Positions 1 through 64,000 of a stretch of 64,000 bases of DNA are shown in pieces. The notes beneath the pieces are model-generated. The model had not been told where the DNA came from. It searched no databases and worked only from the letters and a program-made list of their open reading frames with translations. Source of the DNA: Paraglaciecola polaris LMG 21857 (GTDB taxonomy: Bacteria; Pseudomonadota; Gammaproteobacteria; Enterobacterales; Alteromonadaceae). Made by a program: the position numbers and the translations under genes. The stretch is from contig NZ_BAER01000047.1 of NCBI RefSeq assembly GCF_000315055.1, positions 1 through 64,000 on the forward strand, in the 5' to 3' direction. Within the stretch, counting starts at the first letter, position 1; each line of letters begins with the position of its first letter.

Positions 1-87
1 TGGGGTCATGTGGGAAGCGCCAGAGGCTATAAATTAGCTATTGACGCCATAGTCTCTTGTTAGTTGTTTCGTTAATTGCAAAACACT

Positions 88-554
88 TCAAGCATAGGTG
101 TCGACTTTTGTCAATCCTGACTTAACTTGATAATCCATTGGTAGTGAATGATTAAACGACAATAACTCTTTAAAAATTTCTTGGTCTGATGAGCCTTTTG
201 ATTTCATTTCATTGAACAACTCGATTCGTTGTCCCGTCACTTTTGATGCGATTTTATCAAACTCTTCGGACATACCCGCCCAATTCTTGTACGCTACAGG
301 ATCAGAAAGTGGGGGGGGGCGTCATTTAAATTCATCAATAACTTATCAGGTATAAATGCAACGACTTCAGCCATTTTTTTAGCGAATAAAGGATCTGCTT
401 CGACATCTGGAATGAATGTATCCAAGCCATGTCGTACATTTCCTGTACTTTTCGTTTCCTGTACAGTTGCAGGTACAATAGAATTTTTAACCTCGGAAGT
501 TTTGTACTGTAATAATGAATTAGCTACGCTTAAAGTATTTGCGATCGGTGTCAT
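88..554 (-). pseudogene. Unknown gene, frameshifted at a C9 tract
   Basis: Two reading frames in succession look like one gene. The 5' part starts with ATG at 554 behind a strong ribosome site (GGAGGTGG) and runs 86 codons to a stop just after a run of nine C (G311-319 on the + strand). The 3' part (273-88) is open in another frame. One extra C in the run would join them into a 155-residue protein ending at 88, with no internal stop. I recognise no family. The joined product would be soluble and polar, with no signal peptide or membrane segment. The tract could be a phase-variation switch, a true mutation or a homopolymer sequencing error; the sequence cannot decide. That this is one gene is well supported by the ribosome site and frame arithmetic; its function is unknown. 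Confidence 0.6.
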
Positions 555-1094
555 AGGCCACCTCCATAGTCAATGTTCAATATCTAGCAGGAAGTGCGCC
601 AAATTAGAAATAACTCTACTACCGTGCGGTAAAGAGAAGTCGATATATTGAATTGCCGTCGTGCGGTCTATCTTTGCCGTTTGTTGCCATTCAATGAACT
701 AAATACTGCCTATCATTGTTAATTGGTCAATAAGGAAGATTAGATCTGTCAGCACTTCCATTACCAAACTAAAGAATTGAACCACACGCAAAATAACCGT
801 TGAGCACACAAATACAAAAGCAATTTTACGAAATTTATCCGGACAACTAACGCTTATTATCGAGCATGTCCTATATGTCACTACACGGTTTAATTTGATT
901 TTTTGTCACTTCAATACGCTTAATCATTGATTTAATTTGGTACTCCTATTTTAACCCAAGGTATATCACTACAGATTTTGTTAGATCTGTAAGTTTAATG
1001 GGGTCACCTTGATGTTAACGGGACCTTTATGTTTCCTATTAAAAACCATGAGAAAAATATTTTTAATATAAAAATCAGTTAGTTAGCATTTCTC
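555..1094. other. Intergenic stretch without a supported gene
   Basis: AT-rich DNA upstream of the frameshifted gene. Short open frames occur here on both strands but lack ribosome sites and resemble no family. It should hold the promoter for the gene starting at 554, which I could not place. Confidence 0.4.
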
Positions 1095-1307
1095 ATGGAA
1101 ACAAAGCGCGACTATATTTCATTATTTAACGGGAAGAGAAGCAGCACTTTCTTGTTATCACCCATGAAAGCGCTATACATGCGCGGTTCTATTTTGACGG
1201 GATATAATATCAATAACGTAACTGCGTATCAGTTAGCGATATTCAAGTTTGCGTTATTGCTTGGTATGCCAATGAACGTCAGTAATTTTATGTGTTTTTT
1301 GATTTAA
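1095..1307 (+). CDS. Possible small protein of 70 residues
   Basis: An ATG-started frame of 70 codons with no recognised family and no clear ribosome site. The product would be basic at its N-terminus and hydrophobic towards its end. The only support is position: a strong hairpin followed by a T-rich stretch lies 11 bases after its stop and is oriented to end + strand transcription. It may equally be the remnant of a longer lost gene, or chance. Confidence 0.3.
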   Translation: METKRDYISLFNGKRSSTFLLSPMKALYMRGSILTGYNINNVTAYQLAIFKFALLLGMPMNVSNFMCFLI

Positions 1308-1318
1308 AGCAGCAGATA

Positions 1319-1350
1319 GCGCAGATCATGGCATGATCTGCGCGTTTTAT
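1319..1350 (+). terminator. Rho-independent terminator candidate
   Basis: A perfect 12-bp inverted repeat (GCGCAGATCATG at 1319-1330 and its complement at 1332-1343, one base between; about 10 bp would pair in practice) is followed on the + strand by GTTTTATT. The T-rich side faces + strand transcription. It also lies just past the stop of the permease gene on the other strand, where it could act more weakly. Confidence 0.6.
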
Positions 1351-2861
1351 TAATGCCGGAAGTTTGTCATTAGTGCTGGTATGCCTGGCAGCATGCCAAC
1401 CATTGCCATGACTAGGGTGAGCAATACGAACATGATCAGTGGAATGATCCAGCGGCTCATATGCGTTAACTCGGCACTTCTTTGTTTACAACCAATAAGA
1501 CCTAGGTTATCCAGTAACATGGTAAGGGACCAACCAAACGCGGGATTAACCAAGGTTGATGCAAATACCACTATCGCCGCTGATTGGGTGGTTTTCCCTT
1601 CTCGAGTCATTTCCATGCCCGCTTCAAGCAGCGGAATAAACACGCCCACGATTAACGCCACACACAATACAGGCTGCCAAATCGCCAGATCCATTGGGTA
1701 GCCCCAGACACCAGCGATAACACAAAATAACGCGGTTAATATGGCCCCAGCAGGAATAGGCCGCTTTGCGATGGCCGCTGGCACAATATAGGTGCCCCAA
1801 GACGAGGTGAAATTCGAGCCACCTAAAATAGAGCCGAAAGTTTGCCTGACCGATGCGCTGAGCATAGTGTCGTCGATATTCATTTGCACTTTTTCAGTTC
1901 GCTGTGGGTAGCTTATTTTTTGAAAGACCTGATGCCCCAAAAAGTCCGGCGACCACATGGCCACCGCGAGTACGGCAAACGGTAATACAACCACAAAGCT
2001 CTCAATGGTCGGCATACCCAGCATCCATCCGGTATTTTCGCCCCACCAATACATGGGGTTCATGTTAGGTAAGCCAGGTGCGGTTTTAAACTCAAACGGT
2101 GCCCCTAGAGAAAACGCTGTCGCCCCGCCTAATAGGCAACTAAGCGGCACGGCCAGCCAACGCTTTTTGAAGTGCTCTAACAAGGCATACAATAAAATAG
2201 TGGCCAAAATGACAATAAAAGCAATGTGCGTCATTTGAATGTCTTCAGCCCAGGTAAACAGTTTCTTCACTTGAGAAATCGTGCCAATAAAGCCTAAGTA
2301 TAGTAACAGCCCGCCACATACCCCTTTACTGGTGAGCCGTGCCAGTAAACTGCCTCCTTTACTGAGGGCTAGAATTAAGCCGAACGCCCCAATCAGTAAT
2401 CCAAACGCCATAGGGTGCCCCCCCGCCGCGACAACAATCGGAATTAACGGGATAAGCGGACCGTGTGTACCAGCTAAATTGGCGGTGGGTAAGATAAAAC
2501 CGGAGAACAATAGAATGAAAACAGAAACAATAAGTAACTCGTAGCGCACATTTTCTAGCACAAAGGCGTCACTCAAACCTAATGTACCAGCAAACGTGGC
2601 CGCAATAGCACTGACCATAACAACTTTGCCGATAGTGCCTGCTAACGCAGGGATCGTGTCTTCAAATTCGAAGCGATAATCTCTAAAAGGTAAATTAGGT
2701 CGCCAACGCTTGGGCTGCATAATTTGCAGCTCATGCTCGAGGTACTCGTCTCTGGTGTCGAACTCGGAACTGGGTTTATGCAAATTTTCATAACTATCGG
2801 AACCGGCCTGAGTGCCCTCTGCTATTTCAGGGGGATTGTAGTGCTGCGACTTGGTATTCAT
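1350..2861 (-). CDS. DUF3360 family membrane permease
   Basis: Multi-pass inner-membrane protein of about 503 residues. A soluble N-terminal stretch of about 75 residues contains the characteristic segment around EYLEHELQIMQPKRWRPNL, followed by roughly 11-12 hydrophobic segments to the C-terminus. I recognise it as the DUF3360 family seen in Vibrio and Alteromonadales, which resembles the NCS2/SulP permease fold; the substrate is not known. The start is taken at ATG 2861 because AGGAAA lies 6 bases upstream; an upstream in-frame start at 2909 adds 16 residues without a better site. It stands alone with no partner gene in the same operon. Family assignment is from memory of its conserved N-terminal motif; the transport role is inference from topology. 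Confidence 0.8.
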   Translation of the reverse strand: MNTKSQHYNPPEIAEGTQAGSDSYENLHKPSSEFDTRDEYLEHELQIMQPKRWRPNLPFRDYRFEFEDTIPALAGTIGKVVMVSAIAATFAGTLGLSDAFVLENVRYELLIVSVFILLFSGFILPTANLAGTHGPLIPLIPIVVAAGGHPMAFGLLIGAFGLILALSKGGSLLARLTSKGVCGGLLLYLGFIGTISQVKKLFTWAEDIQMTHIAFIVILATILLYALLEHFKKRWLAVPLSCLLGGATAFSLGAPFEFKTAPGLPNMNPMYWWGENTGWMLGMPTIESFVVVLPFAVLAVAMWSPDFLGHQVFQKISYPQRTEKVQMNIDDTMLSASVRQTFGSILGGSNFTSSWGTYIVPAAIAKRPIPAGAILTALFCVIAGVWGYPMDLAIWQPVLCVALIVGVFIPLLEAGMEMTREGKTTQSAAIVVFASTLVNPAFGWSLTMLLDNLGLIGCKQRSAELTHMSRWIIPLIMFVLLTLVMAMVGMLPGIPALMTNFRH

Positions 2862-3354
2862 AATTTTTCCTAACACATAGTGACTTGCTCTAACTAACAG
2901 TAAACGCATTGTTTAAAGCAAATGAATGTCGATGCGGCAGGGTAAGCCAGCCATTGACAAATGACGATTAAGCAAAAGGTCTTATACGGTGATATTGAGG
3001 GCTGTAAATAGATAAGTGATACGCCTAACAAGGTAATAACGGGTCTTTCACCTCATGCTATAAAAGTATTAAAATTCATTTAATATCATTAGCTTACAAT
3101 TTAACTTTGAAAATTAATCTATCGTCAGAAACGCGATATACACCGCTTGCTTAAAGAAAAGTCACTGCCTATAAGACATTGGTCTCATAGCCAGTTGATT
3201 GACGAAAAAAAGCACTGTCCAGCTTCGACGCTATGCATTTATTCACGCCATAGCATCCAAAAAGCACACGCCGCACACAGGTAATTAGTTAGATAAATGA
3301 AGCTATCGCCACCAAGATGAAGGATTAATGAATCAGTAAGATGGAACGTTCAAG

Positions 3355-3398
3355 CAAATTATATAGACAGCCATAACAAATTATATAGACAGCCATAA
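3355..3398. repeat. Exact 22-bp tandem repeat, two copies
   Basis: The unit CAAATTATATAGACAGCCATAA occurs twice head to tail, at 3355-3376 and 3377-3398, with no mismatch; a third AAATT follows. No gene overlaps it. Two copies are too few for a CRISPR and there is no spacer. It could be a replication-slippage duplication or a binding-site pair. Confidence 0.8.
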
Positions 3399-3536
3399 TA
3401 AAATTTAAGTTTCGAATCCCCGTTTGGACACAGCCCCCACAATAAGATTTTTTGTTTGCACAACTTCAAATTCAAAATTAGATCTAAGAATAAAAATATG
3501 AGCGGAATGACGTATTCTCTAAAATTCTAGGCAAGC

Positions 3537-3566
3537 TAACTTTCCGCAATTGTCTGCGGAAAGTTA
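3537..3566. repeat. Perfect 12-bp stem hairpin near the RAYT gene
   Basis: TAACTTTCCGCA (3537-3548) and its exact complement (3555-3566) enclose a 6-base loop. It starts 32 bases past the transposase stop. There is no T-run after it on the transposase strand, so it is a poor intrinsic terminator. Because RAYT transposases act on short palindromic REP elements, this is a candidate REP-like target; that link is inference. Confidence 0.6.
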
Positions 3567-3597
3567 GTATTTACTTAGGTTTAAATGCTTGAAATGT

Positions 3598-4581
3598 TCA
3601 GCCTTGCTTGAGCAATACTTTTGCTTGACCCATCCCTCGTAATCTCTGATGGTGTGTATGGCGTTTAAACGAATTCATCATTTGCTCAGCACCCGCGGCA
3701 TAACAAAAATGCTTTTCGAATTCAGTCGTTAAGGTTAACCACTGGGTAGTATTTAGGCCCAGCCTGACCAGAATGGGGCATTGAGCGTCATCGATATAAC
3801 CCGTTATATCATCTCTAATGCAACGACCGGTGATATCTACTAGCTCGCAATAATCGTTCAATGAAAAGGCAATGCCTTTCGGCATATTTTGTTGTGCGTT
3901 GCCTACAAAAGGCATTAACGTTCTCGGCTGAGGTCGTTTACTTTTCGCCGCTTGCAGGCGGTTTTTAATGCTGGTGTATTTTGACGTTTCTGGTGTTTTT
4001 TCCAATTTCGCACGAATAGGATTCAAGTCAACATAAGCCATGCACGCGAGCACGGCACTTTCATCCAATAAAGCTTGTGATTTAAACCGCCCTTCCCAAA
4101 AACGACCAGTGCAGTCATCTTCCTTATTAGCCTCTCTGGCTATGTATTCATTCAAATTACGCATGAACCAACTGATGTCATATAAACGCTTTCGATATAA
4201 CTCAACTGTTTCATCAAAGGTTATAAGCTCGCCTTGGCTAAGCCTATCCCCCATGACATATTTTTGCGTAAGTAGCGTTCCTTTGTGTAATTTATGGTAG
4301 CGCGTTAACACCTCATCAATATTCCAATCATCTGTTAACGATTTATCTACGTGCAATACGATGTGCGTGTGATTGCTCATCACCGCATAGGCGCAAATGT
4401 CGATGGAAAATATCGTCGACAGAAAAAGTAAGCGGCTTTCTACCCAGCCTCTACGATGCTCGTAACTTTGACCGGAATATTTATCAATACCGCATAAAAA
4501 TGAGCGGCGTACACAGCGAGAAACACAATGGTAATAAGGCGTGTCTATTAGACTGATTTGGCTTTTTCGAGGCTGAGGCAT
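3598..4581 (-). CDS. REP-associated tyrosine transposase (RAYT, IS200-like Y1 family)
   Basis: A single-strand-acting HUH nuclease of the Y1 transposase superfamily, 327 residues from the preferred start. The HUH pair is H71 and H73 in the segment VMSNHTHIVLH, the candidate nucleophile is Tyr146 in LNEYIAR, and the family signatures FWEGRFKSQ (161-169) and YVDLNPIRA (183-191) are intact. The start at ATG 4581 is chosen because AGGTG lies a few bases upstream; a longer frame begins at 4611. RAYTs are usually single-copy domesticated genes that mobilise or maintain REP palindromes and are not flanked by classic insertion-sequence ends, which fits here. A strong hairpin sits just downstream. The C-terminal 100 residues are less conserved, as usual. 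No frameshift or missing key residue was seen. Confidence 0.9.
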   Translation of the reverse strand: MPQPRKSQISLIDTPYYHCVSRCVRRSFLCGIDKYSGQSYEHRRGWVESRLLFLSTIFSIDICAYAVMSNHTHIVLHVDKSLTDDWNIDEVLTRYHKLHKGTLLTQKYVMGDRLSQGELITFDETVELYRKRLYDISWFMRNLNEYIAREANKEDDCTGRFWEGRFKSQALLDESAVLACMAYVDLNPIRAKLEKTPETSKYTSIKNRLQAAKSKRPQPRTLMPFVGNAQQNMPKGIAFSLNDYCELVDITGRCIRDDITGYIDDAQCPILVRLGLNTTQWLTLTTEFEKHFCYAAGAEQMMNSFKRHTHHQRLRGMGQAKVLLKQG

Positions 4582-4835
4582 CAAGCACCTACCCAACAAA
4601 AAATGGAACACCTAACAAGTTTAGTTTAGGTTTAAAAATTATCCATTTTTATCATGGGTGTCACTATATTTATTTTTATATCTAATGGAGAGGGTTTAGG
4701 TCAGTAGGAATCGACACGATTAAGCGTTGCGGGTTTTTAACCCTGAAATTTTAGGGATTGGCTGGCGGCGAGATTGTGGTTTTGTAGGTGCAATACCGTT
4801 TGCTGGCCTACAAGGAGTTTAGTTGCAATACCCGA

Positions 4836-4880
4836 CTAAATGACAGCCCTTGTTAAAACACAAACAGGGCGGTCATTTAG
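4836..4880 (-). terminator. Long hairpin after the GTPase gene
   Basis: CTAAATGACAGCCC..TGTT (4836-4854) pairs with AACAGGGCGGTCATTTAG (4863-4880) with one mismatch and one bulge, about 17 pairs. It lies directly past the stop of the GTPase gene on the minus strand. The stretch after it is not T-rich, so termination is plausible but not certain. Confidence 0.5.
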
Positions 4881-4889
4881 CGCGGCATA

Positions 4890-6431
4890 TTAGATTATTT
4901 TTGTTTCCTCAGCCGGTTTTACGGTATCAGCTATTTCGTCTGTAGTTTTCTCCGTCTCAGCTGTTTTATCTGCTTTTTCTTTGGTTGCAACTGGGCTTGC
5001 TTGTTTGCCAGAAGGATCGGTGTAGGTGTTGTTCAGCTCTTGTACGTAACGATCGGCATTGCTCAGCGCTAAGCGCAGTGCTTTTTTGGAACGCCAGCCC
5101 CAACCGACAGGACTGGTGCGAAAGACACTATTCCAAAAACCTGTATTGCGTTTAAAGGCGTGGATCATGCCTTCTCGTCGTTCAGCACCTAGGTCGCTGG
5201 CAGTTACGGGAATGGTTTTGCTAATTTTGGCCGACGCACTTTTTTTGATTTGTGCGTAAATCCAAATCAATACCATAACAATGGGTACGCCCACTATCAT
5301 CCCAGTCTGCCATGAACTGATGGCCCAATTCCACCAGGGGGTGCTATGTAAATGACCATACACGCCTGCCGCTGCAAGCCCGCCAATAAGAGGTAATAAA
5401 AACACCGCACTTCGCCACGCTACCCCCCTGCGCCATTTTTTCTTTAACGCTATTAAGCCAGGCACTAATTCGTCGGCGATTTGATGGGCTGTGCGTTCTA
5501 AATTGGCGATAATGCGGTAGAAACGCTCCACTTTAACCTGACTGACCCGGGCGTAAATGTCGGCCATATCGGCGTTGCTTTTGGCTTCTAAACGCTCACG
5601 TACTTTGTCATCTTCTATCGGGCGCGCCTGGTCAGGGTTGAATATAGTGTAAAACTTCCCCGCAGTGAGTCCCTTTTCCGCAATCGCACGTTGCCAAGCA
5701 CCTACGACTTCTTCTAGGTTGTCTTCGCTGGCGGTTGTATCAATTTGATTGAGAATGTATAAAAATTTATTCGCGTCACTGCGACTGACCGTTTCCCCGA
5801 CCAAGTGCTGCAAGGTATCGCGCATCGCGCCAGGCTCAGGGCGACGGGCATCAAACAAGACCAATACCAAGTCCGACATGTTCATAATGTGATCGGTAAT
5901 ACGCAGGGTCGCAGTACGTTGTGCATCAGCATCAAAGCCAGGGGAATCGATGAGTATTTGGCCTTTCAATTGCTCGCTAGGGCAAGTTTTTAATTGTAGG
6001 TAGCTATCAATACGCGCACCTTCACTAAGTGATACTTTGTCTAATTCTTCGCGCATTTTATAAAATGGAAAACGCGGGTCCGCGTCCAGTGCGATGCCAG
6101 GTAAACTGCGTGACTCTTTATCTTTTGAATAACACATAACGGTGAATTTATCGTCTACCGCCTGTGTACCACTTTCTTGTAATTTGGCTCCAATATAACG
6201 ATTGATAAAACTCGACTTACCCGCTGAAAAGGTGCCAAGAATAGATATCATCGGCCACCAAGGCACATGAAAAGCGAAAGACTGATCGGTTTTTAGCAAA
6301 CCTAAGCGATAGGCAACTCGGTCAAGGCTGCGAAAGCTCTTCACAACATCAACGAGTAATTGATTTTCATTTTTTAAGTGCGACTCAAGCTCGCTCAGAC
6401 GCTGTTTGACTTGTCGGTTCGGTCCTGGCAT
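4890..6431 (-). CDS. Dynamin-like GTPase with two membrane segments
   Basis: A membrane-anchored large GTPase of 513 residues from the preferred start (528 from the upstream ATG at 6476, whose numbering is used here). G1/P-loop GTFSAGKSS at 81-89, a G2 threonine near 112, G3 DSPGF from 177, and G4 NQID at 243-246 are all present. Two hydrophobic segments lie at about 350-370 and 392-410. The C-terminal 35 residues are low-complexity, rich in Lys, Thr, Glu and Ala. The family is the bacterial dynamin/EHD-like group thought to act in membrane remodelling; the cellular role here is unknown. The second ATG (6431) is preferred since a purine-rich AAGAGAG lies upstream of it and none before 6476. 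It stands alone, unlike paired dynamin-like genes in cyanobacteria. Confidence 0.85.
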   Translation of the reverse strand: MPGPNRQVKQRLSELESHLKNENQLLVDVVKSFRSLDRVAYRLGLLKTDQSFAFHVPWWPMISILGTFSAGKSSFINRYIGAKLQESGTQAVDDKFTVMCYSKDKESRSLPGIALDADPRFPFYKMREELDKVSLSEGARIDSYLQLKTCPSEQLKGQILIDSPGFDADAQRTATLRITDHIMNMSDLVLVLFDARRPEPGAMRDTLQHLVGETVSRSDANKFLYILNQIDTTASEDNLEEVVGAWQRAIAEKGLTAGKFYTIFNPDQARPIEDDKVRERLEAKSNADMADIYARVSQVKVERFYRIIANLERTAHQIADELVPGLIALKKKWRRGVAWRSAVFLLPLIGGLAAAGVYGHLHSTPWWNWAISSWQTGMIVGVPIVMVLIWIYAQIKKSASAKISKTIPVTASDLGAERREGMIHAFKRNTGFWNSVFRTSPVGWGWRSKKALRLALSNADRYVQELNNTYTDPSGKQASPVATKEKADKTAETEKTTDEIADTVKPAEETKII

Positions 6432-6802
6432 AGAAAGCTCTCTTATGTGTGGAGTAAGACGATAAAGGGTAGTCATGTTATGACCAAAGCTGCTTAACGT
6501 GCCCTAGTAAATATAATGCTAAATTCGCGTTACCTAGCGCTAAAAACAAGCAGCGAGAGTATAAAAAGAGTAAACAATATACCTCATATATTCAATAGAC
6601 ATGGATTTTATAGGATGTGCAAGAAATACCGCGAAAGGTGCTAAAAAAGGTAACATCAGGGTCGATGAACAGGCTCGTTCAGTCGCGTTTTGTTCTGCAT
6701 TCGCTCGCTAGCACTGTGTGAGAGTCGCTCAACGCAAGCGGCCATAAGGTGTTCACGTTTCTCAGTATCCTTTTTGTGGTCTTTGAACTCACACTAATGG
6801 AA
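6432..6802. other. Intergenic stretch between GTPase and MarR genes
   Basis: No gene seen. A 10-bp stem (AACTCACACT at 6786-6795 with its complement at 6805-6814, 9-base loop) overlaps the stop codon of the MarR gene and could end its transcript, though no T-run follows. Confidence 0.4.
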
Positions 6803-7273
6803 TCAGTGTGAGTTACTTTGCTCTTTTTCAGGATTATGGGTTGCCATTTTAATCACCTGATTTTCTAGCTTTTCCATAATGCGCATCAAGTTACGGTACT
6901 CAGTTGTATCTAGCACACTTAGTAACTCTTCTTCCCATGCAAGCGCCTTAGGCGAAATTTGGCTGTATAACTCCCACCCTTGTTCGGTCAACGATAAATA
7001 AGCCGCACGATTATCATTGTGATCCTGTTCTCTTAGCAGTAACGATCGATCTGCAAGCTGCTTTACTGCTCGCGACACCTTAGATTTATCCATTAGCGTT
7101 AGCTCAGCAATATCTTTTGCAGTGAGTCTTTCGTACTCCCCCAAACATGCCAATAACCGCCAATCAGGAATAGCGAGACTGAATTGGTTACGGTAGGTCT
7201 GTGAAAATGCATGGCTAATGCGCGTGGCTAAATTAACCATTCGGTAAGGCACAAAAAGTTTAAGCAAGATCAT
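6803..7273 (-). CDS. MarR family transcriptional regulator (likely of hmg genes)
   Basis: A winged-helix regulator of 156 residues, the usual MarR length. The HTH and wing lie at about 45-110, with the recognition region around TLMDKSKVSRAVKQL and the wing near the DHNDNRAAYLSLTEQG motif. It is transcribed away from hmgA with 312 bases between, the usual arrangement for a local repressor that controls itself and its neighbour. Two copies of TCTYAAATGAGA lie in that gap and are candidate binding sites. The ligand is probably an intermediate of tyrosine breakdown, but that is inference; no effector can be read from sequence. The family is certain, the target assignment moderate. Confidence 0.85.
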   Translation of the reverse strand: MILLKLFVPYRMVNLATRISHAFSQTYRNQFSLAIPDWRLLACLGEYERLTAKDIAELTLMDKSKVSRAVKQLADRSLLLREQDHNDNRAAYLSLTEQGWELYSQISPKALAWEEELLSVLDTTEYRNLMRIMEKLENQVIKMATHNPEKEQSNSH

Positions 7274-7395
7274 ATTAGAAGGCCGTTAAAAAGTAATGAT
7301 TGCCTCACGCTAGTAAGGCTCGATAGTGTGTGAACTGCATGCTTATAAGGGCTAACAGCTTACACATCACAGTAGAGCAACGCCACAATAAATAC

Positions 7396-7407
7396 TCTTA
7401 AATGAGA
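7396..7407 (+). promoter_or_regulatory. Candidate operator 1 of the MarR-hmgA divergent region
   Basis: TCTTAAATGAGA, the centre of the imperfect palindrome CTCTTAAATGAGAG (7395-7408). It matches operator 2 at 11 of 12 positions. It lies about 120 bases upstream of the regulator start, so it could serve autoregulation. Confidence 0.5.
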
Positions 7408-7510
7408 GCATTTAAACAAATCTTTACAATCTAGCCAAAATATTAGCCCATTTATATTACAAATATTGCCTCGACAACTTGCATTACCACTAAACAAGCC
7501 ATTAAATTAG

Positions 7511-7537
7511 TCTCAAATGAGAATAACGTAATATAAT
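7511..7537 (+). promoter_or_regulatory. Candidate operator 2 and hmgA promoter
   Basis: TCTCAAATGAGA (7511-7522) is an inverted repeat of five pairs around a two-base centre. A perfect -10 hexamer TATAAT follows at 7532-7537, so a bound repressor would cover the -35 region of hmgA. The matching core upstream at 7396-7407 supports a two-site operator. Confidence 0.55.
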
Positions 7538-7585
7538 TAATTCTTACTTATTAACCCGGTAATCATCTTTAAGCGAGCGTGATAC

Positions 7586-8890
7586 ATGAGTAACGATGCA
7601 GCCATTAATGGCCTGTTTGGTTTTAATAACGAACACCAGACAGAAGCCTTGCCAGGCGCCTTGCCAATCGGCCAGTTTAACCCACAGCGTTGCCCTTATG
7701 GATTGTACGCAGAACAATTTAGTACCAGTGCCTTTACCCGTCCACGACACGAAAATCGCCGCACATGGACCTATCGTATTCGCCCGTCTATCGCCATGGG
7801 TGATTTTAGTAAAATAGACAAAGGCCAAGTACGTTCCGGCCCAATCACCGAAGTAGATTGCCCGCCCAACGTCATGCGCTGGGACGCCCTGCCGTTACCC
7901 ACTGAAGCCACTGACTTTATTGATGGCCTCATCACCATTGCGGCCAATGGTGATGTGCGAGGTCAATCAGGTATGGGGATCCACATTTATCTGGCAAATA
8001 AAGGCATGGACAATCGTTCATTCTATTCTGCTGACGGCGAACTGCTCTTTATTCCGCAACTGGGGGCATTCAATGCCATTACCGAAATGGGAGAACTCAG
8101 CATAAAACCCGGCGAAATTCTGGTTATTCCCCGGGGGATCAAGTTCAAAATAGAGCCATTAGACGGGCCTATTCGCGGCTATATTTGTGAAAACTACGGT
8201 AGTCCACTGGAGCTTGCTGAGCGCGGCCCTGCAGGTGCCAATGGCTTTGCTAATCAACGTGACTTTCAGTACCCCCATGCTAACTTCGAAGAAACCGAAG
8301 GAGAGCATCAGATCATTGCCAAATTTTGTGGTGAATTTTATCAGGCGAAGCAAAACCATAGTCCGTTTGATGTGGTGGCTTGGGTGGGCAATAGTGCGCC
8401 GTACAAATATGATTTATCTCGATTCAATGTACTCAACACAGTCAGTTTCGACCACCCAGATCCGTCAATATTTACCGTGCTGACCTCCCCTAGCGCCGAG
8501 GCGGGTGTAGCAAATGTCGACTTTGTTATCTTTCCACCGCGCTGGATGGTAGCAGAAAACACTTTTCGTCCGCCTTGGTATCACAAAAACTTTATGAGCG
8601 AATTTATGGGCTTGATTGAAGGCACTTACGACGCCAAAGAAAAAGGTTTTGCGCCAGGAGGTATGAGCCTGCACAACTGTATGACACCCCACGGCCCAGA
8701 AGCGGACGTGTTTGATAAGGCAACTAATGCTGAACTCACGCCCCAACGTTATGAAAACACCATGGCCTTCATGCTGGAATCTCGATACGTCATTGCCCCC
8801 ACAAAATTTGCCCTTAACGCTCCTCAGCGTCAAAAAAATTATCTGGCCTGTTGGGGCGATCTCAAAAAGCATTTTAACGGTCAGCCATAG
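7586..8890 (+). CDS. hmgA: Homogentisate 1,2-dioxygenase
   Basis: Opens the aromatic ring of homogentisate with O2 to give maleylacetoacetate, using non-haem Fe(II), in the tyrosine/phenylalanine pathway. It is 434 residues, the family's usual length. The iron ligands align as H333 and E339 in WYHKNFMSEF and H369 in CMTPHGPE, and the catalytic histidine corresponds to H290 in the DHPDPSIFTV segment. It is the first gene of hmgA-fahA-maiA, with 31 bases to fahA, so the three probably share a transcript. The divergent MarR gene and two operator-like sites suggest induction by a pathway intermediate. The gene for 4-hydroxyphenylpyruvate dioxygenase (hpd) is not adjacent. Loss of this enzyme usually leads to brown pyomelanin, a known trait of hmgA mutants in other bacteria. 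Confidence 0.97.
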   Translation: MSNDAAINGLFGFNNEHQTEALPGALPIGQFNPQRCPYGLYAEQFSTSAFTRPRHENRRTWTYRIRPSIAMGDFSKIDKGQVRSGPITEVDCPPNVMRWDALPLPTEATDFIDGLITIAANGDVRGQSGMGIHIYLANKGMDNRSFYSADGELLFIPQLGAFNAITEMGELSIKPGEILVIPRGIKFKIEPLDGPIRGYICENYGSPLELAERGPAGANGFANQRDFQYPHANFEETEGEHQIIAKFCGEFYQAKQNHSPFDVVAWVGNSAPYKYDLSRFNVLNTVSFDHPDPSIFTVLTSPSAEAGVANVDFVIFPPRWMVAENTFRPPWYHKNFMSEFMGLIEGTYDAKEKGFAPGGMSLHNCMTPHGPEADVFDKATNAELTPQRYENTMAFMLESRYVIAPTKFALNAPQRQKNYLACWGDLKKHFNGQP

Positions 8891-8921
8891 TCGCCGGCCC
8901 GCTATATAAGGTATTAATATA

Positions 8922-10235
8922 ATGACATTAATAAACGAAACACATGATCCAGCTCGCAAAAGCTGGGTAAGCTCGGCTAACGGCGATATGCAGTTCCCAA
9001 TTCAAAATTTACCGTTCGCTATTTTTCGAGAAGCAGGGTCTCAGTCCTCGTGGCGTGGTGGCGTGGCCATTGGCGAGCAAATACTCGACATGGCCAAAGT
9101 TGCCAAGCTGACACTGTTCAGCGGCGATGCGCAAACCGCCGCACAGGCTGCCGCCGAAGCAAGTTTAAATACCCTAATGGGACTGGGCGAAAAGGCAAAT
9201 TCAGCCCTGCGCTTGGCGTTATCTCAGGCTTTAACCCAAGGCTCTGAGCACCAAGCGGCGCTTGAAGGCTGTTTACTGCCACAAAACTCAGCTGAATATG
9301 GCATGCCCTGTCACGTAACGGATTACACTGATTTTTATAGCTCAATTCACCACGCCACAGCTGTGGGTAGTTTATTTCGCCCTGACAACCCTTTATTACC
9401 AAACTACAAATGGGTGCCGATTGGCTATCACGGGCGCTCGTCAAGCATAGGTGTTTCAGGTCAAGCCTTCCCCCGACCAGTGGGTCAAACCAAAAAACCG
9501 GATGCAAGCGTCCCAGACTTCGGCCCTTGCCAACGGTTAGACTATGAACTGGAAATGGGCGTATTTATTGGTCAGGGCACTCAACTCGGCCAACGTATTG
9601 ACATCAGCAAGGCTGAGCAGCATATTTTTGGCATGTGTATCTTAAATGACTGGTCAGCGAGAGATATTCAAGCATGGGAATACCAACCATTAGGGCCTTT
9701 TTTAGCCAAAAACTTCGCCTCAACCATTTCTCCTTGGGTAATCACCACCCAAGCTCTAGCCCCGTTTAGACATAAGTTTACACGACCAGAAACCGATCCC
9801 CAGCCGCTGGCATATTTAAGCAGCGAGCAAAACAGTCAATCTGGAAATCTTGATATCGAACTCAGTTGCTTCATTCAAACCGAATCCATGCGTCAAGCGA
9901 AACACACGCCTCAACGACTGTCTGAATCTAACTTCAAACACGCTTACTGGACACCCGCTCAATTAGTTACCCACCATAGCGTTAACGGCTGCCCCATGAC
10001 CCCAGGCGATCTTTTAGGTTCGGGCACCCAATCGGGTCCAGAGGCAGAAGAGGCTGGTTCATTACTTGAACTGACCCAAGGCGGCAAAAAATCGCTAACC
10101 CTGGATAACGGCGAAACCCGTACCTTTTTACAAGACGGTGATGCCATCATCATGCGCGCCCAGTGCCGTCTTGATGGCGCAGCCACCATTGGTTTTGGAG
10201 AGGTAGTGGGCACGATACTGCCTGCCCTAGTATGA
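8922..10235 (+). CDS. fahA: Fumarylacetoacetase
   Basis: Hydrolyses fumarylacetoacetate to fumarate and acetoacetate, the last step of tyrosine breakdown. The 437 residues match the full-length enzyme, with an N-terminal SH3-like part and the C-terminal FAH fold. Metal and catalytic residues are recognisable: D137 and H144 in TDFYSSIHHATAVG, E209 and E211 in LDYELEMG, and D243 in NDWSARD. It starts with ATG behind an AAGG site, 31 bases after hmgA, and its stop overlaps the start of maiA by four bases (ATGA), which points to translational coupling. Nothing unusual was seen in sequence or length. Confidence 0.97.
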   Translation: MTLINETHDPARKSWVSSANGDMQFPIQNLPFAIFREAGSQSSWRGGVAIGEQILDMAKVAKLTLFSGDAQTAAQAAAEASLNTLMGLGEKANSALRLALSQALTQGSEHQAALEGCLLPQNSAEYGMPCHVTDYTDFYSSIHHATAVGSLFRPDNPLLPNYKWVPIGYHGRSSSIGVSGQAFPRPVGQTKKPDASVPDFGPCQRLDYELEMGVFIGQGTQLGQRIDISKAEQHIFGMCILNDWSARDIQAWEYQPLGPFLAKNFASTISPWVITTQALAPFRHKFTRPETDPQPLAYLSSEQNSQSGNLDIELSCFIQTESMRQAKHTPQRLSESNFKHAYWTPAQLVTHHSVNGCPMTPGDLLGSGTQSGPEAEEAGSLLELTQGGKKSLTLDNGETRTFLQDGDAIIMRAQCRLDGAATIGFGEVVGTILPALV

Positions 10236-10888
10236 AATTATTCAGTTATTTTCGCTCGTCAGCGGCGTACAGGGTAAGAATTGCGCTTAATCTCAAGCAA
10301 GTTGAGCACGAGTTGGTGTTTATTAACTTATTGAAAAGTGAGCAATTAACCTATGACTACCAGGTTTTGCAACCCCAAGGCCTAGTGCCCTGTTTGCAAC
10401 TCGCCAGTGGTGATGTGATCACCCAGTCTGGGGCTATTTTAGCCTACATTGACGCTCAATATCCCCAGTATCCGTTGATGCCGGCCAATCTGTTATCCGC
10501 AGTCAAAGTGCGCAGCATAGTTGACATGGTTGCCTGTGATATTCATCCGTTAAACAACTTGCGGGTATTAAAATATTTGAGCAAAGAGTTAGCGGTTGAG
10601 GATAAGCAAAAGCAAGAATGGTATCGCCACTGGATACAAGGGGGGTTTGCAGCCATCGAACAGCAACTTGAAAACCAGCGAGCTAGCACGCCAAATACTG
10701 GAGTTTATGCTATGGGTGAAAACGTCACTATGGTTGATGTGTATCTGGTGCCTCAGATATACAACGCCCTAAGGTTTGAGGTCGATATGCAAGGCTATCC
10801 CAATATGATGCGTGCTTATGATGCCTGTAATAAACTCGATGCATTTATACAGGCTGCGCCGCAAAATCAGCCTGATAGTACAATTTAG
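10232..10888 (+). CDS. maiA: Maleylacetoacetate isomerase (zeta-class GST)
   Basis: Glutathione-dependent cis-trans isomerase turning maleylacetoacetate into fumarylacetoacetate. It has 218 residues with a thioredoxin-like N-terminal domain carrying the zeta-class motif FRSSAAYRVRIALNLK (Ser9-Ser10; many relatives have SSC here) and an all-helical C-terminal domain. It overlaps fahA by four bases, so it is almost certainly in the same operon. The order hmgA-fahA-maiA means the isomerase is made last though it acts second, which is common. Cytoplasmic; no odd features. Confidence 0.95.
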   Translation: MKLFSYFRSSAAYRVRIALNLKQVEHELVFINLLKSEQLTYDYQVLQPQGLVPCLQLASGDVITQSGAILAYIDAQYPQYPLMPANLLSAVKVRSIVDMVACDIHPLNNLRVLKYLSKELAVEDKQKQEWYRHWIQGGFAAIEQQLENQRASTPNTGVYAMGENVTMVDVYLVPQIYNALRFEVDMQGYPNMMRAYDACNKLDAFIQAAPQNQPDSTI

Positions 10889-11707
10889 CCTTGGGTAGTT
10901 CAAAAGGTTAAACCGTTTAACAGAAACAATAACTGCACACGAAGCACCGCTGATGATCATTAGCGGCGCTTTGCTGTGGCCTATACCAGTAAATTTAACG
11001 AGTTTGTGGCAACCTAAGAAGCACATCATTGGATACAGACTGCGCGCTATCGGTCATCCCAATGCAATAACCTTAACACTCTTCACATTCAGCCACACGC
11101 GGACTCATTCCAGGGTGGCTTTTTTCACCTTCCATATGCCGGTTGCCTTATGTTTTCCTTGTGCTCATGAATACCGATGACGCTCAGAAGATGTGGGGAC
11201 GCAAGCAGATAATTCCCGGAACGTCCCAGATTCTAATCCGCCCCTGCGGCCGGTACCAATCAACTGAGTCTTCGAGATACAACCCACGCATTTACTCTGC
11301 CTGCCTGCCCAGCAACCTTGATGGCAGCGTCCCTGCCTCAAGAATGAGTCTTATGCGCGTTGTGGATTGCAGTAATCACTCAAGTAACAACTACGCTGGA
11401 GTGTTATTCCACACAACGATAAATATTCAATAGTTACTATCTGTTCTGATTTTAGGGATCGGAATACTCTCTCTATGGATGTATCTTCCAGTACGTCCCT
11501 ACTCAGCGCAGGCGATAACGCTACGCTCTTTGTGACGATGAAGCACGAAGTTGTGGGTAACATTTCGTTCCTTATGTTTAGTGCTTTGAGTCATGTTTAT
11601 GGTAGCTTGCCACGCAACGGTAGCATCAGTGTTAAATATCAATTTTAAGCGCGAACGTACTAAGATATAAAGACTTCTAAAATAGAAATAAACGAAGCAG
11701 GTATACA
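10889..11707. other. Gene-free region after maiA
   Basis: About 820 bases. Open frames of up to 96 codons exist but have no ribosome site or family resemblance and look like chance. The region begins with a GC-rich hairpin (AGCACCGCT 10943-10951 against AGCGGCGCT 10962-10970, one mismatch, then TT) that probably ends the hmg transcript. The remainder has uneven composition and may be decayed sequence. Confidence 0.5.
10943..10972 (+). terminator. Candidate terminator of the hmg operon
   Basis: Stem of nine pairs with one mismatch around a 10-base loop that itself contains ATGATCAT. It lies 55 bases after maiA. The T-tail is only two bases long, so it is a weak intrinsic terminator by sequence. 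Confidence 0.4.
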
Positions 11708-12640
11708 ATGAAAACTCATATTCTTTATCGTGGTCCGCAAGAACGCGGGGATTGCTGGCAAGAGTTGTTTAATGATGCCTTACCCGATGTCGTTTGGCAC
11801 CACTGGCCAAAAGTAGAACGCAAAGACGCCATTGAGCTTATGGTCACTTGGAAACTACCACGGGACTACCAGCAAGATTACCCTAACCTAAAAGTCATTT
11901 TTTCAGTGGGGGCCGGTGTCGACCAGCTCGATTTAGCCACGGTGCCTGAGCATATTAAAGTCGTTCGTATGCTCGACCCTGGTATCGCTAAAGGGATGAG
12001 TGAATTCATTGCCATGCATGTGCTAAATATTCACCGTGAGACTTTTAGCTATATCAATTCAAATCCATCTGCCAGTTGGAAACAACTTTCCACTATGGCT
12101 AATCACAAACGTCGTGTGGGTATTTTAGGATTAGGCAATTTAGGGCAAGATGCAGCAAAAACACTGTTAAATTTGGGTTTTAGCGTCAACGGTTGGAGCC
12201 GTTCTGTTAAAGATATAAAAGGCGTATCGTGTTTTAGTGGCAACGCTGAACTGAGCACTTTTTTAGCGCAAAGTGATATTTTGGTGAGCTTACTGCCCTT
12301 GACGGAGCAAACCCGTGGTTTACTCAACGATAAGACGCTCTTAAGCCTGCCTAAGGGGGCAAGCTTGATCAATGTAGGCCGTGGCGAGCAATTAATCCCC
12401 GAAGATTTACTTGCCCTTCTCGATAGTCAACATATCAACTACGCTGTGCTTGACGTGTTTGAAATTGAGCCTCTGGCTGAGAATCATCCCTTTTGGCAAC
12501 ACCCTAAGGTAGTGGTTACCCCACATATCGCGGCCATCACCCAAAATGACAGTGCAGGCAGCGTATTAATTGAAAATGTACAACGTTACCTTAACAACCA
12601 GCCCATGGTGGGCATCGTCGACCGCTCACTCGGATATTGA
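11708..12640 (+). CDS. D-2-hydroxyacid dehydrogenase, GhrA-like (glyoxylate/hydroxypyruvate reductase)
   Basis: NAD(P)H-dependent reductase of 310 residues, the length of the GhrA branch. The Rossmann dinucleotide motif GILGLGNLG is at 138-146. The catalytic Arg is R225 in VGRGE, the Glu is E254 in DVFEIEPL, and the His is H273 in TPHIAA. The likely reaction is reduction of glyoxylate or hydroxypyruvate to glycolate or glycerate; substrate within the family cannot be fixed from sequence. ATG start with AGG upstream. Single-gene unit between two gene-poor stretches. Confidence 0.88.
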   Translation: MKTHILYRGPQERGDCWQELFNDALPDVVWHHWPKVERKDAIELMVTWKLPRDYQQDYPNLKVIFSVGAGVDQLDLATVPEHIKVVRMLDPGIAKGMSEFIAMHVLNIHRETFSYINSNPSASWKQLSTMANHKRRVGILGLGNLGQDAAKTLLNLGFSVNGWSRSVKDIKGVSCFSGNAELSTFLAQSDILVSLLPLTEQTRGLLNDKTLLSLPKGASLINVGRGEQLIPEDLLALLDSQHINYAVLDVFEIEPLAENHPFWQHPKVVVTPHIAAITQNDSAGSVLIENVQRYLNNQPMVGIVDRSLGY

Positions 12641-13032
12641 TAAGCAGTATTAAACGTTAAATATGATTTCGCCTAAGGCTGCCGTAAAGCATTCGGTATA
12701 TGCATCGTAGGCAGATGTATCGCTCTTACTAGAATACATATCTCTGCAATCGATATTTTACCTGGTCGAGTATCGTTGTTAATGTCGAGCGACGGTGTCC
12801 GTTAGCGATTTTATTACTGCCTGAACATCATTGTATCTCGAACGTTTGATACTCATACGAGCTATTGTCATTTACGTTTAGGGTTATTTACTTAGGTTAT
12901 CTCACCGGTTGAAATATGATGAAACACAACCAGTTAAATTATTCGTCATTAAATGGAATACTTGAACGAAGTTCTATTATTATTGGGTCTGGTTTATATC
13001 TGCCCCACAAAAACTAACAATAGTGAGCAAAA
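12641..13032. other. Intergenic stretch, nothing firm seen
   Basis: About 390 bases without a gene. A loose stem (GCAGA..TGTAT against ATACATATCTCTGC, 12,710-12,750 area) could end the upstream transcript. The promoter for the following gene should be here, but no clear hexamers stood out. Confidence 0.35.
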
Positions 13033-14664
13033 ATGGAAAACAAATTGAAAAAAATCGCGATTTGGTCAGCCGTCGTTATCTTACTTCTCAGTTTACTCTG
13101 GCTACCTGCACTGTGGTTATTCATCGTGCTTATCCCGCTTGTTGCTTTAGGTTATTACGACTATCACCAAACCAGTCACAGCATTTTACGTAATTATCCG
13201 GTTTTTGGCCACGGCCGCTGGCTCATGGAACGCTTACGACCGTTTGTCCGCCAGTACTTTTTCGAATCTGAAACCGACGGCACTCCTATTAGCCGTATGT
13301 TTCGCTCGCTGATTTATCAGCGTGCCAAAGGCAGTTTAGATTCCAATCCTTATGGTACTAAGCTTGATACCCAACGGGTAGGATATGAATGGATTGGCCA
13401 TTCAATGGCAGCGAAACACCATGATAGCAAACATCCAGCACCCCGCATCAAGGTAGGCGGTCCCGACTGCACTCAGCCCTATGAAGCGAGTTTCTTTAAT
13501 ATTTCCGCCATGAGTTTTGGTGCCCTAAGTGACAACGCCATACGGGCGTTAAATAAAGGTGCAGCCATTGGTGGCTTCTATCACAATACTGGCGAGGGCA
13601 GCGTCAGCGATTACCACTTAGAAAACGGCGGTGATATTGTATGGCAAATTGGTACCGGCTATTTTGGTTGTCGTGACAAAGAGGGCAATTTTGACCCGGA
13701 TGCTTTTCAAAAAATTGCGCAAAAGGATGTGATTAAAATGATTGAGATAAAACTCAGTCAAGGTGCTAAACCCGGTCACGGGGGATTACTGCCCGCCGAT
13801 AAAAATACCGATGAAATCGCCCGTATTCGTTTAGTTGAACCGGGTACCCAAGTGGACTCGCCACCTTCCCATAGTGCGTTCGATACACCGCTGGGAATGA
13901 TGCAATTTATTAAGCAATTGCGTGCGCTATCAGGCGGAAAACCTGTGGGTTTCAAACTGTGCATTGGTCGAACCAGTGAGTTCGTTGCCGTGTGTAAAGC
14001 CATGATTGAGAGCGGTATAAAACCTGATTTTATTACCGTCGATGGTGGTGAAGGCGGCACGGGAGCTGCGCCTCTAGAGTTTTCAAACTCGGTAGGCATG
14101 CCGCTGCGTGAAGCACTTTCGTTTGTTAGTGATGTGCTCATTGGTTTCGATCTTAAAAAAGACATCAAAGTGATTGCCAGTGGAAAAACATTCAGTGGTT
14201 TTCATTTAGTTAAAAATTTAGCCTTAGGCGCGGATATGTGTAACAGCGCTCGGGGTATGATGGTCGCCCTTGGTTGTGTGCAGTCACTGGAGTGTAATAC
14301 CAATAAATGCCCCACAGGTATCACCACTCAAGATCCCAAATTGACCCGAGGCTTAGTCGTGCCTGATAAGGCCGAACGCGTGGCCCGTTATCACAATACA
14401 ACGGTCAATTCGGCCTTAGAGATTATTGCATCAGCAGGTTTGCGTAATACTTCGGATTTGAACCGTACTCATATTTTTCGCAGAGTTAGCCAAACGGAAG
14501 TTCGTCGCTTTGATGAAATTTACCAAAGTCCCGTACTCGGTAGCTTTTTTAATGAAGAAGTACCGCCTAAATTTGCTCAAGCGTTGAAGGAGTCCTGTGC
14601 AGAAAGTTTCTTCCCTAAACAATATGTAGCAGAAACCACCGAAGGTTTGAAAGAAGTGAGTTGA
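13033..14664 (+). CDS. FMN-binding glutamate synthase family protein
   Basis: A 543-residue protein with two hydrophobic segments in the first 45 residues and then the FMN-binding (beta/alpha)8 domain of glutamate synthase large subunits. Conserved stretches include NISAMSFGALSDNAIRALNKGA, KPGHGGLLPADK, DGGEGGTGAAPLEF, the glycine-rich phosphate-binding area, and a Cys-rich CNTNKCPTGITTQDP that in the parent enzyme binds an iron-sulfur cluster. The amidotransferase and GXGXG domains of true GltB are missing. This stand-alone family (YerD/archaeal type) is common but its reaction is not settled; oxidoreductase activity is inference. The N-terminal membrane anchor places the domain on the inner face of the membrane. 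ATG start with GTGAG upstream. Confidence 0.88.
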   Translation: MENKLKKIAIWSAVVILLLSLLWLPALWLFIVLIPLVALGYYDYHQTSHSILRNYPVFGHGRWLMERLRPFVRQYFFESETDGTPISRMFRSLIYQRAKGSLDSNPYGTKLDTQRVGYEWIGHSMAAKHHDSKHPAPRIKVGGPDCTQPYEASFFNISAMSFGALSDNAIRALNKGAAIGGFYHNTGEGSVSDYHLENGGDIVWQIGTGYFGCRDKEGNFDPDAFQKIAQKDVIKMIEIKLSQGAKPGHGGLLPADKNTDEIARIRLVEPGTQVDSPPSHSAFDTPLGMMQFIKQLRALSGGKPVGFKLCIGRTSEFVAVCKAMIESGIKPDFITVDGGEGGTGAAPLEFSNSVGMPLREALSFVSDVLIGFDLKKDIKVIASGKTFSGFHLVKNLALGADMCNSARGMMVALGCVQSLECNTNKCPTGITTQDPKLTRGLVVPDKAERVARYHNTTVNSALEIIASAGLRNTSDLNRTHIFRRVSQTEVRRFDEIYQSPVLGSFFNEEVPPKFAQALKESCAESFFPKQYVAETTEGLKEVS

Positions 14665-14687
14665 CCGGGCTTTTTACACCTACCCAC

Positions 14688-14727
14688 AAGGTGAAGTATC
14701 ACATGCGTGTGAAACTTCACCTTTATC
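14688..14727. terminator. Bidirectional terminator between convergent genes
   Basis: AAGGTGAAGT (14688-14697) pairs exactly with ACTTCACCTT (14714-14723) around a 16-base loop. A second, overlapping pairing of CACAAGGTG (14685-14693) with CACCTTGTG (14727-14735 region) is possible. It lies between the stops of the FMN protein and the exporter gene, suiting either strand. Confidence 0.6.
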
Positions 14728-14737
14728 ACCTTGTGAC

Positions 14738-15964
14738 TTACAGCGCTTTTTTGGTTGGCATTACCACGTTGGCAAAAATTAAACCGGCAATGAGGGACAT
14801 AAAGATCAAAAAGGTCTCTTGGCCGATATGTTCAGCTTGCACGAAATCTTGACCTGATACGAAGGAGTTCAAACCTATATAGGTTTTCGAGCCGGGCACC
14901 AGTACAATTAAGCCTTGCATACTGACCAGTGACGCGGGTGCGTGAGCAATACGCGTAAACAGATTAGCGTAAATACCTAACGCAAATGCTCCCACGAAGG
15001 TACTTAAACCTTGCTCTAAATAGGCCGAGCTCCACACTGTTGCGCCGTAAGCAATAAAACCGGATAACAAAGCCCATGGAATATGCTTTACCCGGGTTCT
15101 GAATATCACGACCAGGGCCAAACAGAGCATGAATATCGCGAACCAGCGCGTCCATTCTGGTAATGAATAGGCAACCTGTGATTCATTCGGACCAAATAAG
15201 CCAAAGCCGATACTGATCCCTAAAAACGCACCAAAATACAATTTGAATAATTGCATGACGGCATCCATTATTCTGGCGGTACCTGAGACCAAATTACGGG
15301 AGGATAATTCAGCTAAGCCCATGGTTAACGCCAACCCTGGCACTAAAATAATTACCGATGAAAGCACCACCAGCGGAATATTAATCCCATGATCAACGTA
15401 AAAGCTAATCGCACACGCCACTAACCCTGCGATAAGTGATGCTGCTGGCTCTAACATCAGGGTGACACGTTTTGAAATTTGTGACCACAAGACTAAAAAG
15501 TATACGATCAGCCCGATTAGCCCAGTCCATAGTATTTCTTGCCAGCTCGCTCCCATTAACATGGCAAAGGCACCGGTGGCACCACAAAAACCAAGGCCTG
15601 TTAATATTTTGCCATAAGGACTGGGCATTTTATTGATCACGTCCAATTGATGATCCGCTTCTTCAAGGCCCACCTCGCCTGAAAGTAAACGTGTTGCCAA
15701 CTCGTCTGTACGCGACAAGGCGTTCATATCGTAATCACCTGGCTGAACGCGCACTGAGTGATTGTATTCATCTTCCCGTCTGTCACTCCAAATGACGAAC
15801 GTTAATGCGGTGGGCGTGGCGATAAAAGACGCACGTACCCCTAAGTAGGTTGCCAATTCAGTCAGGTAGGCTTCTAAGCGAAACGCAGGAGTACCGTATT
15901 TGTGTAACATAATGCCCAATTTAACGATAAATTTTCGAATCTGAATAAATTCTGCTGTATTCAC
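14738..15964 (-). CDS. ThrE-like threonine/serine exporter family protein
   Basis: A membrane protein of 408 residues combining both halves of the ThrE family: a soluble N-terminal region with one hydrophobic block (about 1-260, the YjjP-like half) and a C-terminal YjjB-like half, with about ten hydrophobic segments in total. Motifs seen include the HKYGTPAFRLE stretch near the N-terminus and VPGLALTMGLAELSSRNLVSG midway. Family members export threonine and serine using the proton gradient; other substrates are possible. The start codon is GTG at 15964 with AAGG ten bases upstream. It converges with the FMN-protein gene across a shared terminator. Confidence 0.87.
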   Translation of the reverse strand: MNTAEFIQIRKFIVKLGIMLHKYGTPAFRLEAYLTELATYLGVRASFIATPTALTFVIWSDRREDEYNHSVRVQPGDYDMNALSRTDELATRLLSGEVGLEEADHQLDVINKMPSPYGKILTGLGFCGATGAFAMLMGASWQEILWTGLIGLIVYFLVLWSQISKRVTLMLEPAASLIAGLVACAISFYVDHGINIPLVVLSSVIILVPGLALTMGLAELSSRNLVSGTARIMDAVMQLFKLYFGAFLGISIGFGLFGPNESQVAYSLPEWTRWFAIFMLCLALVVIFRTRVKHIPWALLSGFIAYGATVWSSAYLEQGLSTFVGAFALGIYANLFTRIAHAPASLVSMQGLIVLVPGSKTYIGLNSFVSGQDFVQAEHIGQETFLIFMSLIAGLIFANVVMPTKKAL

Positions 15965-16247
15965 TTCACACGCCTTTTTTCACAATTATTTGTCTAGCAT
16001 TATCAGCCTACGCTGAAATTTCGCGGATTTTAGTGGCAATTGAACCGTTACACAACGCACATTTTTTACCCAGATAGGATTAAAAAAACTAATCCTTAGT
16101 ATGCGAGATGAGCAGTAAAAACGAAAAAAGTCGTCCCCCTCCCCCATAACGATAACAATAACGACCCGTGCTCAAGGATTGAATTTTTATAAAAAAGCAT
16201 CAGTTCTATATAACGCAAAATTTTTAATCACCTTAGGAGAAAATAAC

Positions 16248-16928
16248 ATGGCTAAAGAGAAAGTCGTATTAATTACCGGTGCATCCAGCGGCATAGGAGA
16301 AATGACTGCCAAAATCTTGGTGCAAAATGGCCACAAAGTGATTTTGACGGCCCGCAGACAAGAGCAATTAAACGAACTTGTCGCTAATTTAGGCGAAGAA
16401 AACGCGTTCGCCGTGGCCGCGGATGCCACCGACATCCACGCCCTTGAAAAAGTGGTGCAGGCGGGTTTGCAGAGATTTGGCCGACTCGACGTGGCCTTTG
16501 CAAATGCTGGCATGGGAGTATCCACTTCAGGTACCGAGCAAGGTGACCCGGACGAATGGAATGCTATGGTCAATATTAATATCAATGCTCTCCTCTACAC
16601 GGCCAAACTGACTCTGCCTTATTTACGTGAGTCCGTCGGTCAATTCATTATCACCAGTTCGGCTGCGGGGCGTCGCCCGATCAAAGGGTCAGTGTATGGC
16701 GCCACTAAATGGTTTGCCTACGGATTTGGCCAGAATTTAGCGGAAGAAATGGCCGAATGGGGCGGCCGCTGCACCACCATTTCTCCTGGCATGGTTAACA
16801 CCGCATTTTTTGATGAGGCCAAACCTGACAAGCTAGCAGCGGTTGATGTCGCTGATGCTGTGCTATTTACCATCGAAGCCGACAAACGCAACAATGTACG
16901 GGAAATATTCTTGATGCCTACTAACTGA
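16248..16928 (+). CDS. Short-chain dehydrogenase/reductase
   Basis: Classical SDR of 226 residues with TGASSGIG at 10-17 for NAD(P) binding, ANAG in the fourth strand, and the active-site YxxxK in YGATKW. The basic residues after the second strand (TARRQ) favour NADPH. The start is the ATG at 16248 behind AGGAG; a longer open frame upstream lacks a ribosome site. Sequence resembles the YdfG/serine-dehydrogenase side of the family, but the substrate cannot be named. Single gene. Confidence 0.85.
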   Translation: MAKEKVVLITGASSGIGEMTAKILVQNGHKVILTARRQEQLNELVANLGEENAFAVAADATDIHALEKVVQAGLQRFGRLDVAFANAGMGVSTSGTEQGDPDEWNAMVNININALLYTAKLTLPYLRESVGQFIITSSAAGRRPIKGSVYGATKWFAYGFGQNLAEEMAEWGGRCTTISPGMVNTAFFDEAKPDKLAAVDVADAVLFTIEADKRNNVREIFLMPTN

Positions 16929-17195
16929 TTAAACATTCATTCATCGAGGGCGATTAATCACTAAAAGCGGCACAGCCTTAATGGGGTTATTCAGCAAAGA
17001 AAGACCTGAATAATCGCCGTCGAGCAAAAATGATGGCTGTGAATAACATTCAGCGATTAACGTTTTTTTGCAATATGTCCTGTGTCTCGTAAATTGAATC
17101 AGCAAACCATCCTGTAAGTCTTCTGAAAATATCAATTTTCAGTTATTGTCAGTCCTTTGTATTTGTATTCTTTACGACCTAATAGGAAATTAATA

Positions 17196-18305
17196 ATGTT
17201 GATTAGTTGCCGTCGTCAGTCCCAAAACAGCAACATATTCGTACACGGCAAGTCCATATTGATAGGAAAAATATTAGGCCTTACCTTTGCCTCATTGTTG
17301 CTGACGGCCTGTAATGAGCCAGCCAAAAATCAGGTAGTTGCCCACCTCAATGACAAACATGCCGACGAATTGCACCTTGATGAAAAAGTCTTGTTGGCAA
17401 AAAGTTTGTACAAAACCCAAGGACTTACCGTTGCAGATAAGCTAGTGCCTTGCACCTTATCCGGGGGTGCGGAGTCAATGTGCATCAGCATTAAAGTCAA
17501 TGCCGAACATGACGTAGTACATAAGATGGGACCTTGGTGCCCACGTAATGTTGCTGATAGCGCCGATCTAGCCGGTATCTGGTTAGATAACGATGTGGTA
17601 TATGATGCAGACGGAATGTTCGTCAAAGACCTAGCTACCTTTTACCTGGATGATGATTGGCAATTATATGATCCAAAAACAGGTGACATTAAGGTAACTG
17701 ACAGTAAAGAAGCCTGCATGGCAGCGGCCCGTCCTGATGTTGATCCTAAATACCAAAATTACTGTGTTGAATGCTTGCCTAGCTACGTGGACAAAACGCT
17801 GGAAACCACATACCTGATCCCCGCCCAACCCATTGTCACAAAACATGCGTCTCGTTTAAATCCCCACTCGGGCGTGGGCCTTGCCTTTAATGGCGTTCGC
17901 CTTGATGCACCGGCGCCTGTTGAAGCCATCTTAGGTGCGCACACCTTAGCGGTGTTTGATGATTGCGGCGGCCATGTGAACTTGCATGCGGGGTACCATT
18001 ACCATGCTGTCACCGAATGCAGTGCGAAAATCGCCGTGGCTACCGACCATGCAGCAATGCTAGGTTTTGCCATGGACGGTTATATGTTGTTTAGCCATTT
18101 CAATAATGATGGCTCTCTTTCACCTGACCTAGATACCTGTGGCGGCCATGACCTTGCTGATCTGGGTTATCATTACCATGTTAACCAACCTGGTAAAAAC
18201 CAGATCCTGTCTTGTTTTACCGCGCAACAAGGTTGCACAGTAGATGATGACAGGGCCCGTTGCGATGCCAAGGGTATGGGTCCTCCTCCACCAAGAGCTG
18301 GTTAA
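17196..18305 (+). CDS. YHYH-domain lipoprotein
   Basis: Exported lipoprotein of about 369 residues. After an unusually long N-terminal stretch comes a hydrophobic segment ending in LLLTAC, so Cys39 would be lipidated. The C-terminal half holds the YHYH-domain signature twice: GYHYHAVTEC and LGYHYHVNQPG, with several spaced cysteines and GGH motifs that suggest metal or disulfide use. The domain's function is not established. ATG 17196 is chosen for the AGGAAA site eight bases upstream; the 20 polar residues before the hydrophobic core make a later non-ATG start possible. The following gene encodes a periplasmic cytochrome on the same strand, and the two may cooperate, though 328 bases separate them. 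Confidence 0.75.
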   Translation: MLISCRRQSQNSNIFVHGKSILIGKILGLTFASLLLTACNEPAKNQVVAHLNDKHADELHLDEKVLLAKSLYKTQGLTVADKLVPCTLSGGAESMCISIKVNAEHDVVHKMGPWCPRNVADSADLAGIWLDNDVVYDADGMFVKDLATFYLDDDWQLYDPKTGDIKVTDSKEACMAAARPDVDPKYQNYCVECLPSYVDKTLETTYLIPAQPIVTKHASRLNPHSGVGLAFNGVRLDAPAPVEAILGAHTLAVFDDCGGHVNLHAGYHYHAVTECSAKIAVATDHAAMLGFAMDGYMLFSHFNNDGSLSPDLDTCGGHDLADLGYHYHVNQPGKNQILSCFTAQQGCTVDDDRARCDAKGMGPPPPRAG

Positions 18306-18633
18306 GCGTCAACTCGAATACATTGTTTATCACCTACCTGGCTCACTCTTTGAGCAGGGTAGTGTTTTTCAGCCATTAAAAATACGCCAACGTCGTTTAA
18401 TCATCAATGACAGTGCCACACCTGACAGCAAGCAACATTATTACCTAAATGCTAGCCGCTTCTGTTTGTTTAACACTCAGTCAAAAAATCAGCTAACAAT
18501 CAGTGCTAAGCCTGTCTATATTATTGAAACGGCTTTGTATTAAAGTTCTACGCTGAGACAAAGCATAGATCAAACGTGCAAAGGCTTAACGGCTGTTTTA
18601 CGTGAATTTAGGTTTAACTAGGTGAGAGGAAAA
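18306..18633. other. Intergenic stretch, nothing firm seen
   Basis: About 330 bases between the YHYH lipoprotein and cytochrome genes. One open frame runs into it from inside the YHYH gene in another frame and looks like chance. No convincing hairpin or promoter. Confidence 0.4.
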
Positions 18634-19860
18634 ATGAACTTTCGACTTATAATATCACTCGTTTTGGGATATGGCGTTATTATCAACCCAGCCCATGCGC
18701 AAACAACCAATTGGCCGGAAGAACCGGGTAAAGCGCTCATTCATCAATACTGCACCGGGTGCCACCAACTTAACCAAATCACGCAAAGTGCTGGCTACAG
18801 CCAAGTGGGCTGGCAAGAATTGATCAGTAGCATGATTGACCTAAGCAAAAGTCCCCATCGCGATACGATTACCGCATACCTTGCTAAGCACTTTCCACAA
18901 AATAGTGCCCGTCGTGCCACGTTAAAAACGGGAGACATATCCATTGATTTTAAAGAATGGTTTGTGCCCACCCTTGGCCAGCGTGCTCGCGATCCCATGC
19001 AAACACCTGATGGCGCCATCTGGTGGGCGGGTCAATGGGGTAATCTCATTGGAAAAATAGCGCCTAAAACCGGAGAAATGACAGAATATCTCCTGCCTGC
19101 TGGTGCTATGCCGCATTCGGTCACTCACGATAAAAAAGGAAACATTTGGTACACGGGCAACAAAAATGGTTCAGTGGGTATGCTTACCCCCAGTACTGGC
19201 GAGATAACCGTTTACAACATGCCGGATCCCAAGGCCAAAGATCCTCACACCGCGATATTTGATAATAACGGGACCATGTGGTTTACGTTACAACACAGTA
19301 ATATGGTGGGCAGGCTTAACCCAGCGACTGGCGATATTCAGCTTGTCACCATGCCCAGCCCACACTCCCGTCCATATGGGATAAAGCTAGATGCTAACGA
19401 TACGCCCTGGGTAGCATGCAATGGTAGCAACTGTTTGGTAAAAATCGATCCCCACACGATGCAACTGCATGAATATAAGCTCCCACATGCAAACACGAGA
19501 GTGCGACGTCTCGATTTCGCGAGCGATGGCATGCTGTGGTACGTCAATTCCAGCCGCGGACGCTTAGGTCGGTTTGATCCGACCTCTGGTGATAGCAAAG
19601 AATGGCCCTCTCCCAGTGGGCCTAAATCCCATCCCTATGCAATAGCAGTGCTAGACAACGTAGTTTGGTATAACGAGTCAGGTGTAAGACCCGATGCACT
19701 GGTTCGATTTGACCCAAAAAGCGAAATATTCCAAAGCTGGGCAATCCCTTCAGGCGATGTCTATGCAGGTATTGTGCGTCACATGCGCACCACCCGAGAA
19801 GGTAACCTATTGATCCACCAAAGTAGCAGCAACCGGATCATTCTAGTAACCCCCCAATAA
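18634..19860 (+). CDS. Periplasmic c-type cytochrome fused to a Vgb-like propeller
   Basis: A 408-residue exported protein: signal peptide ending near AHAQ, a small cytochrome c domain with one haem site (CTGCH, C40-C43-H44 from the chosen start), and a C-terminal seven-bladed propeller of the virginiamycin B lyase (Vgb) type. The blades show the repeated pattern W-x-T/A...G.L...P.TGE and D..G..W. True Vgb lyase lacks haem, so this is not expected to be a streptogramin lyase; the fusion suggests a redox or lactone-related enzyme working with an electron acceptor. Start at ATG 18634 because GAGAGGA lies just upstream. The haem requires the Ccm maturation system encoded elsewhere. Confidence 0.82.
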   Translation: MNFRLIISLVLGYGVIINPAHAQTTNWPEEPGKALIHQYCTGCHQLNQITQSAGYSQVGWQELISSMIDLSKSPHRDTITAYLAKHFPQNSARRATLKTGDISIDFKEWFVPTLGQRARDPMQTPDGAIWWAGQWGNLIGKIAPKTGEMTEYLLPAGAMPHSVTHDKKGNIWYTGNKNGSVGMLTPSTGEITVYNMPDPKAKDPHTAIFDNNGTMWFTLQHSNMVGRLNPATGDIQLVTMPSPHSRPYGIKLDANDTPWVACNGSNCLVKIDPHTMQLHEYKLPHANTRVRRLDFASDGMLWYVNSSRGRLGRFDPTSGDSKEWPSPSGPKSHPYAIAVLDNVVWYNESGVRPDALVRFDPKSEIFQSWAIPSGDVYAGIVRHMRTTREGNLLIHQSSSNRIILVTPQ

Positions 19861-20266
19861 CCGAAAAAAGTTGACGTTATATCCATCAACATATACTAAG
19901 AAATAACTAAGCCGATAGTCTGGCTTAGTTAATATTAGCCCTGCCTTTACCTACCTTTAAATAGGCGAATGCATCCCGTTAATTGATTTCCCCACTTAAT
20001 TTCGAAGCTTTCGAACATGAAGGCATTTTCCATTCACTGGAAATATCCCGCTGTTTGTCATCGCCGCTGCTAGCCAAAAACGCGGATTTTATGCCTTTAT
20101 TTGTCTAGAAATGCCAAGCAACTGTCAAGAAAGGTAAAGATTCTGTAAAGGCCAGTTACTCCTGCGAACTTATCGATTAAATAGTCAGTCGGAACCGCAA
20201 ATCATCAATCAATGATGAAGTTCCACTTACATTATCAACCTAAGAAAAGTTAAACCTGGAGATACA
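19861..20266. other. Intergenic stretch with a hairpin
   Basis: About 400 bases, no gene. TAACTAAGCC (19904-19913) pairs with GGCTTAGTTA (19922-19931) around 8 bases, 44 bases after the cytochrome stop, and probably marks the end of that transcript. The rest should contain the promoter of the next gene. Confidence 0.5.
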
Positions 20267-21769
20267 ATGAAGTTAAGCAAAACGACGTCGTCGATAATAC
20301 GCTCCCCTGCCTTATATATAGGCTTGGCGGTATTATCGCTTACCGGCTGTGGCTCAAGTGACGATGACAGCACCGGTTACATTCGCTTTTATAACGCCTC
20401 GTACAATGCCCCTGCGGTATATTTAACCGTTGACGAAGATCTTGATGAAGACGATGACGATGAAGTTGAAATTACCTACAGTTCCGTGCAATTTGGTAGC
20501 GTAACCTCTAATAATGCCTTAGACAATGACACTTATTGGGTGGAACTTGGCTGGCAAGATGAAGAGAGTAATGATCGCAGTGATCTGGAAGTGATATATC
20601 AAGAACAGCATAAAATTAAGAAAGATTATATTACCTTCGTAGCCCTGACCGATGATATTCGTGATCCTACCGTGCTGACTTTTGATATCCCAGTCGTTGA
20701 TGATGACGATGATGACCTGTTTAACCTACGTTTTTTAAATCTAAACACCAATTACGCATCGGTAGATGTTTATATGTCTGAAGACAATGAAACATTTAAC
20801 GAAGCTGAATTTGTGTCTACGGTTGAACTTAACAGCCTGACCGACAATATAAAGGTCGAGCAAGATCAATATATTTTCTATATCACTGAGCCTGGTGGCA
20901 GTGAGCCTATTTTTACCTCTGAAGATATTTCTTACTCAGTTGTAAGCCAATATGTCGTTGCTCTGCGTGACAACGTTGGTGTGGGCAGTTCACCGTTCAC
21001 CATTGACAGCATAGGAACCAACAGCGTCACTGAATTAAACGACGTTGATTCTGAAGCCTCTTTTGGCTTTTACAATGGTATCGCAACGAATCGCTACATA
21101 CCTGACTACTCGGGCGTGGTTGATCTTAACGTTGATTTAATCGACGACAGTAAACTAAAAGTTGAAGATTTAGCCTACGGCGAATTCAGTAATACCACTA
21201 CCACCTCTAACGGAGATTATTCGTTTGATATTTATAATGCCGACAACGATACGCTGTTCATCCACGATGCGTTATTAAGCTTGGAAGAAAACGCCGATAA
21301 CATGGTGTTTATCTACGCAAAAACCGATGCAATTGATGACGACGAAGACGATATTATCGATGAAAACGAAGACGGTATCGTTGATGATTATGAATCTATC
21401 ATTAAATCAATCACGATCACCAAGAGCACCAGTTCGAGCATTTATAGCCATGGCATAAAGGTTGTTAACTTAAGTGATTCTGACGATTTTAGTCGCGTTA
21501 AATTCTACTTCGTAGAAAGCGATGAGGTTATCTCTACTGCAGACAATACCCTTTCTGTTTTACAAGAAAGTAACAGCTCAATTAGCCTGATCAATAACAC
21601 TTACTCTGTATACGCTATCGCCACGATTGAAGACACCGACATTATTATGGACAGTTTTCAACTTACCTTAGATGAAGACAGCGTAGAACAGTTCTTAATA
21701 TTTGAAGCTGATGATAGCTCATCTACTGGTTTCAGAATGACATTAGTGAATCAGAACCAAGACAACTAA
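20267..21769 (+). CDS. Asp-rich lipoprotein, DUF4397-like
   Basis: A lipoprotein of 500 residues with lipobox LSLTGC (Cys28) and a very acidic mature part. Segments such as GYIRFYNASYNAPAVYLTVD resemble DUF4397 domains, immunoglobulin-like modules of bacterial surface lipoproteins; at least two such modules seem present (about 35-130 and 155-245). Runs of Asp occur near 60-70, 140 and 345-375. Residues 365-376 (DENEDGIVDDYE) match the canonical EF-hand calcium loop position by position. Function unknown; a calcium-binding outer-membrane or surface role is inference. ATG start with GGAG site. The next gene encodes another acidic exported protein in the same direction, 296 bases on. Confidence 0.75.
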   Translation: MKLSKTTSSIIRSPALYIGLAVLSLTGCGSSDDDSTGYIRFYNASYNAPAVYLTVDEDLDEDDDDEVEITYSSVQFGSVTSNNALDNDTYWVELGWQDEESNDRSDLEVIYQEQHKIKKDYITFVALTDDIRDPTVLTFDIPVVDDDDDDLFNLRFLNLNTNYASVDVYMSEDNETFNEAEFVSTVELNSLTDNIKVEQDQYIFYITEPGGSEPIFTSEDISYSVVSQYVVALRDNVGVGSSPFTIDSIGTNSVTELNDVDSEASFGFYNGIATNRYIPDYSGVVDLNVDLIDDSKLKVEDLAYGEFSNTTTTSNGDYSFDIYNADNDTLFIHDALLSLEENADNMVFIYAKTDAIDDDEDDIIDENEDGIVDDYESIIKSITITKSTSSSIYSHGIKVVNLSDSDDFSRVKFYFVESDEVISTADNTLSVLQESNSSISLINNTYSVYAIATIEDTDIIMDSFQLTLDEDSVEQFLIFEADDSSSTGFRMTLVNQNQDN

Positions 21770-22065
21770 TCGAGTTTAATAACGTTGCGCCAGCCTGTCC
21801 CTTTGCCAGCCAGGCTTGAGCGCGACTTTATTCTTTCTCAAGTTTTACGCCCTAATGACATGTTAGGGGCCTCAAGTTACCCACCCTTTTGACGTTTCGT
21901 CGTATGTGACTGCTTGTTTTCACAGGGTATGTGCGCGAACAAATTATAGGGTTGAGTTTGACGTTTGAATTGACGCTTTAGCCGAAAATGATGCTCAACA
22001 CTCAGTAAGAAAATAAGCAAGTAACGAAAGAGATCCATGAAACACAGTTTTAAGCAGGACTCCAA

Positions 22066-23754
22066 ATGAAAAAAACACGATTAGCAGCACTAGTATCCAG
22101 CGCGTTTCTGTCTATTCCTTCTGCCTTTAGTGCTCAGTACCAAGTGGTTGAGATCCCAGCTGCGGAGCTAGGAACGGACTCTTATCCCAGCGCCATTAAC
22201 GATATAGGCGAAATTACCCTCAACTTAGTTTCCCAATATAATCCGGTTATTGATGTCACCTTGCTTGATTTTGACTCAGCCACCTTAATCGCTACCTTGA
22301 CCAATATAGAGAATGCAAAATCCGGTGACTTCAATACCACCGATTATGCGCTTTTATACGCCTATATCAGCGCCAATGACGAAAGTCAGTTTTTTCAACA
22401 AATTGCCAGCTTAAACAGCTATATAGCAACAGAAGACACCAGCACCTTGCTGCGCGGTTTTGATACCATAGACCCCAATACTGATGAATACCGCAACAGC
22501 GCCACCACAACGGTGCGCGGCATAAATGAATCTGGTTATACCGTCGGCATAAGTTACGATGGTTTCTACACACTGACCTATGTGAACGACAACATAGAAG
22601 ACGTTAGCTATGTTTTAAACGACTTCTATGCCCGCGCCTTTGCACAAATTGATGGTGACGTGATAGCGCTTCCTCCGCCTGAAGATACCGTAGGCGGTTA
22701 TAGTGAAGCCTATGACATTAATGAGCTCAATCAAGTTGTGGGTATTGCCACCACTGAATTGGTGTCAACCACCTTAGAAGACAGTGTTGCAGACTGTGCA
22801 GACGAAGATGAGCGCGGCGACATACCTGAAAAGTCCTGTTTGCGCAGTTTGAGTATCAGTACATATGCGAGTTTGAGTACCGTGTTTCAAAGACGTGGGG
22901 TTATCTGGCAACTTGATGATGGCAGCGTTTCAGACACAAATGAACTGCCAATGCTTATCGAGCCAGATGATGATGACACCACTGTCTATAACAGCACTGC
23001 GATTGCAATAAATGACTTTGGTATTGCTGTGGGTACCTCCCCTGCTTATTACAATAATACTGACACATTAACGTCCGCCGCAGTGATATACGACAACGAT
23101 AAAGCGTATACGATCAGTGAAGACAACGATGAAGAGTATGATGTATTCGCCAGCTACGCGACGGATATTAACAACAACGATTTAGTGGTGGGTTACGCCA
23201 CAAAGAGCGTATTAGGGATAAGCGCAAGTAAGTTTTTCGTTTATGACTATGACTCTGGCCTTATCGATTACCCAGATGATTTTTTTGATAGTGCATCAAC
23301 TATTCCAACCGCCATTAATGATGACAATATGGTCGTAGGTTATACTGAATACGAAGAAACAAGCTCAGGCGTACGCCGAGTTGAAGGTTTTTTATACGAT
23401 TACCGCAACGACATATTCTCAAGTTTAAATGACTTAATCGAGTGCAATAGTCCCTACACTATCTCTCAAGCAAACGGTATTAATGAAAACAATGAGATCA
23501 TCGCGACTGCCAGTGTATCAACCGTAGATAGAGACATAACCGGCGAAATCGAACTTGATGAGTTCGATGCCCAGTCGTACTCGACTCATGTGGTTGCGGT
23601 TAAACTTGTGCCCATCTCAGGTGGTTCCATAGATAACTGTGACGTATATGAAGAAGAATATGAACGCCAAGGCGCGAGCGCATATTGGTTGTTGTTGTTA
23701 GGCTTATTCGGTTTAGGTCGATTTGCTTTTACGGATCTAAGGAAAAGCGCTTAA
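22066..23754 (+). CDS. DUF3466 family exported repeat protein
   Basis: An exported 562-residue protein: signal peptide cleaved near AFSA, then a body with at least six short HAF-type repeats of the form IN-x-x-x-x-VVG (for example INELNQVVGIA, INDFGIAVGTS, INNNDLVVGYA, INDDNMVVGYT). The end holds a hydrophobic stretch (ASAYWLLLLGLFGLGRF) followed by LRK, which resembles GlyGly-CTERM tails processed by rhombosortase, although the paired glycines are not obvious. I recognise it as DUF3466, found widely in Shewanella, Vibrio and Alteromonas; function unknown. AGGA site before ATG. Asp/Glu-rich like its neighbour. Confidence 0.82.
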   Translation: MKKTRLAALVSSAFLSIPSAFSAQYQVVEIPAAELGTDSYPSAINDIGEITLNLVSQYNPVIDVTLLDFDSATLIATLTNIENAKSGDFNTTDYALLYAYISANDESQFFQQIASLNSYIATEDTSTLLRGFDTIDPNTDEYRNSATTTVRGINESGYTVGISYDGFYTLTYVNDNIEDVSYVLNDFYARAFAQIDGDVIALPPPEDTVGGYSEAYDINELNQVVGIATTELVSTTLEDSVADCADEDERGDIPEKSCLRSLSISTYASLSTVFQRRGVIWQLDDGSVSDTNELPMLIEPDDDDTTVYNSTAIAINDFGIAVGTSPAYYNNTDTLTSAAVIYDNDKAYTISEDNDEEYDVFASYATDINNNDLVVGYATKSVLGISASKFFVYDYDSGLIDYPDDFFDSASTIPTAINDDNMVVGYTEYEETSSGVRRVEGFLYDYRNDIFSSLNDLIECNSPYTISQANGINENNEIIATASVSTVDRDITGEIELDEFDAQSYSTHVVAVKLVPISGGSIDNCDVYEEEYERQGASAYWLLLLGLFGLGRFAFTDLRKSA

Positions 23755-24062
23755 ACCCACCACGGCTTACCAAGGACCTTGATTGATAGCTCACTGTTAT
23801 TGGGCTATCAGTCTACTTTCCATTCAAGGTTTTCCAGTGGATATCCGCCAAACCATTTAGGAGCGCTCATCACAAAGCACGTTTCTAGCCGTTCGATGTT
23901 TAAGTCCTGAGCGAGGATCTGATCGCACAAATACGAATGCCAGAAGATTAGGCAAAATAAGACCTATTAGGTCTATGTTTGCCTATGAAATGGATGGTTG
24001 AGATGACAGAGCAGCAACTCACATTAGGCTCTGGGTAATCCAGCTTAATGATAAGCGGTAGA
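23755..24062. other. Intergenic stretch between convergent genes
   Basis: About 310 bases. TGATAGC (23784-23790) pairs with GCTATCA (23804-23810) around 13 bases, shortly after the DUF3466 stop. Nothing else recognised. Confidence 0.4.
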
Positions 24063-24971
24063 TCAGCTAGGCTTCGCCAGAAAGCTGTGCGTTCGCCCTC
24101 TTTTATGCTCAAAAGCCTCAAGTCGTTTATCGTGCGAGCGATCTTTAAGTTGTACTCCTGAGGTTTTAAGACGACGTGCTTCTTTTAGCAAGTACAAAAC
24201 TCGCTGAGCCGCGACGTCAAAGCCCAAACCTGCAGGTCGTATGTTAGAAATACAATTGCGTCGTGCGTCATTCAGGCCTATTTGGGGCTCCCAGGTAAAG
24301 TACACACCAAGACTATCAGGAGCGCTCAACCCTGGGCGTTCGCCAATTAACATTAAAACCGCTTTAGCATTTAAGTACTGACCAACTTCATCACCAATGG
24401 CGACTCTGCCCTGTTCCACAATGGTTAAAGGGGCCAATGAACACGGCTGGGATTGTTTTTTTAACAAGGGGATCAATTGGTCTAGTAAAGGCCGCACATT
24501 GCGCTGAACCGCGATAGATGAAAGCCCGTCCGCCACAACTATGGCTAAATCGTATTGAAGCTGCCTATCGCCTTCTTGTTGCGTAGTAAACTTCAATAGC
24601 ACATTTCGCGAAATATCATTCAGTTTTCGACCTAAATCCGGGCGTTGTAAAAAAGTTGTTCTATCAAAAGCTTGACTATGTAAAGCCATAGGTTGGCACG
24701 GCAACGCTGGGGCAAACTCAGCTAATTGCTGTTGTAACTTCTCTATATTGAGTGGCAGTTTTACCGCGTCCCGTGCCCGCGCATGGGACAGCTGAAAATC
24801 AAGCATTTCAGAAGTGGGTAAGCTCACCCCTGCACGACCTAAGCCGATACGTGCATCTGTGTAACGGCGTAATGCGCGCCATGGATTATTGACTATGTTT
24901 TCGCTCGTTAAATGGGCTTGATGATCAACCGCCCCCTTTAGATTTTTAGGCCTCTCGACGTGTTTTTTCAT
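24063..24971 (-). CDS. eutC: Ethanolamine ammonia-lyase light chain
   Basis: Small subunit of the adenosylcobalamin-dependent lyase that splits ethanolamine into acetaldehyde and ammonia. It has 302 residues, normal for EutC, with conserved stretches including RYTDARIGLGRAG, LQRPDLGRKL, IVVADGLSSIAV, LIGERPGL and the C-terminal NCISNIRPAGL. Its ATG shares one base with the eutB stop (TAATG), so translation is coupled. No shell, reactivase (eutA) or transporter genes accompany it. Confidence 0.95.
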   Translation of the reverse strand: MKKHVERPKNLKGAVDHQAHLTSENIVNNPWRALRRYTDARIGLGRAGVSLPTSEMLDFQLSHARARDAVKLPLNIEKLQQQLAEFAPALPCQPMALHSQAFDRTTFLQRPDLGRKLNDISRNVLLKFTTQQEGDRQLQYDLAIVVADGLSSIAVQRNVRPLLDQLIPLLKKQSQPCSLAPLTIVEQGRVAIGDEVGQYLNAKAVLMLIGERPGLSAPDSLGVYFTWEPQIGLNDARRNCISNIRPAGLGFDVAAQRVLYLLKEARRLKTSGVQLKDRSHDKRLEAFEHKRGRTHSFLAKPS

Positions 24972-26374
24972 TATAAAATTCCCCCTATTGCATGTAACGC
25001 ACGGGCAAATACGTCAGGTACGTTACTTGATAGCAGGTGTTGTCCGTCACTTTTCATGATTTGCATTTTGTCTAACCATTGTTCAAATTCTGGTGCTGGG
25101 CGGGCGCCTAAAACACGACGAAGATACAACGCATCGTGAAATGACGTCGTTTGATAATTGAGCATAATGTCATCTGAACCCGGGATCCCCATGATAAATG
25201 AACAGCCAGCTACGCCGAGTAAGGTGAGAAGATTGTCCATGTCATTTTGGTCTGCCTCAGCATGATTGGTGTAACACACGTCGCAGCCCATGGGCAGACC
25301 AAGCAGCTTGCCACAGAAGTGATCTTCTAATCCGGCACGTGTGATCTGCTTACCATCGAACAGATATTCAGGCCCAATAAAACCAACCACAGTATTAACA
25401 ATTAATGGATTAAACTTACGTGCCACCCCATAGGCCCGAGCTTCGCAAGTTTGTTGGTCTAATCCGTGATGCGCATTGGCTGATAGCGCACTACCTTGGC
25501 CCGTTTCGAAATACATAACATTGCTGCCTACTGTGCCTCGATTGAGGCTCAGCGCAGCGCTTTGTGCTTCGGCTAACGTCGCTAAATTAAAGCCAAAACT
25601 GGCATTAGTTGCTTGGGTGCCACCAATCGATTGAAAGACCAGATCCACAGGCGCACCAGCTTCGATACACTCGATCGTATTGGTCACATGGGTCAGCACA
25701 CAACTTTGCGTAGGTATTTGATACTGACTAATCACATCATCCATTAAATGCAGCAGATTAATGGCTTGCGCGACATTATCCGTTGCGGGGTTAATGCCGA
25801 TCACTGCATCACCATTACCGTATAACAAACCATCCAACAAACTGGCGGCAATCCCATTGATGTCATCGGTGGGGTGATTGGGTTGTAACCGTGTTGATAA
25901 ATGACCCGTTAAGCCGATTGTGCTGCGAAATCCAGTGGTGACATGACATTTTTTAGCCACTAAAATCAGGTCTTGATTACGCATAATCTTACTCACCGCA
26001 GCCGCCATTTCTGGGGTTATACCGCCGCTAACGCTGGCCAGTACATCACTGGTTACATGGTCGCTCAACAACCAGTTACGAAAATCTCCCACAGTTAAAT
26101 GCCCAATAGTGGCAAACGCCTGCTTGTTATGTTCGTCCATGATCAAACGGGTAATTTCATCGTCTTCATAAGGCACCAAGGCTTCATTCAGGAAATCAGT
26201 GAGTGGCACCTCGGCAAGTGTTAACTGCGCTATCGCTCGTGCCTGTTCAGACTCAGCTATAACGCCAGCTAGACAATCTCCTGAGCGCAATGGTGTTGCT
26301 TTGGCCATGAGCTGTGCCAAATTTTTGAAAAGATATGTTTGACTGCCGACTTGATGGCGATAACGTTGACCCAT
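24971..26374 (-). CDS. eutB: Ethanolamine ammonia-lyase heavy chain
   Basis: Catalytic large subunit with the TIM barrel that binds substrate and B12. At 467 residues it has normal length. Recognisable stretches include FRSTIGLTGHLSTRLQPNHP, GNGDAVIGINPATDN, the QSIGGTQATNASFGFN segment, FETGQGSALSANAHHG and FIGPEYLFDG. It is first in a two-gene eutB-eutC operon. The absence of microcompartment genes is typical of bacteria that use ethanolamine mainly as a nitrogen source; acetaldehyde must be handled by enzymes elsewhere or possibly by the alcohol dehydrogenase gene upstream on the same strand. The gap to that gene contains a strong terminator, so they are separate transcripts. Confidence 0.96.
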   Translation of the reverse strand: MGQRYRHQVGSQTYLFKNLAQLMAKATPLRSGDCLAGVIAESEQARAIAQLTLAEVPLTDFLNEALVPYEDDEITRLIMDEHNKQAFATIGHLTVGDFRNWLLSDHVTSDVLASVSGGITPEMAAAVSKIMRNQDLILVAKKCHVTTGFRSTIGLTGHLSTRLQPNHPTDDINGIAASLLDGLLYGNGDAVIGINPATDNVAQAINLLHLMDDVISQYQIPTQSCVLTHVTNTIECIEAGAPVDLVFQSIGGTQATNASFGFNLATLAEAQSAALSLNRGTVGSNVMYFETGQGSALSANAHHGLDQQTCEARAYGVARKFNPLIVNTVVGFIGPEYLFDGKQITRAGLEDHFCGKLLGLPMGCDVCYTNHAEADQNDMDNLLTLLGVAGCSFIMGIPGSDDIMLNYQTTSFHDALYLRRVLGARPAPEFEQWLDKMQIMKSDGQHLLSSNVPDVFARALHAIGGIL

Positions 26375-26750
26375 TCATACATCCATAACAAGGTTGCTCA
26401 CTGCCAGCCGTTTAATCCAGTGCATAGTTGACGGCCAGATAATGAGATTAGGCAATTTTCAGACCTCTTAATTATTGTTCAATACGCTAAAATTTCTAGT
26501 TTGCGAAAAACATACCGCTTCACTTCATTCGCCAGCAAACTTTAAAATTCAAATTAAAATCAGATGGTTACCATAAATATAAAAATGAAAGGTGCTTTAG
26601 AATGTAAAGTGCCAAGCGATGTTTTAACGTCGCCAGCACCATTTTAGTCACGATGCACCGTTGCAAGGCGCAAAAAAATTCCCAATAAAAAAGCCCAAGC
26701 TAATGAGCTTGGGCTTTTCAGTGCTTCGACGCTTGTCCTAAATGCCAGCG
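26375..26750. other. Intergenic stretch holding a terminator and the eut promoter region
   Basis: About 375 bases between eutB and the alcohol dehydrogenase. The terminator of the dehydrogenase lies at 26687-26718. The rest is AT-rich; no cobalamin riboswitch-like structure was noticed by eye. Confidence 0.4.
26687..26718. terminator. Strong bidirectional terminator
   Basis: A(6) then GCCCAAGCT (26693-26701), loop AATG, AGCTTGGGC (26706-26714), then TTTT. Textbook intrinsic terminator, with the longer T-run on the minus strand, ending the alcohol dehydrogenase transcript. Confidence 0.9.
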
Positions 26751-27806
26751 TTAGAAACTTTGCATATCAATTACAAATCGGTAGCGAACGTCATTGTTCT
26801 TCATGCGTTCGAACGCTTGGTTAATGTCCTGCATATCGATCTTTTCAATTTCAGATACCACATTATGCTCGCCACAAAAATCAAGCATCTCTTGGGTTTC
26901 TTTGATGCCGCCGATTAACGACCCCGCTAAGGCTTTGCGACCACCTATCATATACGCGCCGTTCACGGCTTTAAGCGGTTCAATTGCGCCGACAAAACAC
27001 ATGGTGCTGTTGTATTTAAGTAAGGCTAAATATGGATTTACATCATGACCAACGGGAATGGTATTAAGTAGGAAGTCGAACTTACCACGCCATTTTTTCA
27101 TGCTATCTTTGTCTTTAGTCACCAGCACATCATGCGCTCCGAGTTTTTTAGCATCAGCGGCTTTTTCCTCGGATGTAGTGATCATCACGACATGCGCACC
27201 CATGGCAGCAGCGAATTTAATGCCCATATGCCCTAAACCACCCAAGCCTATGACCCCCACCGTCATACCTTTTTTCACCCCATACTGATGCAAAGGTGAA
27301 TAGGTGGTGATCCCCGCACACAGAAGTGGTGCGGCAGCGGCTTTGTCTAAGTTCTCTGGTACTTTGAGCACAAAGTTGTCGCTTACCACAATGCGTTTAG
27401 AGTATCCGCCTTGGGTGATTTCTTCTTCGTCTCCCGTGCCATCGTCAAGCTTACTATTGTACGTCATGGTTGCACCGTTCAAGCAGTGCTGTTCCAGGTG
27501 TTCCTCACATGCAGCGCAGGTCTGGCAAGAATCAACCATGCAGCCCACACCGACGGTGTCGCCCACTTTGAAGTTGCTTACCTTGTCTCCCACTGCACTG
27601 ACCTCACCAATAATTTCATGACCCGGCACCAATGGATAATTTGAGTTGCCCCAGTCGTTTTTCACCGCGTGCAAGTCACTGTGACACACGCCGCAAAACT
27701 GAATATCAATCTGCACGTCATGCGCCCCCGGCGCTCGGCGTTTAATGTCATGGGGCTCCATATGGCCATCGTCTGATTTTGCTGCATAAGCTGAAATCGC
27801 TTTCAT
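26751..27806 (-). CDS. Zinc-dependent NADP alcohol dehydrogenase, YahK/CAD-like
   Basis: Medium-chain dehydrogenase of 351 residues reducing aldehydes with NADPH. Catalytic zinc ligands C38, H63-E64 (GHE) and C164 are present, as are all four structural zinc cysteines C94, C97, C100 and C108. The dinucleotide motif GLGGLG is at 188-193. The closest pattern is the YahK/cinnamyl-alcohol dehydrogenase group with broad aldehyde range. ATG with AGAGG site. It lies upstream of eutBC on the same strand but a terminator intervenes; a role in clearing acetaldehyde is only a suggestion. Confidence 0.9.
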   Translation of the reverse strand: MKAISAYAAKSDDGHMEPHDIKRRAPGAHDVQIDIQFCGVCHSDLHAVKNDWGNSNYPLVPGHEIIGEVSAVGDKVSNFKVGDTVGVGCMVDSCQTCAACEEHLEQHCLNGATMTYNSKLDDGTGDEEEITQGGYSKRIVVSDNFVLKVPENLDKAAAAPLLCAGITTYSPLHQYGVKKGMTVGVIGLGGLGHMGIKFAAAMGAHVVMITTSEEKAADAKKLGAHDVLVTKDKDSMKKWRGKFDFLLNTIPVGHDVNPYLALLKYNSTMCFVGAIEPLKAVNGAYMIGGRKALAGSLIGGIKETQEMLDFCGEHNVVSEIEKIDMQDINQAFERMKNNDVRYRFVIDMQSF

Positions 27807-27960
27807 AGTACCTCTCTTAATTTTGTCACTGAATATTTAACCTTAGGTAACGAAACCGCCAGGGTCGTGATTGCTAGGTTATTAACGATAGCAGCCAGAT
27901 CCACGCAGCGTTCTAGCCGTTAAGGTTAAGAATGTGTTGTTGCGCTGCTAACACCTGCGT

Positions 27961-29118
27961 TTACTCAAGAGCGCTACCATTGTTCACCAATGTTGGATAG
28001 TCCACATACCCTTTAGCGCCGCCACCATAGAAGGTGTCTTCATCGGGTGTGTTATATGGACCGTTTTGGGCGACTCGAGTGGGTAAGTCTGGATTAGCTA
28101 AGAATGAACGACCAAATGACACAGCATCGGTATCTCCTCGTTCAATCCATGTATTTGCCTCGTCGGGCGAGAACTCGCCGTTTGCAATAAACACGCCCGT
28201 AAAGGCATGCCGCATTTTTGTTAGTAGCGTATTACCTTGCTCGACACCCGAGCCGTCTCCAGTGTGATTATTTGGTCTTACAACGTGCAAATACGCCACG
28301 CCTTTATCGGACAACGCCTTGGCTGCTGCCACATACGTAGTATCGGGGTCATCGTCGTAGCTGCCACCAGGCCCACCTGTGGGTGATAAACGCACACCAA
28401 TGTTACCCAATGGGATCTCTTTGCTAATCACGTCGATTATTTCATTCATCAAGCGCAACCTGTTTTCCACTGCACCACCGTATTGATCCTCGCGCTTATT
28501 TACCGACGAGCGAATAAACTGATCGAGTAAATATCCGTTGGCCGCGTGCAGTTCAACGCCGTCAAAGCCTGCTTCTTTGGCACACTTTGCCGCATGGCTA
28601 TAATCTTTTTTAAGATTTTCGATATCATCTAATGTCATTGCCCGTGCTTTTGGATGTGGCACCGTTGGCCCATCAGGCAATAAATCACCGACAAACGCTT
28701 CGCCTTCTGGCTGAAAGTCACTGGAAGAAACAGGTAGCCCACCGTGAGGCTGAAACACTTGGTGGGAAATTGCCCCAACATGCCATAGCTGGCAGAAAAT
28801 ACGCCCGCCAGCATTATGCACCGCATCAGTCACTGTGCGCCAATGTGCCACCTGCTCATCGCTAAATATGCCTGGGGTCCACGCATACCCCTGGCCCTGA
28901 GGACTGATTTGCGTTGCCTCAGACACGATAAGTCCTGCGCTCGCGCGCTGGGCATAATAAAGTGCGTGCAAGGGAGTTTGTTCGTTTTCCCCAGCTGTAG
29001 AGCGCGAGCGCGTTAAAGGTGCCATAACTAAACGATTGCTTAGTTTGATATTGCCCAAAGCTAACTCGCCCAATAATGCTGGATGCGACTCTGCTGATGA
29101 TGAATGTACGTTATTCAT
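27961..29118 (-). CDS. Old Yellow Enzyme family alkene reductase
   Basis: FMN-dependent NAD(P)H reductase of activated C=C bonds, about 385 residues from the chosen start. Barrel signatures include NRLVMAPLTRSR at the N-terminal strand, GLIVSEATQISPQGQGY, CQLWHVG, the substrate pair in ELHAANGYLLDQFIRSSVNKR, and ANGEFSPDEA and SFGRSFLANPDLP near the end binding FMN phosphate. This is the NemA/xenobiotic reductase subgroup. The open frame extends 37 codons upstream to a TTG at 29229, but the extension is not typical and neither start has a good ribosome site; ATG 29118 is chosen. It may detoxify reactive enones or nitro compounds. Confidence 0.9.
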   Translation of the reverse strand: MNNVHSSSAESHPALLGELALGNIKLSNRLVMAPLTRSRSTAGENEQTPLHALYYAQRASAGLIVSEATQISPQGQGYAWTPGIFSDEQVAHWRTVTDAVHNAGGRIFCQLWHVGAISHQVFQPHGGLPVSSSDFQPEGEAFVGDLLPDGPTVPHPKARAMTLDDIENLKKDYSHAAKCAKEAGFDGVELHAANGYLLDQFIRSSVNKREDQYGGAVENRLRLMNEIIDVISKEIPLGNIGVRLSPTGGPGGSYDDDPDTTYVAAAKALSDKGVAYLHVVRPNNHTGDGSGVEQGNTLLTKMRHAFTGVFIANGEFSPDEANTWIERGDTDAVSFGRSFLANPDLPTRVAQNGPYNTPDEDTFYGGGAKGYVDYPTLVNNGSALE

Positions 29119-29436
29119 GGAATTTGCCAATTTAGCTGCCCTCTTTCGATAATGTCTTATGCCTGAAGCAACCCCTGCAAATGCAAGGATCTGAGCCGAA
29201 TATAAAACTAAATGAAATGAATGTACCAAGGACTAAGCAAGGGCTATTCCAAACCCATGTACGATAGTAGAACATCTTTGTTAGGCCCCCATACAAAAGG
29301 CCTACAAACGAATAATTAAAAATACACCGTAAGAATGCCTAGCACGTAAATAGCGCTAAGCTTATTTACTCAGGTAAATATTGCGAGCCATCAGCAGTTA
29401 TTTCAATTGCTGAGTATTGCCAAAATCTGCGCGCGC

Positions 29437-30651
29437 TTATGTGGTGGTAACAAGCCGTTTATGCATAATCTGCAATTGAAAGCCGAGCCACAGAATAACC
29501 AATAACATCAACCATGAACCAATTACCACGCCTGTCCACTGGGCCTGTTGCCAAAAAATGCTCAAGTAAATCCCCCCGGTACTGGCGCCCACGTAATAGA
29601 AGGTCAGGTACAAAGACGAGGCGCTGGCTTTTCCTCCTTGGGCATTTAGGCTTACCCAACTGCTGGCCGTTGAATGGGTTAAGAAAAAACCAAAGGCGTT
29701 TATCAGCAAGCCCAAAATAATGGCGTATAAAGACGGGATCAAGGTAACACCGGAGCCAAGCATAATAATCACAGTGCCCGCCATCATGCAGTTAGGCTGC
29801 GAAAATCGCTTGCCTAACTTACCCGAAATAGCAGATGCATAGGTACCTGACAAATAAGTCAAAAAGAGCAAACCTATATACTGTGCCGATAGGCTATAAG
29901 GGTTATCTTTAAGTACAAAGGTGATGTAGCTGTATTGATTAACAAAAATAAAGAAACTCAAACCACCAATCAGGTAACTCAACAAGAGGCGCTTATTGGC
30001 TAAGTGCGCCCATAATTGTCTCAACATGGGTTTTGCACGTAAAGGTTTCGCAGCAAAATGTTGCGATTTAGGCAATAACCAAGCAAAGGCCAAGGTTAGC
30101 AGTAAACTTAATAGCGCCATACAGGCGAATGTGCCCGTCAAGCCTAGGTTTTCTCCCAGAAAACCGCCAAGTAACCGCCCACCAATGCCGCCAAGAGAGT
30201 TGCCACTGATGTATATTCCCACCGCTATCATCAAGGCATCGGCGTTAAATTCATCACTCATATACGCCACAGCGATAGCAGGCAATCCGGCTAAGAAGAA
30301 CCCCTGTAATGCGCGTAGTAACAATAAACTTTGATAGCTGCTAGCCAGTGCCAAACTCGCGGTGGTCAGGGTGATCCCCACCATTGTCAGTAACATAATG
30401 CCTTTGCGTCCTATGGCATCAGATAATGGCCCGTAAAAGAGCAATGAAATGCCCAGCGTAAGGGTCGAAATGGTAAAGCTCACACTGGAGTGCAAAGGTG
30501 ATACCGCAAACTGCTCGCTGATCATTGGCAACAGCGGTTGGGTCACGTATAAATTGGCAAACACCATAAACGAGCCCAAACACAGGGCCAGCGTCGCGTG
30601 CCAAAACGGCGCAGTGTGGGGCGTGATCATCCCTGATTGCGAGTTCAACAT
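29437..30651 (-). CDS. MFS transporter, DHA1/YnfM-like
   Basis: Inner-membrane major facilitator of 404 residues with 12 predicted hydrophobic segments. The loop 2-3 signature appears as GPLSDAIGRKGIM, and the N-terminal FMVFANLYVTQPLLPMISEQF stretch is characteristic of YnfM-like members of the drug-efflux DHA1 group. The substrate is unknown. Start at ATG 30651; a second ATG seven codons in is possible. It is a single gene, cut off from prpF by a terminator. Confidence 0.87.
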   Translation of the reverse strand: MLNSQSGMITPHTAPFWHATLALCLGSFMVFANLYVTQPLLPMISEQFAVSPLHSSVSFTISTLTLGISLLFYGPLSDAIGRKGIMLLTMVGITLTTASLALASSYQSLLLLRALQGFFLAGLPAIAVAYMSDEFNADALMIAVGIYISGNSLGGIGGRLLGGFLGENLGLTGTFACMALLSLLLTLAFAWLLPKSQHFAAKPLRAKPMLRQLWAHLANKRLLLSYLIGGLSFFIFVNQYSYITFVLKDNPYSLSAQYIGLLFLTYLSGTYASAISGKLGKRFSQPNCMMAGTVIIMLGSGVTLIPSLYAIILGLLINAFGFFLTHSTASSWVSLNAQGGKASASSLYLTFYYVGASTGGIYLSIFWQQAQWTGVVIGSWLMLLVILWLGFQLQIMHKRLVTTT

Positions 30652-30701
30652 GGAAATTATTTAACCTGAAAAATAACGTGCGCTCGCACATGAGCAAGAA
30701 T

Positions 30702-30733
30702 AAAAAAGCGACCATAACAAAAGCTTAGGTCGC
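30702..30733 (-). terminator. Terminator of the prp operon
   Basis: On the minus strand GCGACC (30733-30728), a 14-base loop, GGTCGC (30713-30708), then six T. It lies 49 bases after the prpF stop and faces the right direction. Confidence 0.8.
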
Positions 30734-30781
30734 CTAACAATACATTAGCGCAATGGTTTAACCACGGTCGTGTGGTGTGAA

Positions 30782-32011
30782 CTAAAAGCTGTCTGTTGGT
30801 ATGCGTACCCAGCCTTCCATTAACACCCGGGCACTGCGACTCATTGACGCCTTAATCACAGACCATTGCCCGTCAACCTGCTCTGCTGCGGCACCAACAC
30901 GCAAGGTACCAGATGGGTGACCAAAACGGACGTCGGTGCGGTTGCCTCCCCCGGCAGCGCTATTAACTAACGTACCGGGAATAGCCGCAGCGGTACCAAT
31001 AGCAACGGCGGCGGTACCCATCATGGCATGGTGCAGTTTGCCCATGGACATAGCACGTACCAAAACGTCAATGTCTTCAAGCTCAATGGCTTTACCACTG
31101 GATGAAACATAGGGCTTTGCTGGTGCGACAAAAGCCACTTTAGGCGTATGTTGGCGTGAAGCGGCTTCGCTTATATCCTTAATCAACCCCATCTGCACCG
31201 CACCTTGGGCACGAATGGTTTCGAACTTAGTTAGCGCCGTTGGGTCGCCGTTAATAACCTCTTGTAACTCAGTGCCCGTATAACCAATATCTGCCGCATT
31301 AACAAAGATAGTCGGAATACCTGCGTTAATCAGTGTCGCTTGCAAGTTGCTTAAACCAAGCGCTGCCAGCTCTGGTGAATTGAGATCATCCACAATATTC
31401 CCCGTGGGAAACATACCACTTGGGCTATCGCCTGCATCATCACCGTCATCGGCAGGTTGCATGAATTCAATCAATACCTCGGCAGCGGGGAACGTCACAC
31501 CATCAAGTTCGAAGTCACCGGTTTCTTGTACTTCGCCCTCGGTAATGGGGACATGAGCAATGATGGTTTTTTTGATATTTTGTTGCCAAATCCGCACCTC
31601 GGCAATGCCGTTTTGCGGAATACGGCTAGCACTGACGAGTCCATTGCTAATGGCAAATGAGCCCACAGCAGCGGTTAAATTTCCGCAGTTACCGCTCCAG
31701 TCGACAAAGGCTTTATCAATGGCCACTTGGCCAAACAGGTAATTCACATCGTGATCAACTTGGTCGCTTTTCGACAAAATCACGGTTTTGCTGGTGCTTG
31801 ATGTTGCCCCGCCCATACCGTCGGTTTGTTTACCGTAGGGATCAGGGCTGCCAATAACCCGCAACAATAATTTGTCTCGCGCCGGGCCTGGCTTCTGTGC
31901 AGAAACTGGCAAGTCAGCAAGGGCAAAAAACACCCCCTTGCTGGTGCCGCCACGCATATATGTGGCGGGTATTCTAATTTGCGGCTGATGCCCTTGTGAA
32001 TGAATAGCCAT
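30782..32011 (-). CDS. prpF: 2-methylaconitate cis-trans isomerase
   Basis: Works with AcnD in the methylcitrate cycle: isomerises the 2-methylaconitate made by AcnD so it can be hydrated. It has 409 residues with the family motifs YMRGGTSKGVFF at the N-terminus, DPYGKQTDGMGGATSSTSK, DWSGNCGNLTAAVG (active-site Cys region) and GGGNRTDVRFGHPSG near the end. It begins four bases after acnD, so the two are co-translated. This is the AcnD/PrpF variant that replaces PrpD. Last gene of the operon, followed by a good terminator. Confidence 0.96.
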   Translation of the reverse strand: MAIHSQGHQPQIRIPATYMRGGTSKGVFFALADLPVSAQKPGPARDKLLLRVIGSPDPYGKQTDGMGGATSSTSKTVILSKSDQVDHDVNYLFGQVAIDKAFVDWSGNCGNLTAAVGSFAISNGLVSASRIPQNGIAEVRIWQQNIKKTIIAHVPITEGEVQETGDFELDGVTFPAAEVLIEFMQPADDGDDAGDSPSGMFPTGNIVDDLNSPELAALGLSNLQATLINAGIPTIFVNAADIGYTGTELQEVINGDPTALTKFETIRAQGAVQMGLIKDISEAASRQHTPKVAFVAPAKPYVSSSGKAIELEDIDVLVRAMSMGKLHHAMMGTAAVAIGTAAAIPGTLVNSAAGGGNRTDVRFGHPSGTLRVGAAAEQVDGQWSVIKASMSRSARVLMEGWVRIPTDSF

Positions 32012-32015
32012 GCGC

Positions 32016-34622
32016 TTACCCTACCGTTGCTTCAAGGAAGTCTTGGGCAAAGCGCTGTAATACCCCGCCCGCCTCATAAATTGACGACTCTTCTTGGGTG
32101 TCAATGCGGCACTTGACCGGCACGCTTATTTGCTCACCATTTTTACGGGTAATATTTACCGTCATTGTTGCCCCAGGTGAACGCTCGCCCAGTACATCGT
32201 AGGTTTCACTGCCATCAATGTGATAAGTGTGGCGATTTTCGCCGGGCATAAATTCTAAGGGCAATACACCCATACCAATTAAGTTTGTGCGGTGAATACG
32301 CTCAAAACCTTCGGCGACTATCACTTCAACACCCGCAAGTCGCACCCCTTTGGCGGCCCAATCACGTGATGAGCCCTGACCATAATCAGCACCGGCAATA
32401 ATAATCAGCGGCTGTTTACGCTCCATATAGGTTTCGATGGCTTCCCACATGCGCATTTCAGTGCCTTCTGGCTCTAAGCGCGTCAACGAGCCTTGCTTGA
32501 CTTTATTTTGCCCGTCACTGCCCACTTCATGCACCATTTCATTGAACAGCTTAGGGTTGGCAAAGGTGGCACGTTGGGCCGTTAAATGATCGCCCCTGTG
32601 GGTAGCGTATGAGTTGAAATCTTCTTCTGGCAAACCCATTTTGTGCAAGTAAGATCCAGCTGCGCTATCAAGCTGAATCGCGTTTGATGGGGATAAATGA
32701 TCGGTCGTGATGTTGTCACCCAGCACCGCTAATGGGCGCAGACCTTTCATGCTGCGCTCACCCGCTAATGCGCCTTCCCAGTATGGCGGACGACGAATAT
32801 AGGTACTTTGCGGGCGCCAATCGTATTGCGGATTAATATGCTCGCCGTATTCCACTTTTAAATCGAACATGGGCTCGTACACTTTACGGAACTGCTCAGG
32901 TTTAACACTGGCTTTAACCACAGCATCGATTTCTTCATCTGCGGGCCAAATGTCTTTCAAGGTCACTGGGTTGCCGTTTGCATCTAGACCTAATATGTCA
33001 CGCTCAATATCAAAACGAATGGTGCCGGCGATAGCATACGCCACCACTAATGGCGGTGAAGCCAAAAACGCTTGATTCGCATGGGGGTGAATACGCCCAT
33101 CAAAGTTACGGTTACCTGACAAAACTGCCGTGGTGTATAAATCTCGATCAGTAATTTCTTTTTGGATCACGGGGTCAAGTGCCCCACTCATGCCGTTGCA
33201 TGAGGTACATGCGAAGGCCACCACGCCAAAGCCAAGCTGTTCTAGCTCAGGCAATAAATTGGCGTCTTCTAAATACAATTGCACCGCTTTTGAGCCCGGC
33301 GCTAATGAACTTTTCACCCAAGGTTTGCGGGTTAAACCAAGTTTGTTGGCATTGCGAGCAATCAAACCAGCCGCCACCATGTTGCGTGGGTTACTGGTAT
33401 TGGTACAACTGGTGATAGCCGCGATGATCACGGCACCGTCGGGCATTTTGCCTTCTTCATTTTCTACCACACCACTGATACCACGTGCAGCTAATTCACT
33501 GGTTGGCACTCGGCTATGTGGGTTTGACGGCCCAGCAATGTTGCGCCCAATAGTGGATAAATCAAAATTCAGTACGCGCTCATACTCGGCTGTTTCAAGG
33601 CTATCCGCCCACAAGCCTGTGTGTTTGGCATAGGTTTCTACCAATTTAACTTGCTCATCGTCACGGCCGGTAAGGGTCAAATAATCGATGGTTTGACGGT
33701 CGATGTAGAACATGGCCGCAGTGGCGCCGTACTCTGGGGTCATGTTCGAAATAGTTGCCCTGTCGCCCAAGGTCAGGTGCTTAGTACCTTCACCGTAAAA
33801 CTCTAAATACGACGACACGACTTTTTCTTTACGTAAAAACTCGGTCAGTGCCAACACCACATCCGTGGCGGTGATCCCAGGTTGCGGACGGCCCGTGAGT
33901 TCTACACCAATAATATCCGGTAAGCGCATATACGAAGCCCGGCCCAACATCACGCTTTCAGCTTCTAAACCGCCCACACCAATCGACATCACGCCTAACG
34001 CATCAACCATAGGCGTGTGGCTGTCGGTGCCCACCAACGTATCAGGGAAGGCAACACCATTTAGCTTTTGTACCACGGGCGACATACGCTCAAGGTTAAT
34101 TTGATGCAAAATGCCGTTACCTGATGGGATCACATCGACGTTTTTAAACGAAGTTTTGGTCCACTGAATAAAATGGAATCTGTCTTCGTTACGTCTGTCT
34201 TCGATGGCACGGTTTTTCTCAAAGGCATCTTTGTCAAAGCCACCATGTTCCACCGCTAATGAGTGATCAACTACCAATTGTGTAGGCACAACAGGGTTAA
34301 CTTTTGACGGGTCGCCGCCTTTTTCAGCAATGGCGTCACGCAAACCGGCTAAATCGACCAGTGCCGTTTGCCCTAATATATCGTGACACACCACACGCGC
34401 CGGAAACCACGGAAAGTCTAAATCGCGTTTGCGCTCAATAAGCTGCTTCAACGAGTCGGTTAATAGCTCAGGGGCACAGCGCCTCACTAGGTTTTCAGCC
34501 AATACTCGAGAGGTATAAGGCAAGGTGGCATAAGCGCCAGGCGTGATGGCATCAACAGCAGCTTGGGTATCAAAATAATCGAGATTGCTGCCCGGAAGAG
34601 GTTTACGGTAATCAGTATTCAT
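32016..34622 (-). CDS. acnD: Fe-S dependent 2-methylcitrate dehydratase
   Basis: Aconitase-like enzyme dehydrating 2-methylcitrate in propionate breakdown; 868 residues from the chosen start. The three cluster cysteines lie in AITSCTNTSNPRN and FACTSCNGMSG, and the swivel domain contains ADYGQGSSRDWAAKG. ATG 34622 is preferred because AAGGAC precedes it and the protein then begins MNTDYRKPLPG, as in relatives; a frame extension reaches 34661. AcnD needs PrpF, which follows at once. Cytoplasmic. Confidence 0.96.
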   Translation of the reverse strand: MNTDYRKPLPGSNLDYFDTQAAVDAITPGAYATLPYTSRVLAENLVRRCAPELLTDSLKQLIERKRDLDFPWFPARVVCHDILGQTALVDLAGLRDAIAEKGGDPSKVNPVVPTQLVVDHSLAVEHGGFDKDAFEKNRAIEDRRNEDRFHFIQWTKTSFKNVDVIPSGNGILHQINLERMSPVVQKLNGVAFPDTLVGTDSHTPMVDALGVMSIGVGGLEAESVMLGRASYMRLPDIIGVELTGRPQPGITATDVVLALTEFLRKEKVVSSYLEFYGEGTKHLTLGDRATISNMTPEYGATAAMFYIDRQTIDYLTLTGRDDEQVKLVETYAKHTGLWADSLETAEYERVLNFDLSTIGRNIAGPSNPHSRVPTSELAARGISGVVENEEGKMPDGAVIIAAITSCTNTSNPRNMVAAGLIARNANKLGLTRKPWVKSSLAPGSKAVQLYLEDANLLPELEQLGFGVVAFACTSCNGMSGALDPVIQKEITDRDLYTTAVLSGNRNFDGRIHPHANQAFLASPPLVVAYAIAGTIRFDIERDILGLDANGNPVTLKDIWPADEEIDAVVKASVKPEQFRKVYEPMFDLKVEYGEHINPQYDWRPQSTYIRRPPYWEGALAGERSMKGLRPLAVLGDNITTDHLSPSNAIQLDSAAGSYLHKMGLPEEDFNSYATHRGDHLTAQRATFANPKLFNEMVHEVGSDGQNKVKQGSLTRLEPEGTEMRMWEAIETYMERKQPLIIIAGADYGQGSSRDWAAKGVRLAGVEVIVAEGFERIHRTNLIGMGVLPLEFMPGENRHTYHIDGSETYDVLGERSPGATMTVNITRKNGEQISVPVKCRIDTQEESSIYEAGGVLQRFAQDFLEATVG

Positions 34623-34757
34623 AGCGGTCCTTAAATACGAAAATAACAACGCGCCAGTCATAACCTGTTTGAAGTGCGTGAAAGCAGATACTGGCGAAAA
34701 AGTTAAGCGAACACGGTAGAGGCACTTACGTGTGTAGTTGCCTCTACCGGTTTGAGC

Positions 34758-35882
34758 TTAGCGCTGGTTAATAGGTGACACTTTGCGTGGCTCAGGCCCA
34801 ACATAATCGGCACTAGGGCGAATAATACGGTTGTTGCTACGTTGTTCCATTACATGTGCTGCCCAGCCAGTTAAGCGTGAACAGACAAAAATAGGCGTGA
34901 ACAATTTAGTCGGGATCCCCATAAAGTGATACGCAGACGCATGGAAGAAATCCGCATTACAGAACAGCTTTTTGCTGTCCCACATGAATTCTTCACAGGC
35001 AACCGAGATGTCATATAAAGACGTGTCGCCGTTTTCTTGCGCCAGCTTTTCAGACCACGCTTTGATGATCGCGTTACGCGGGTCAGACTCGCTATAAATT
35101 GCATGACCAAAGCCCATGATTTTTTCTTTACGCTCAAGCATGCCGGCCATTTGTACTTTGGCGTCAGCAGGAGAGCTGAACTTTTGGATCATGTCCATAG
35201 CGGCTTCGTTTGCCCCGCCGTGCAGTGGTCCGCGCAATGAACCAATGGCGCCCGTGACACAAGAGAACATGTCAGACAGGGTTGATGCACACACACGTGC
35301 GGTAAAAGTAGAGGCGTTAAATTCATGCTCTGCGTATAAAATCAGTGATACGTCCATCACCTTACGATGCTGTTCAGACGGTGTTTTACCGTGCAGTAAG
35401 GCCAAGAAATGCCCACCGAGTGAATCTTCATCTGTGGTGCAATCAATTTCGACACCTTCATGGGTGAAGCGATACCAGTAACACATGATCGCCGGAAACG
35501 CCGCCAGCAAGCGATTAGCCGCTTGGTTCTGGTGTGAAAAGTCTGTTTCTGGCTCAATGTTACCCAAGAATGAGCAACCCGTGCGCATCACATCCATTGG
35601 GTGTGCATCTTTTGGAATAAGCTTTAATACGTCTTTAAGCCCATCAGGCAAGTCGCGCTGATTGCGCAACATCACTTTATATTCGTCTAATTGCCCTTGA
35701 TTAGGTAACTCACCGTTAAACAATAAATACGCCACTTCTTCAAAGGTAGTATTGTCGGCTAAATCAGATACGTCGTACCCGCGATAGGTCAGGCCAGAGC
35801 CTGATTTACCCACAGTACACAAGGCCGTTTCGCCTGCACTTTGACCGCGTAAACCTGCACCACTTAATTTTTTATCAACCAT
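34758..35882 (-). CDS. prpC: 2-methylcitrate synthase
   Basis: Condenses propionyl-CoA with oxaloacetate. 374 residues, matching the short type of citrate synthase used in this pathway. The catalytic regions are visible: the GSLRGPLHGGANEAAM histidine, MGFGHAIYSESDPR, and the Asp region in the C-terminal third. The opening GLRGQSAGETALCTVGKSGSGLTYRGYD is typical of PrpC, separating it from GltA. AGGAG ribosome site. It lies 68 bases after prpB and 135 bases before acnD in one operon. Confidence 0.95.
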   Translation of the reverse strand: MVDKKLSGAGLRGQSAGETALCTVGKSGSGLTYRGYDVSDLADNTTFEEVAYLLFNGELPNQGQLDEYKVMLRNQRDLPDGLKDVLKLIPKDAHPMDVMRTGCSFLGNIEPETDFSHQNQAANRLLAAFPAIMCYWYRFTHEGVEIDCTTDEDSLGGHFLALLHGKTPSEQHRKVMDVSLILYAEHEFNASTFTARVCASTLSDMFSCVTGAIGSLRGPLHGGANEAAMDMIQKFSSPADAKVQMAGMLERKEKIMGFGHAIYSESDPRNAIIKAWSEKLAQENGDTSLYDISVACEEFMWDSKKLFCNADFFHASAYHFMGIPTKLFTPIFVCSRLTGWAAHVMEQRSNNRIIRPSADYVGPEPRKVSPINQR

Positions 35883-35950
35883 GACTTGCTCCTAATTTAT
35901 ATTCATCTACATCGGTAATAATCGTGTCGCTGACGCATTATTACCAGCTG

Positions 35951-36829
35951 TTATTTGTTTTTACCTTGGGCAAATAAACTGTCTAGTTTTTGCTCGTAAT
36001 CGTGATAATTAAGGTAATCGTAAAGCTCCATGCGAGTTTGCATTTGATCCACCACAGAGGTTTGGTCACCTTGCACTAAAATTGCGCTGTATACATTTTC
36101 AGCGGCTTTATTCATGGCACGAAATGCACTTAATGGGTAAAGCACCATGGCTGCGCCCCACTCGCCTAACACTTTTTTATTCCATAGTTCAGTTTGGCCG
36201 AACTCAGTGATATTAGCCAAAATAGGCACATCTAAGGCCTCTGCAAACGCGCGGTAGTGCGCTTCGGTTTTTATCGCCTCAGCGAAAATGCCATCAGCAC
36301 CCGCTGCTACATAAGCTTTGGCCCGAGTAATAGCTGACTCTAAACCTTCTTGGGCGAAGGAATCGGTACGTGCCATGATAAAGAAGTCCGAGTCCGTGCG
36401 TGCATCAACCGCCGCTTTAATCCGGTCGACCATTTCTTCTAGGGGTACAATTTCTTTATTCGGACGATGACCACAACGCTTTTGCGCCACTTGGTCTTCC
36501 ATGTGCACAGCGGCTGCGCCAGCTTTTTCCATATCACGCACTGTCTTAGCAATATTAAATGCTCCGCCCCAACCTGTGTCGATATCCACTAAAAGCGGTA
36601 AATCACAAGCCGAGGTAATACGCTGCACGTCCACAATCACATCATTCAATGACGTCATACCTAAATCAGGTAAACCGTAGGAAGCATTAGCTACACCGCC
36701 ACCAGATAAATAAATGGCTTGATGGCCAATTTTCTTCGCCATCATGGCGGAATACGCGTTAATCGCCCCGACGATTTGCAGCGGTTTGTTATCTTTTAAG
36801 GCTTGGCGAAATTTTTGACCTGGGCTCAT
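35951..36829 (-). CDS. prpB: Methylisocitrate lyase
   Basis: Splits 2-methylisocitrate into pyruvate and succinate. 292 residues, with the Mg-binding DIDTGWGG, the active-site loop [10 protein letters not shown] (catalytic Cys; the KKCGH motif of isocitrate lyases is KRCGH here), and the [16 protein letters not shown] segment. Strong AGGAG site before ATG. First enzyme gene of the operon, 99 bases after the GntR regulator gene, with no clear promoter or operator in that gap, so it probably shares the regulator's promoter. Confidence 0.95.
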
Positions 36830-36928
36830 GTAACTTACTCCTTAGGGTAGTTATTTTTCGGCGAGGTGGAAATTGACCCCGTCGCAACAATTAAAGGGTT
36901 ATTTGATGACAGCACAATGACGGCAAAG

Positions 36929-37600
36929 CTAGGCTTCCCGCTGTGGCGTTAATTTGCGCTGAATGTTGTTTTTCGAATATAAAATATGCCGACGCATAAG
37001 CATTTCTGCTAACTCGCCATCGCGATTACAAATGGCTTGCACTATATGTTTATGTTCATCAAAAGCGGTACTCACTCGTGGACCTGACATGCCTAATTGC
37101 ACACGATACATGCGCACTAAGTGGTAAATACCATTGATCAACATAGCAATTAAATGATTGTTTTTGCTGCCCAAAATAATCCGGTAGTGAAAGTCCACGT
37201 CCCCTGCTTCTTGGTAATAAGAGCCATGGTTTTTCACGTCTTCTGAGTGCACATTCAGCAAAGCATTTAAGTCTGCGATTTCTGCATCGGTCATGTTCTG
37301 GGCCGCTAAGCGTGCGGCCATGCCTTCAAGCGACTCACGCACTTGATACAAGTCCACCAGCCCTTCAGGGGAAAGTGACACCACACGTGCACCTACATTG
37401 GCTTTACGCTCAACAATATGACAAGACTCCAAGCGGTTTATCGCTTCACGGATTACTGCCCGGCTAACACCATACTTTGTCGACAATTCAGTTTCGCTAA
37501 GCTTAGAACCAGCCAACACCACACCTTCCACTATGTCTTTACGCAACTGGAAAAACGTCTTGTCCGCGGCGGTAATAGGCTGTTCGGTTAGGTTTTGCAT
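36929..37600 (-). CDS. GntR family regulator of the methylcitrate operon
   Basis: A 223-residue FadR-type GntR repressor: winged HTH at about 15-80 (YGVSRAVIREAINRLES) and a helical FCD ligand domain with metal-binding histidines (for example HYRIILGSKNNHL). It is the first gene before prpB-prpC-acnD-prpF and is read in the same direction. Two copies of TGTCGACA frame a likely promoter upstream, so it probably represses itself and the operon until a cycle intermediate such as methylcitrate binds; the ligand is inference. In several gammaproteobacteria such regulators are named prpR, a name also used for unrelated proteins, so none is assigned. Confidence 0.88.
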   Translation of the reverse strand: MQNLTEQPITAADKTFFQLRKDIVEGVVLAGSKLSETELSTKYGVSRAVIREAINRLESCHIVERKANVGARVVSLSPEGLVDLYQVRESLEGMAARLAAQNMTDAEIADLNALLNVHSEDVKNHGSYYQEAGDVDFHYRIILGSKNNHLIAMLINGIYHLVRMYRVQLGMSGPRVSTAFDEHKHIVQAICNRDGELAEMLMRRHILYSKNNIQRKLTPQREA

Positions 37601-37673
37601 GAATTAAGCATCAATTCCACTGGTAATTATTGCAGCTGACCCCGATAGTTAAATTAGGCCAGTCTGCAAAAGA

Positions 37674-37735
37674 TGTCGACAATATAGCAAATTAATTGGT
37701 TTTTTCAAGAGATAATGTGGGGGATTGTCGACAAT
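37674..37735 (-). promoter_or_regulatory. prp operon promoter with two GntR operator candidates
   Basis: On the minus strand, -35 TTGAAA (37708-37703) and -10 TATATT (37686-37681) are 16 bases apart. The perfect palindrome ATTGTCGACAAT (37724-37735) lies upstream of the -35, and TGTCGACA (37674-37681) overlaps the end of the -10. Two identical eight-base palindromes framing a promoter, 74-135 bases before the regulator start, are strong signs of an autoregulated operator. Confidence 0.7.
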
Positions 37736-37746
37736 TGGTTGTTTTT

Positions 37747-38300
37747 GACCTTGCGGTCGGATTTGCGCTGCGCTTACTTATGGCCTACGGCCACCTATGC
37801 ACTGCGTGCACGTTTATTCGCTGCGTTCACTTTATGGCCTGCGGCCACTATGCGCTACGCTTATCGTCATCCATGACGAGTATGACTCTCGTCCCTACGA
37901 GCCAGTAACTTCTTTTATAAAGTGCATCCATGCACTTTACCTACAGGCCAGCTAAAACTGTTCCATATTTATCCCGTAAATATTGGTCAACAGCCAAAAG
38001 AAGTCACCAAGACAAAAGGGTCGGGAACCATTTTGAACATCCGAAGGATGACCCGAAGGGCAAAGTACAGGATGTACTTTGTAAAGGCCGCTCTCCAGCA
38101 ACACTCTATTCTCGGCAACGGCTCCCTGCGTTGCTCTACCTTCCAATATCCATGTTGGTCGCCTGCGCGTCTCGACTAACACAGGTCGTGAAAACTCAAA
38201 TTGGTTATTATTTTCTCCTCGATTTGAAACACATCCCTGATGATCGGCCCCCAGTCTCGCCATCCATAGCGAGCCGCACAACTGGGCGCTACTGCGTAGC
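37747..38300. repeat. Element made of many miniature hairpins
   Basis: A non-coding stretch with at least twelve short perfect inverted repeats, most with 2-3 base centres: GACC/GGTC (37747-37758), TGGCC-TAC-GGCCA (37781-37793), TGCAC-TGC-GTGCA (37798-37810), TGGCC-TGC-GGCCA (37835-37847), GCG-CTA-CGC (37852-37860), CGTCAT-CC-ATGACG (37865-37878), CTCG/CGAG (37888-37901), TAAAGTGCAT-CC-ATGCACTTTA (37918-37939), CATCC-GAA-GGATG (38038-38050), CCC-GAA-GGG (38052-38060), AAAGTACA-GGA-TGTACTTT (38062-38080) and GCTAC-TGC-GTAGC (38288-38300). Open frames of up to 189 codons crossing it have no ribosome site and are not credible genes. It looks like a dispersed repeat of the genome; copies elsewhere cannot be checked here. 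Confidence 0.65.
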
Positions 38301-38660
38301 TAAAGAATCCAGTTTCACCCATGCAATCGACCCAGTGTTAGCCTTCGTTGCTCGGGGAGTCTTGAGTCGAGAGAAAAGCAAAGCAGCGACTGCGCCGCCA
38401 AAAGGAAAAAGTAGGGTCAGAGTAAACTTTTCAGTATGTTTACATGTCTGCCTCACAGAGTTTTTGAATGTACAGTTTTTGGCCCGGCATCATTGGTGAT
38501 TCCCCTATTCCGGCAGATCTTGAAATATTCCTTATCACTATAACGACAAAGAATGAAACCAGAAAAATTTTAACCTGTACAACGAGTTAGTGTGTATGTT
38601 AATAAAGACAAGTGGGGGGGTCTCCGAATAATAATATTGTTAATAAGCAAGGAGCATTAC
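38301..38660. other. Gene-free stretch after the hairpin element
   Basis: About 360 bases that continue the low-information region. No gene or clear promoter; an A/T-rich segment just before the lipoprotein gene probably holds its promoter. Confidence 0.35.
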
Positions 38661-39032
38661 ATGAAGTTTCGTATAATCACCATAGTATCGTTAGTTATTT
38701 TATCACTTTCCGGCTGTGCAACATCTTCCTACTCTGTAGGTAAAAATTTTTCTAGCGAAAATGTACCTCAAATAATTAAGGGTAAAACTACAACTGAAGA
38801 AATGGTCAATTTATTTGGTGAACCCTATTCTAAGACTGTAATCTCAGCGACTGACGAAAAATGGATATATATGCACTCGGAAGGCACTGCTAAAGCGCAG
38901 AGTTATATTGTTACAATGGATGTTAAAACTACTGGTACTCAAAAAATGCTAGATGTATTAATTACTGATGGCGTTGTTTCAAACTATACATTTACCGAAG
39001 GGCAAAATCCTTACACTATGCAAGTAAACTAG
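38661..39032 (+). CDS. Small lipoprotein with SmpA/OmlA-like fold
   Basis: A 123-residue lipoprotein, lipobox LSLSGC with Cys19. After a linker, the segment IIKGKTTTEEMVNLFGEPYSKTVI matches the SmpA/OmlA (BamE-like) helix-turn pattern in which G-x-T/S-x-E-x-x-x-x-F/L-G-x-P is conserved. Probably anchored to the outer membrane. It is not the true BamE of the assembly machine by context, and its role is unknown. AAGGAG lies seven bases before ATG 38661; the open frame upstream is not used. AT-richer than its neighbours and alone between two long gene-free stretches, it may be acquired. Confidence 0.75.
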   Translation: MKFRIITIVSLVILSLSGCATSSYSVGKNFSSENVPQIIKGKTTTEEMVNLFGEPYSKTVISATDEKWIYMHSEGTAKAQSYIVTMDVKTTGTQKMLDVLITDGVVSNYTFTEGQNPYTMQVN

Positions 39033-39684
39033 TTTACATATAGAAAATTACTTAAAAAGAAAAATTACAATTGGTTCACGCATTATAGCCAAACCATCAC
39101 TTTCCTATTAGCAATAGCGTTAACTTATGAAATCATCGAATCAACGGGGTCACCCATAAGTCAGCCGTTGTCAATAGTCCGATAAAGTCCGGATCGCTTT
39201 TCAGCAAACATTAGCGTTTGTCTACTCTGTAGCATGTCCGGGTTTTCATTCGCTAATATGTTTTTCTATTGGTTGTGCTGGATTATTTATCCGCAACAGT
39301 CACCCATCTGGCTCTAGTCCTTGGTCATTTAAGGCCAATTCCCACGCACATTGTGCGCCACAAAAACGTCAGTTCCCCATATTATCCAATATGATAAACG
39401 CACAGAGGTAGTGGCTAGGCTTTCGCCTTCCAGATTAATATTGCGAAGGAATTTGCGCTGTTAGAATCAACGCACCTCTTTACATTACTCCCTGATATTG
39501 AACTTATGCTCTGCCAATCAGCATAAATTTGATTGGCGTAAAAACTTCGGACTAACACGAAGAACAACAAGGCATTGAGTCGATTTTTTCTAAATACTCA
39601 GTGCCTTGGCTTTTTCTAGGCTCTATTCTGTTGCGCGTTAGGCACTTACACTCTTACCCTTTGCACTCAAAAACTTTCACGCGC
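39033..39684. other. Gene-free region with two hairpins
   Basis: About 650 bases. GCCAATCA (39513-39520) pairs with TGATTGGC (39530-39537). AAGGCATTGAGT (39569-39580) pairs with ACTCAGTGCCTT (39596-39607) with one mismatch around a T-rich loop; this second hairpin lies 78 bases after the acyl-CoA dehydrogenase stop on the minus strand. No gene recognised. Confidence 0.45.
39569..39607 (-). terminator. Candidate terminator of the acyl-CoA dehydrogenase gene
   Basis: Stem of 12 pairs with one T-G mismatch and a 15-base loop. A T-run sits in the loop instead of after the stem, so the terminator call is tentative. Confidence 0.35.
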
Positions 39685-41505
39685 TTACAAGAAAGACAAC
39701 AAGTCTTCGTCTAGTTGCATTAGTGTTTTTGGGTCTGCCATCATAGTTTTGGCTAATGATTTTGTTCTGGGTAGTAAACGCTCGAAATAAAACTCAGCCG
39801 TTTTGATTTTTGCCCGGTAGAAATCGCGGTTTTCTAAGTCTGTCGCGAGTTTTTCGTAGGCGGTTTGGGCCATTTGTGCCCAGAAATATCCCATCATAAT
39901 ATAGCCTGAGTACATAAGGTAATCCACTGAGGCTGAGCCGACTATGTCGCGATCTTTTTTGGCTCTTAGGGCTAAACGCATGGTGTATTGCTGCCAATTC
40001 GCCACATTCTTGCTTAACGCCCAAATAAATTTATTCATTTGTCGCTTGTGAGGATTTTTAGAAATCATGCTTTTGTCTTTGCAGAAAAGCAGCACTTCTT
40101 TACTAAATTTATTTAAAGCCTTACCTCGGGTAAGCAGTATTTTACGGCCTAATAAATCTAGAGCTTGAATGCCGGTGGTGCCTTCATACAAGGTGGCGAT
40201 ACGCACGTCACGCACAATTTGTTCCATGCCCCATTCTTTAATATAGCCATGGCCACCAAATACCTGCATGCCTTGACTGGCGCTTTCACAGCCTAATTCG
40301 GTTAAAAAGGCTTTTAGAATCGGGGTAATAAAGCCTAGTCGGTCATCAGCTTCTTTACGGGCTTCTTCGGTCTTGGCCATTTCTATTTCATCAACAATTT
40401 TTGCTGTGTAATAGACCATGGCGCGTCCACCTTCAGAGATGGCTTTTTGCGTCATTAGCATTTTGCGTACATCAGGGTGCACTATGATGGGATCGGCCAC
40501 TTTATCTGGGAATTTCTTGCCGGTTAACGCACGCATAGATAAGCGGTCTTTGGCATATAACAATGAGTTTTGATAAGCCAATTCAGAGGCACAAACGCCT
40601 TGCAAGGCCGTGCCGACACGGGCGGTGTTCATAAACGTGAACATACATTCTAAGCCCTTGTTTTCAGGGCCGATTAATACACCTTTTGCGTTATCAAAAT
40701 TTAGAACGGCAGTGGATGATGCTTTGATACCCATTTTATCTTCAATGGCACCGCAGGTGACCTTGTTGCTTTCGCCTAAGTTACCTTGTTGATCAACTTG
40801 CACTTTTGGCACAATGAACAGTGAAATACCGCGCGTACCTTCAGGTGCCCCAGGCAGTCGCGCTAATACGATATGAATAATATTTTCAGTTAAGTCGTGT
40901 TCACCTGCGGAAATGAATATTTTGGTGCCCATAATGTCATAGGTACCGTCGGCATTTGGTATGGCTTTGGTTTTGACTTGGCCTAAATCCGTACCACATT
41001 GGGGTTCGGTTAAACACATAGTGCCGGTCCATGTGCCTTCGGTTAAACGGGTAAGGTACAATTCTTTTTGCGCTTCAGTGCCATGGCTTTGAATCGTGTT
41101 CATCGCACCGTGGCTTAAGCCTGGATACATGGCCCATGACCAATTGGCTGTGCCCATCATTTCTTGTTTTGCCATCCCTAACGACGGAGGTAAGCCTTGC
41201 CCGCCATGTTCAACAGGGTGAGATAAACTTTGCCATCCCCCTTCTACATATTTGTTGTAAGCCGCCTTAAAGCCGGTCGGTGTCGTGACAACGCCATTAT
41301 CAAATTTGCAGCCTTCTTTATCACCGCTTTGGTTTAACGGCAGTAATTCATTTTCACAAAATTTGGCACATTCTTGTAATATTGCATCGACTAAATCGGG
41401 CGTTGCTTCAGCGAATTCCGGGTATTTTTCATAATGTTTATAATATTTAAATACGTCTTCAATCAGAAACTTCATATCCATCACTGGCGCTTTGTACTGC
41501 AACAT
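39685..41505 (-). CDS. Acyl-CoA dehydrogenase, long DmdC/FadE-like type
   Basis: FAD-dependent oxidation of an acyl-CoA to the 2-enoyl-CoA. At 606 residues it belongs to the long subgroup with an extra C-terminal domain. Family signatures: CLTEPQCGTDLGQVKTKA, GTKIFISAGEHDL, and the FGGHGYIKEWGMEQIVRD motif; the catalytic Glu is in LYEGTTGIQALDL. Relatives include DmdC (methylmercaptopropionyl-CoA dehydrogenase) and several FadE homologues, so the substrate may be a fatty acyl- or MMPA-CoA. No dmd partners are nearby. GGAG ribosome site. Single-gene unit. Confidence 0.9.
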   Translation of the reverse strand: MLQYKAPVMDMKFLIEDVFKYYKHYEKYPEFAEATPDLVDAILQECAKFCENELLPLNQSGDKEGCKFDNGVVTTPTGFKAAYNKYVEGGWQSLSHPVEHGGQGLPPSLGMAKQEMMGTANWSWAMYPGLSHGAMNTIQSHGTEAQKELYLTRLTEGTWTGTMCLTEPQCGTDLGQVKTKAIPNADGTYDIMGTKIFISAGEHDLTENIIHIVLARLPGAPEGTRGISLFIVPKVQVDQQGNLGESNKVTCGAIEDKMGIKASSTAVLNFDNAKGVLIGPENKGLECMFTFMNTARVGTALQGVCASELAYQNSLLYAKDRLSMRALTGKKFPDKVADPIIVHPDVRKMLMTQKAISEGGRAMVYYTAKIVDEIEMAKTEEARKEADDRLGFITPILKAFLTELGCESASQGMQVFGGHGYIKEWGMEQIVRDVRIATLYEGTTGIQALDLLGRKILLTRGKALNKFSKEVLLFCKDKSMISKNPHKRQMNKFIWALSKNVANWQQYTMRLALRAKKDRDIVGSASVDYLMYSGYIMMGYFWAQMAQTAYEKLATDLENRDFYRAKIKTAEFYFERLLPRTKSLAKTMMADPKTLMQLDEDLLSFL

Positions 41506-41776
41506 TGTAGAACTCCAAAAATTGTTTTTTTGATAGGCTTTGAGCCACTATAACAGAAAAAACAACTGGTCTAACCACTTAAATTAAAATACTTACTTCT
41601 CAGAGTAATGAGTAATTATAAATAATTACAATAATGACAAAGACGTCCATGCAAGATTTTTTGTGTTATCACTAACGTGAGAAGGGAATAACCAGTCTGA
41701 ACAGTGCGTTACGGCTTGCACTAAACGTGACCCATATTGAACGGTGGATAAACTACGTTTTTAAAGATGATTACAA

Positions 41777-42025
41777 ATGCCCTATAAAGTGAACTTTTTT
41801 GCGCGGCCTGTTAATTCCAATCACAAATTGGCTTGGGAAAGCATATTAATTGAATTTTCCTTGGGTGTTATCTGCACTGTCATGGCTGTTTATGGCTGGG
41901 ATACGGGAATAGGATTAATGGCCTACCCCGCTGCCCTATTGGCCGCTTTATGTTTTGGGGTGGTTGCCTATTCCTTATTTGGCTTTTTTCGAGAAAAGAT
42001 GCGAGCCAAAAAACAACAAAAATGA
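41777..42025 (+). CDS. Small two-helix membrane protein
   Basis: An 82-residue protein with two hydrophobic segments (about 22-42 and 46-70) and a basic tail (KMRAKKQQK), so probably an inner-membrane protein with both ends inside. No family recognised. The ribosome site is weak (GATGA). It lies 192 bases upstream of the SDR gene on the same strand; co-transcription is possible. Confidence 0.55.
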   Translation: MPYKVNFFARPVNSNHKLAWESILIEFSLGVICTVMAVYGWDTGIGLMAYPAALLAALCFGVVAYSLFGFFREKMRAKKQQK

Positions 42026-42198
42026 TCATAAGAAAATAACGGTGACAGCCAGGTTCGCTGCCCGGTTAATTATGCACGGTTAAGAAGCTGATTTGTGCTC
42101 ATATGTCAGACATAACCTTAAGTACAACTAACATCAGACTAGAACAGAAAAATAACTATCGCCTCAAAATAGGCGTTTCAACACTATAGGGAGCATAT

Positions 42199-42970
42199 AT
42201 GAATTAATTTTTTTTCAGTGACGGGAAAAATCGCCGTAGTAACAGGTGGCTCAAGCGGCATAGGTGCAATGATTGCGCGTGGTTTTGTTGAAAATGGTGT
42301 TAAAACCTATATTACTTCACGCAAACTTGAGCAGCTTGAGCAAACCGCTGCTGAACTATCCGGTTTAGGTGAGTGCATAGCCATTCAATCTGATTTATCG
42401 ACCATGGCCGGGGTTGACGCTTTTGCAGATGAAATGCTTAAACGCGAGCCGAAAATCGACATACTGATCAATAATGCCGGTGCAGCCTGGGGTGCGCCGG
42501 TTGAAGAATTCCCCGAGTCTGGCTGGGATAAAGTAATGGATTTAAACGTGAAGTCTATTTTCTTTTTGAGCAAACGTTTGTTACCAGCATTGCGCTTGGC
42601 GGGCGACGCCGATGAGCCATCACGCATCGTAAATATTGCCTCCGTTAACGGGATCACCCATCCCCACATGAACAATTATTCTTATTCCGCTAGCAAGGCT
42701 GCTGTTATCCAAATGACACGGCACATGGCAGCAGACCTTCGCCCAAGTAATGTCAATATTAATGCGATTGCGCCTGGCTTTTTCCCTAGCAAGATGACAA
42801 AACACGCACTGGCACATGAACAAGAAATCGTGAAAGGTCTCCCTGCGCGAAAAATTGGCGAGTTGGCTGATGTGGCTGGCACCGCTATTTACCTTTGCTC
42901 CCGTGCGAGCAATTACGTCTGTGGTCACACTGTTGTGCTAGATGGTGGCCAAGTCGCCAATGCAGGTTAA
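42199..42970 (+). CDS. Short-chain dehydrogenase with interrupted start
   Basis: Classical SDR of about 250 residues: TGGSSGIG for NADPH binding, NNAG, and active-site YSASK, ending in GGQVANAG. The frame opens at GTG 42218, which has no ribosome site. An ATG at 42199 does have one (AGGGAG), but after ATG-AAT comes TAA and then eight T. Removing one T would give MNNFF-SVTGKIAVVTGG, as in related SDR proteins that begin close to this. So the native start is probably lost by one inserted base, or translation reinitiates at the GTG 13 bases beyond the stop. Rhamnolipid-synthesis RhlG-like SDRs are the nearest pattern, but function is not assigned. A clear terminator follows. Confidence 0.8.
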
Positions 42971-43013
42971 GTCGAAATAAGAACGCTCCGTTCTAGAATA
43001 AATGAACGTTTGT

Positions 43014-43041
43014 AAGCCAGTATTTGTTGCTGGCTTTTTAT
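43014..43041 (+). terminator. Terminator after the SDR gene
   Basis: AAGCCAG (43014-43020), nine-base loop, CTGGCTT (43030-43036), then TTTATT. Good intrinsic terminator on the + strand. Confidence 0.8.
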
Positions 43042-43280
43042 TATCTGCGCTATGTGTTAACTGACCTTTTAACTCACTTTTTACCTGCCGTTTGGCCACT
43101 ATTTAGAAAGAAAAGGTTTATAGCGAAAGATGATGGCGACTTATCATTTCTTTCAATGACTATTGTGCTCAAGAAAGCCCACAAATATGTTCAACTAACA
43201 ATCGTTCCATTAACCATAGCTCGAGTAACTCTTTTTCGATTAACCAGAGCTCCATTCACCTCAGAAAGTAGGATTTCAAT

Positions 43281-44306
43281 ATGTCTCAATATGTAAACCG
43301 TGCAGTTGTGTTGGCGAAAAGACCCAATGGCGAGCCACAAAATGATGATTTTAGAATTGAAGAGCAACCCCTGTCAGAACTGGCTGAAGGTGAAATTCTG
43401 GTTCGTACCCTGTGGTTATCTTTGGACCCGTATATGCGCCCGCGCATGAACGACATGAAGTCATATGCCGCGCCCACGCCTATTGGCGGCATCATGACAG
43501 GTGAAGTTGTTGGGGTGGTAATGGAGTCGCGTTCCGCCAATTACGCCGTAGGGGATCGCATTACCGCTTATGGCGGCTGGCAGGAGTATTTTGTGAAACC
43601 TGATGACGCACCCATGATGTATAAAATTCAAGAAGCCGGCATTCCTTTACAAGCATACCTTGGCGCAGCGGGCATGACTGGGCGTACCGCATATTTTGGA
43701 CTCACCGAAATCGGTAAACCGCAACAAGGCGATACATTAGTGGTATCAGCTGCTTCAGGCGCCGTTGGGGGCATTGTTGGTCAACTCGGTAAAATGCACG
43801 GCTGCAAGGTTATTGGTATCGCAGGTGGCAGTGAAAAATGTAAGTTCGTTGTTGAAGAACTCGGCTTTGATGCCTGCGTAGATTACAAAGCAGGCAATCT
43901 AGAAAAAGACTTACAGCAAGCATGCCCAAATGGAATCGATATCTATTTCGAGAATGTGGGCGGTGATGTAACACGTGCCGTTGCTACGCTACTGAACGAA
44001 GGCTCAAGGGTGCCAATATGTGGTTATGTGTCTAATTATAACGATACCGACCTAAGTAAGGTGCAAACGCCTCAAGACATTCTAGCTACATCCCCTCACC
44101 CACCAACAGCCCGCTTTTTTGTGCAAACCGAATGGCAAGAGCAACATCAACAAACGACTCAAAAGTTGGCGCAATGGATCAAGGACGGCAAATTGGTATA
44201 CCGCGAATCGATTGCCGAGGGCATTGAACAGTCAATACCGGCTTTTCAAGGCATGCTTACCGGCAAAAACTTTGGCAAACAGTTAGTGCTTATCGCCGCT
44301 GAGTGA
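43281..44306 (+). CDS. NADP-dependent oxidoreductase, CurA/LTB4DH-like
   Basis: Zinc-free medium-chain reductase of 341 residues that reduces C=C bonds of enones with NADPH. Motifs: N-terminal LWLSLDPYMRPRM typical of leukotriene B4 dehydrogenase/CurA, the cofactor site SAASGAVGGIVGQLGK, and ENVGG plus CGYVSNYN further on. AGGAT precedes the ATG. Single gene between an SDR and a serine hydrolase. Possible role in detoxifying reactive aldehydes and enones. Confidence 0.88.
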   Translation: MSQYVNRAVVLAKRPNGEPQNDDFRIEEQPLSELAEGEILVRTLWLSLDPYMRPRMNDMKSYAAPTPIGGIMTGEVVGVVMESRSANYAVGDRITAYGGWQEYFVKPDDAPMMYKIQEAGIPLQAYLGAAGMTGRTAYFGLTEIGKPQQGDTLVVSAASGAVGGIVGQLGKMHGCKVIGIAGGSEKCKFVVEELGFDACVDYKAGNLEKDLQQACPNGIDIYFENVGGDVTRAVATLLNEGSRVPICGYVSNYNDTDLSKVQTPQDILATSPHPPTARFFVQTEWQEQHQQTTQKLAQWIKDGKLVYRESIAEGIEQSIPAFQGMLTGKNFGKQLVLIAAE

Positions 44307-44408
44307 TAACTGATATTGCTGTTGATGGCAGCAATCGAGTCAGGATCGTAGAATTAACCTCAGAATTAACAACACAGCCTTAATAGATGTGGCGACAACG
44401 ACGTCCCT

Positions 44409-44435
44409 ACTTAGCCGCTTGAATAGCGGCTAAGT
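44409..44435. terminator. Hairpin between convergent genes
   Basis: ACTTAGCCGC (44409-44418), loop TTGAATA, GCGGCTAAGT (44426-44435): ten exact pairs in the gap between the CurA-like gene and the serine hydrolase gene. No T-run on either side, so efficiency is uncertain. Confidence 0.5.
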
Positions 44436-44457
44436 GTATATCGCACATAACGCTTCC

Positions 44458-45687
44458 TTACATTTCTTGCAATCTTGCCACTATGGCGGCATCCAGTGCT
44501 TTTTCATGTGTTTTGTATTCACTTGGGCCATTTGCTTGCGGGCTATTGCCGTGCTTGGCAATGACAAGTCCAAGTTCAGGATAAACGGCGATTGCTTGGC
44601 CAAATATACCGGATGCACGAAACCTGTTGCTGTCACTTTCTAACCACCATTGGTAGCCATAATTGGGGTAGGTTTTGGATGGCGTAACTGAATCTTTTAA
44701 CCAGTTTTTCGCTAGTGGAGAGTTTTGCGAAGGAGTGAGTTGCTCATAAGCAAACTGACCTATTTTAGCGAAGTCTCGCAGGCTGGCGAGTAAACAGCAA
44801 CCCCCTGTTTCAACGCCGTTTGGTCGATCTAATACCCATAAGGCATCGCTTTCCATGGCGTAGGGTTGCCATATTTTATCCTGTAAATAGGTCGCCGCAT
44901 TGTTGCCTATAGCTGAGCGTAAAAGCTCGCCAATTAGATTGGATTCAGCGGTATTGTAGTTAAATACGGTTCCTGGTTTGTGCGCTCTGGGCAATGCTTT
45001 GACGTAATTTATAAGCCTAATACCATTTGCGGCGCCCGCTTTTGATACGTCTGAATTTGGGTCGTTGTAATCTTCGTTCCACTGAACGCCTGAGTTCATG
45101 TGCAACACATTTTTAATGCTAGCGCCGTCATACGCTGAGCCTTTTAATTGCGGTAAGTAGTCTACAACTTGATCATCAACACTAGCGATATAACCCTCTT
45201 TGATGGCAGCGCCAATGAGTAAAGAGGAGATTGATTTGGTGACAGAGAATGATATCCAGCGAGTATTTTTATCGTTTCCATCGGTGTAATTTTCGTACAC
45301 CAACTCGCCGTTTTTTAGCACCACAAGGCCAATTGCACTTTTAAGCTCAATAAAATCCCCTATCGTGTATTCTTTGCCCTCTACCTCGTACGTGATATCA
45401 CCTAACCCGATATCTTTTAGCACCATAGGTTGCGCATTTTTTGCTTTGCTGACTACTCTGGTAGGCCACATTCTGCCTATGTTTTTAAAGCCAATTGCTC
45501 GTTCGTCTTGGGTCCAAAATAAAATCTCGGTACTACGTTCAACTAACTTATGTTGTTTGATAAAAGCGTCGTCTGACGACACCTTGGCGTAAGCGTTGCC
45601 AACAAAGATAGCAATGGCGAGCATTGCAATTGCGAGGAAACGAGACCTGTGAATACCTAGTTTAGTCACCTGATTCTGATGCTTCAT
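44458..45687 (-). CDS. Exported serine hydrolase (beta-lactamase class C fold)
   Basis: A 409-residue periplasmic enzyme with signal peptide ending near NAYA. The active-site SxxK is S148-V-T-K151, followed by the Tyr region in FNYNTAESNLIG and the HGN/ KHGNSP stretch near the C-terminus (third motif). The pattern matches 6-aminohexanoate-dimer hydrolase/esterase-like members, not true AmpC, so an esterase or amidase function is more likely than antibiotic resistance. ATG with AGGG ten bases upstream. A 22-bp repeat array lies 33 bases upstream of the start. Confidence 0.85.
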   Translation of the reverse strand: MKHQNQVTKLGIHRSRFLAIAMLAIAIFVGNAYAKVSSDDAFIKQHKLVERSTEILFWTQDERAIGFKNIGRMWPTRVVSKAKNAQPMVLKDIGLGDITYEVEGKEYTIGDFIELKSAIGLVVLKNGELVYENYTDGNDKNTRWISFSVTKSISSLLIGAAIKEGYIASVDDQVVDYLPQLKGSAYDGASIKNVLHMNSGVQWNEDYNDPNSDVSKAGAANGIRLINYVKALPRAHKPGTVFNYNTAESNLIGELLRSAIGNNAATYLQDKIWQPYAMESDALWVLDRPNGVETGGCCLLASLRDFAKIGQFAYEQLTPSQNSPLAKNWLKDSVTPSKTYPNYGYQWWLESDSNRFRASGIFGQAIAVYPELGLVIAKHGNSPQANGPSEYKTHEKALDAAIVARLQEM

Positions 45688-45699
45688 ATTGCTATTTTC

Positions 45700-45763
45700 C
45701 CTGGTCTTGACTGCACGAGTACCTAGCGTTGACTGCGCAAATACCTAGCGTTGACTGCGCAAA
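45700..45763. repeat. 22-bp tandem repeat upstream of the serine hydrolase gene
   Basis: TACCTAGCGTTGACTGCGCAAA occurs at 45720-45741 and 45742-45763 without mismatch, and a degenerate partial copy (TTGACTGCACGAG) precedes them, for about 2.7 units. It is in the promoter region of the hydrolase gene, so it may be a binding-site array; slippage duplication is the alternative. Confidence 0.75.
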
Positions 45764-46086
45764 TAAAGGTGCAGTGTTAATGTAATTACCTATGTTTAAA
45801 GCACTGCTAATTTTCACCTCGTAACATATAACATCTTAATAACTACAGCAAATTTCCAAAAAGTTACTTAAGAAAAGCGGCGCTACGTATCGTTTGGCCT
45901 ACGAGTGGGTAGGTAATGAAATGGTTGTATATGTATTCGCTGTCGGCAAACGAAATAAAACAATATGTATAAAGAGATAGCCATTACAAAATGGTTGAGT
46001 TAAAAACGGTCCTATTCGCATCTACACATTATCATTCAACGTTTGCACGCTATATATTCAGAATCTTCACTCTAAAAGAGACCACT

Positions 46087-46551
46087 ATGACATCATCGGA
46101 AAATGGGCTTAAAGCCATTGCCACGTTAGAGGCATTTAAAGGACTGCTGTCTCTTTTGGTTGCCGTGGGTATCCATATGTTGGCTGGGCGCAATTTACAA
46201 CAAGTCGCAGAGTCTATTGTCAGTCATGCGCATTTAAACCCTGGGGGTCATTTACCCAGCATTTTTATTCATGCGGCGAGTACATTTCCTGACAGTAGAA
46301 TGAGCCTGTTTGCGCTAGGTGCCCTGGCCTATTCACTGATCCGCCTAGTTGAAGCCTATGGCCTGTGGAGAGGACTTGTATGGACCGAGTGGTTTGCCTT
46401 GGTCAGTGGCGCGATTTATATTCCTTTTGAAATATACGAAATCCTATTTCATACCAGCATCATAGGAGTTGCCGTGTTTATGCTAAATATCGTTGTGGTT
46501 TGGTACATGGCAAGGTTGCTGTTAAACAAAAGAAAAAAGACGCATATTTAA
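46087..46551 (+). CDS. DUF2127 family membrane protein
   Basis: A 154-residue inner-membrane protein with about four hydrophobic segments. Conserved marks of the family are the N-terminal GLKAIATLEAFKGLLSLLVA and the central RLVEAYGLWRGLVWTEWFALVSGAIYIPFE. Function unknown. The start at ATG 46087 has AAGAGA upstream; an open extension to 45991 is not supported. Divergent from the serine hydrolase gene. Confidence 0.82.
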   Translation: MTSSENGLKAIATLEAFKGLLSLLVAVGIHMLAGRNLQQVAESIVSHAHLNPGGHLPSIFIHAASTFPDSRMSLFALGALAYSLIRLVEAYGLWRGLVWTEWFALVSGAIYIPFEIYEILFHTSIIGVAVFMLNIVVVWYMARLLLNKRKKTHI

Positions 46552-46761
46552 CGGAACAAGCCTGACGACAAATATGCTTATCCGCTGAGCAGGAAAATTT
46601 GCCTTACTCAGTCTTGCTAAGCCACTTGATTGTTGGCTACTACCAACGGGCTGGGTAATGTATCTGGGTACCTAACAATCGATGCGTAACCTAGGTGATA
46701 CGTCCCCAAGCAGCGGATCCCCCAAAAAAACTTTTACTATTTTTACCTGACTCCAAAAAGA

Positions 46762-46790
46762 AAACCCCAGTGATAAGCTGGGGTTTGTTT
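46762..46790. terminator. Bidirectional terminator, putA/DUF2127
   Basis: AAACCCCAG (46762-46770), loop TGATAAG, CTGGGGTTT (46778-46786) with GTTT after it and AAAA before it. It can end both the DUF2127 transcript and putA. Confidence 0.75.
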
Positions 46791-46834
46791 ATTCGCTAAA
46801 ACCTGTACTTTGACAGGCCTTTAACCTAGCGACC

Positions 46835-49800
46835 TTATTCGTCTTCTTCCTCTTCGACTAACGTCATAAGTGAGGTATTACCGCCAGATGCAGTGGTGTC
46901 GATACTAACGGTTTTTTCCGTTAATAAACGTTGGATCAAGTGGTCATTATACTCAGAGGTGATAACCGGCAATATTGCGCCTGTGCGTTTCGCTAGCATT
47001 TGTACCATGTAGCTTGAGCGCTCACTTTTACTGTCGATGACCACACCAGCTAGTGCGTCTTCGGCCAATAGTGCTTCTAGGTGATGCAGTTTAGCCACCT
47101 GAAATACGCCTTCAGGGGCACCGGTAGCGATAAACTGTTCACGGAACTCAAGCGCTTCAGCATAGAACAGCTCAGACACCACTGAAATAACTACGTTGCC
47201 TGTTGCTAAGGCTGTCACTATGGATAGCGTCCAGTATTCGAACGTCACGTCTTTATCGGCGAAACATACCAAGATCCCTCTTGGCTCCAGATATAGCACA
47301 TTTGATTCGCCCGTTGGCCCAGGTAATACCTTGGGTTTTTTCAGGCGTTTCTCAATACTGATCAACTGTGAACGAGACGCTGCTAAGGTAGAGTTTAAAT
47401 CTTCCGCCAGTTCTTCAACTATTTCAACTTTTGCCAACTTAGCCAGTAACTGACGAACAGAAGAAATACGAGTATTTAATTCTGATAAGCGCCACTCGTG
47501 CTCAGTCGAGCATGCATTTTTCATAAACTGAACAGCTTGTTGCTTGGCCTCGTCAGTACTTAGCAGGGCTTCATCGGTATTGGGCAACGACTCACTTACC
47601 GCTCGCGGAGTCGATTTTTCGAGCATTAAGCGTGGCAAGTAATTAGGGCCACCCGCTTTCGGGCCGGTACCTGAAAGCCCGCGTCCACCAAAGGGCTGAA
47701 CACCAACGATGGCACCAATCATGTTGCGGTTAACATACACGTTACCAGCACGGGAGAGTTTAACCAGTTCCATGGCACGCATATCAATGCGGGTATGGAT
47801 CCCCATGGTTAAACCAAACCCCGTGGCGTTAATTTTCTCTACAGTTTGTTCCAACTCATCGGCTTTAAAGCGCACTATGTGCACACAAGGACCAAACACT
47901 TCGCGTTTTAGTACTGAGATATCGGCAATTTGATATAACTTGGGCGCGAAAAATGTGCCCTTGTTAGCGGGTACCGAGCATTCATATAATAAAGTGCCAT
48001 TTTGCTGCATATCGTCCGCATGGGCCTGTAAGTTAGCCAAGGCTTTTTGATCAATAACAGGGCCAATGTCGGTGGCTAAATAAGCGGGATCACCCACGCT
48101 TAATTCCTTAAGCGCACCAATTAGCATCTCGGTGACCGTATCGGCTATCTCTTCTTGTAAGAATAATACGCGCAAGGCTGAGCAACGTTGACCTGCACTT
48201 TGAAAACCTGAGGCAATCACGTCATCAACCACTTGCTCTGGTAACGCCGTTGAGTCAACAATCATGCAGTTTTGACCGCCTGTTTCGGCAATCAAAGGCA
48301 CCTGTTCTCCGCCTCTTTGTGCCAAGGTGTTAGCAATAATATTACCGGTAACCGTTGAACCGGTAAACATAACCGCTTTAATGCGCTCATCCGGTAACAA
48401 CACGTCGCCCACATCAGGACCGTTAGCGATAACAGCCTGCACAACACCCTCTGGTAATCCCACATACTCCATTAATTGTAATGCGCGCAGAGCGATTAGA
48501 CTGGTTTGCTCAGCGGGTTTAGCAATCACTGTATTACCGGTTACAAGGGCTGCCGCCACTTGGCCTAAAAAGATAGCCAAGGGGAAGTTCCACGGGCTAA
48601 TACACAGCACGACGCCACGGGGGGCAAGTCTGTCATCTTGGGCAAGTATTTCAGCTCGGGCGGCGTAATAACGACAAAAATCGACCGCCTCTCGCACTTC
48701 GTCCACGCCGTCTTTGGTCACCTTGCCTGCTTCTTTAATACACAGGGCAATAAGCTCGTCCATGTGGCGCTCAAGAATATCCGCGGTGCGGCGCAGCAAA
48801 TCGGCTCGTTCCGGCATAGGCGTTTGCGACCAGCTGGCAAAGGCATTGTGCGCTGTGGTTAATTTATCTGCCATTTGTTGTTGACTATCAAAGTGATGAA
48901 AGCCAATGATTTCATCCACATTGGCAGGGTTACGCACAGCATGCGCACCTTCAGGCACTTGCGCTTCGCTCAATAAATTTTCGTCAAACCAACGATCAAC
49001 CGACGCTTTAAGCGGGGTGATCTGATTGATATCAGTGACATCAATCCCTTTTGAGTTATCCCGCTCTTTACCAAACAAGGCTATGGGCTTCTGGATTTGA
49101 TCGTTGTATTTGAATTTTAAGCGTTGGGTTTTCTCAACAGGATCTTCAAGTAACGACTCTACCGGTCTAGATTCATCGACAATGGCGTTCACAAACGAAG
49201 AGTTGGCGCCATTTTCAAGCAAGCGACGCACTAAATAAGCTAATAAGTCTTCATGCTCGCCCACAGGAGCATAAATTCGACACTGAATATTTTCTACTGT
49301 CACTATCTGATCATAAAGACTGTCGCCCATACCGTGTAGACACTGAAACTCAAAACCTTCTTTATCATCACCGGCTAATTCAATTATGACAGCGGCTGTG
49401 TATGCATTATGGGTAGCAAATTGTGGATAAATCGTATCGCGATAATCCAGTAATCGGTTGGCACAAGCGTGATAAGACACATCGGTCGATGACTTACGGG
49501 TGAAGACCGGGAAGTGTTCTAAGCCGTCTTTTTGAGCATTTTTTATTTCGGTATCCCAGTATGCGCCTTTAACCAATCGAACCATCATTTTGCGGCCGAC
49601 TTTTTCGGTCAACTCTCGCAACCAGTCGATAACATATAAGGCACGTTTTTGATAAGACTGCACCGCTAGACCAAAACCGTTCCAATCTTTTAAGTCGGGA
49701 TCGCTAAATACTTGCTCAATTACGTCCAGTGAGATATCCAGGCGTTCTGATTCTTCTGCATCCACGGTTAGACCAATATCGTACTTTTTAGCCAGCAAAC

Positions 49801-50626
49801 ACAATTGCTTCAACTTAGGCGGGATCTCTGCCATAACCCGTTCTCTATGGGTAAATTCATAGCGTGGGTGAATGGCCGATAATTTAACGGAAATTCCTGG
49901 ACTTTTTCTCGGGCCTTTGCCTTTTGCTGCGTGACCAATGACTTCGATCGCTTGGGCATAAGCGTTAAAATATTCGTCGGCATCTTTTTGCGTTCTGGCA
50001 CCTTCACCAAGCATGTCGTAAGAGTACACATAACCTTTACGCTCTTTTTCTTCGGCTCGGCGCACGGCATCTTCGATGGTTTCGCCCATCACAAATTGCT
50101 GCCCCATCACCTTCATGGCTATGTTCATGGCTTTACGAATAACAGGCTCGCCAACTTTACCTAGGGTCTTTTTCAGAAAACCGAATTTGTTCTGTTGATT
50201 GGCATAATTAACTAAACCACCGGTGAGCAATAAACCCCAAGATGACGCGTTAACAAATAATGAATCACTGTTGCCTAGATGTGAGCTCCACTGGCCTTTG
50301 GATAACTTATCGCTGATCAGCTTATCTTGAGTATGCTTGTCCGGCACCCGCAACAATGCTTCCGCGAGGCACATTAGCACCACGCCCTCAGCAGAAGACA
50401 AAGAATATTCGTTGAGCAATGCCTCAACCACTCCGGTACCTTCTTGATCATTTCGAATTTGCAGTACCATTTTACGTGCGCGTTCCCACGCACGGCTGCG
50501 AGCGCGCATATTAACTTCTGCGTCAGGCAGAATATGATCGACGGCGAGATTCTCATCGATGCGATAAAAATCACGAATTTTTTGACGTATGGGTGATTCA
50601 GTGACTAGGGTACCGTCGAACAACAT
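46835..50626 (-). CDS. putA: Bifunctional proline dehydrogenase / P5C dehydrogenase
   Basis: Oxidises proline to glutamate in two steps with channelling of the P5C intermediate. 1263 residues from the chosen ATG (50626, GGAG six bases upstream; a TTG frame start lies four codons earlier). The first 500 residues form the FAD proline dehydrogenase barrel (RLVKGAYWDTEIK, ATHNAYTAA, HGMGDSLYDQI, GANSSFVN). Then comes the NAD aldehyde dehydrogenase domain (PWNFPLAIFLGQVAAAL, FTGSTVTGN, catalytic Cys in GQRCSALR), and a C-terminal extension of about 190 residues with a degenerate ALDH-like fold. The N-terminal ribbon-helix-helix DNA-binding domain of E. coli PutA is missing, so this protein cannot repress its own gene. 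Confidence 0.96.
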   Translation of the reverse strand: MLFDGTLVTESPIRQKIRDFYRIDENLAVDHILPDAEVNMRARSRAWERARKMVLQIRNDQEGTGVVEALLNEYSLSSAEGVVLMCLAEALLRVPDKHTQDKLISDKLSKGQWSSHLGNSDSLFVNASSWGLLLTGGLVNYANQQNKFGFLKKTLGKVGEPVIRKAMNIAMKVMGQQFVMGETIEDAVRRAEEKERKGYVYSYDMLGEGARTQKDADEYFNAYAQAIEVIGHAAKGKGPRKSPGISVKLSAIHPRYEFTHRERVMAEIPPKLKQLCLLAKKYDIGLTVDAEESERLDISLDVIEQVFSDPDLKDWNGFGLAVQSYQKRALYVIDWLRELTEKVGRKMMVRLVKGAYWDTEIKNAQKDGLEHFPVFTRKSSTDVSYHACANRLLDYRDTIYPQFATHNAYTAAVIIELAGDDKEGFEFQCLHGMGDSLYDQIVTVENIQCRIYAPVGEHEDLLAYLVRRLLENGANSSFVNAIVDESRPVESLLEDPVEKTQRLKFKYNDQIQKPIALFGKERDNSKGIDVTDINQITPLKASVDRWFDENLLSEAQVPEGAHAVRNPANVDEIIGFHHFDSQQQMADKLTTAHNAFASWSQTPMPERADLLRRTADILERHMDELIALCIKEAGKVTKDGVDEVREAVDFCRYYAARAEILAQDDRLAPRGVVLCISPWNFPLAIFLGQVAAALVTGNTVIAKPAEQTSLIALRALQLMEYVGLPEGVVQAVIANGPDVGDVLLPDERIKAVMFTGSTVTGNIIANTLAQRGGEQVPLIAETGGQNCMIVDSTALPEQVVDDVIASGFQSAGQRCSALRVLFLQEEIADTVTEMLIGALKELSVGDPAYLATDIGPVIDQKALANLQAHADDMQQNGTLLYECSVPANKGTFFAPKLYQIADISVLKREVFGPCVHIVRFKADELEQTVEKINATGFGLTMGIHTRIDMRAMELVKLSRAGNVYVNRNMIGAIVGVQPFGGRGLSGTGPKAGGPNYLPRLMLEKSTPRAVSESLPNTDEALLSTDEAKQQAVQFMKNACSTEHEWRLSELNTRISSVRQLLAKLAKVEIVEELAEDLNSTLAASRSQLISIEKRLKKPKVLPGPTGESNVLYLEPRGILVCFADKDVTFEYWTLSIVTALATGNVVISVVSELFYAEALEFREQFIATGAPEGVFQVAKLHHLEALLAEDALAGVVIDSKSERSSYMVQMLAKRTGAILPVITSEYNDHLIQRLLTEKTVSIDTTASGGNTSLMTLVEEEEDE

Positions 50627-50943
50627 ATGCAACTCCAAATAAGCTGGAAAATTAAACGTAAGGCGTGCACTTTTTCAAGCCCACTCAATATTTCGCGGAG
50701 TATATAGATAGCCACTAGTGGGAACAACGTTTGTGACACGTAAATTCCCGAAAAATAAGTAAACAGATGTATGCGCTTTTGCAAGCGCAATTAGTGAGCA
50801 AAATAGTGGGTGATTTGTAACAAATAGGCAGGTAATGCTAACACGCTGCAAAGTGAACCCATGGCGCTTCACTGGAATAGTAATAAGCTTTAAATACCGC
50901 TTAGTATGCAGCGGCAGATTCAATGGCCCAGCGTAGCCATTTT
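50627..50943. other. putA promoter region
   Basis: About 315 bases between the anmK stop and putA start, no gene. Both genes are on the minus strand and a promoter for putA must be here; I could not fix it. No regulator gene for putA is adjacent. Confidence 0.4.
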
Positions 50944-52149
50944 TTAGTCAGGAAAACTGATTTTCCCCATGGTGATATTCGGGATCCCTTGGGTAATATT
51001 ACCAAAAGTTTGCTGGCCACCTACCAAACATTCATTGGCCAAAATCGCAAACAACACGGCTTCTTTCGCATCTGGGTTGATACCCAACTTACTGGTATCT
51101 TCAATGATAGAAACTCTCGGACACAAACTAAGAATGTGCTCCATCAATAGTGGATTATGAATACCACCGCCGCTGGCGTACACGCTAAAGTCAGCTAAAT
51201 TACCAGCGCAGTCGTTGATTGCCTGTGCAATCACGTGCGCCGAAAAGAAATTAAGGGTTGCCATCACATCTTGAGGCGCTAGCGCTTGTGTATTGGTACG
51301 TTGTTGTGCATCCATTAAATAGCGCAAATTAAACACTTCTGGCCCCGTGGTTTTAGGGAAATCCAGGGTAAAGAATTCATGCTGCTTTAGCGCCTCTAAT
51401 AACCCGGTATGTATTTCCCCCTGACGTGCGATAGCACTATCTTTATCATAATGCAGTGGTGCAAAGTGTTTTTGCACGTAAGCATCCATTATGGTGTTCC
51501 CCGGACCAATATCAGAACTAAATACCGCACTTGAGTCAGCCGTGAGGGGCAAATAGGTTAAATTCGCTATGCCGCCCATGTTTAGCAAAATACGATTTTC
51601 TTGGCGACTGGTAAAAAACAAATAATCTCCATATACCGCTAAAGGCGCGCCCTCTCCTCCTGCAGCGATATGTTTTTGCCGAAAATCAGCCACCGTTAGG
51701 ATCCCCGTCGTCACCGCTAGGTGATCAGCATCACCTATTTGTAAGGTTCCGTTGCCAAATTCACTTTGACCATGCTGACGCAAAGGACAGTGATATATGG
51801 TTTGCCCATGGCTGGCGATTGCGTCGATATCTGACGCGTCTACGCCCCATTTTGCCAAACATTGATTGATCATCTGGCCGTGTAATACTCCGATCCAAGG
51901 GTTCAATAAGGTCACCTGTTGCAAATCGACTTGGCGCTGAGCAAAAACACTTTTTATTTTCTGTTTGTAGTTATCGTCGTAATCCACAGTGCAAAACTCT
52001 AATAACGCAATTTGCGTATCAGTACCTTGACCTTCGATTCGGCACAACGCCACGTCTAATCCATCTAAAGACGTGCCGCTCATTAAACCGATAATAACGC
52101 GCGAGCGTTTTTTAGCGCTGCGGTAAAGTTGCTCTATATGCGTGTTCAT
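50944..52149 (-). CDS. anmK: Anhydro-N-acetylmuramic acid kinase
   Basis: Phosphorylates anhydro-MurNAc from recycled peptidoglycan, opening the anhydro ring to give MurNAc-6-P. 401 residues from ATG 52149. The phosphate-binding GLMSGTSLDGLDVAL, the DIGPGNTIMDAYV loop carrying the catalytic Asp, and the YASGGGIHNPLLM stretch are all present. The frame extends to a TTG at 52179, but the family starts near the ATG. It is divergent from a TonB-dependent receptor with 178 bases between; a joint role in cell-wall sugar uptake or recycling is possible but inferred. Confidence 0.94.
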   Translation of the reverse strand: MNTHIEQLYRSAKKRSRVIIGLMSGTSLDGLDVALCRIEGQGTDTQIALLEFCTVDYDDNYKQKIKSVFAQRQVDLQQVTLLNPWIGVLHGQMINQCLAKWGVDASDIDAIASHGQTIYHCPLRQHGQSEFGNGTLQIGDADHLAVTTGILTVADFRQKHIAAGGEGAPLAVYGDYLFFTSRQENRILLNMGGIANLTYLPLTADSSAVFSSDIGPGNTIMDAYVQKHFAPLHYDKDSAIARQGEIHTGLLEALKQHEFFTLDFPKTTGPEVFNLRYLMDAQQRTNTQALAPQDVMATLNFFSAHVIAQAINDCAGNLADFSVYASGGGIHNPLLMEHILSLCPRVSIIEDTSKLGINPDAKEAVLFAILANECLVGGQQTFGNITQGIPNITMGKISFPD

Positions 52150-52327
52150 TATTAGTTTTGACCTGATTTCACTTATCAATGAGAATAATTTATCAATAAA
52201 TACACTATTTACAAGAAACTTTTATTGCAATTTGAATTTTACTGGACTGATAATGACCCTGCTGTACAAATAAAAATCATCAATGGCACATTTTTTCAAC
52301 GGATATTGACAACGGGATAGAAGACAC

Positions 52328-55066
52328 ATGAAATATCGAACTAATTCTACCAAGCTGCAACGACTCGCTTTAACGCCTGTCACCCTAGCAGTTACTGCGG
52401 CCCTTTTCAGTTCTGCCCCTATGGCCCAAGAACAAAATCAGAAGCAAGATAAAACCGAAGTGATTTCTATCACAGGTTCGAGAATTCAACGCACAGAGCT
52501 AGTATCCAGTAGCGCCGTTGCCAGTGTTGATGAAGTGCAGATTAAATTAGACCGCGCCGTCAACGTCGAAGATATTACCAGCAAATTACCCCAAGCGGCA
52601 GCGGGAGCAAACAGTACCGGTTCTACCGTGGGTGACTCATTTGGTTCTTCCACTATTGACCTGCGCGGTTTAGGTCAAAACCGTACGCTGGTGTTAATTG
52701 ATGGCACACGTGCTGTGCCTTTCAGTTTCCGTAACTCAGTGGACGTTAACATGATCCCGACCGGTTTGATTAAACGTGTTGACGTACTTACAGGTGGCGC
52801 AGCGGCCATTTATGGCGCCGATGCGGTATCTGGCGTAGTTAACTTCATCTTAAACGACGACTTTAATGGAGCTGAGTTTTCTAGCAGTTATGAAACCGCT
52901 GACGGTGGCAACGAAAAAATTAATCTCGAAGGCATTTTTGGTGGCGATATTGCGGACGGCGCAGGCCATATCACAGGCTACCTAGGTTATTCTGAACGCA
53001 AAGAGTTATTGGCTGGCGAACGTGATTACGCCATGAAAAACCCAAATTCAATCATCAACACAGGTGGTTATTATACCGACGTTGCCACAGGCAATACATT
53101 TGCTATTAATGCTGCAGGGAGTGTGGTGGATGAACGTCAAACGACTAGCTCTACGGCTGATCTTTACCTGACGCAACCCATGAAACGTTTGTCTACCGGT
53201 TTGCTGTTTGATTTTGATTTAACCGAAAACGCGACTGCCTATGGCCGTGCTATGTACTCTAAAGTGACAGTACAAGGCGCAGGTGCAAGTGGACAAGCGC
53301 CTATTTCCGTTAATCAACAGGTCACTCTGACCGCAGATAACGCTTTTTTAAGCGATGAAATTCGCAATAACTTAACCTTCGATGGCAATGCGCAGGTTAA
53401 TGTAGAAAGAAACCTAGGACTTGGTGTGCAGCACACTGAGGCAGTTCGTGATTCTATTCAACTGCAAATGGGCGTGAAAGGTGATATTAATGACTATTTG
53501 CGTTATGACGTTTATGGTCAATACGGTAGAACCGATGAAACAGCGACCATTTATAACAATGGGTATAAAGTTGATGGCTTAGGTAACAACCGCTTCGCCG
53601 CGCTGGCCAACACGGTAGATATATTTGACCCTAATCTCGATTTAACCAGCTTCAGTGATCCCTTGATTTACACTACTCGAGAACGTACCCAAAATGTGTT
53701 AGCCGCCACGTTATCAGGTGATTCGTCAGCGATTTTCGAACTACCAGATGGCCCCATTGATTTTGCTATTGGTTATGAATACCGTAAAGAAACCGGTAAA
53801 CAAACCCCAGGCGATGCCTTCAGAAATGGCACCAGTTTTGCGTCAGTCAGCGCATTTGATATGGATGCAGGCTTTGATAGTGAAGAGTTCTATGCTGAAG
53901 TGCTGGTTCCTGTTATTTCAGACGTCGCTTTTGCCAAGGAAATCAGTATCGAAGGTGCCTACCGCATTTCAGATTATTCGAACACGGAAGCAGAGGATAC
54001 TTATAAAATTGGTCTTAACTGGGCCATTAACGATGATATTCGATTCCGTGCGAACAAGTTAACGGCGTTTAGAGCCCCTAACCTAGGCGAATTTGCTAGC
54101 CCAATCAGCGGATTATCACTCGCTTTATTTGATCAAACGAGTGACCAATTTGTGGCACGATTTGCTGGACGCTATAACGGCGATCCATGTTTATTAGGCA
54201 CAGGCGATGCAGCCCAATGTGAACGTTATGGTGCGCCAGCGATTGGCACCGCATACGATTCTAGCACCGCCGAATATACTTATGGTGGCAACCCAGACAT
54301 CAAACCTGAGCAAGCTGAATCTGAGACGGTCGGCGTGGTTTACACGCCTGAATACATCAAAGGTTTTGATGTATCAATCGATTATTACCACATTGATATC
54401 TCTGATGCGGTGAGCCAAATTCAGCCGGGAGCAGCCTTGCAAAGCTGTTATATCGATAACCCTGACGCAAGCAACCCATTATGTGGCGCGGTATTACGTG
54501 ACCCAACCACAGGATTTATCACCACCGCCATCGTTAACGACTTTAACTTAGCCTCAATAGAGCAAAGCGGTATTGATATCGCCACCAACTACATTATGGA
54601 TGCTCCCGATACCATCGGCGGTACATTTAAGTTTAGCTATCAGGGTAATCTGGTCACCAAACAAACTCGTCAAAACAATGCCACTGTGGCCGCGGTTGAT
54701 TGTAAAGGTACTTATGGCAGTGCCTGTTCCGGAGATTTTGCCAGTGTGTTACAAGCAGATTACAAGCACAGAGCAACCCTTGATTGGAATCTAGATACAA
54801 TGAACTTTCAACTAGGCTGGCGACGCATTGGCGATGTAGATTATGCATCTGATCGCTCCACCGGTATCTCTGCCCAAGACTATTTTGATTTTGCCGCTTC
54901 TTGGCAGGCAACTGAGCAAGTGGTGTTAAACTTCGGTATCGACAATTTATTTGATAAACAACCGCCAATTCCTGAAGTGGGTGCGAACCATTTCAATACT
55001 GTCAGTGATTACGATGTCATAGGCAGAACGGTAGGTTTAGCAATTAGATACTCGCCGAGTTTTTAA
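52328..55066 (+). CDS. TonB-dependent receptor
   Basis: Outer-membrane gated channel of 912 residues. Signal peptide ends near APMAQ; a TonB-box-like stretch (TEVISITGSRI) follows, then the plug domain (about 60-170: STIDLRGLGQNRTLVLIDG, GGAAAIYGADAVSGVVNFIL) and a 22-strand barrel ending in LAIRYSPSF with the terminal Phe typical of outer-membrane proteins. Four cysteines in extracellular loop regions (for example GDPCLLG and AQCERYG) are likely disulfide pairs. The subgroup is that used by Alteromonadales for carbohydrate and peptide uptake. Next to anmK, a muropeptide-related substrate is conceivable but unproven. A perfect terminator follows. Confidence 0.93.
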   Translation: MKYRTNSTKLQRLALTPVTLAVTAALFSSAPMAQEQNQKQDKTEVISITGSRIQRTELVSSSAVASVDEVQIKLDRAVNVEDITSKLPQAAAGANSTGSTVGDSFGSSTIDLRGLGQNRTLVLIDGTRAVPFSFRNSVDVNMIPTGLIKRVDVLTGGAAAIYGADAVSGVVNFILNDDFNGAEFSSSYETADGGNEKINLEGIFGGDIADGAGHITGYLGYSERKELLAGERDYAMKNPNSIINTGGYYTDVATGNTFAINAAGSVVDERQTTSSTADLYLTQPMKRLSTGLLFDFDLTENATAYGRAMYSKVTVQGAGASGQAPISVNQQVTLTADNAFLSDEIRNNLTFDGNAQVNVERNLGLGVQHTEAVRDSIQLQMGVKGDINDYLRYDVYGQYGRTDETATIYNNGYKVDGLGNNRFAALANTVDIFDPNLDLTSFSDPLIYTTRERTQNVLAATLSGDSSAIFELPDGPIDFAIGYEYRKETGKQTPGDAFRNGTSFASVSAFDMDAGFDSEEFYAEVLVPVISDVAFAKEISIEGAYRISDYSNTEAEDTYKIGLNWAINDDIRFRANKLTAFRAPNLGEFASPISGLSLALFDQTSDQFVARFAGRYNGDPCLLGTGDAAQCERYGAPAIGTAYDSSTAEYTYGGNPDIKPEQAESETVGVVYTPEYIKGFDVSIDYYHIDISDAVSQIQPGAALQSCYIDNPDASNPLCGAVLRDPTTGFITTAIVNDFNLASIEQSGIDIATNYIMDAPDTIGGTFKFSYQGNLVTKQTRQNNATVAAVDCKGTYGSACSGDFASVLQADYKHRATLDWNLDTMNFQLGWRRIGDVDYASDRSTGISAQDYFDFAASWQATEQVVLNFGIDNLFDKQPPIPEVGANHFNTVSDYDVIGRTVGLAIRYSPSF

Positions 55067-55092
55067 CTTTTTATTAAAACTAAGCGTTTGTT

Positions 55093-55125
55093 AAACAAGC
55101 CCTGTAAATGCAGGGCTTGTTTATG
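55093..55125. terminator. Terminator after the TonB receptor
   Basis: AAACAAGCCCTG (55093-55104), loop TAAATG, CAGGGCTTGTTT (55111-55122): twelve exact pairs ending in TTT. Works for both strands and lies 27 bases after the receptor stop. Confidence 0.85.
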
Positions 55126-55245
55126 CCTTAACCTAATATACGCACACTGTGATAAACCAAAAATCTGGCCACAAGTAAGCGTTGCCTCGGCATGCTCAAC
55201 CGGCACCTCGAATACGATTGCTTACCCAATGCAAGCATACTATCT

Positions 55246-55644
55246 TCAACAAACGCGAGAATTAACTTCAGTAGTAGCCGCTGTCATCAGTTTATGGATA
55301 GGGCATTTTTCAGCAATTTCACTCAGCCGTTGGCGCTGTTCGGTGGTTAGTTCACCGTTAAGGTTTACACTAACATTCAATACATAAATCCCTTTGCTTT
55401 CAGCGCTCGTGTTGCGATCTATGTTCAGGTCGACACTGACCAGCGGGATTTGTTTGCGTTTGGTATACATCAGTAAGGTAATCGCCTTACAAGCTGCCAA
55501 GGACGCATCATAAAGATCATGGGGATCGGGTGCTGAATCCTCACCTCCCAACATCCCGGCAACATCAGAAAATAGTGTGTGTTGATGAACACAAATCGTT
55601 TGACGAAAGGTGCCGGCATCACTTTTTTGTAAGTGAATAGTCAT
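55246..55644 (-). CDS. OsmC/Ohr family peroxiredoxin-like protein
   Basis: A 132-residue protein of the OsmC superfamily with both redox cysteines in place: C52 in LAACKAITLLM and C114 in EKCPIHKLM. Such proteins reduce organic peroxides with lipoyl or thiol donors. AGGG site before the ATG. It follows the pirin gene by 44 bases on the same strand and probably shares its transcript. Confidence 0.88.
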   Translation of the reverse strand: MTIHLQKSDAGTFRQTICVHQHTLFSDVAGMLGGEDSAPDPHDLYDASLAACKAITLLMYTKRKQIPLVSVDLNIDRNTSAESKGIYVLNVSVNLNGELTTEQRQRLSEIAEKCPIHKLMTAATTEVNSRVC

Positions 55645-55688
55645 AAATTACCCTAACTAAAGTTATGCTATTTTCGTTCGCTCAATAT

Positions 55689-56603
55689 TTATTTCGGTAA
55701 AGGGATAAACTCGTGTTCATCACCCACGACTTTGGGAAATCGCCCTGCTAACCAATCTTGCTTAGCTTGCTCAACTCGTTCTTTACGGCTCGAAATGAAA
55801 TTCCATTCTATATACCGCTTAGCCATTTTTTCGCCGCCAATCAAAGCAATTCGGCACTCTGTTGTCGCTTCTATCATCACGCCCTCCGCTGCGGACAGAA
55901 CCACCATGGCGAATTCAGGAATGACGGTATCTTTGATTTTCAAACTACCTTTGGCTACATAAATGGCCCGCTCTTCACAATTAGGTAATGCTAAGATTTG
56001 CCCCGCTTGCATATGGGCTTCAACGTACAAGGTTTCAGCATAGGTCAGCACGGGTGACGTGAGGCCGTAAGCCGATCCCATCAACACCCGAAGTGACACA
56101 CCTTCGATGGTCGTCCCGGGAATAATCGTTGATGAATAATGATAAAAAGCCGGATCGATCTCTTCATCTTTTTCTGGCAAGGCTAACCAGAGTTGCAAAC
56201 CATGTAGCGTATGCTCAACGTTTTTCACTTCAGGGCGTTCACGTTCTGAATGGGTAATGCCCTTGCCTGCCACCATTAAGTTAATATCGCCAGGGGTGAT
56301 AGTGGCATAACTGCCTAATGAATCACGATGCAGAATTTCACCTTCAAAAAGGTAAGTGACAGTCGCCAAATTGATATGGGGATGAGGGCGCACATTAATG
56401 CCCGAACCAGCGGGAAAGTTAGCTGGCCCCATATGGTCAAAGAATATCCAGGGACCTACGGTTTTGCGCTCTTTGGTTGGCAAGGTACGGCGAACCGAAA
56501 ACTCCCCCAAATCTTTGGCTCTGGGTTGTATGATGATATCGATGGCGTCGCAGCCCTTATCAATATTGCATTCAAGCTCAAGGTCTTTCGATTCAATACT
56601 CAT
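55689..56603 (-). CDS. Pirin family cupin
   Basis: Two-cupin iron protein of 304 residues. Metal ligands are visible as H74 and H76 in RPHPHINL, and H118 and E120 in GKGITHSERE. Bacterial pirins include quercetin dioxygenases and redox-responsive regulators of metabolism. AGGA site before ATG. It heads a likely two-gene unit with osmC, which fits an oxidative-stress theme. The exact activity is not predictable. Confidence 0.9.
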   Translation of the reverse strand: MSIESKDLELECNIDKGCDAIDIIIQPRAKDLGEFSVRRTLPTKERKTVGPWIFFDHMGPANFPAGSGINVRPHPHINLATVTYLFEGEILHRDSLGSYATITPGDINLMVAGKGITHSERERPEVKNVEHTLHGLQLWLALPEKDEEIDPAFYHYSSTIIPGTTIEGVSLRVLMGSAYGLTSPVLTYAETLYVEAHMQAGQILALPNCEERAIYVAKGSLKIKDTVIPEFAMVVLSAAEGVMIEATTECRIALIGGEKMAKRYIEWNFISSRKERVEQAKQDWLAGRFPKVVGDEHEFIPLPK

Positions 56604-56689
56604 GCTTTTTCCTATTTTTCATCATTGCACACTGCCAGTAAAATCGCTGTCAGTGTTCGACAAACCCCAGCGGTCAGCACAATGACTGA

Positions 56690-57787
56690 CTAATTATTGT
56701 GAAGTTTAAAGTAATTATCTGCTACAAAATACGTCAGTCGCTTCTCTACACTGTTACCATTAAACAAGTCATTAAATAGTGCTCGCAATGAGGCGTTTTT
56801 AGTCACGGCGCTGCCTTTGTAATAGCTGTGCTTGCAACCTACACCATCGACCTCTGTGACATCTATATACACTGCACGTTCACTATCGAGACTTTTCAAA
56901 TAGTGGCCAAGGCGCGCTCTTTGCTCTTTGCCTGGTTTAACACGTGATGCTTTTAAGGCTGCATCGTCTTCGTTAATCACCACATGAATGCGGTTTCTTA
57001 CATCGATGCAGTCTAACCAATTAGCGTGGTTTTTGTTGTTGCTATCAGCCGCGACTAAATTAATATTATCGAAAACTAAATCAGAGGTAGCGTTATCGCT
57101 CGTCATAAGCGAATGCTTGAGCAGGTAGTTTCCCATGCTATGACATAACAAATTAATTTTGACCTTACAGTCTTCGCCGACTAATTCGCTATAAAGCGAT
57201 GCTGCCGCCATCGGATTATTTTTACCTGCGTACTTTTTATCGACAATGGCTTTAATTCTATTTACGCAGGATTCAGACAATAAGGTATGAAAGAAATGAA
57301 TTTTTGCTACAAAACGATTGAAAGCACCAGATGAGGCTCTAGCATCCGCCTTGTCACTCAAATAAGACGCGGTGCCTGACACCGCCCCTCCGCCATTTGC
57401 AGGCCAAGTAAACGGAATAACAATAAGGTTATATAGTTCTTCTAATTCCGCAGCTGCGGTTAATACATCATCAAGGTCGTTGTTGTATCCATGCACAAAA
57501 AACAAAATCGCTTTATTCTCTTCTTTTGCCCGGGTAAATACTTTGCAAGCAACGTCTAACGAACCATGCCATGGTTGGCGAGTATCTAAACTGAGATGAT
57601 AGTCTTTAACTAATTTTTTTGTTTGTGTGGGGGTCAGTTCGTCTTTTACTAAGGAAACCTTCCATTTTCCTTCTTCTTTATTGACCTCAACGACTCTGAG
57701 TTCGTTAGGTCCTTTGGGATTAGGTGTGTCGCCAAACACGTTAATTGTACTGCCATTTGAAACAACTCTATTGGTCACTAAATACAT
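56690..57787 (-). CDS. Alpha/beta hydrolase, DUF900-like
   Basis: A 365-residue predicted cytoplasmic alpha/beta hydrolase. The oxyanion region is FFVHGYNND and the nucleophile elbow is LCHSMGNYLL (Ser in the H-S-M-G motif). An acidic residue follows in LVAADSNN and a histidine near KHSYYKG could complete the triad. The pattern matches DUF900, whose substrates are not known. ATG 57787 is chosen for the AAGGAG site; an open frame continues upstream without one. Confidence 0.8.
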   Translation of the reverse strand: MYLVTNRVVSNGSTINVFGDTPNPKGPNELRVVEVNKEEGKWKVSLVKDELTPTQTKKLVKDYHLSLDTRQPWHGSLDVACKVFTRAKEENKAILFFVHGYNNDLDDVLTAAAELEELYNLIVIPFTWPANGGGAVSGTASYLSDKADARASSGAFNRFVAKIHFFHTLLSESCVNRIKAIVDKKYAGKNNPMAAASLYSELVGEDCKVKINLLCHSMGNYLLKHSLMTSDNATSDLVFDNINLVAADSNNKNHANWLDCIDVRNRIHVVINEDDAALKASRVKPGKEQRARLGHYLKSLDSERAVYIDVTEVDGVGCKHSYYKGSAVTKNASLRALFNDLFNGNSVEKRLTYFVADNYFKLHNN

Positions 57788-58042
57788 AAACAACTCCTTC
57801 TGCTTTACGCACACAAGCTGTGTGTTTTTTAAGCATATTAAGTTTTTCTGATTAAGCGAGGGATAACGATCAGAAAATTTAGCGAACAGCCTTATTGCTA
57901 TTACCCTGTTGCAAACGAAAAACACAATGCGTTAAATTATTGCTGGATACGACGGCAAGGCGATAAACATGTTTTTATTAAGGGGAAATTGTCAGCAAGG
58001 GCGCTGGGGAGCGCCCTATCGTTAACGTGTGACAGGAAGATG

Positions 58043-60361
58043 TCAAAGGCCGTTATGGTACTGAATGTTGGTAGACGCAGGAACCATAGTATTCAGAGTA
58101 TGCTTAACCACTGAGCCCAATTCATTTTCAGCGCTCGCATTGCTGCTCAGTAGTTGTTCAAATTGAGCAATGAGTTGGACTTTGTCTGGGCTTTCTTTAT
58201 CCCCGGCACCAATATTGGTTAAATCAATCATGAAGTCATCAAACAAGTCTGCCAGATCATCGATAATCTCAGTGTTTAAGAATTGATCTTGATTATAGAT
58301 ACTTGGGTAGCCTGCTTTTTGTTTATCGATTGCGAATGAATCCCCTTTTAAATTAGTAATACTAGTGGATTTATCACACGAGAGCATACAGCCGTTGTCT
58401 ATACGGGGCTTGTCACAGCCAACGCTTTGCTGGAAGAAACACTGTCTGCTCGCCATTAATAAAATAGGGTGATAAATGCTATACAGCATTTTAAAATTTT
58501 TCGGCCGAGCAATGCTTCTTATCTGCTGTTTGTTGATCTCATTGGAGATAAAAGCCCCACTGCAATTGAGCCCTTCTTGCATCGCAAGCAACGCATAGGT
58601 ATTGGTGGTATTCAAAAACGGGCCAGCAATCCATTTTATACCTAATTCATAGGCGCGATGGGCAATTCCACTGTTGTTAGTGACAATCAGTTCAGGCTTA
58701 ACTTGTTGTAAAATATTAAGTGCCACGTCGAAATCTTTACCAATTAATACCGACGGAAACCAGGGGATCAAGCGCGGGTTATCTTGCAAAAAAGTCACAT
58801 ATTTAGTACAACCGCGCTTATAAGCATCTGGTAACTTAAAGTAGATATCAGCATCGGTTACTTGGGCTAATTCAACATCAGCTTGCTCACAAATTAACAA
58901 CGATAAGTTTGCGCGCATTTGCTTGTTTATTGGCGGTAATTTGGCATGTGATTCTAATTTGGGTAAAAGTACTTCAGGCAACACTTGCTGAATGTTGCTT
59001 AACAAGCAAAGCACTTCATTTTTTAGCACGGTCAGGACTTTAAATGAAATACTGACGTTATCAGCTAAGCACTCTGTGTCCAGCGACGTTAAATTAAATC
59101 CAGCGTTATGTAAGCTTTTGAAACGCTTATCGATATCGGCCTGTGCTAACGGAGCTTTGCTTGTTTGTGTGAGCATCTCATCTGATTGAACAACAAATGT
59201 ATTCTCACCCGCGCCGGTAACAGACATTAATGACTCGGCTTCTACGGTCGAAACCGTGATTGTTAAAGGCTGCCCTGCTGAGCCGGAAAAAACTAATTTA
59301 AGTGACGGTTTAGCAATACTTAAATGTGTGATTTTTTCAAAGACTGACGTCGAAATTTGCTCTTTTTGTTGATGTAAGTTCTGTTCAACGCGATGAATCT
59401 GCACAACTGAAATAGCATTACTGGCTTCAATGGCGTGATTTTTAGAATTATCTCGCGGGTTTTCGATAAACATGGACTGATTTAAGTCACCGCGCAAAAA
59501 GGCGTTTGAAAAATCGCGATTGAACACTTTATATAAGCGTTCACCGTCTTGGGTTAACTCGCCTGTTGCAACAAAGCCGTCGATTTGCTTTCGAAAACTG
59601 TCAACCACAGTATGAACATAACTTGCACCTTTAATTCGCCCTTCAATCTTAAAGGAGTGCACACCCGCTTCTATCAGTGCTGGCAGGTCAAAAAAGGCCG
59701 AATTATCTTTTATGTTTAATGGGAAATTATTACCTGAAGGCGTGGTTTCGTACTCTTCACGACACGCTTGACTACAACGACCACGATTACCTGAGTTACC
59801 TACACTGGCAGAGGTTGAATAACATAAACCTGAAAATGCCACACACAGCGAGCCATGCACAAATACTTCCGTTAATACCTCATGTTTATGACCCGCACTA
59901 GCCATGACGGCTATTTCAGACAAGCTTAACTCTCGGGATAAATTAACCCGAGAAACGCCCAGTTGTTTGAGGAAAGGGATCTGCCCCACGTTGTGAGTGG
60001 TTAACTGAGTTGACGCGTGAATATCGAGTGTAGGAAAGTACTTTTTCAGAATGTACAACAAGCCAATATCTTGCACAATCACGCCATCTAGTGGCGTATT
60101 ACTCAGTTTACTAAGTAGCTTGGCGAGTGATTTGAATTCGCGCTCTAATATTACAATATTCAGCGTTAAAAATATTTGGCATTGGTACTGATGCGCTAAA
60201 CGAATGACGCCAACAAGCTCCTCATAGGAGATGTTTGACGCGCGGTTACGGGCATTGAAGGTATCTAAACCACAATATACCGCGTCAGCGCCTGCTATAA
60301 TTGCCGCTTTAATTGCGTCAACATCACCGCCAGGTGCCAATAATTCAATTTTAGGATTCAT
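58043..60361 (-). CDS. Peptidase U32 family protein, RlhA-like
   Basis: A 772-residue member of the U32 family, now known mainly as RNA hydroxylation factors rather than proteases. The family signature is intact: E165-V-F-V-H-G-S-L-C with Cys173, Cys180, Cys196 and Cys200 in a conserved cluster that probably holds an iron-sulfur centre. E. coli RlhA, which hydroxylates C2501 of 23S rRNA, is about 650 residues, so this protein has an extra C-terminal part (about 640-772) containing four more cysteines. TrhP and UbiU/UbiV are shorter, which makes RlhA the closest match. No prephenate-related partner is adjacent. Confidence 0.82.
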   Translation of the reverse strand: MNPKIELLAPGGDVDAIKAAIIAGADAVYCGLDTFNARNRASNISYEELVGVIRLAHQYQCQIFLTLNIVILEREFKSLAKLLSKLSNTPLDGVIVQDIGLLYILKKYFPTLDIHASTQLTTHNVGQIPFLKQLGVSRVNLSRELSLSEIAVMASAGHKHEVLTEVFVHGSLCVAFSGLCYSTSASVGNSGNRGRCSQACREEYETTPSGNNFPLNIKDNSAFFDLPALIEAGVHSFKIEGRIKGASYVHTVVDSFRKQIDGFVATGELTQDGERLYKVFNRDFSNAFLRGDLNQSMFIENPRDNSKNHAIEASNAISVVQIHRVEQNLHQQKEQISTSVFEKITHLSIAKPSLKLVFSGSAGQPLTITVSTVEAESLMSVTGAGENTFVVQSDEMLTQTSKAPLAQADIDKRFKSLHNAGFNLTSLDTECLADNVSISFKVLTVLKNEVLCLLSNIQQVLPEVLLPKLESHAKLPPINKQMRANLSLLICEQADVELAQVTDADIYFKLPDAYKRGCTKYVTFLQDNPRLIPWFPSVLIGKDFDVALNILQQVKPELIVTNNSGIAHRAYELGIKWIAGPFLNTTNTYALLAMQEGLNCSGAFISNEINKQQIRSIARPKNFKMLYSIYHPILLMASRQCFFQQSVGCDKPRIDNGCMLSCDKSTSITNLKGDSFAIDKQKAGYPSIYNQDQFLNTEIIDDLADLFDDFMIDLTNIGAGDKESPDKVQLIAQFEQLLSSNASAENELGSVVKHTLNTMVPASTNIQYHNGL

Positions 60362-60619
60362 TTATTCAACTTATTGCTAATGACATAATCTGTTAACGAG
60401 GGAGATTATTTGAGCGGGGGATTTTACCCGTATAATCGCTGAGTGAATACCGATAAAATAACTAACGACCAGATGATAGCCTCAAGTATGTCCTATTGTG
60501 TATTCACAGCACTTAATGGGACTTATAATCGAGGTATTATCGGCATTATGTGCCCGCACTCTGGTAACGATCAGCCATGTAATAAACCTAACCCGCAAAT
60601 ACAGCTCGAGGCAAACGTC

Positions 60620-61315
60620 ATGACATTACCGGTTTTATACTCGCTACGAAATTGCCCTTACGCTATGAGAGCGCGACTCGCCATCTATAAATCCAAACAG
60701 CCGGTGGCATTAAGGGACATAGTACTCAAAAACAAACCCCCAGAGATGCTGGCGGCATCACCTAAGGCGACGGTGCCGGTCTTAGTATTAACTTCAGCAA
60801 ACGTGCTTGATGAAAGTTTACACATCATGCTCTGGGCTCTAGGTGAAAGTGATCCCCATGGGTTACTTCGTCCTGAAATAGTGAGTTATACGGAACAATC
60901 GAACGGTAATAATGCAACGGGTACTTTAGCTGACGCTCTGGAATTAATTCATCAATTCGATCACGAATTTAAAACGTGCTTGGAGGCGTATAAGTGTGCC
61001 AAGCGTTATCATGAAAATAACCTGCAAGATTGTCGACAAGCCTGCGAGGTGCATATTCAAGACTTGGAACAGCGCCTTTGCAAGCATAAATATGTAATAG
61101 ATGACACTGAGAGTATCGCGGATATTGCGCTTTTGCCGTTTATTAGGCAATTCGCCAAAATTGAGCGCCAGTGGTATTTGCAATCGCCTTATCCTCACAT
61201 AAAGTTCTGGCTTGATAGCTATTTACAAAGCCCTATGTTTACCAAAGTGATGGCAAAATATCCTTTATGGTCACCGGACCAGCCAATTATCGAATTTGGT
61301 GACCATAAGATGTGA
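60620..61315 (+). CDS. Glutathione S-transferase family protein
   Basis: 231 residues: a thioredoxin-fold N-terminal domain with the CPYA motif (Cys12-Ala15 in LRNCPYAMRARLAI), TVPVL near residue 50, DESLHIMLW, and a helical C-terminal domain. The CPYA site is that of Grx2-like and omega-type GSTs, so a thiol-transfer or dehydroascorbate activity is likely. ATG 60620 is preferred because GAGG precedes it; the frame opens at 60443 with GTG but adds an atypical extension. Confidence 0.85.
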   Translation: MTLPVLYSLRNCPYAMRARLAIYKSKQPVALRDIVLKNKPPEMLAASPKATVPVLVLTSANVLDESLHIMLWALGESDPHGLLRPEIVSYTEQSNGNNATGTLADALELIHQFDHEFKTCLEAYKCAKRYHENNLQDCRQACEVHIQDLEQRLCKHKYVIDDTESIADIALLPFIRQFAKIERQWYLQSPYPHIKFWLDSYLQSPMFTKVMAKYPLWSPDQPIIEFGDHKM

Positions 61316-61719
61316 TAGGTCTTCACCTTGGTCCCCTTTACCTTATATTCCGCCTATAGGACGTTTAACCATGCAATACATACACAACGTATTGGCTGTT
61401 CTTCGCGCGGTTAACCTTGATTTTTAGTATCCATAGGCTCTTTATTTAATTTAACTTTGCCAAGGAATATTCAAAATAGTCCCGAGCCCCAACATATTTA
61501 GGCATAAGAACACGTCCTTAAATCAGCGTTTAGCTTTAAAAAAGCCTTCCGACTGCCGAGTTTTAGTCTTTTGTACAACTAAATGATAGATAATGAGGTT
61601 AGTTGTATTGTTATTGCTCGAATGTGTGTAAGATACATCGCATAAGTTTTTGGGTATCCGGATTGGTGAGTTCGGGTATTAAATAAACAAAATTTCACCT
61701 AATAAAATGAGTAAATATA
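61316..61719. other. Long leader region of the cold-shock gene
   Basis: About 400 bases without a gene; the 3' half is probably the untranslated leader of the csp gene, as such leaders are long in this family. An ATG at 61707 opens a six-codon frame (ending 61727) that overlaps the csp start, because ATGAGTAAA is present twice, 13 bases apart. Confidence 0.5.
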
Positions 61720-61926
61720 ATGAGTAAAGGTACAGTTAAGTGGTTCAACGCAGATAAAGGTTTCGGCTTTATTACTCCTGAAGATGGCGGAAAGGATCTT
61801 TTCGTTCACCATTCAGAAATTCAAGCTGGCGGACAGTTTGCATCTTTAAATGACGGCCAAGCGGTTGAATTTGAAGTTGGCCAAGGCCAAAAAGGTCCTT
61901 GCGCAAATAAAGTTGTTGCAATCTAA
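61720..61926 (+). CDS. Cold-shock protein, CspA family
   Basis: A 68-residue single OB-fold RNA/DNA chaperone. RNP1 is KGFGFI (13-18) and RNP2 is DLFVHHS (26-32), both intact, with the usual opening [10 protein letters not shown]. It can bind single-stranded RNA and remove structure. The long leader upstream suggests control at the RNA level, and a T-tailed hairpin downstream ends the transcript. Which Csp paralogue this is cannot be told from sequence. Confidence 0.95.
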
Positions 61927-62008
61927 TCTGATTTTCAAACTGCTGTAATGGCAATTTGAATCAATAGCGTCTGTGAACTTGGTTTACACCGCTAACTAGA
62001 TTAAATAG

Positions 62009-62072
62009 AAGGTGCTGGTTTGGTTATACCATTTACGTCATGTAAAGGTGTAGTTACCACAGCACCTTTTTT
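62009..62072 (+). terminator. Terminator of the csp gene
   Basis: AAGGTGCTG (62009-62017) pairs with CAGCACCTT (62060-62068), followed by TTTT. The intervening 42 bases contain further short pairings (for example GGT/ACC), making a long-armed structure. Good T-tail on the + strand. Confidence 0.75.
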
Positions 62073-62189
62073 GTTACCTAAAATAAAGTCACTAAGTCCT
62101 TTGTGCCCCTTTTAATTTTTTCGATTATCCCTTGTATCAATAACTTCTTCACTAAAGTAAAGATATACAAATTTCCCTTGCGATAAACG

Positions 62190-63104
62190 TTAATCTAGTC
62201 TGAGCTCGGTATTGCTTGAGAAACGTCTTGCTTGCTCGGTGATGGGATCGGTAAACGCCAATTGCTGAGCCAATAACTGCAGAGGTTTAGTGAAATCATC
62301 TGGCTGACTTGGCTGCAAATTTGGATAATAACTATCGTTTAATAATGGCCAACCAAGGCTTTGCATATGCAGTCGCAGTTGATGTGTCTTACCCGTAACC
62401 GGATTGAGTTCGAATAACGCTTTATCACCAGCGCGCTTCACGCAACGAATACGAGAATGACTATTCGCCGCTCCTTCCACTATTCTCATCAAAAATCGGG
62501 GTTCGCTTTTCTCCAAACGATTTTTGATTTCCCATTGCTGATTTTCCGCCGGTTCCTTGTCATTCGTGCTGGCGATGGCTTGATAGGTTTTATCAATTTG
62601 ATGCGCTTCAAATAGACGATGGTATTGCTGACGTGTTTTGGGGTTAACTGAAAATAACACTAAGCCAGCAGTGGCTTTATCAATACGGTGCACGGCTTGT
62701 AAGTGTTGATTGCCGCATTTATGCCGTAAACGGTTTTGCAGGCACTCTTCAACGTATCCACCGCCGGGCATGACAGGTAAAAAATGCGGCTTGTAAGCCA
62801 CTAAAATCAGTTCATCCTGAAAAATTATATTTTCAGCAAAAGGAATAACAGGCTCGCGCTCTACCTCCCGGTAATAATAAACCCGTTGCTGGGCAGTAAA
62901 TGCCGTTTGTGCATGAATTAACCCTCCATCGTGCCAATGCACTTTGCCATCGGCCATACGTTGTTGCCAAACTTGGGCTGAGATAGCGGGAAATTTGAGG
63001 ATAAGAAACTCTAAAACCGTCGAAACACCGGGATTGTGCTGGGGCAAGCTGAGTTTGGACGGGGTGCGGGCAATGGCCATAATTACACTCTTTGTTGACC
63101 CCAT
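62190..63104 (-). CDS. RluA-family pseudouridine synthase
   Basis: Converts uridine to pseudouridine in rRNA or tRNA. 304 residues (296 if the ATG at 63080 is used, which has GAG upstream). The catalytic Asp is D142 (long numbering) in VHRIDKATAGLVL, with the conserved GKTHQLRLHMQSLGWPLLND motif near the end. It resembles the RluA/TruC-type family without an S4 domain; the target base cannot be named. Single gene. Confidence 0.9.
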   Translation of the reverse strand: MGSTKSVIMAIARTPSKLSLPQHNPGVSTVLEFLILKFPAISAQVWQQRMADGKVHWHDGGLIHAQTAFTAQQRVYYYREVEREPVIPFAENIIFQDELILVAYKPHFLPVMPGGGYVEECLQNRLRHKCGNQHLQAVHRIDKATAGLVLFSVNPKTRQQYHRLFEAHQIDKTYQAIASTNDKEPAENQQWEIKNRLEKSEPRFLMRIVEGAANSHSRIRCVKRAGDKALFELNPVTGKTHQLRLHMQSLGWPLLNDSYYPNLQPSQPDDFTKPLQLLAQQLAFTDPITEQARRFSSNTELRLD

Positions 63105-63244
63105 AAGGATCGTTTGGGTCTACATTGACGCCGGGAGTATATAACGTTTTACCGAAGCCCGTGGGGGTAGAATATCATCAATATCATTTAGCATGCTTAT
63201 GACCTTCGCCACAGAGCAAGCATAACGGGCAAAAGAGCAATTCG

Positions 63245-64000
63245 CTATTGCGCATCAAAACCGGCATAACCCTCGACCAAAAAATCGATAAGCGCCCTCA
63301 CCCCAGGTAATAATCCTCTTCTAGACGGAAAGACTAAATGAATAATGTCTGGCGAAGCGTGCCAATCATCAAGAAGTTTCATTAAACTGCCATTTTCTAT
63401 TTGCTCTGTCACCATCAAGGTCGGTAACTGCACCACCCCTACCCCAGCCAATGCAGAGTTACGTAATGCCACCATGTCGGTTGTCACTAAGCGTGGTTGG
63501 TAAGACACCTTAACAAGCTGCTGTTGCGGTGAGGACCAAGTCCACATAAAGTTATCTTGAGGTTGGCCGACGCCTAGGCTAGGCCAGTTGGCCAGTTCAG
63601 TTAAACTGGTGGGCGTTCCTTGCTTTGCAATTAACTCAGGGCTGGCAACAAGACACACACTTTGCTCAGATAACACCCGTAAAATAAGTTCACTATTTTC
63701 AATGGGCGGTGGGCGAACTCTAATGGCGACATCTATCCCTTCAGCAATCAGGTCTACCTTGCGGTTCGACGCTTCTAATTGAATATTTATCTGCGGAAAT
63801 AGCGACATGAACTGAGCTAACATTGTACCAATGTGGGCGTGCAATAAGGCTGTTGGACAAGTTAAGCGGATGCTCCCTCGCGGTTCTGATTGCAATGAGT
63901 CAATTGCTTCTTGAGCAGATTCAGCTTCCACTAACATGGCTTTACAGTGCTCAAAATAAGTATGCCCCACTTCTGTTAAATGAAAGCTGCGCGTTGAGCG
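63245..64000 (-). CDS. LysR-type regulator, C-terminal part (cut by window edge)
   Basis: The reading frame runs off the window at 64000. What remains is the end of the helix-turn-helix domain (RSTRSFHLTEVGHTYFEHC), the linker helix, and the whole effector-binding domain with the typical SIRLTCPTALLHAH and GIDVAIRVRPPP segments. The protein is probably about 300 residues, so roughly 50 N-terminal residues are outside. The pattern with RSTR is that of LysR proteins controlling aromatic or stress genes; target unknown because the divergent gene is outside. Confidence 0.88.
   Translation of the reverse strand, partial: RSTRSFHLTEVGHTYFEHCKAMLVEAESAQEAIDSLQSEPRGSIRLTCPTALLHAHIGTMLAQFMSLFPQINIQLEASNRKVDLIAEGIDVAIRVRPPPIENSELILRVLSEQSVCLVASPELIAKQGTPTSLTELANWPSLGVGQPQDNFMWTWSSPQQQLVKVSYQPRLVTTDMVALRNSALAGVGVVQLPTLMVTEQIENGSLMKLLDDWHASPDIIHLVFPSRRGLLPGVRALIDFLVEGYAGFDAQ

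Follow-up and report, generated by a model that had tools for sequence, protein, structure and literature searches.

What produced the cluster of short, perfect inverted repeats at positions 37747-38300 of the window (by which we mean the whole 64,000-nt stretch of DNA that was analysed), and why do its stems differ in sequence while sharing one design? With stems of at least 4 bp and loops of 2-4 nt, the interval holds 14 perfect hairpins (mean of 5.5 in dinucleotide shuffles, with 1/1000 reaching 14), but this count is not the window maximum, and because two other places reach 16-17, short stems alone are unexceptional. With stems of at least 5 bp there are nine, the maximum of the whole window, while the shuffles average 1.3, never exceed 6 and reach nine in 0/1000 cases. 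The cluster of palindromes pointed out in a preliminary description of this DNA is therefore real, and the hairpin centres it named (TAC, TGC, CTA, GAA, GGA and CC) are all found in the region. The same description stated that no gene explains the array, and we agree: no Pfam family matched the four ORFs over or beside it at E<=1, which led us to reject protein coding as an explanation, and no Rfam covariance model matched 37500-38700 at E<=1.

The region turns out to be a copy of a composite repeat, rich in hairpins, that belongs to Paraglaciecola. Similar arrays occur both in the genome and in its relatives, with 17 matches in the window's own genome and further matches in all 22 genomes of the genus and in 35 of 60 relatives. 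Since the matches cover recurring blocks whose order is sometimes changed, the region is a mosaic (Table 1). What was described as a single array arising in place is in fact a run of mini-hairpins, then two discrete copies of a palindromic element (PE), then weaker hairpin modules extending to about 38403. The repeat is dispersed in many copies, and separate palindromic elements have entered this one by insertion. One PE copy sits between the arms of the core stem, and variant cores with changed stems also occur; a scan of the genome contigs with the core pattern returned three loci only, all in Paraglaciecola. The reading that we favour, at a probability of roughly 0.7, is that the composite repeat was built by insertion of mobile palindromic elements, that PE is moved in trans while folded as a single strand, and that the composites form borders of gene exchange.

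Table 1. Features of the composite repeat and its surroundings (window positions).
Feature	Position	Strand	Remarks
GntR/FCD regulator gene	36929-37600	-	Conserved left border of hot spot
Outer 4-bp hairpin, GACC-TTGC-GGTC	37747-37758	.	Left edge
Mini-hairpin array	37765-37901	-	GNA or GGA loops on minus strand, pointing away from core stem
Perfect mini-hairpins	37781-37793, 37798-37810, 37835-37847, 37864-37879, 37888-37901
Shorter or imperfect mini-hairpins	37765-37773, 37817-37828, 37852-37860, 37878-37888
Core long stem	37905-38007	.	Arms 37905-37916 (GTAACTTCTTTT) and 37996-38007 (AAAAGAAGTCAC)
PE copy 2	37916-37986	-	Model match 37916-37985, E 1.7e-16; one extra base belongs to the insert
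PE copy 1	38013-38083	+	E 7e-19; a GGA-looped helix at each end, C-GAA-G mini-hairpins between
Inner hairpin modules common to other copies	38110-38403	+	Recurrent blocks ~38110-38165, 38229-38320, 38313-38403
123-aa ORF adjoining the composite, at the position of other genes in related species	38661-39032	+	No Pfam or NCBIfam match

Both PE copies in the window are exact insertions, one in each orientation: with the two removed, the remaining sequence agrees at every one of 56 nt with an empty copy (locus L005) on another contig of the same genome, and is nearly identical to a second locus, L045. Among 100 listed copies, a few of them tandem duplicates, an A precedes the element (position -1) in 87 and follows it (position +1) in 91. 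For 74 of the 100 (the rest being dropped as tandem, overlapping or weak) we searched for the joined 8+8 flanks, and found them intact elsewhere for 18 copies, representing 13 distinct junctions; controls with the right edge shifted gave 0, 0, 1, 0, 3 and 0, 0, 0, 0, 0, and for the other 56 copies an intact empty site was not found among the DNA compared. PE thus inserts between A and A without target duplication, with the joined flanks equal to the empty site exactly and the target-site duplication typical of DDE-type MITEs not seen. All listed matches to the covariance model of the element (R1, see below) read 1-72, which may reflect the search mode, and the edges of PE therefore rest on the junction test.

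PE is a discrete multi-hairpin element of about 70-73 nt in most copies, with ends CAAA...TA. In an alignment of 19 chosen copies, which belong to the PE1 and PE2 types and of which three come from other genera and three from integrase genes, three helices covary: both sides change in 14 of 21 pairs, 98.5% of the cells pair, and the covariation score of 0.527 was reached by 0/500 shuffles and by none of the slid controls (at most 0.137). Stem pairs of this longer element thus co-vary between copies. Both long helices carry GGA in their loops without exception (19/19).

The model built from this alignment, R1, gave 122 matches in 94 sources, both window copies included. Judged by such matches, PE is scattered through many related marine bacteria: at E<=0.001 it was detected in 132 of the 196 genomes sampled from the family (45 of 52 genera), in 90 of 247 genomes of the order, and in 65 of 398 in a sample of the phylum, with 12 being from the same class only and another 30 belonging to different classes, the matches outside the order being weaker. 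The number of copies per genome in these searches is a lower bound. Within the other classes, 29 of the 30 positive genomes belong to one family (f57), possibly a second centre of spread. Head-to-tail tandem arrays of PE with a period of exactly 72 nt occur at G145:C1:1868687-1869046 (an L145-type match) and at L196. A single 71-nt PE copy, the sole query used, found no match among plasmids (72,556 records) or phages (50,697 records).

The targets of PE include sequence identical to the start of tRNA-Gly (GCGGGA/ATAGC) and T-arm-like sequence (GGTTCGA/ATCC and its reverse). Of 26 scanned loci, picked as best matches, 14 contain tRNA genes, the PE-bearing pieces being tRNA fragments beside intact genes. 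In four Paraglaciecola integrase genes (L157, L158, L160 and L166), PE lies antisense, with the RHSF codons on one side and the ATH codons on the other; the reading frame across it is open in L158 only and shifted in the other three. Four more loci (L153, L177, L180 and L185) resemble these insertions by flank only. The interrupted site is conserved, and is the same in the different integron integrase lineages represented by the four genes. Could the hairpins instead be attC recombination sites of a chromosomal integron with its cassettes? Sites of this kind lie beside cassette genes and form an imperfect hairpin from conserved paired boxes. The elements do adjoin or sit inside some integrase genes, an integrase above the family cut-off is present in 18 of 22 genus genomes, and the cargo described below resembles cassettes. 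However, the window's own genome has no integrase above that cut-off (best 97 bits vs 265), PE interrupts the integrase gene rather than serving as its substrate, and attC-like boxes are recognizable by eye only; we consider this explanation highly improbable.

As regards the mini-hairpins, C-GNA-G is an unusually stable DNA loop of this kind. It forms the centre of 186 of the 531 hairpins with 5-3-5 geometry counted over 56 element loci, of which some overlap (GAA 76, GCA 72, GTA 25, GGA 13). Once same-context repeats had been removed and all non-control loci taken in, C-GNA-G sites with all four outer pairs numbered 208/3765 vs 14.7 expected, and 17/1952 vs 7.6 expected in 400 kb of control DNA sampled from a related genome, G006. 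For the commonest form, TGNNC-TNC-GNNCA, both inner pairs are complementary at 102 of the 144 sites, where 9 would be expected, and nine different inner sequences occur. Spacings between successive centres concentrate at 16-21 nt (132 of 265 distances under 60), and to the left of 27 cores the GNA strand faces outward in 49 hairpins and inward in a single one.

Unrelated stems of common design were originally taken to exclude simple duplication. Stems that are unrelated within a common design do require selection on folding or a palindrome-preserving process, and this part of the argument stands; however, the units of the array form a limited repertoire, in changing order, common to several species, so duplication and reshuffling contribute as well. 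This repertoire suggests that single mini-hairpins may multiply by unequal recombination or slippage combined with selection for folding. Selection for folding of the single strand is well supported. A purely mutational process, in which hairpin-templated replication errors perfect near-palindromes with neither selection nor a mobile element, would account for perfect stems of many sequences around a common stable loop. The excess is nevertheless confined to these repeats, given the counts in the control DNA, and the exact, discrete insertions and conserved GGA loops would be left unexplained, so that we give this possibility very little weight. A genome-wide palindrome process was likewise rejected: in the 400 kb of G006 the hairpin centres are mixed, intergenic hairpins are not dominated by C-GNA-G, and R1 has only four matches at E<=1.

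It could also be argued that a transcript of the composite or of PE is what is maintained, in a role as structured RNA, dispersal being secondary; GGA-loop hairpins binding CsrA, as in a sponge RNA whose loops would mostly carry GGA, or outward hairpins protecting mRNA 3' ends, would be examples. The invariant GGA of the PE loops and the strand polarity of the mini-hairpins would agree with this, as would the predicted RNA folding of 37747-38420, which is more stable than 20/20 shuffles on each strand (z -3.73 and -2.78). On the other hand, GGA loops are a minority among the mini-hairpins, PE occurs in both orientations within one composite and antisense in the integrase genes, and Rfam offers no match, which leaves an RNA role unlikely.

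Turning to the surroundings of the repeat, genes closely related to the window's GntR/FCD gene (95-96% identity) are present in six other species, and the intergenic region that follows it carries hairpin clusters in six of these seven loci, the clusters being decayed in L097 (G012). The genes beyond this locus vary: G015 has a RelE-type pair and G006 one gene with a PIN domain, G002, G007 and G008 have unmatched genes, with an FRG gene coming next in G008, and the window has the unmatched 123-aa ORF of Table 1. A second hot spot, marked by a common 200-aa gene with no Pfam match, likewise holds differing genes in G000, G002, G006 and G007. In eight of 16 loci checked, using queries that included sequence from some of these same loci, a block in the window's orientation stands to the left of the accessory genes and a reversed block to their right, so that the arrays face outward; L128 is mixed. 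Cargo matches include Septu PtuA (2.8e-140) with an HNH gene, PDC-S15 (1.1e-114), PDC-S34 (1e-15), an AAA ATPase of OLD/AriA type and RelE with an HTH protein. HipA with an HTH protein adjoins a single block, a RelA/SpoT match falls below the family cut-off, a DDE transposase is among the cargo of L050, and for many cargo proteins there is no match at all. At two shared loci, then, the composite stands in inverted copies on either side of accessory genes that vary from species to species, several of them defence or toxin-antitoxin genes. A conserved stretch of about 100 nt (AACCTGTACAAC..GTTA ... ATATTGTTA) occurs at 38561-38642 and at the corresponding position in L098-L101, immediately ahead of the varying cargo genes at the prpR-side hot spot, and is attC- or attI-like by eye.

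Based on these observations we can outline how such loci might arise. PE would be non-autonomous and moved in trans as a folded single strand, more likely ssDNA than RNA. Its folding, helped by the very stable GNA loops, would be what is selected; the stems do change by compensatory substitution, with the loops fixed. The composites would then act as borders for the exchange of defence and toxin-antitoxin genes, most simply via homologous recombination between the repeats. We infer movement as single-stranded DNA because there is no target duplication, hairpins lie at both ends, insertion occurs in either orientation into hairpin-forming sequence, and there is a weak orientation bias. Relative to the replichore, PE orientation is 80:48 (p 0.006) for 128 copies among the matches listed, of 272, in 11 genomes and with ter assumed opposite dnaA; a bias is expected of lagging-strand ssDNA transposition, but the one seen here is weak, and it is absent in three of the 11 genomes, G328, G299 and G118 (12:13, 8:10 and 5:5).

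Transposition of the IS200/IS605 type proceeds through ssDNA, with hairpins near both ends, strand polarity and no target duplication, and depends on transposases of the Y1_Tnp family. PE shares the end hairpins, the polarity and the lack of duplication, but a search for Y1_Tnp gave no match in the element-rich genomes G006 and G007 (24 and 27 element matches), one in G000 and 11 in G016, and its absence from the first two disfavours this known ssDNA route. The same finding bears on REP/BIME-type elements moved by a RAYT, a Y1_Tnp protein. These too are short palindromic hairpins in mosaic clusters, of high copy number and intergenic location, and ssDNA hairpins are established substrates of RAYTs (PMC3733652). 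PE, however, has several hairpins per unit, its consensus lacks the GTAG or CGTC tetranucleotide tag that REP carry at one end, and the sole RAYT-like gene in the window's genome has flanks without such an array. We therefore rejected the RAYT/REP system as a general driver, Y1_Tnp being missing from two element-rich genomes, and an origin of this kind is barely credible.

In its workings PE resembles the Rickettsia palindromic elements (RPE) and the REP type, yet it lacks defining features of both groups. RPE are described as small, strongly palindromic, non-coding mobile repeats of 105-146 bp, located between genes and in protein and RNA genes (PMC2229807). PE likewise inserts in protein genes (integrase) and in RNA-gene sequence (the tRNA-Gly start and T-arm motifs). 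Unlike RPE, whose palindromic repeat has terminal inverted repeats, it is a shorter chain of several hairpins with invariant GGA and GNA loops, and whereas RPE keep the frame of the host protein, PE shifts it in three of the four integrase genes. Correia/NEMIS, ERIC and RUP elements resemble PE in being MITEs under 200 bp, non-autonomous and foldable; most bacterial MITEs, however, are described as making target-site duplications and having terminal TA motifs (PMC2229807), and PE makes no duplication. The BoxC or PIT intrastrand triplex motif is repeated, intergenic and linked to variable loci (PMC4666352), as is the composite, whose core also has a purine/pyrimidine stem; the published E. coli motif differs in being G/C-rich.

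We found no description of PE or the composite in the open PMC literature, the scope of our search. Palindromic elements have reportedly been seen in rRNA genes of a marine gammaproteobacterium, although we did not find that report in the open PMC literature; should they be PE, its novelty falls. Only tentatively do we propose that PE represents an undescribed class of mobile DNA of about 72 nt, widespread in Pseudomonadota, moving as a folded single strand and inserting precisely between A and A without target duplication, favouring tRNA-like hairpin loops and one integron integrase site, and nested in composites that border exchange hot spots of anti-phage and toxin-antitoxin genes. Decades of cataloguing small palindromic repeats have left their mode of movement largely open. 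With exact sites in both the empty and the filled state, a covariance model and numerous copies in the family, the mobilising factor becomes searchable by co-occurrence and testable, and the link to interchangeable defence genes, with no transposase in view, offers a concrete route for defence-gene turnover.

Two further observations concern the edges of the locus. At the inner end of the composite, 38411-38426, lies GTAGGGTCAGAGTAAA, a sequence seen near RAYT genes, but GGGTCAGAGTAAA occurs only in L001 among 91 loci. Between the GntR gene and the array, TGTCGACA palindromes at 37674-37685 and 37725-37736, with another within the gene (37477), are probably operator sites of the GntR regulator.
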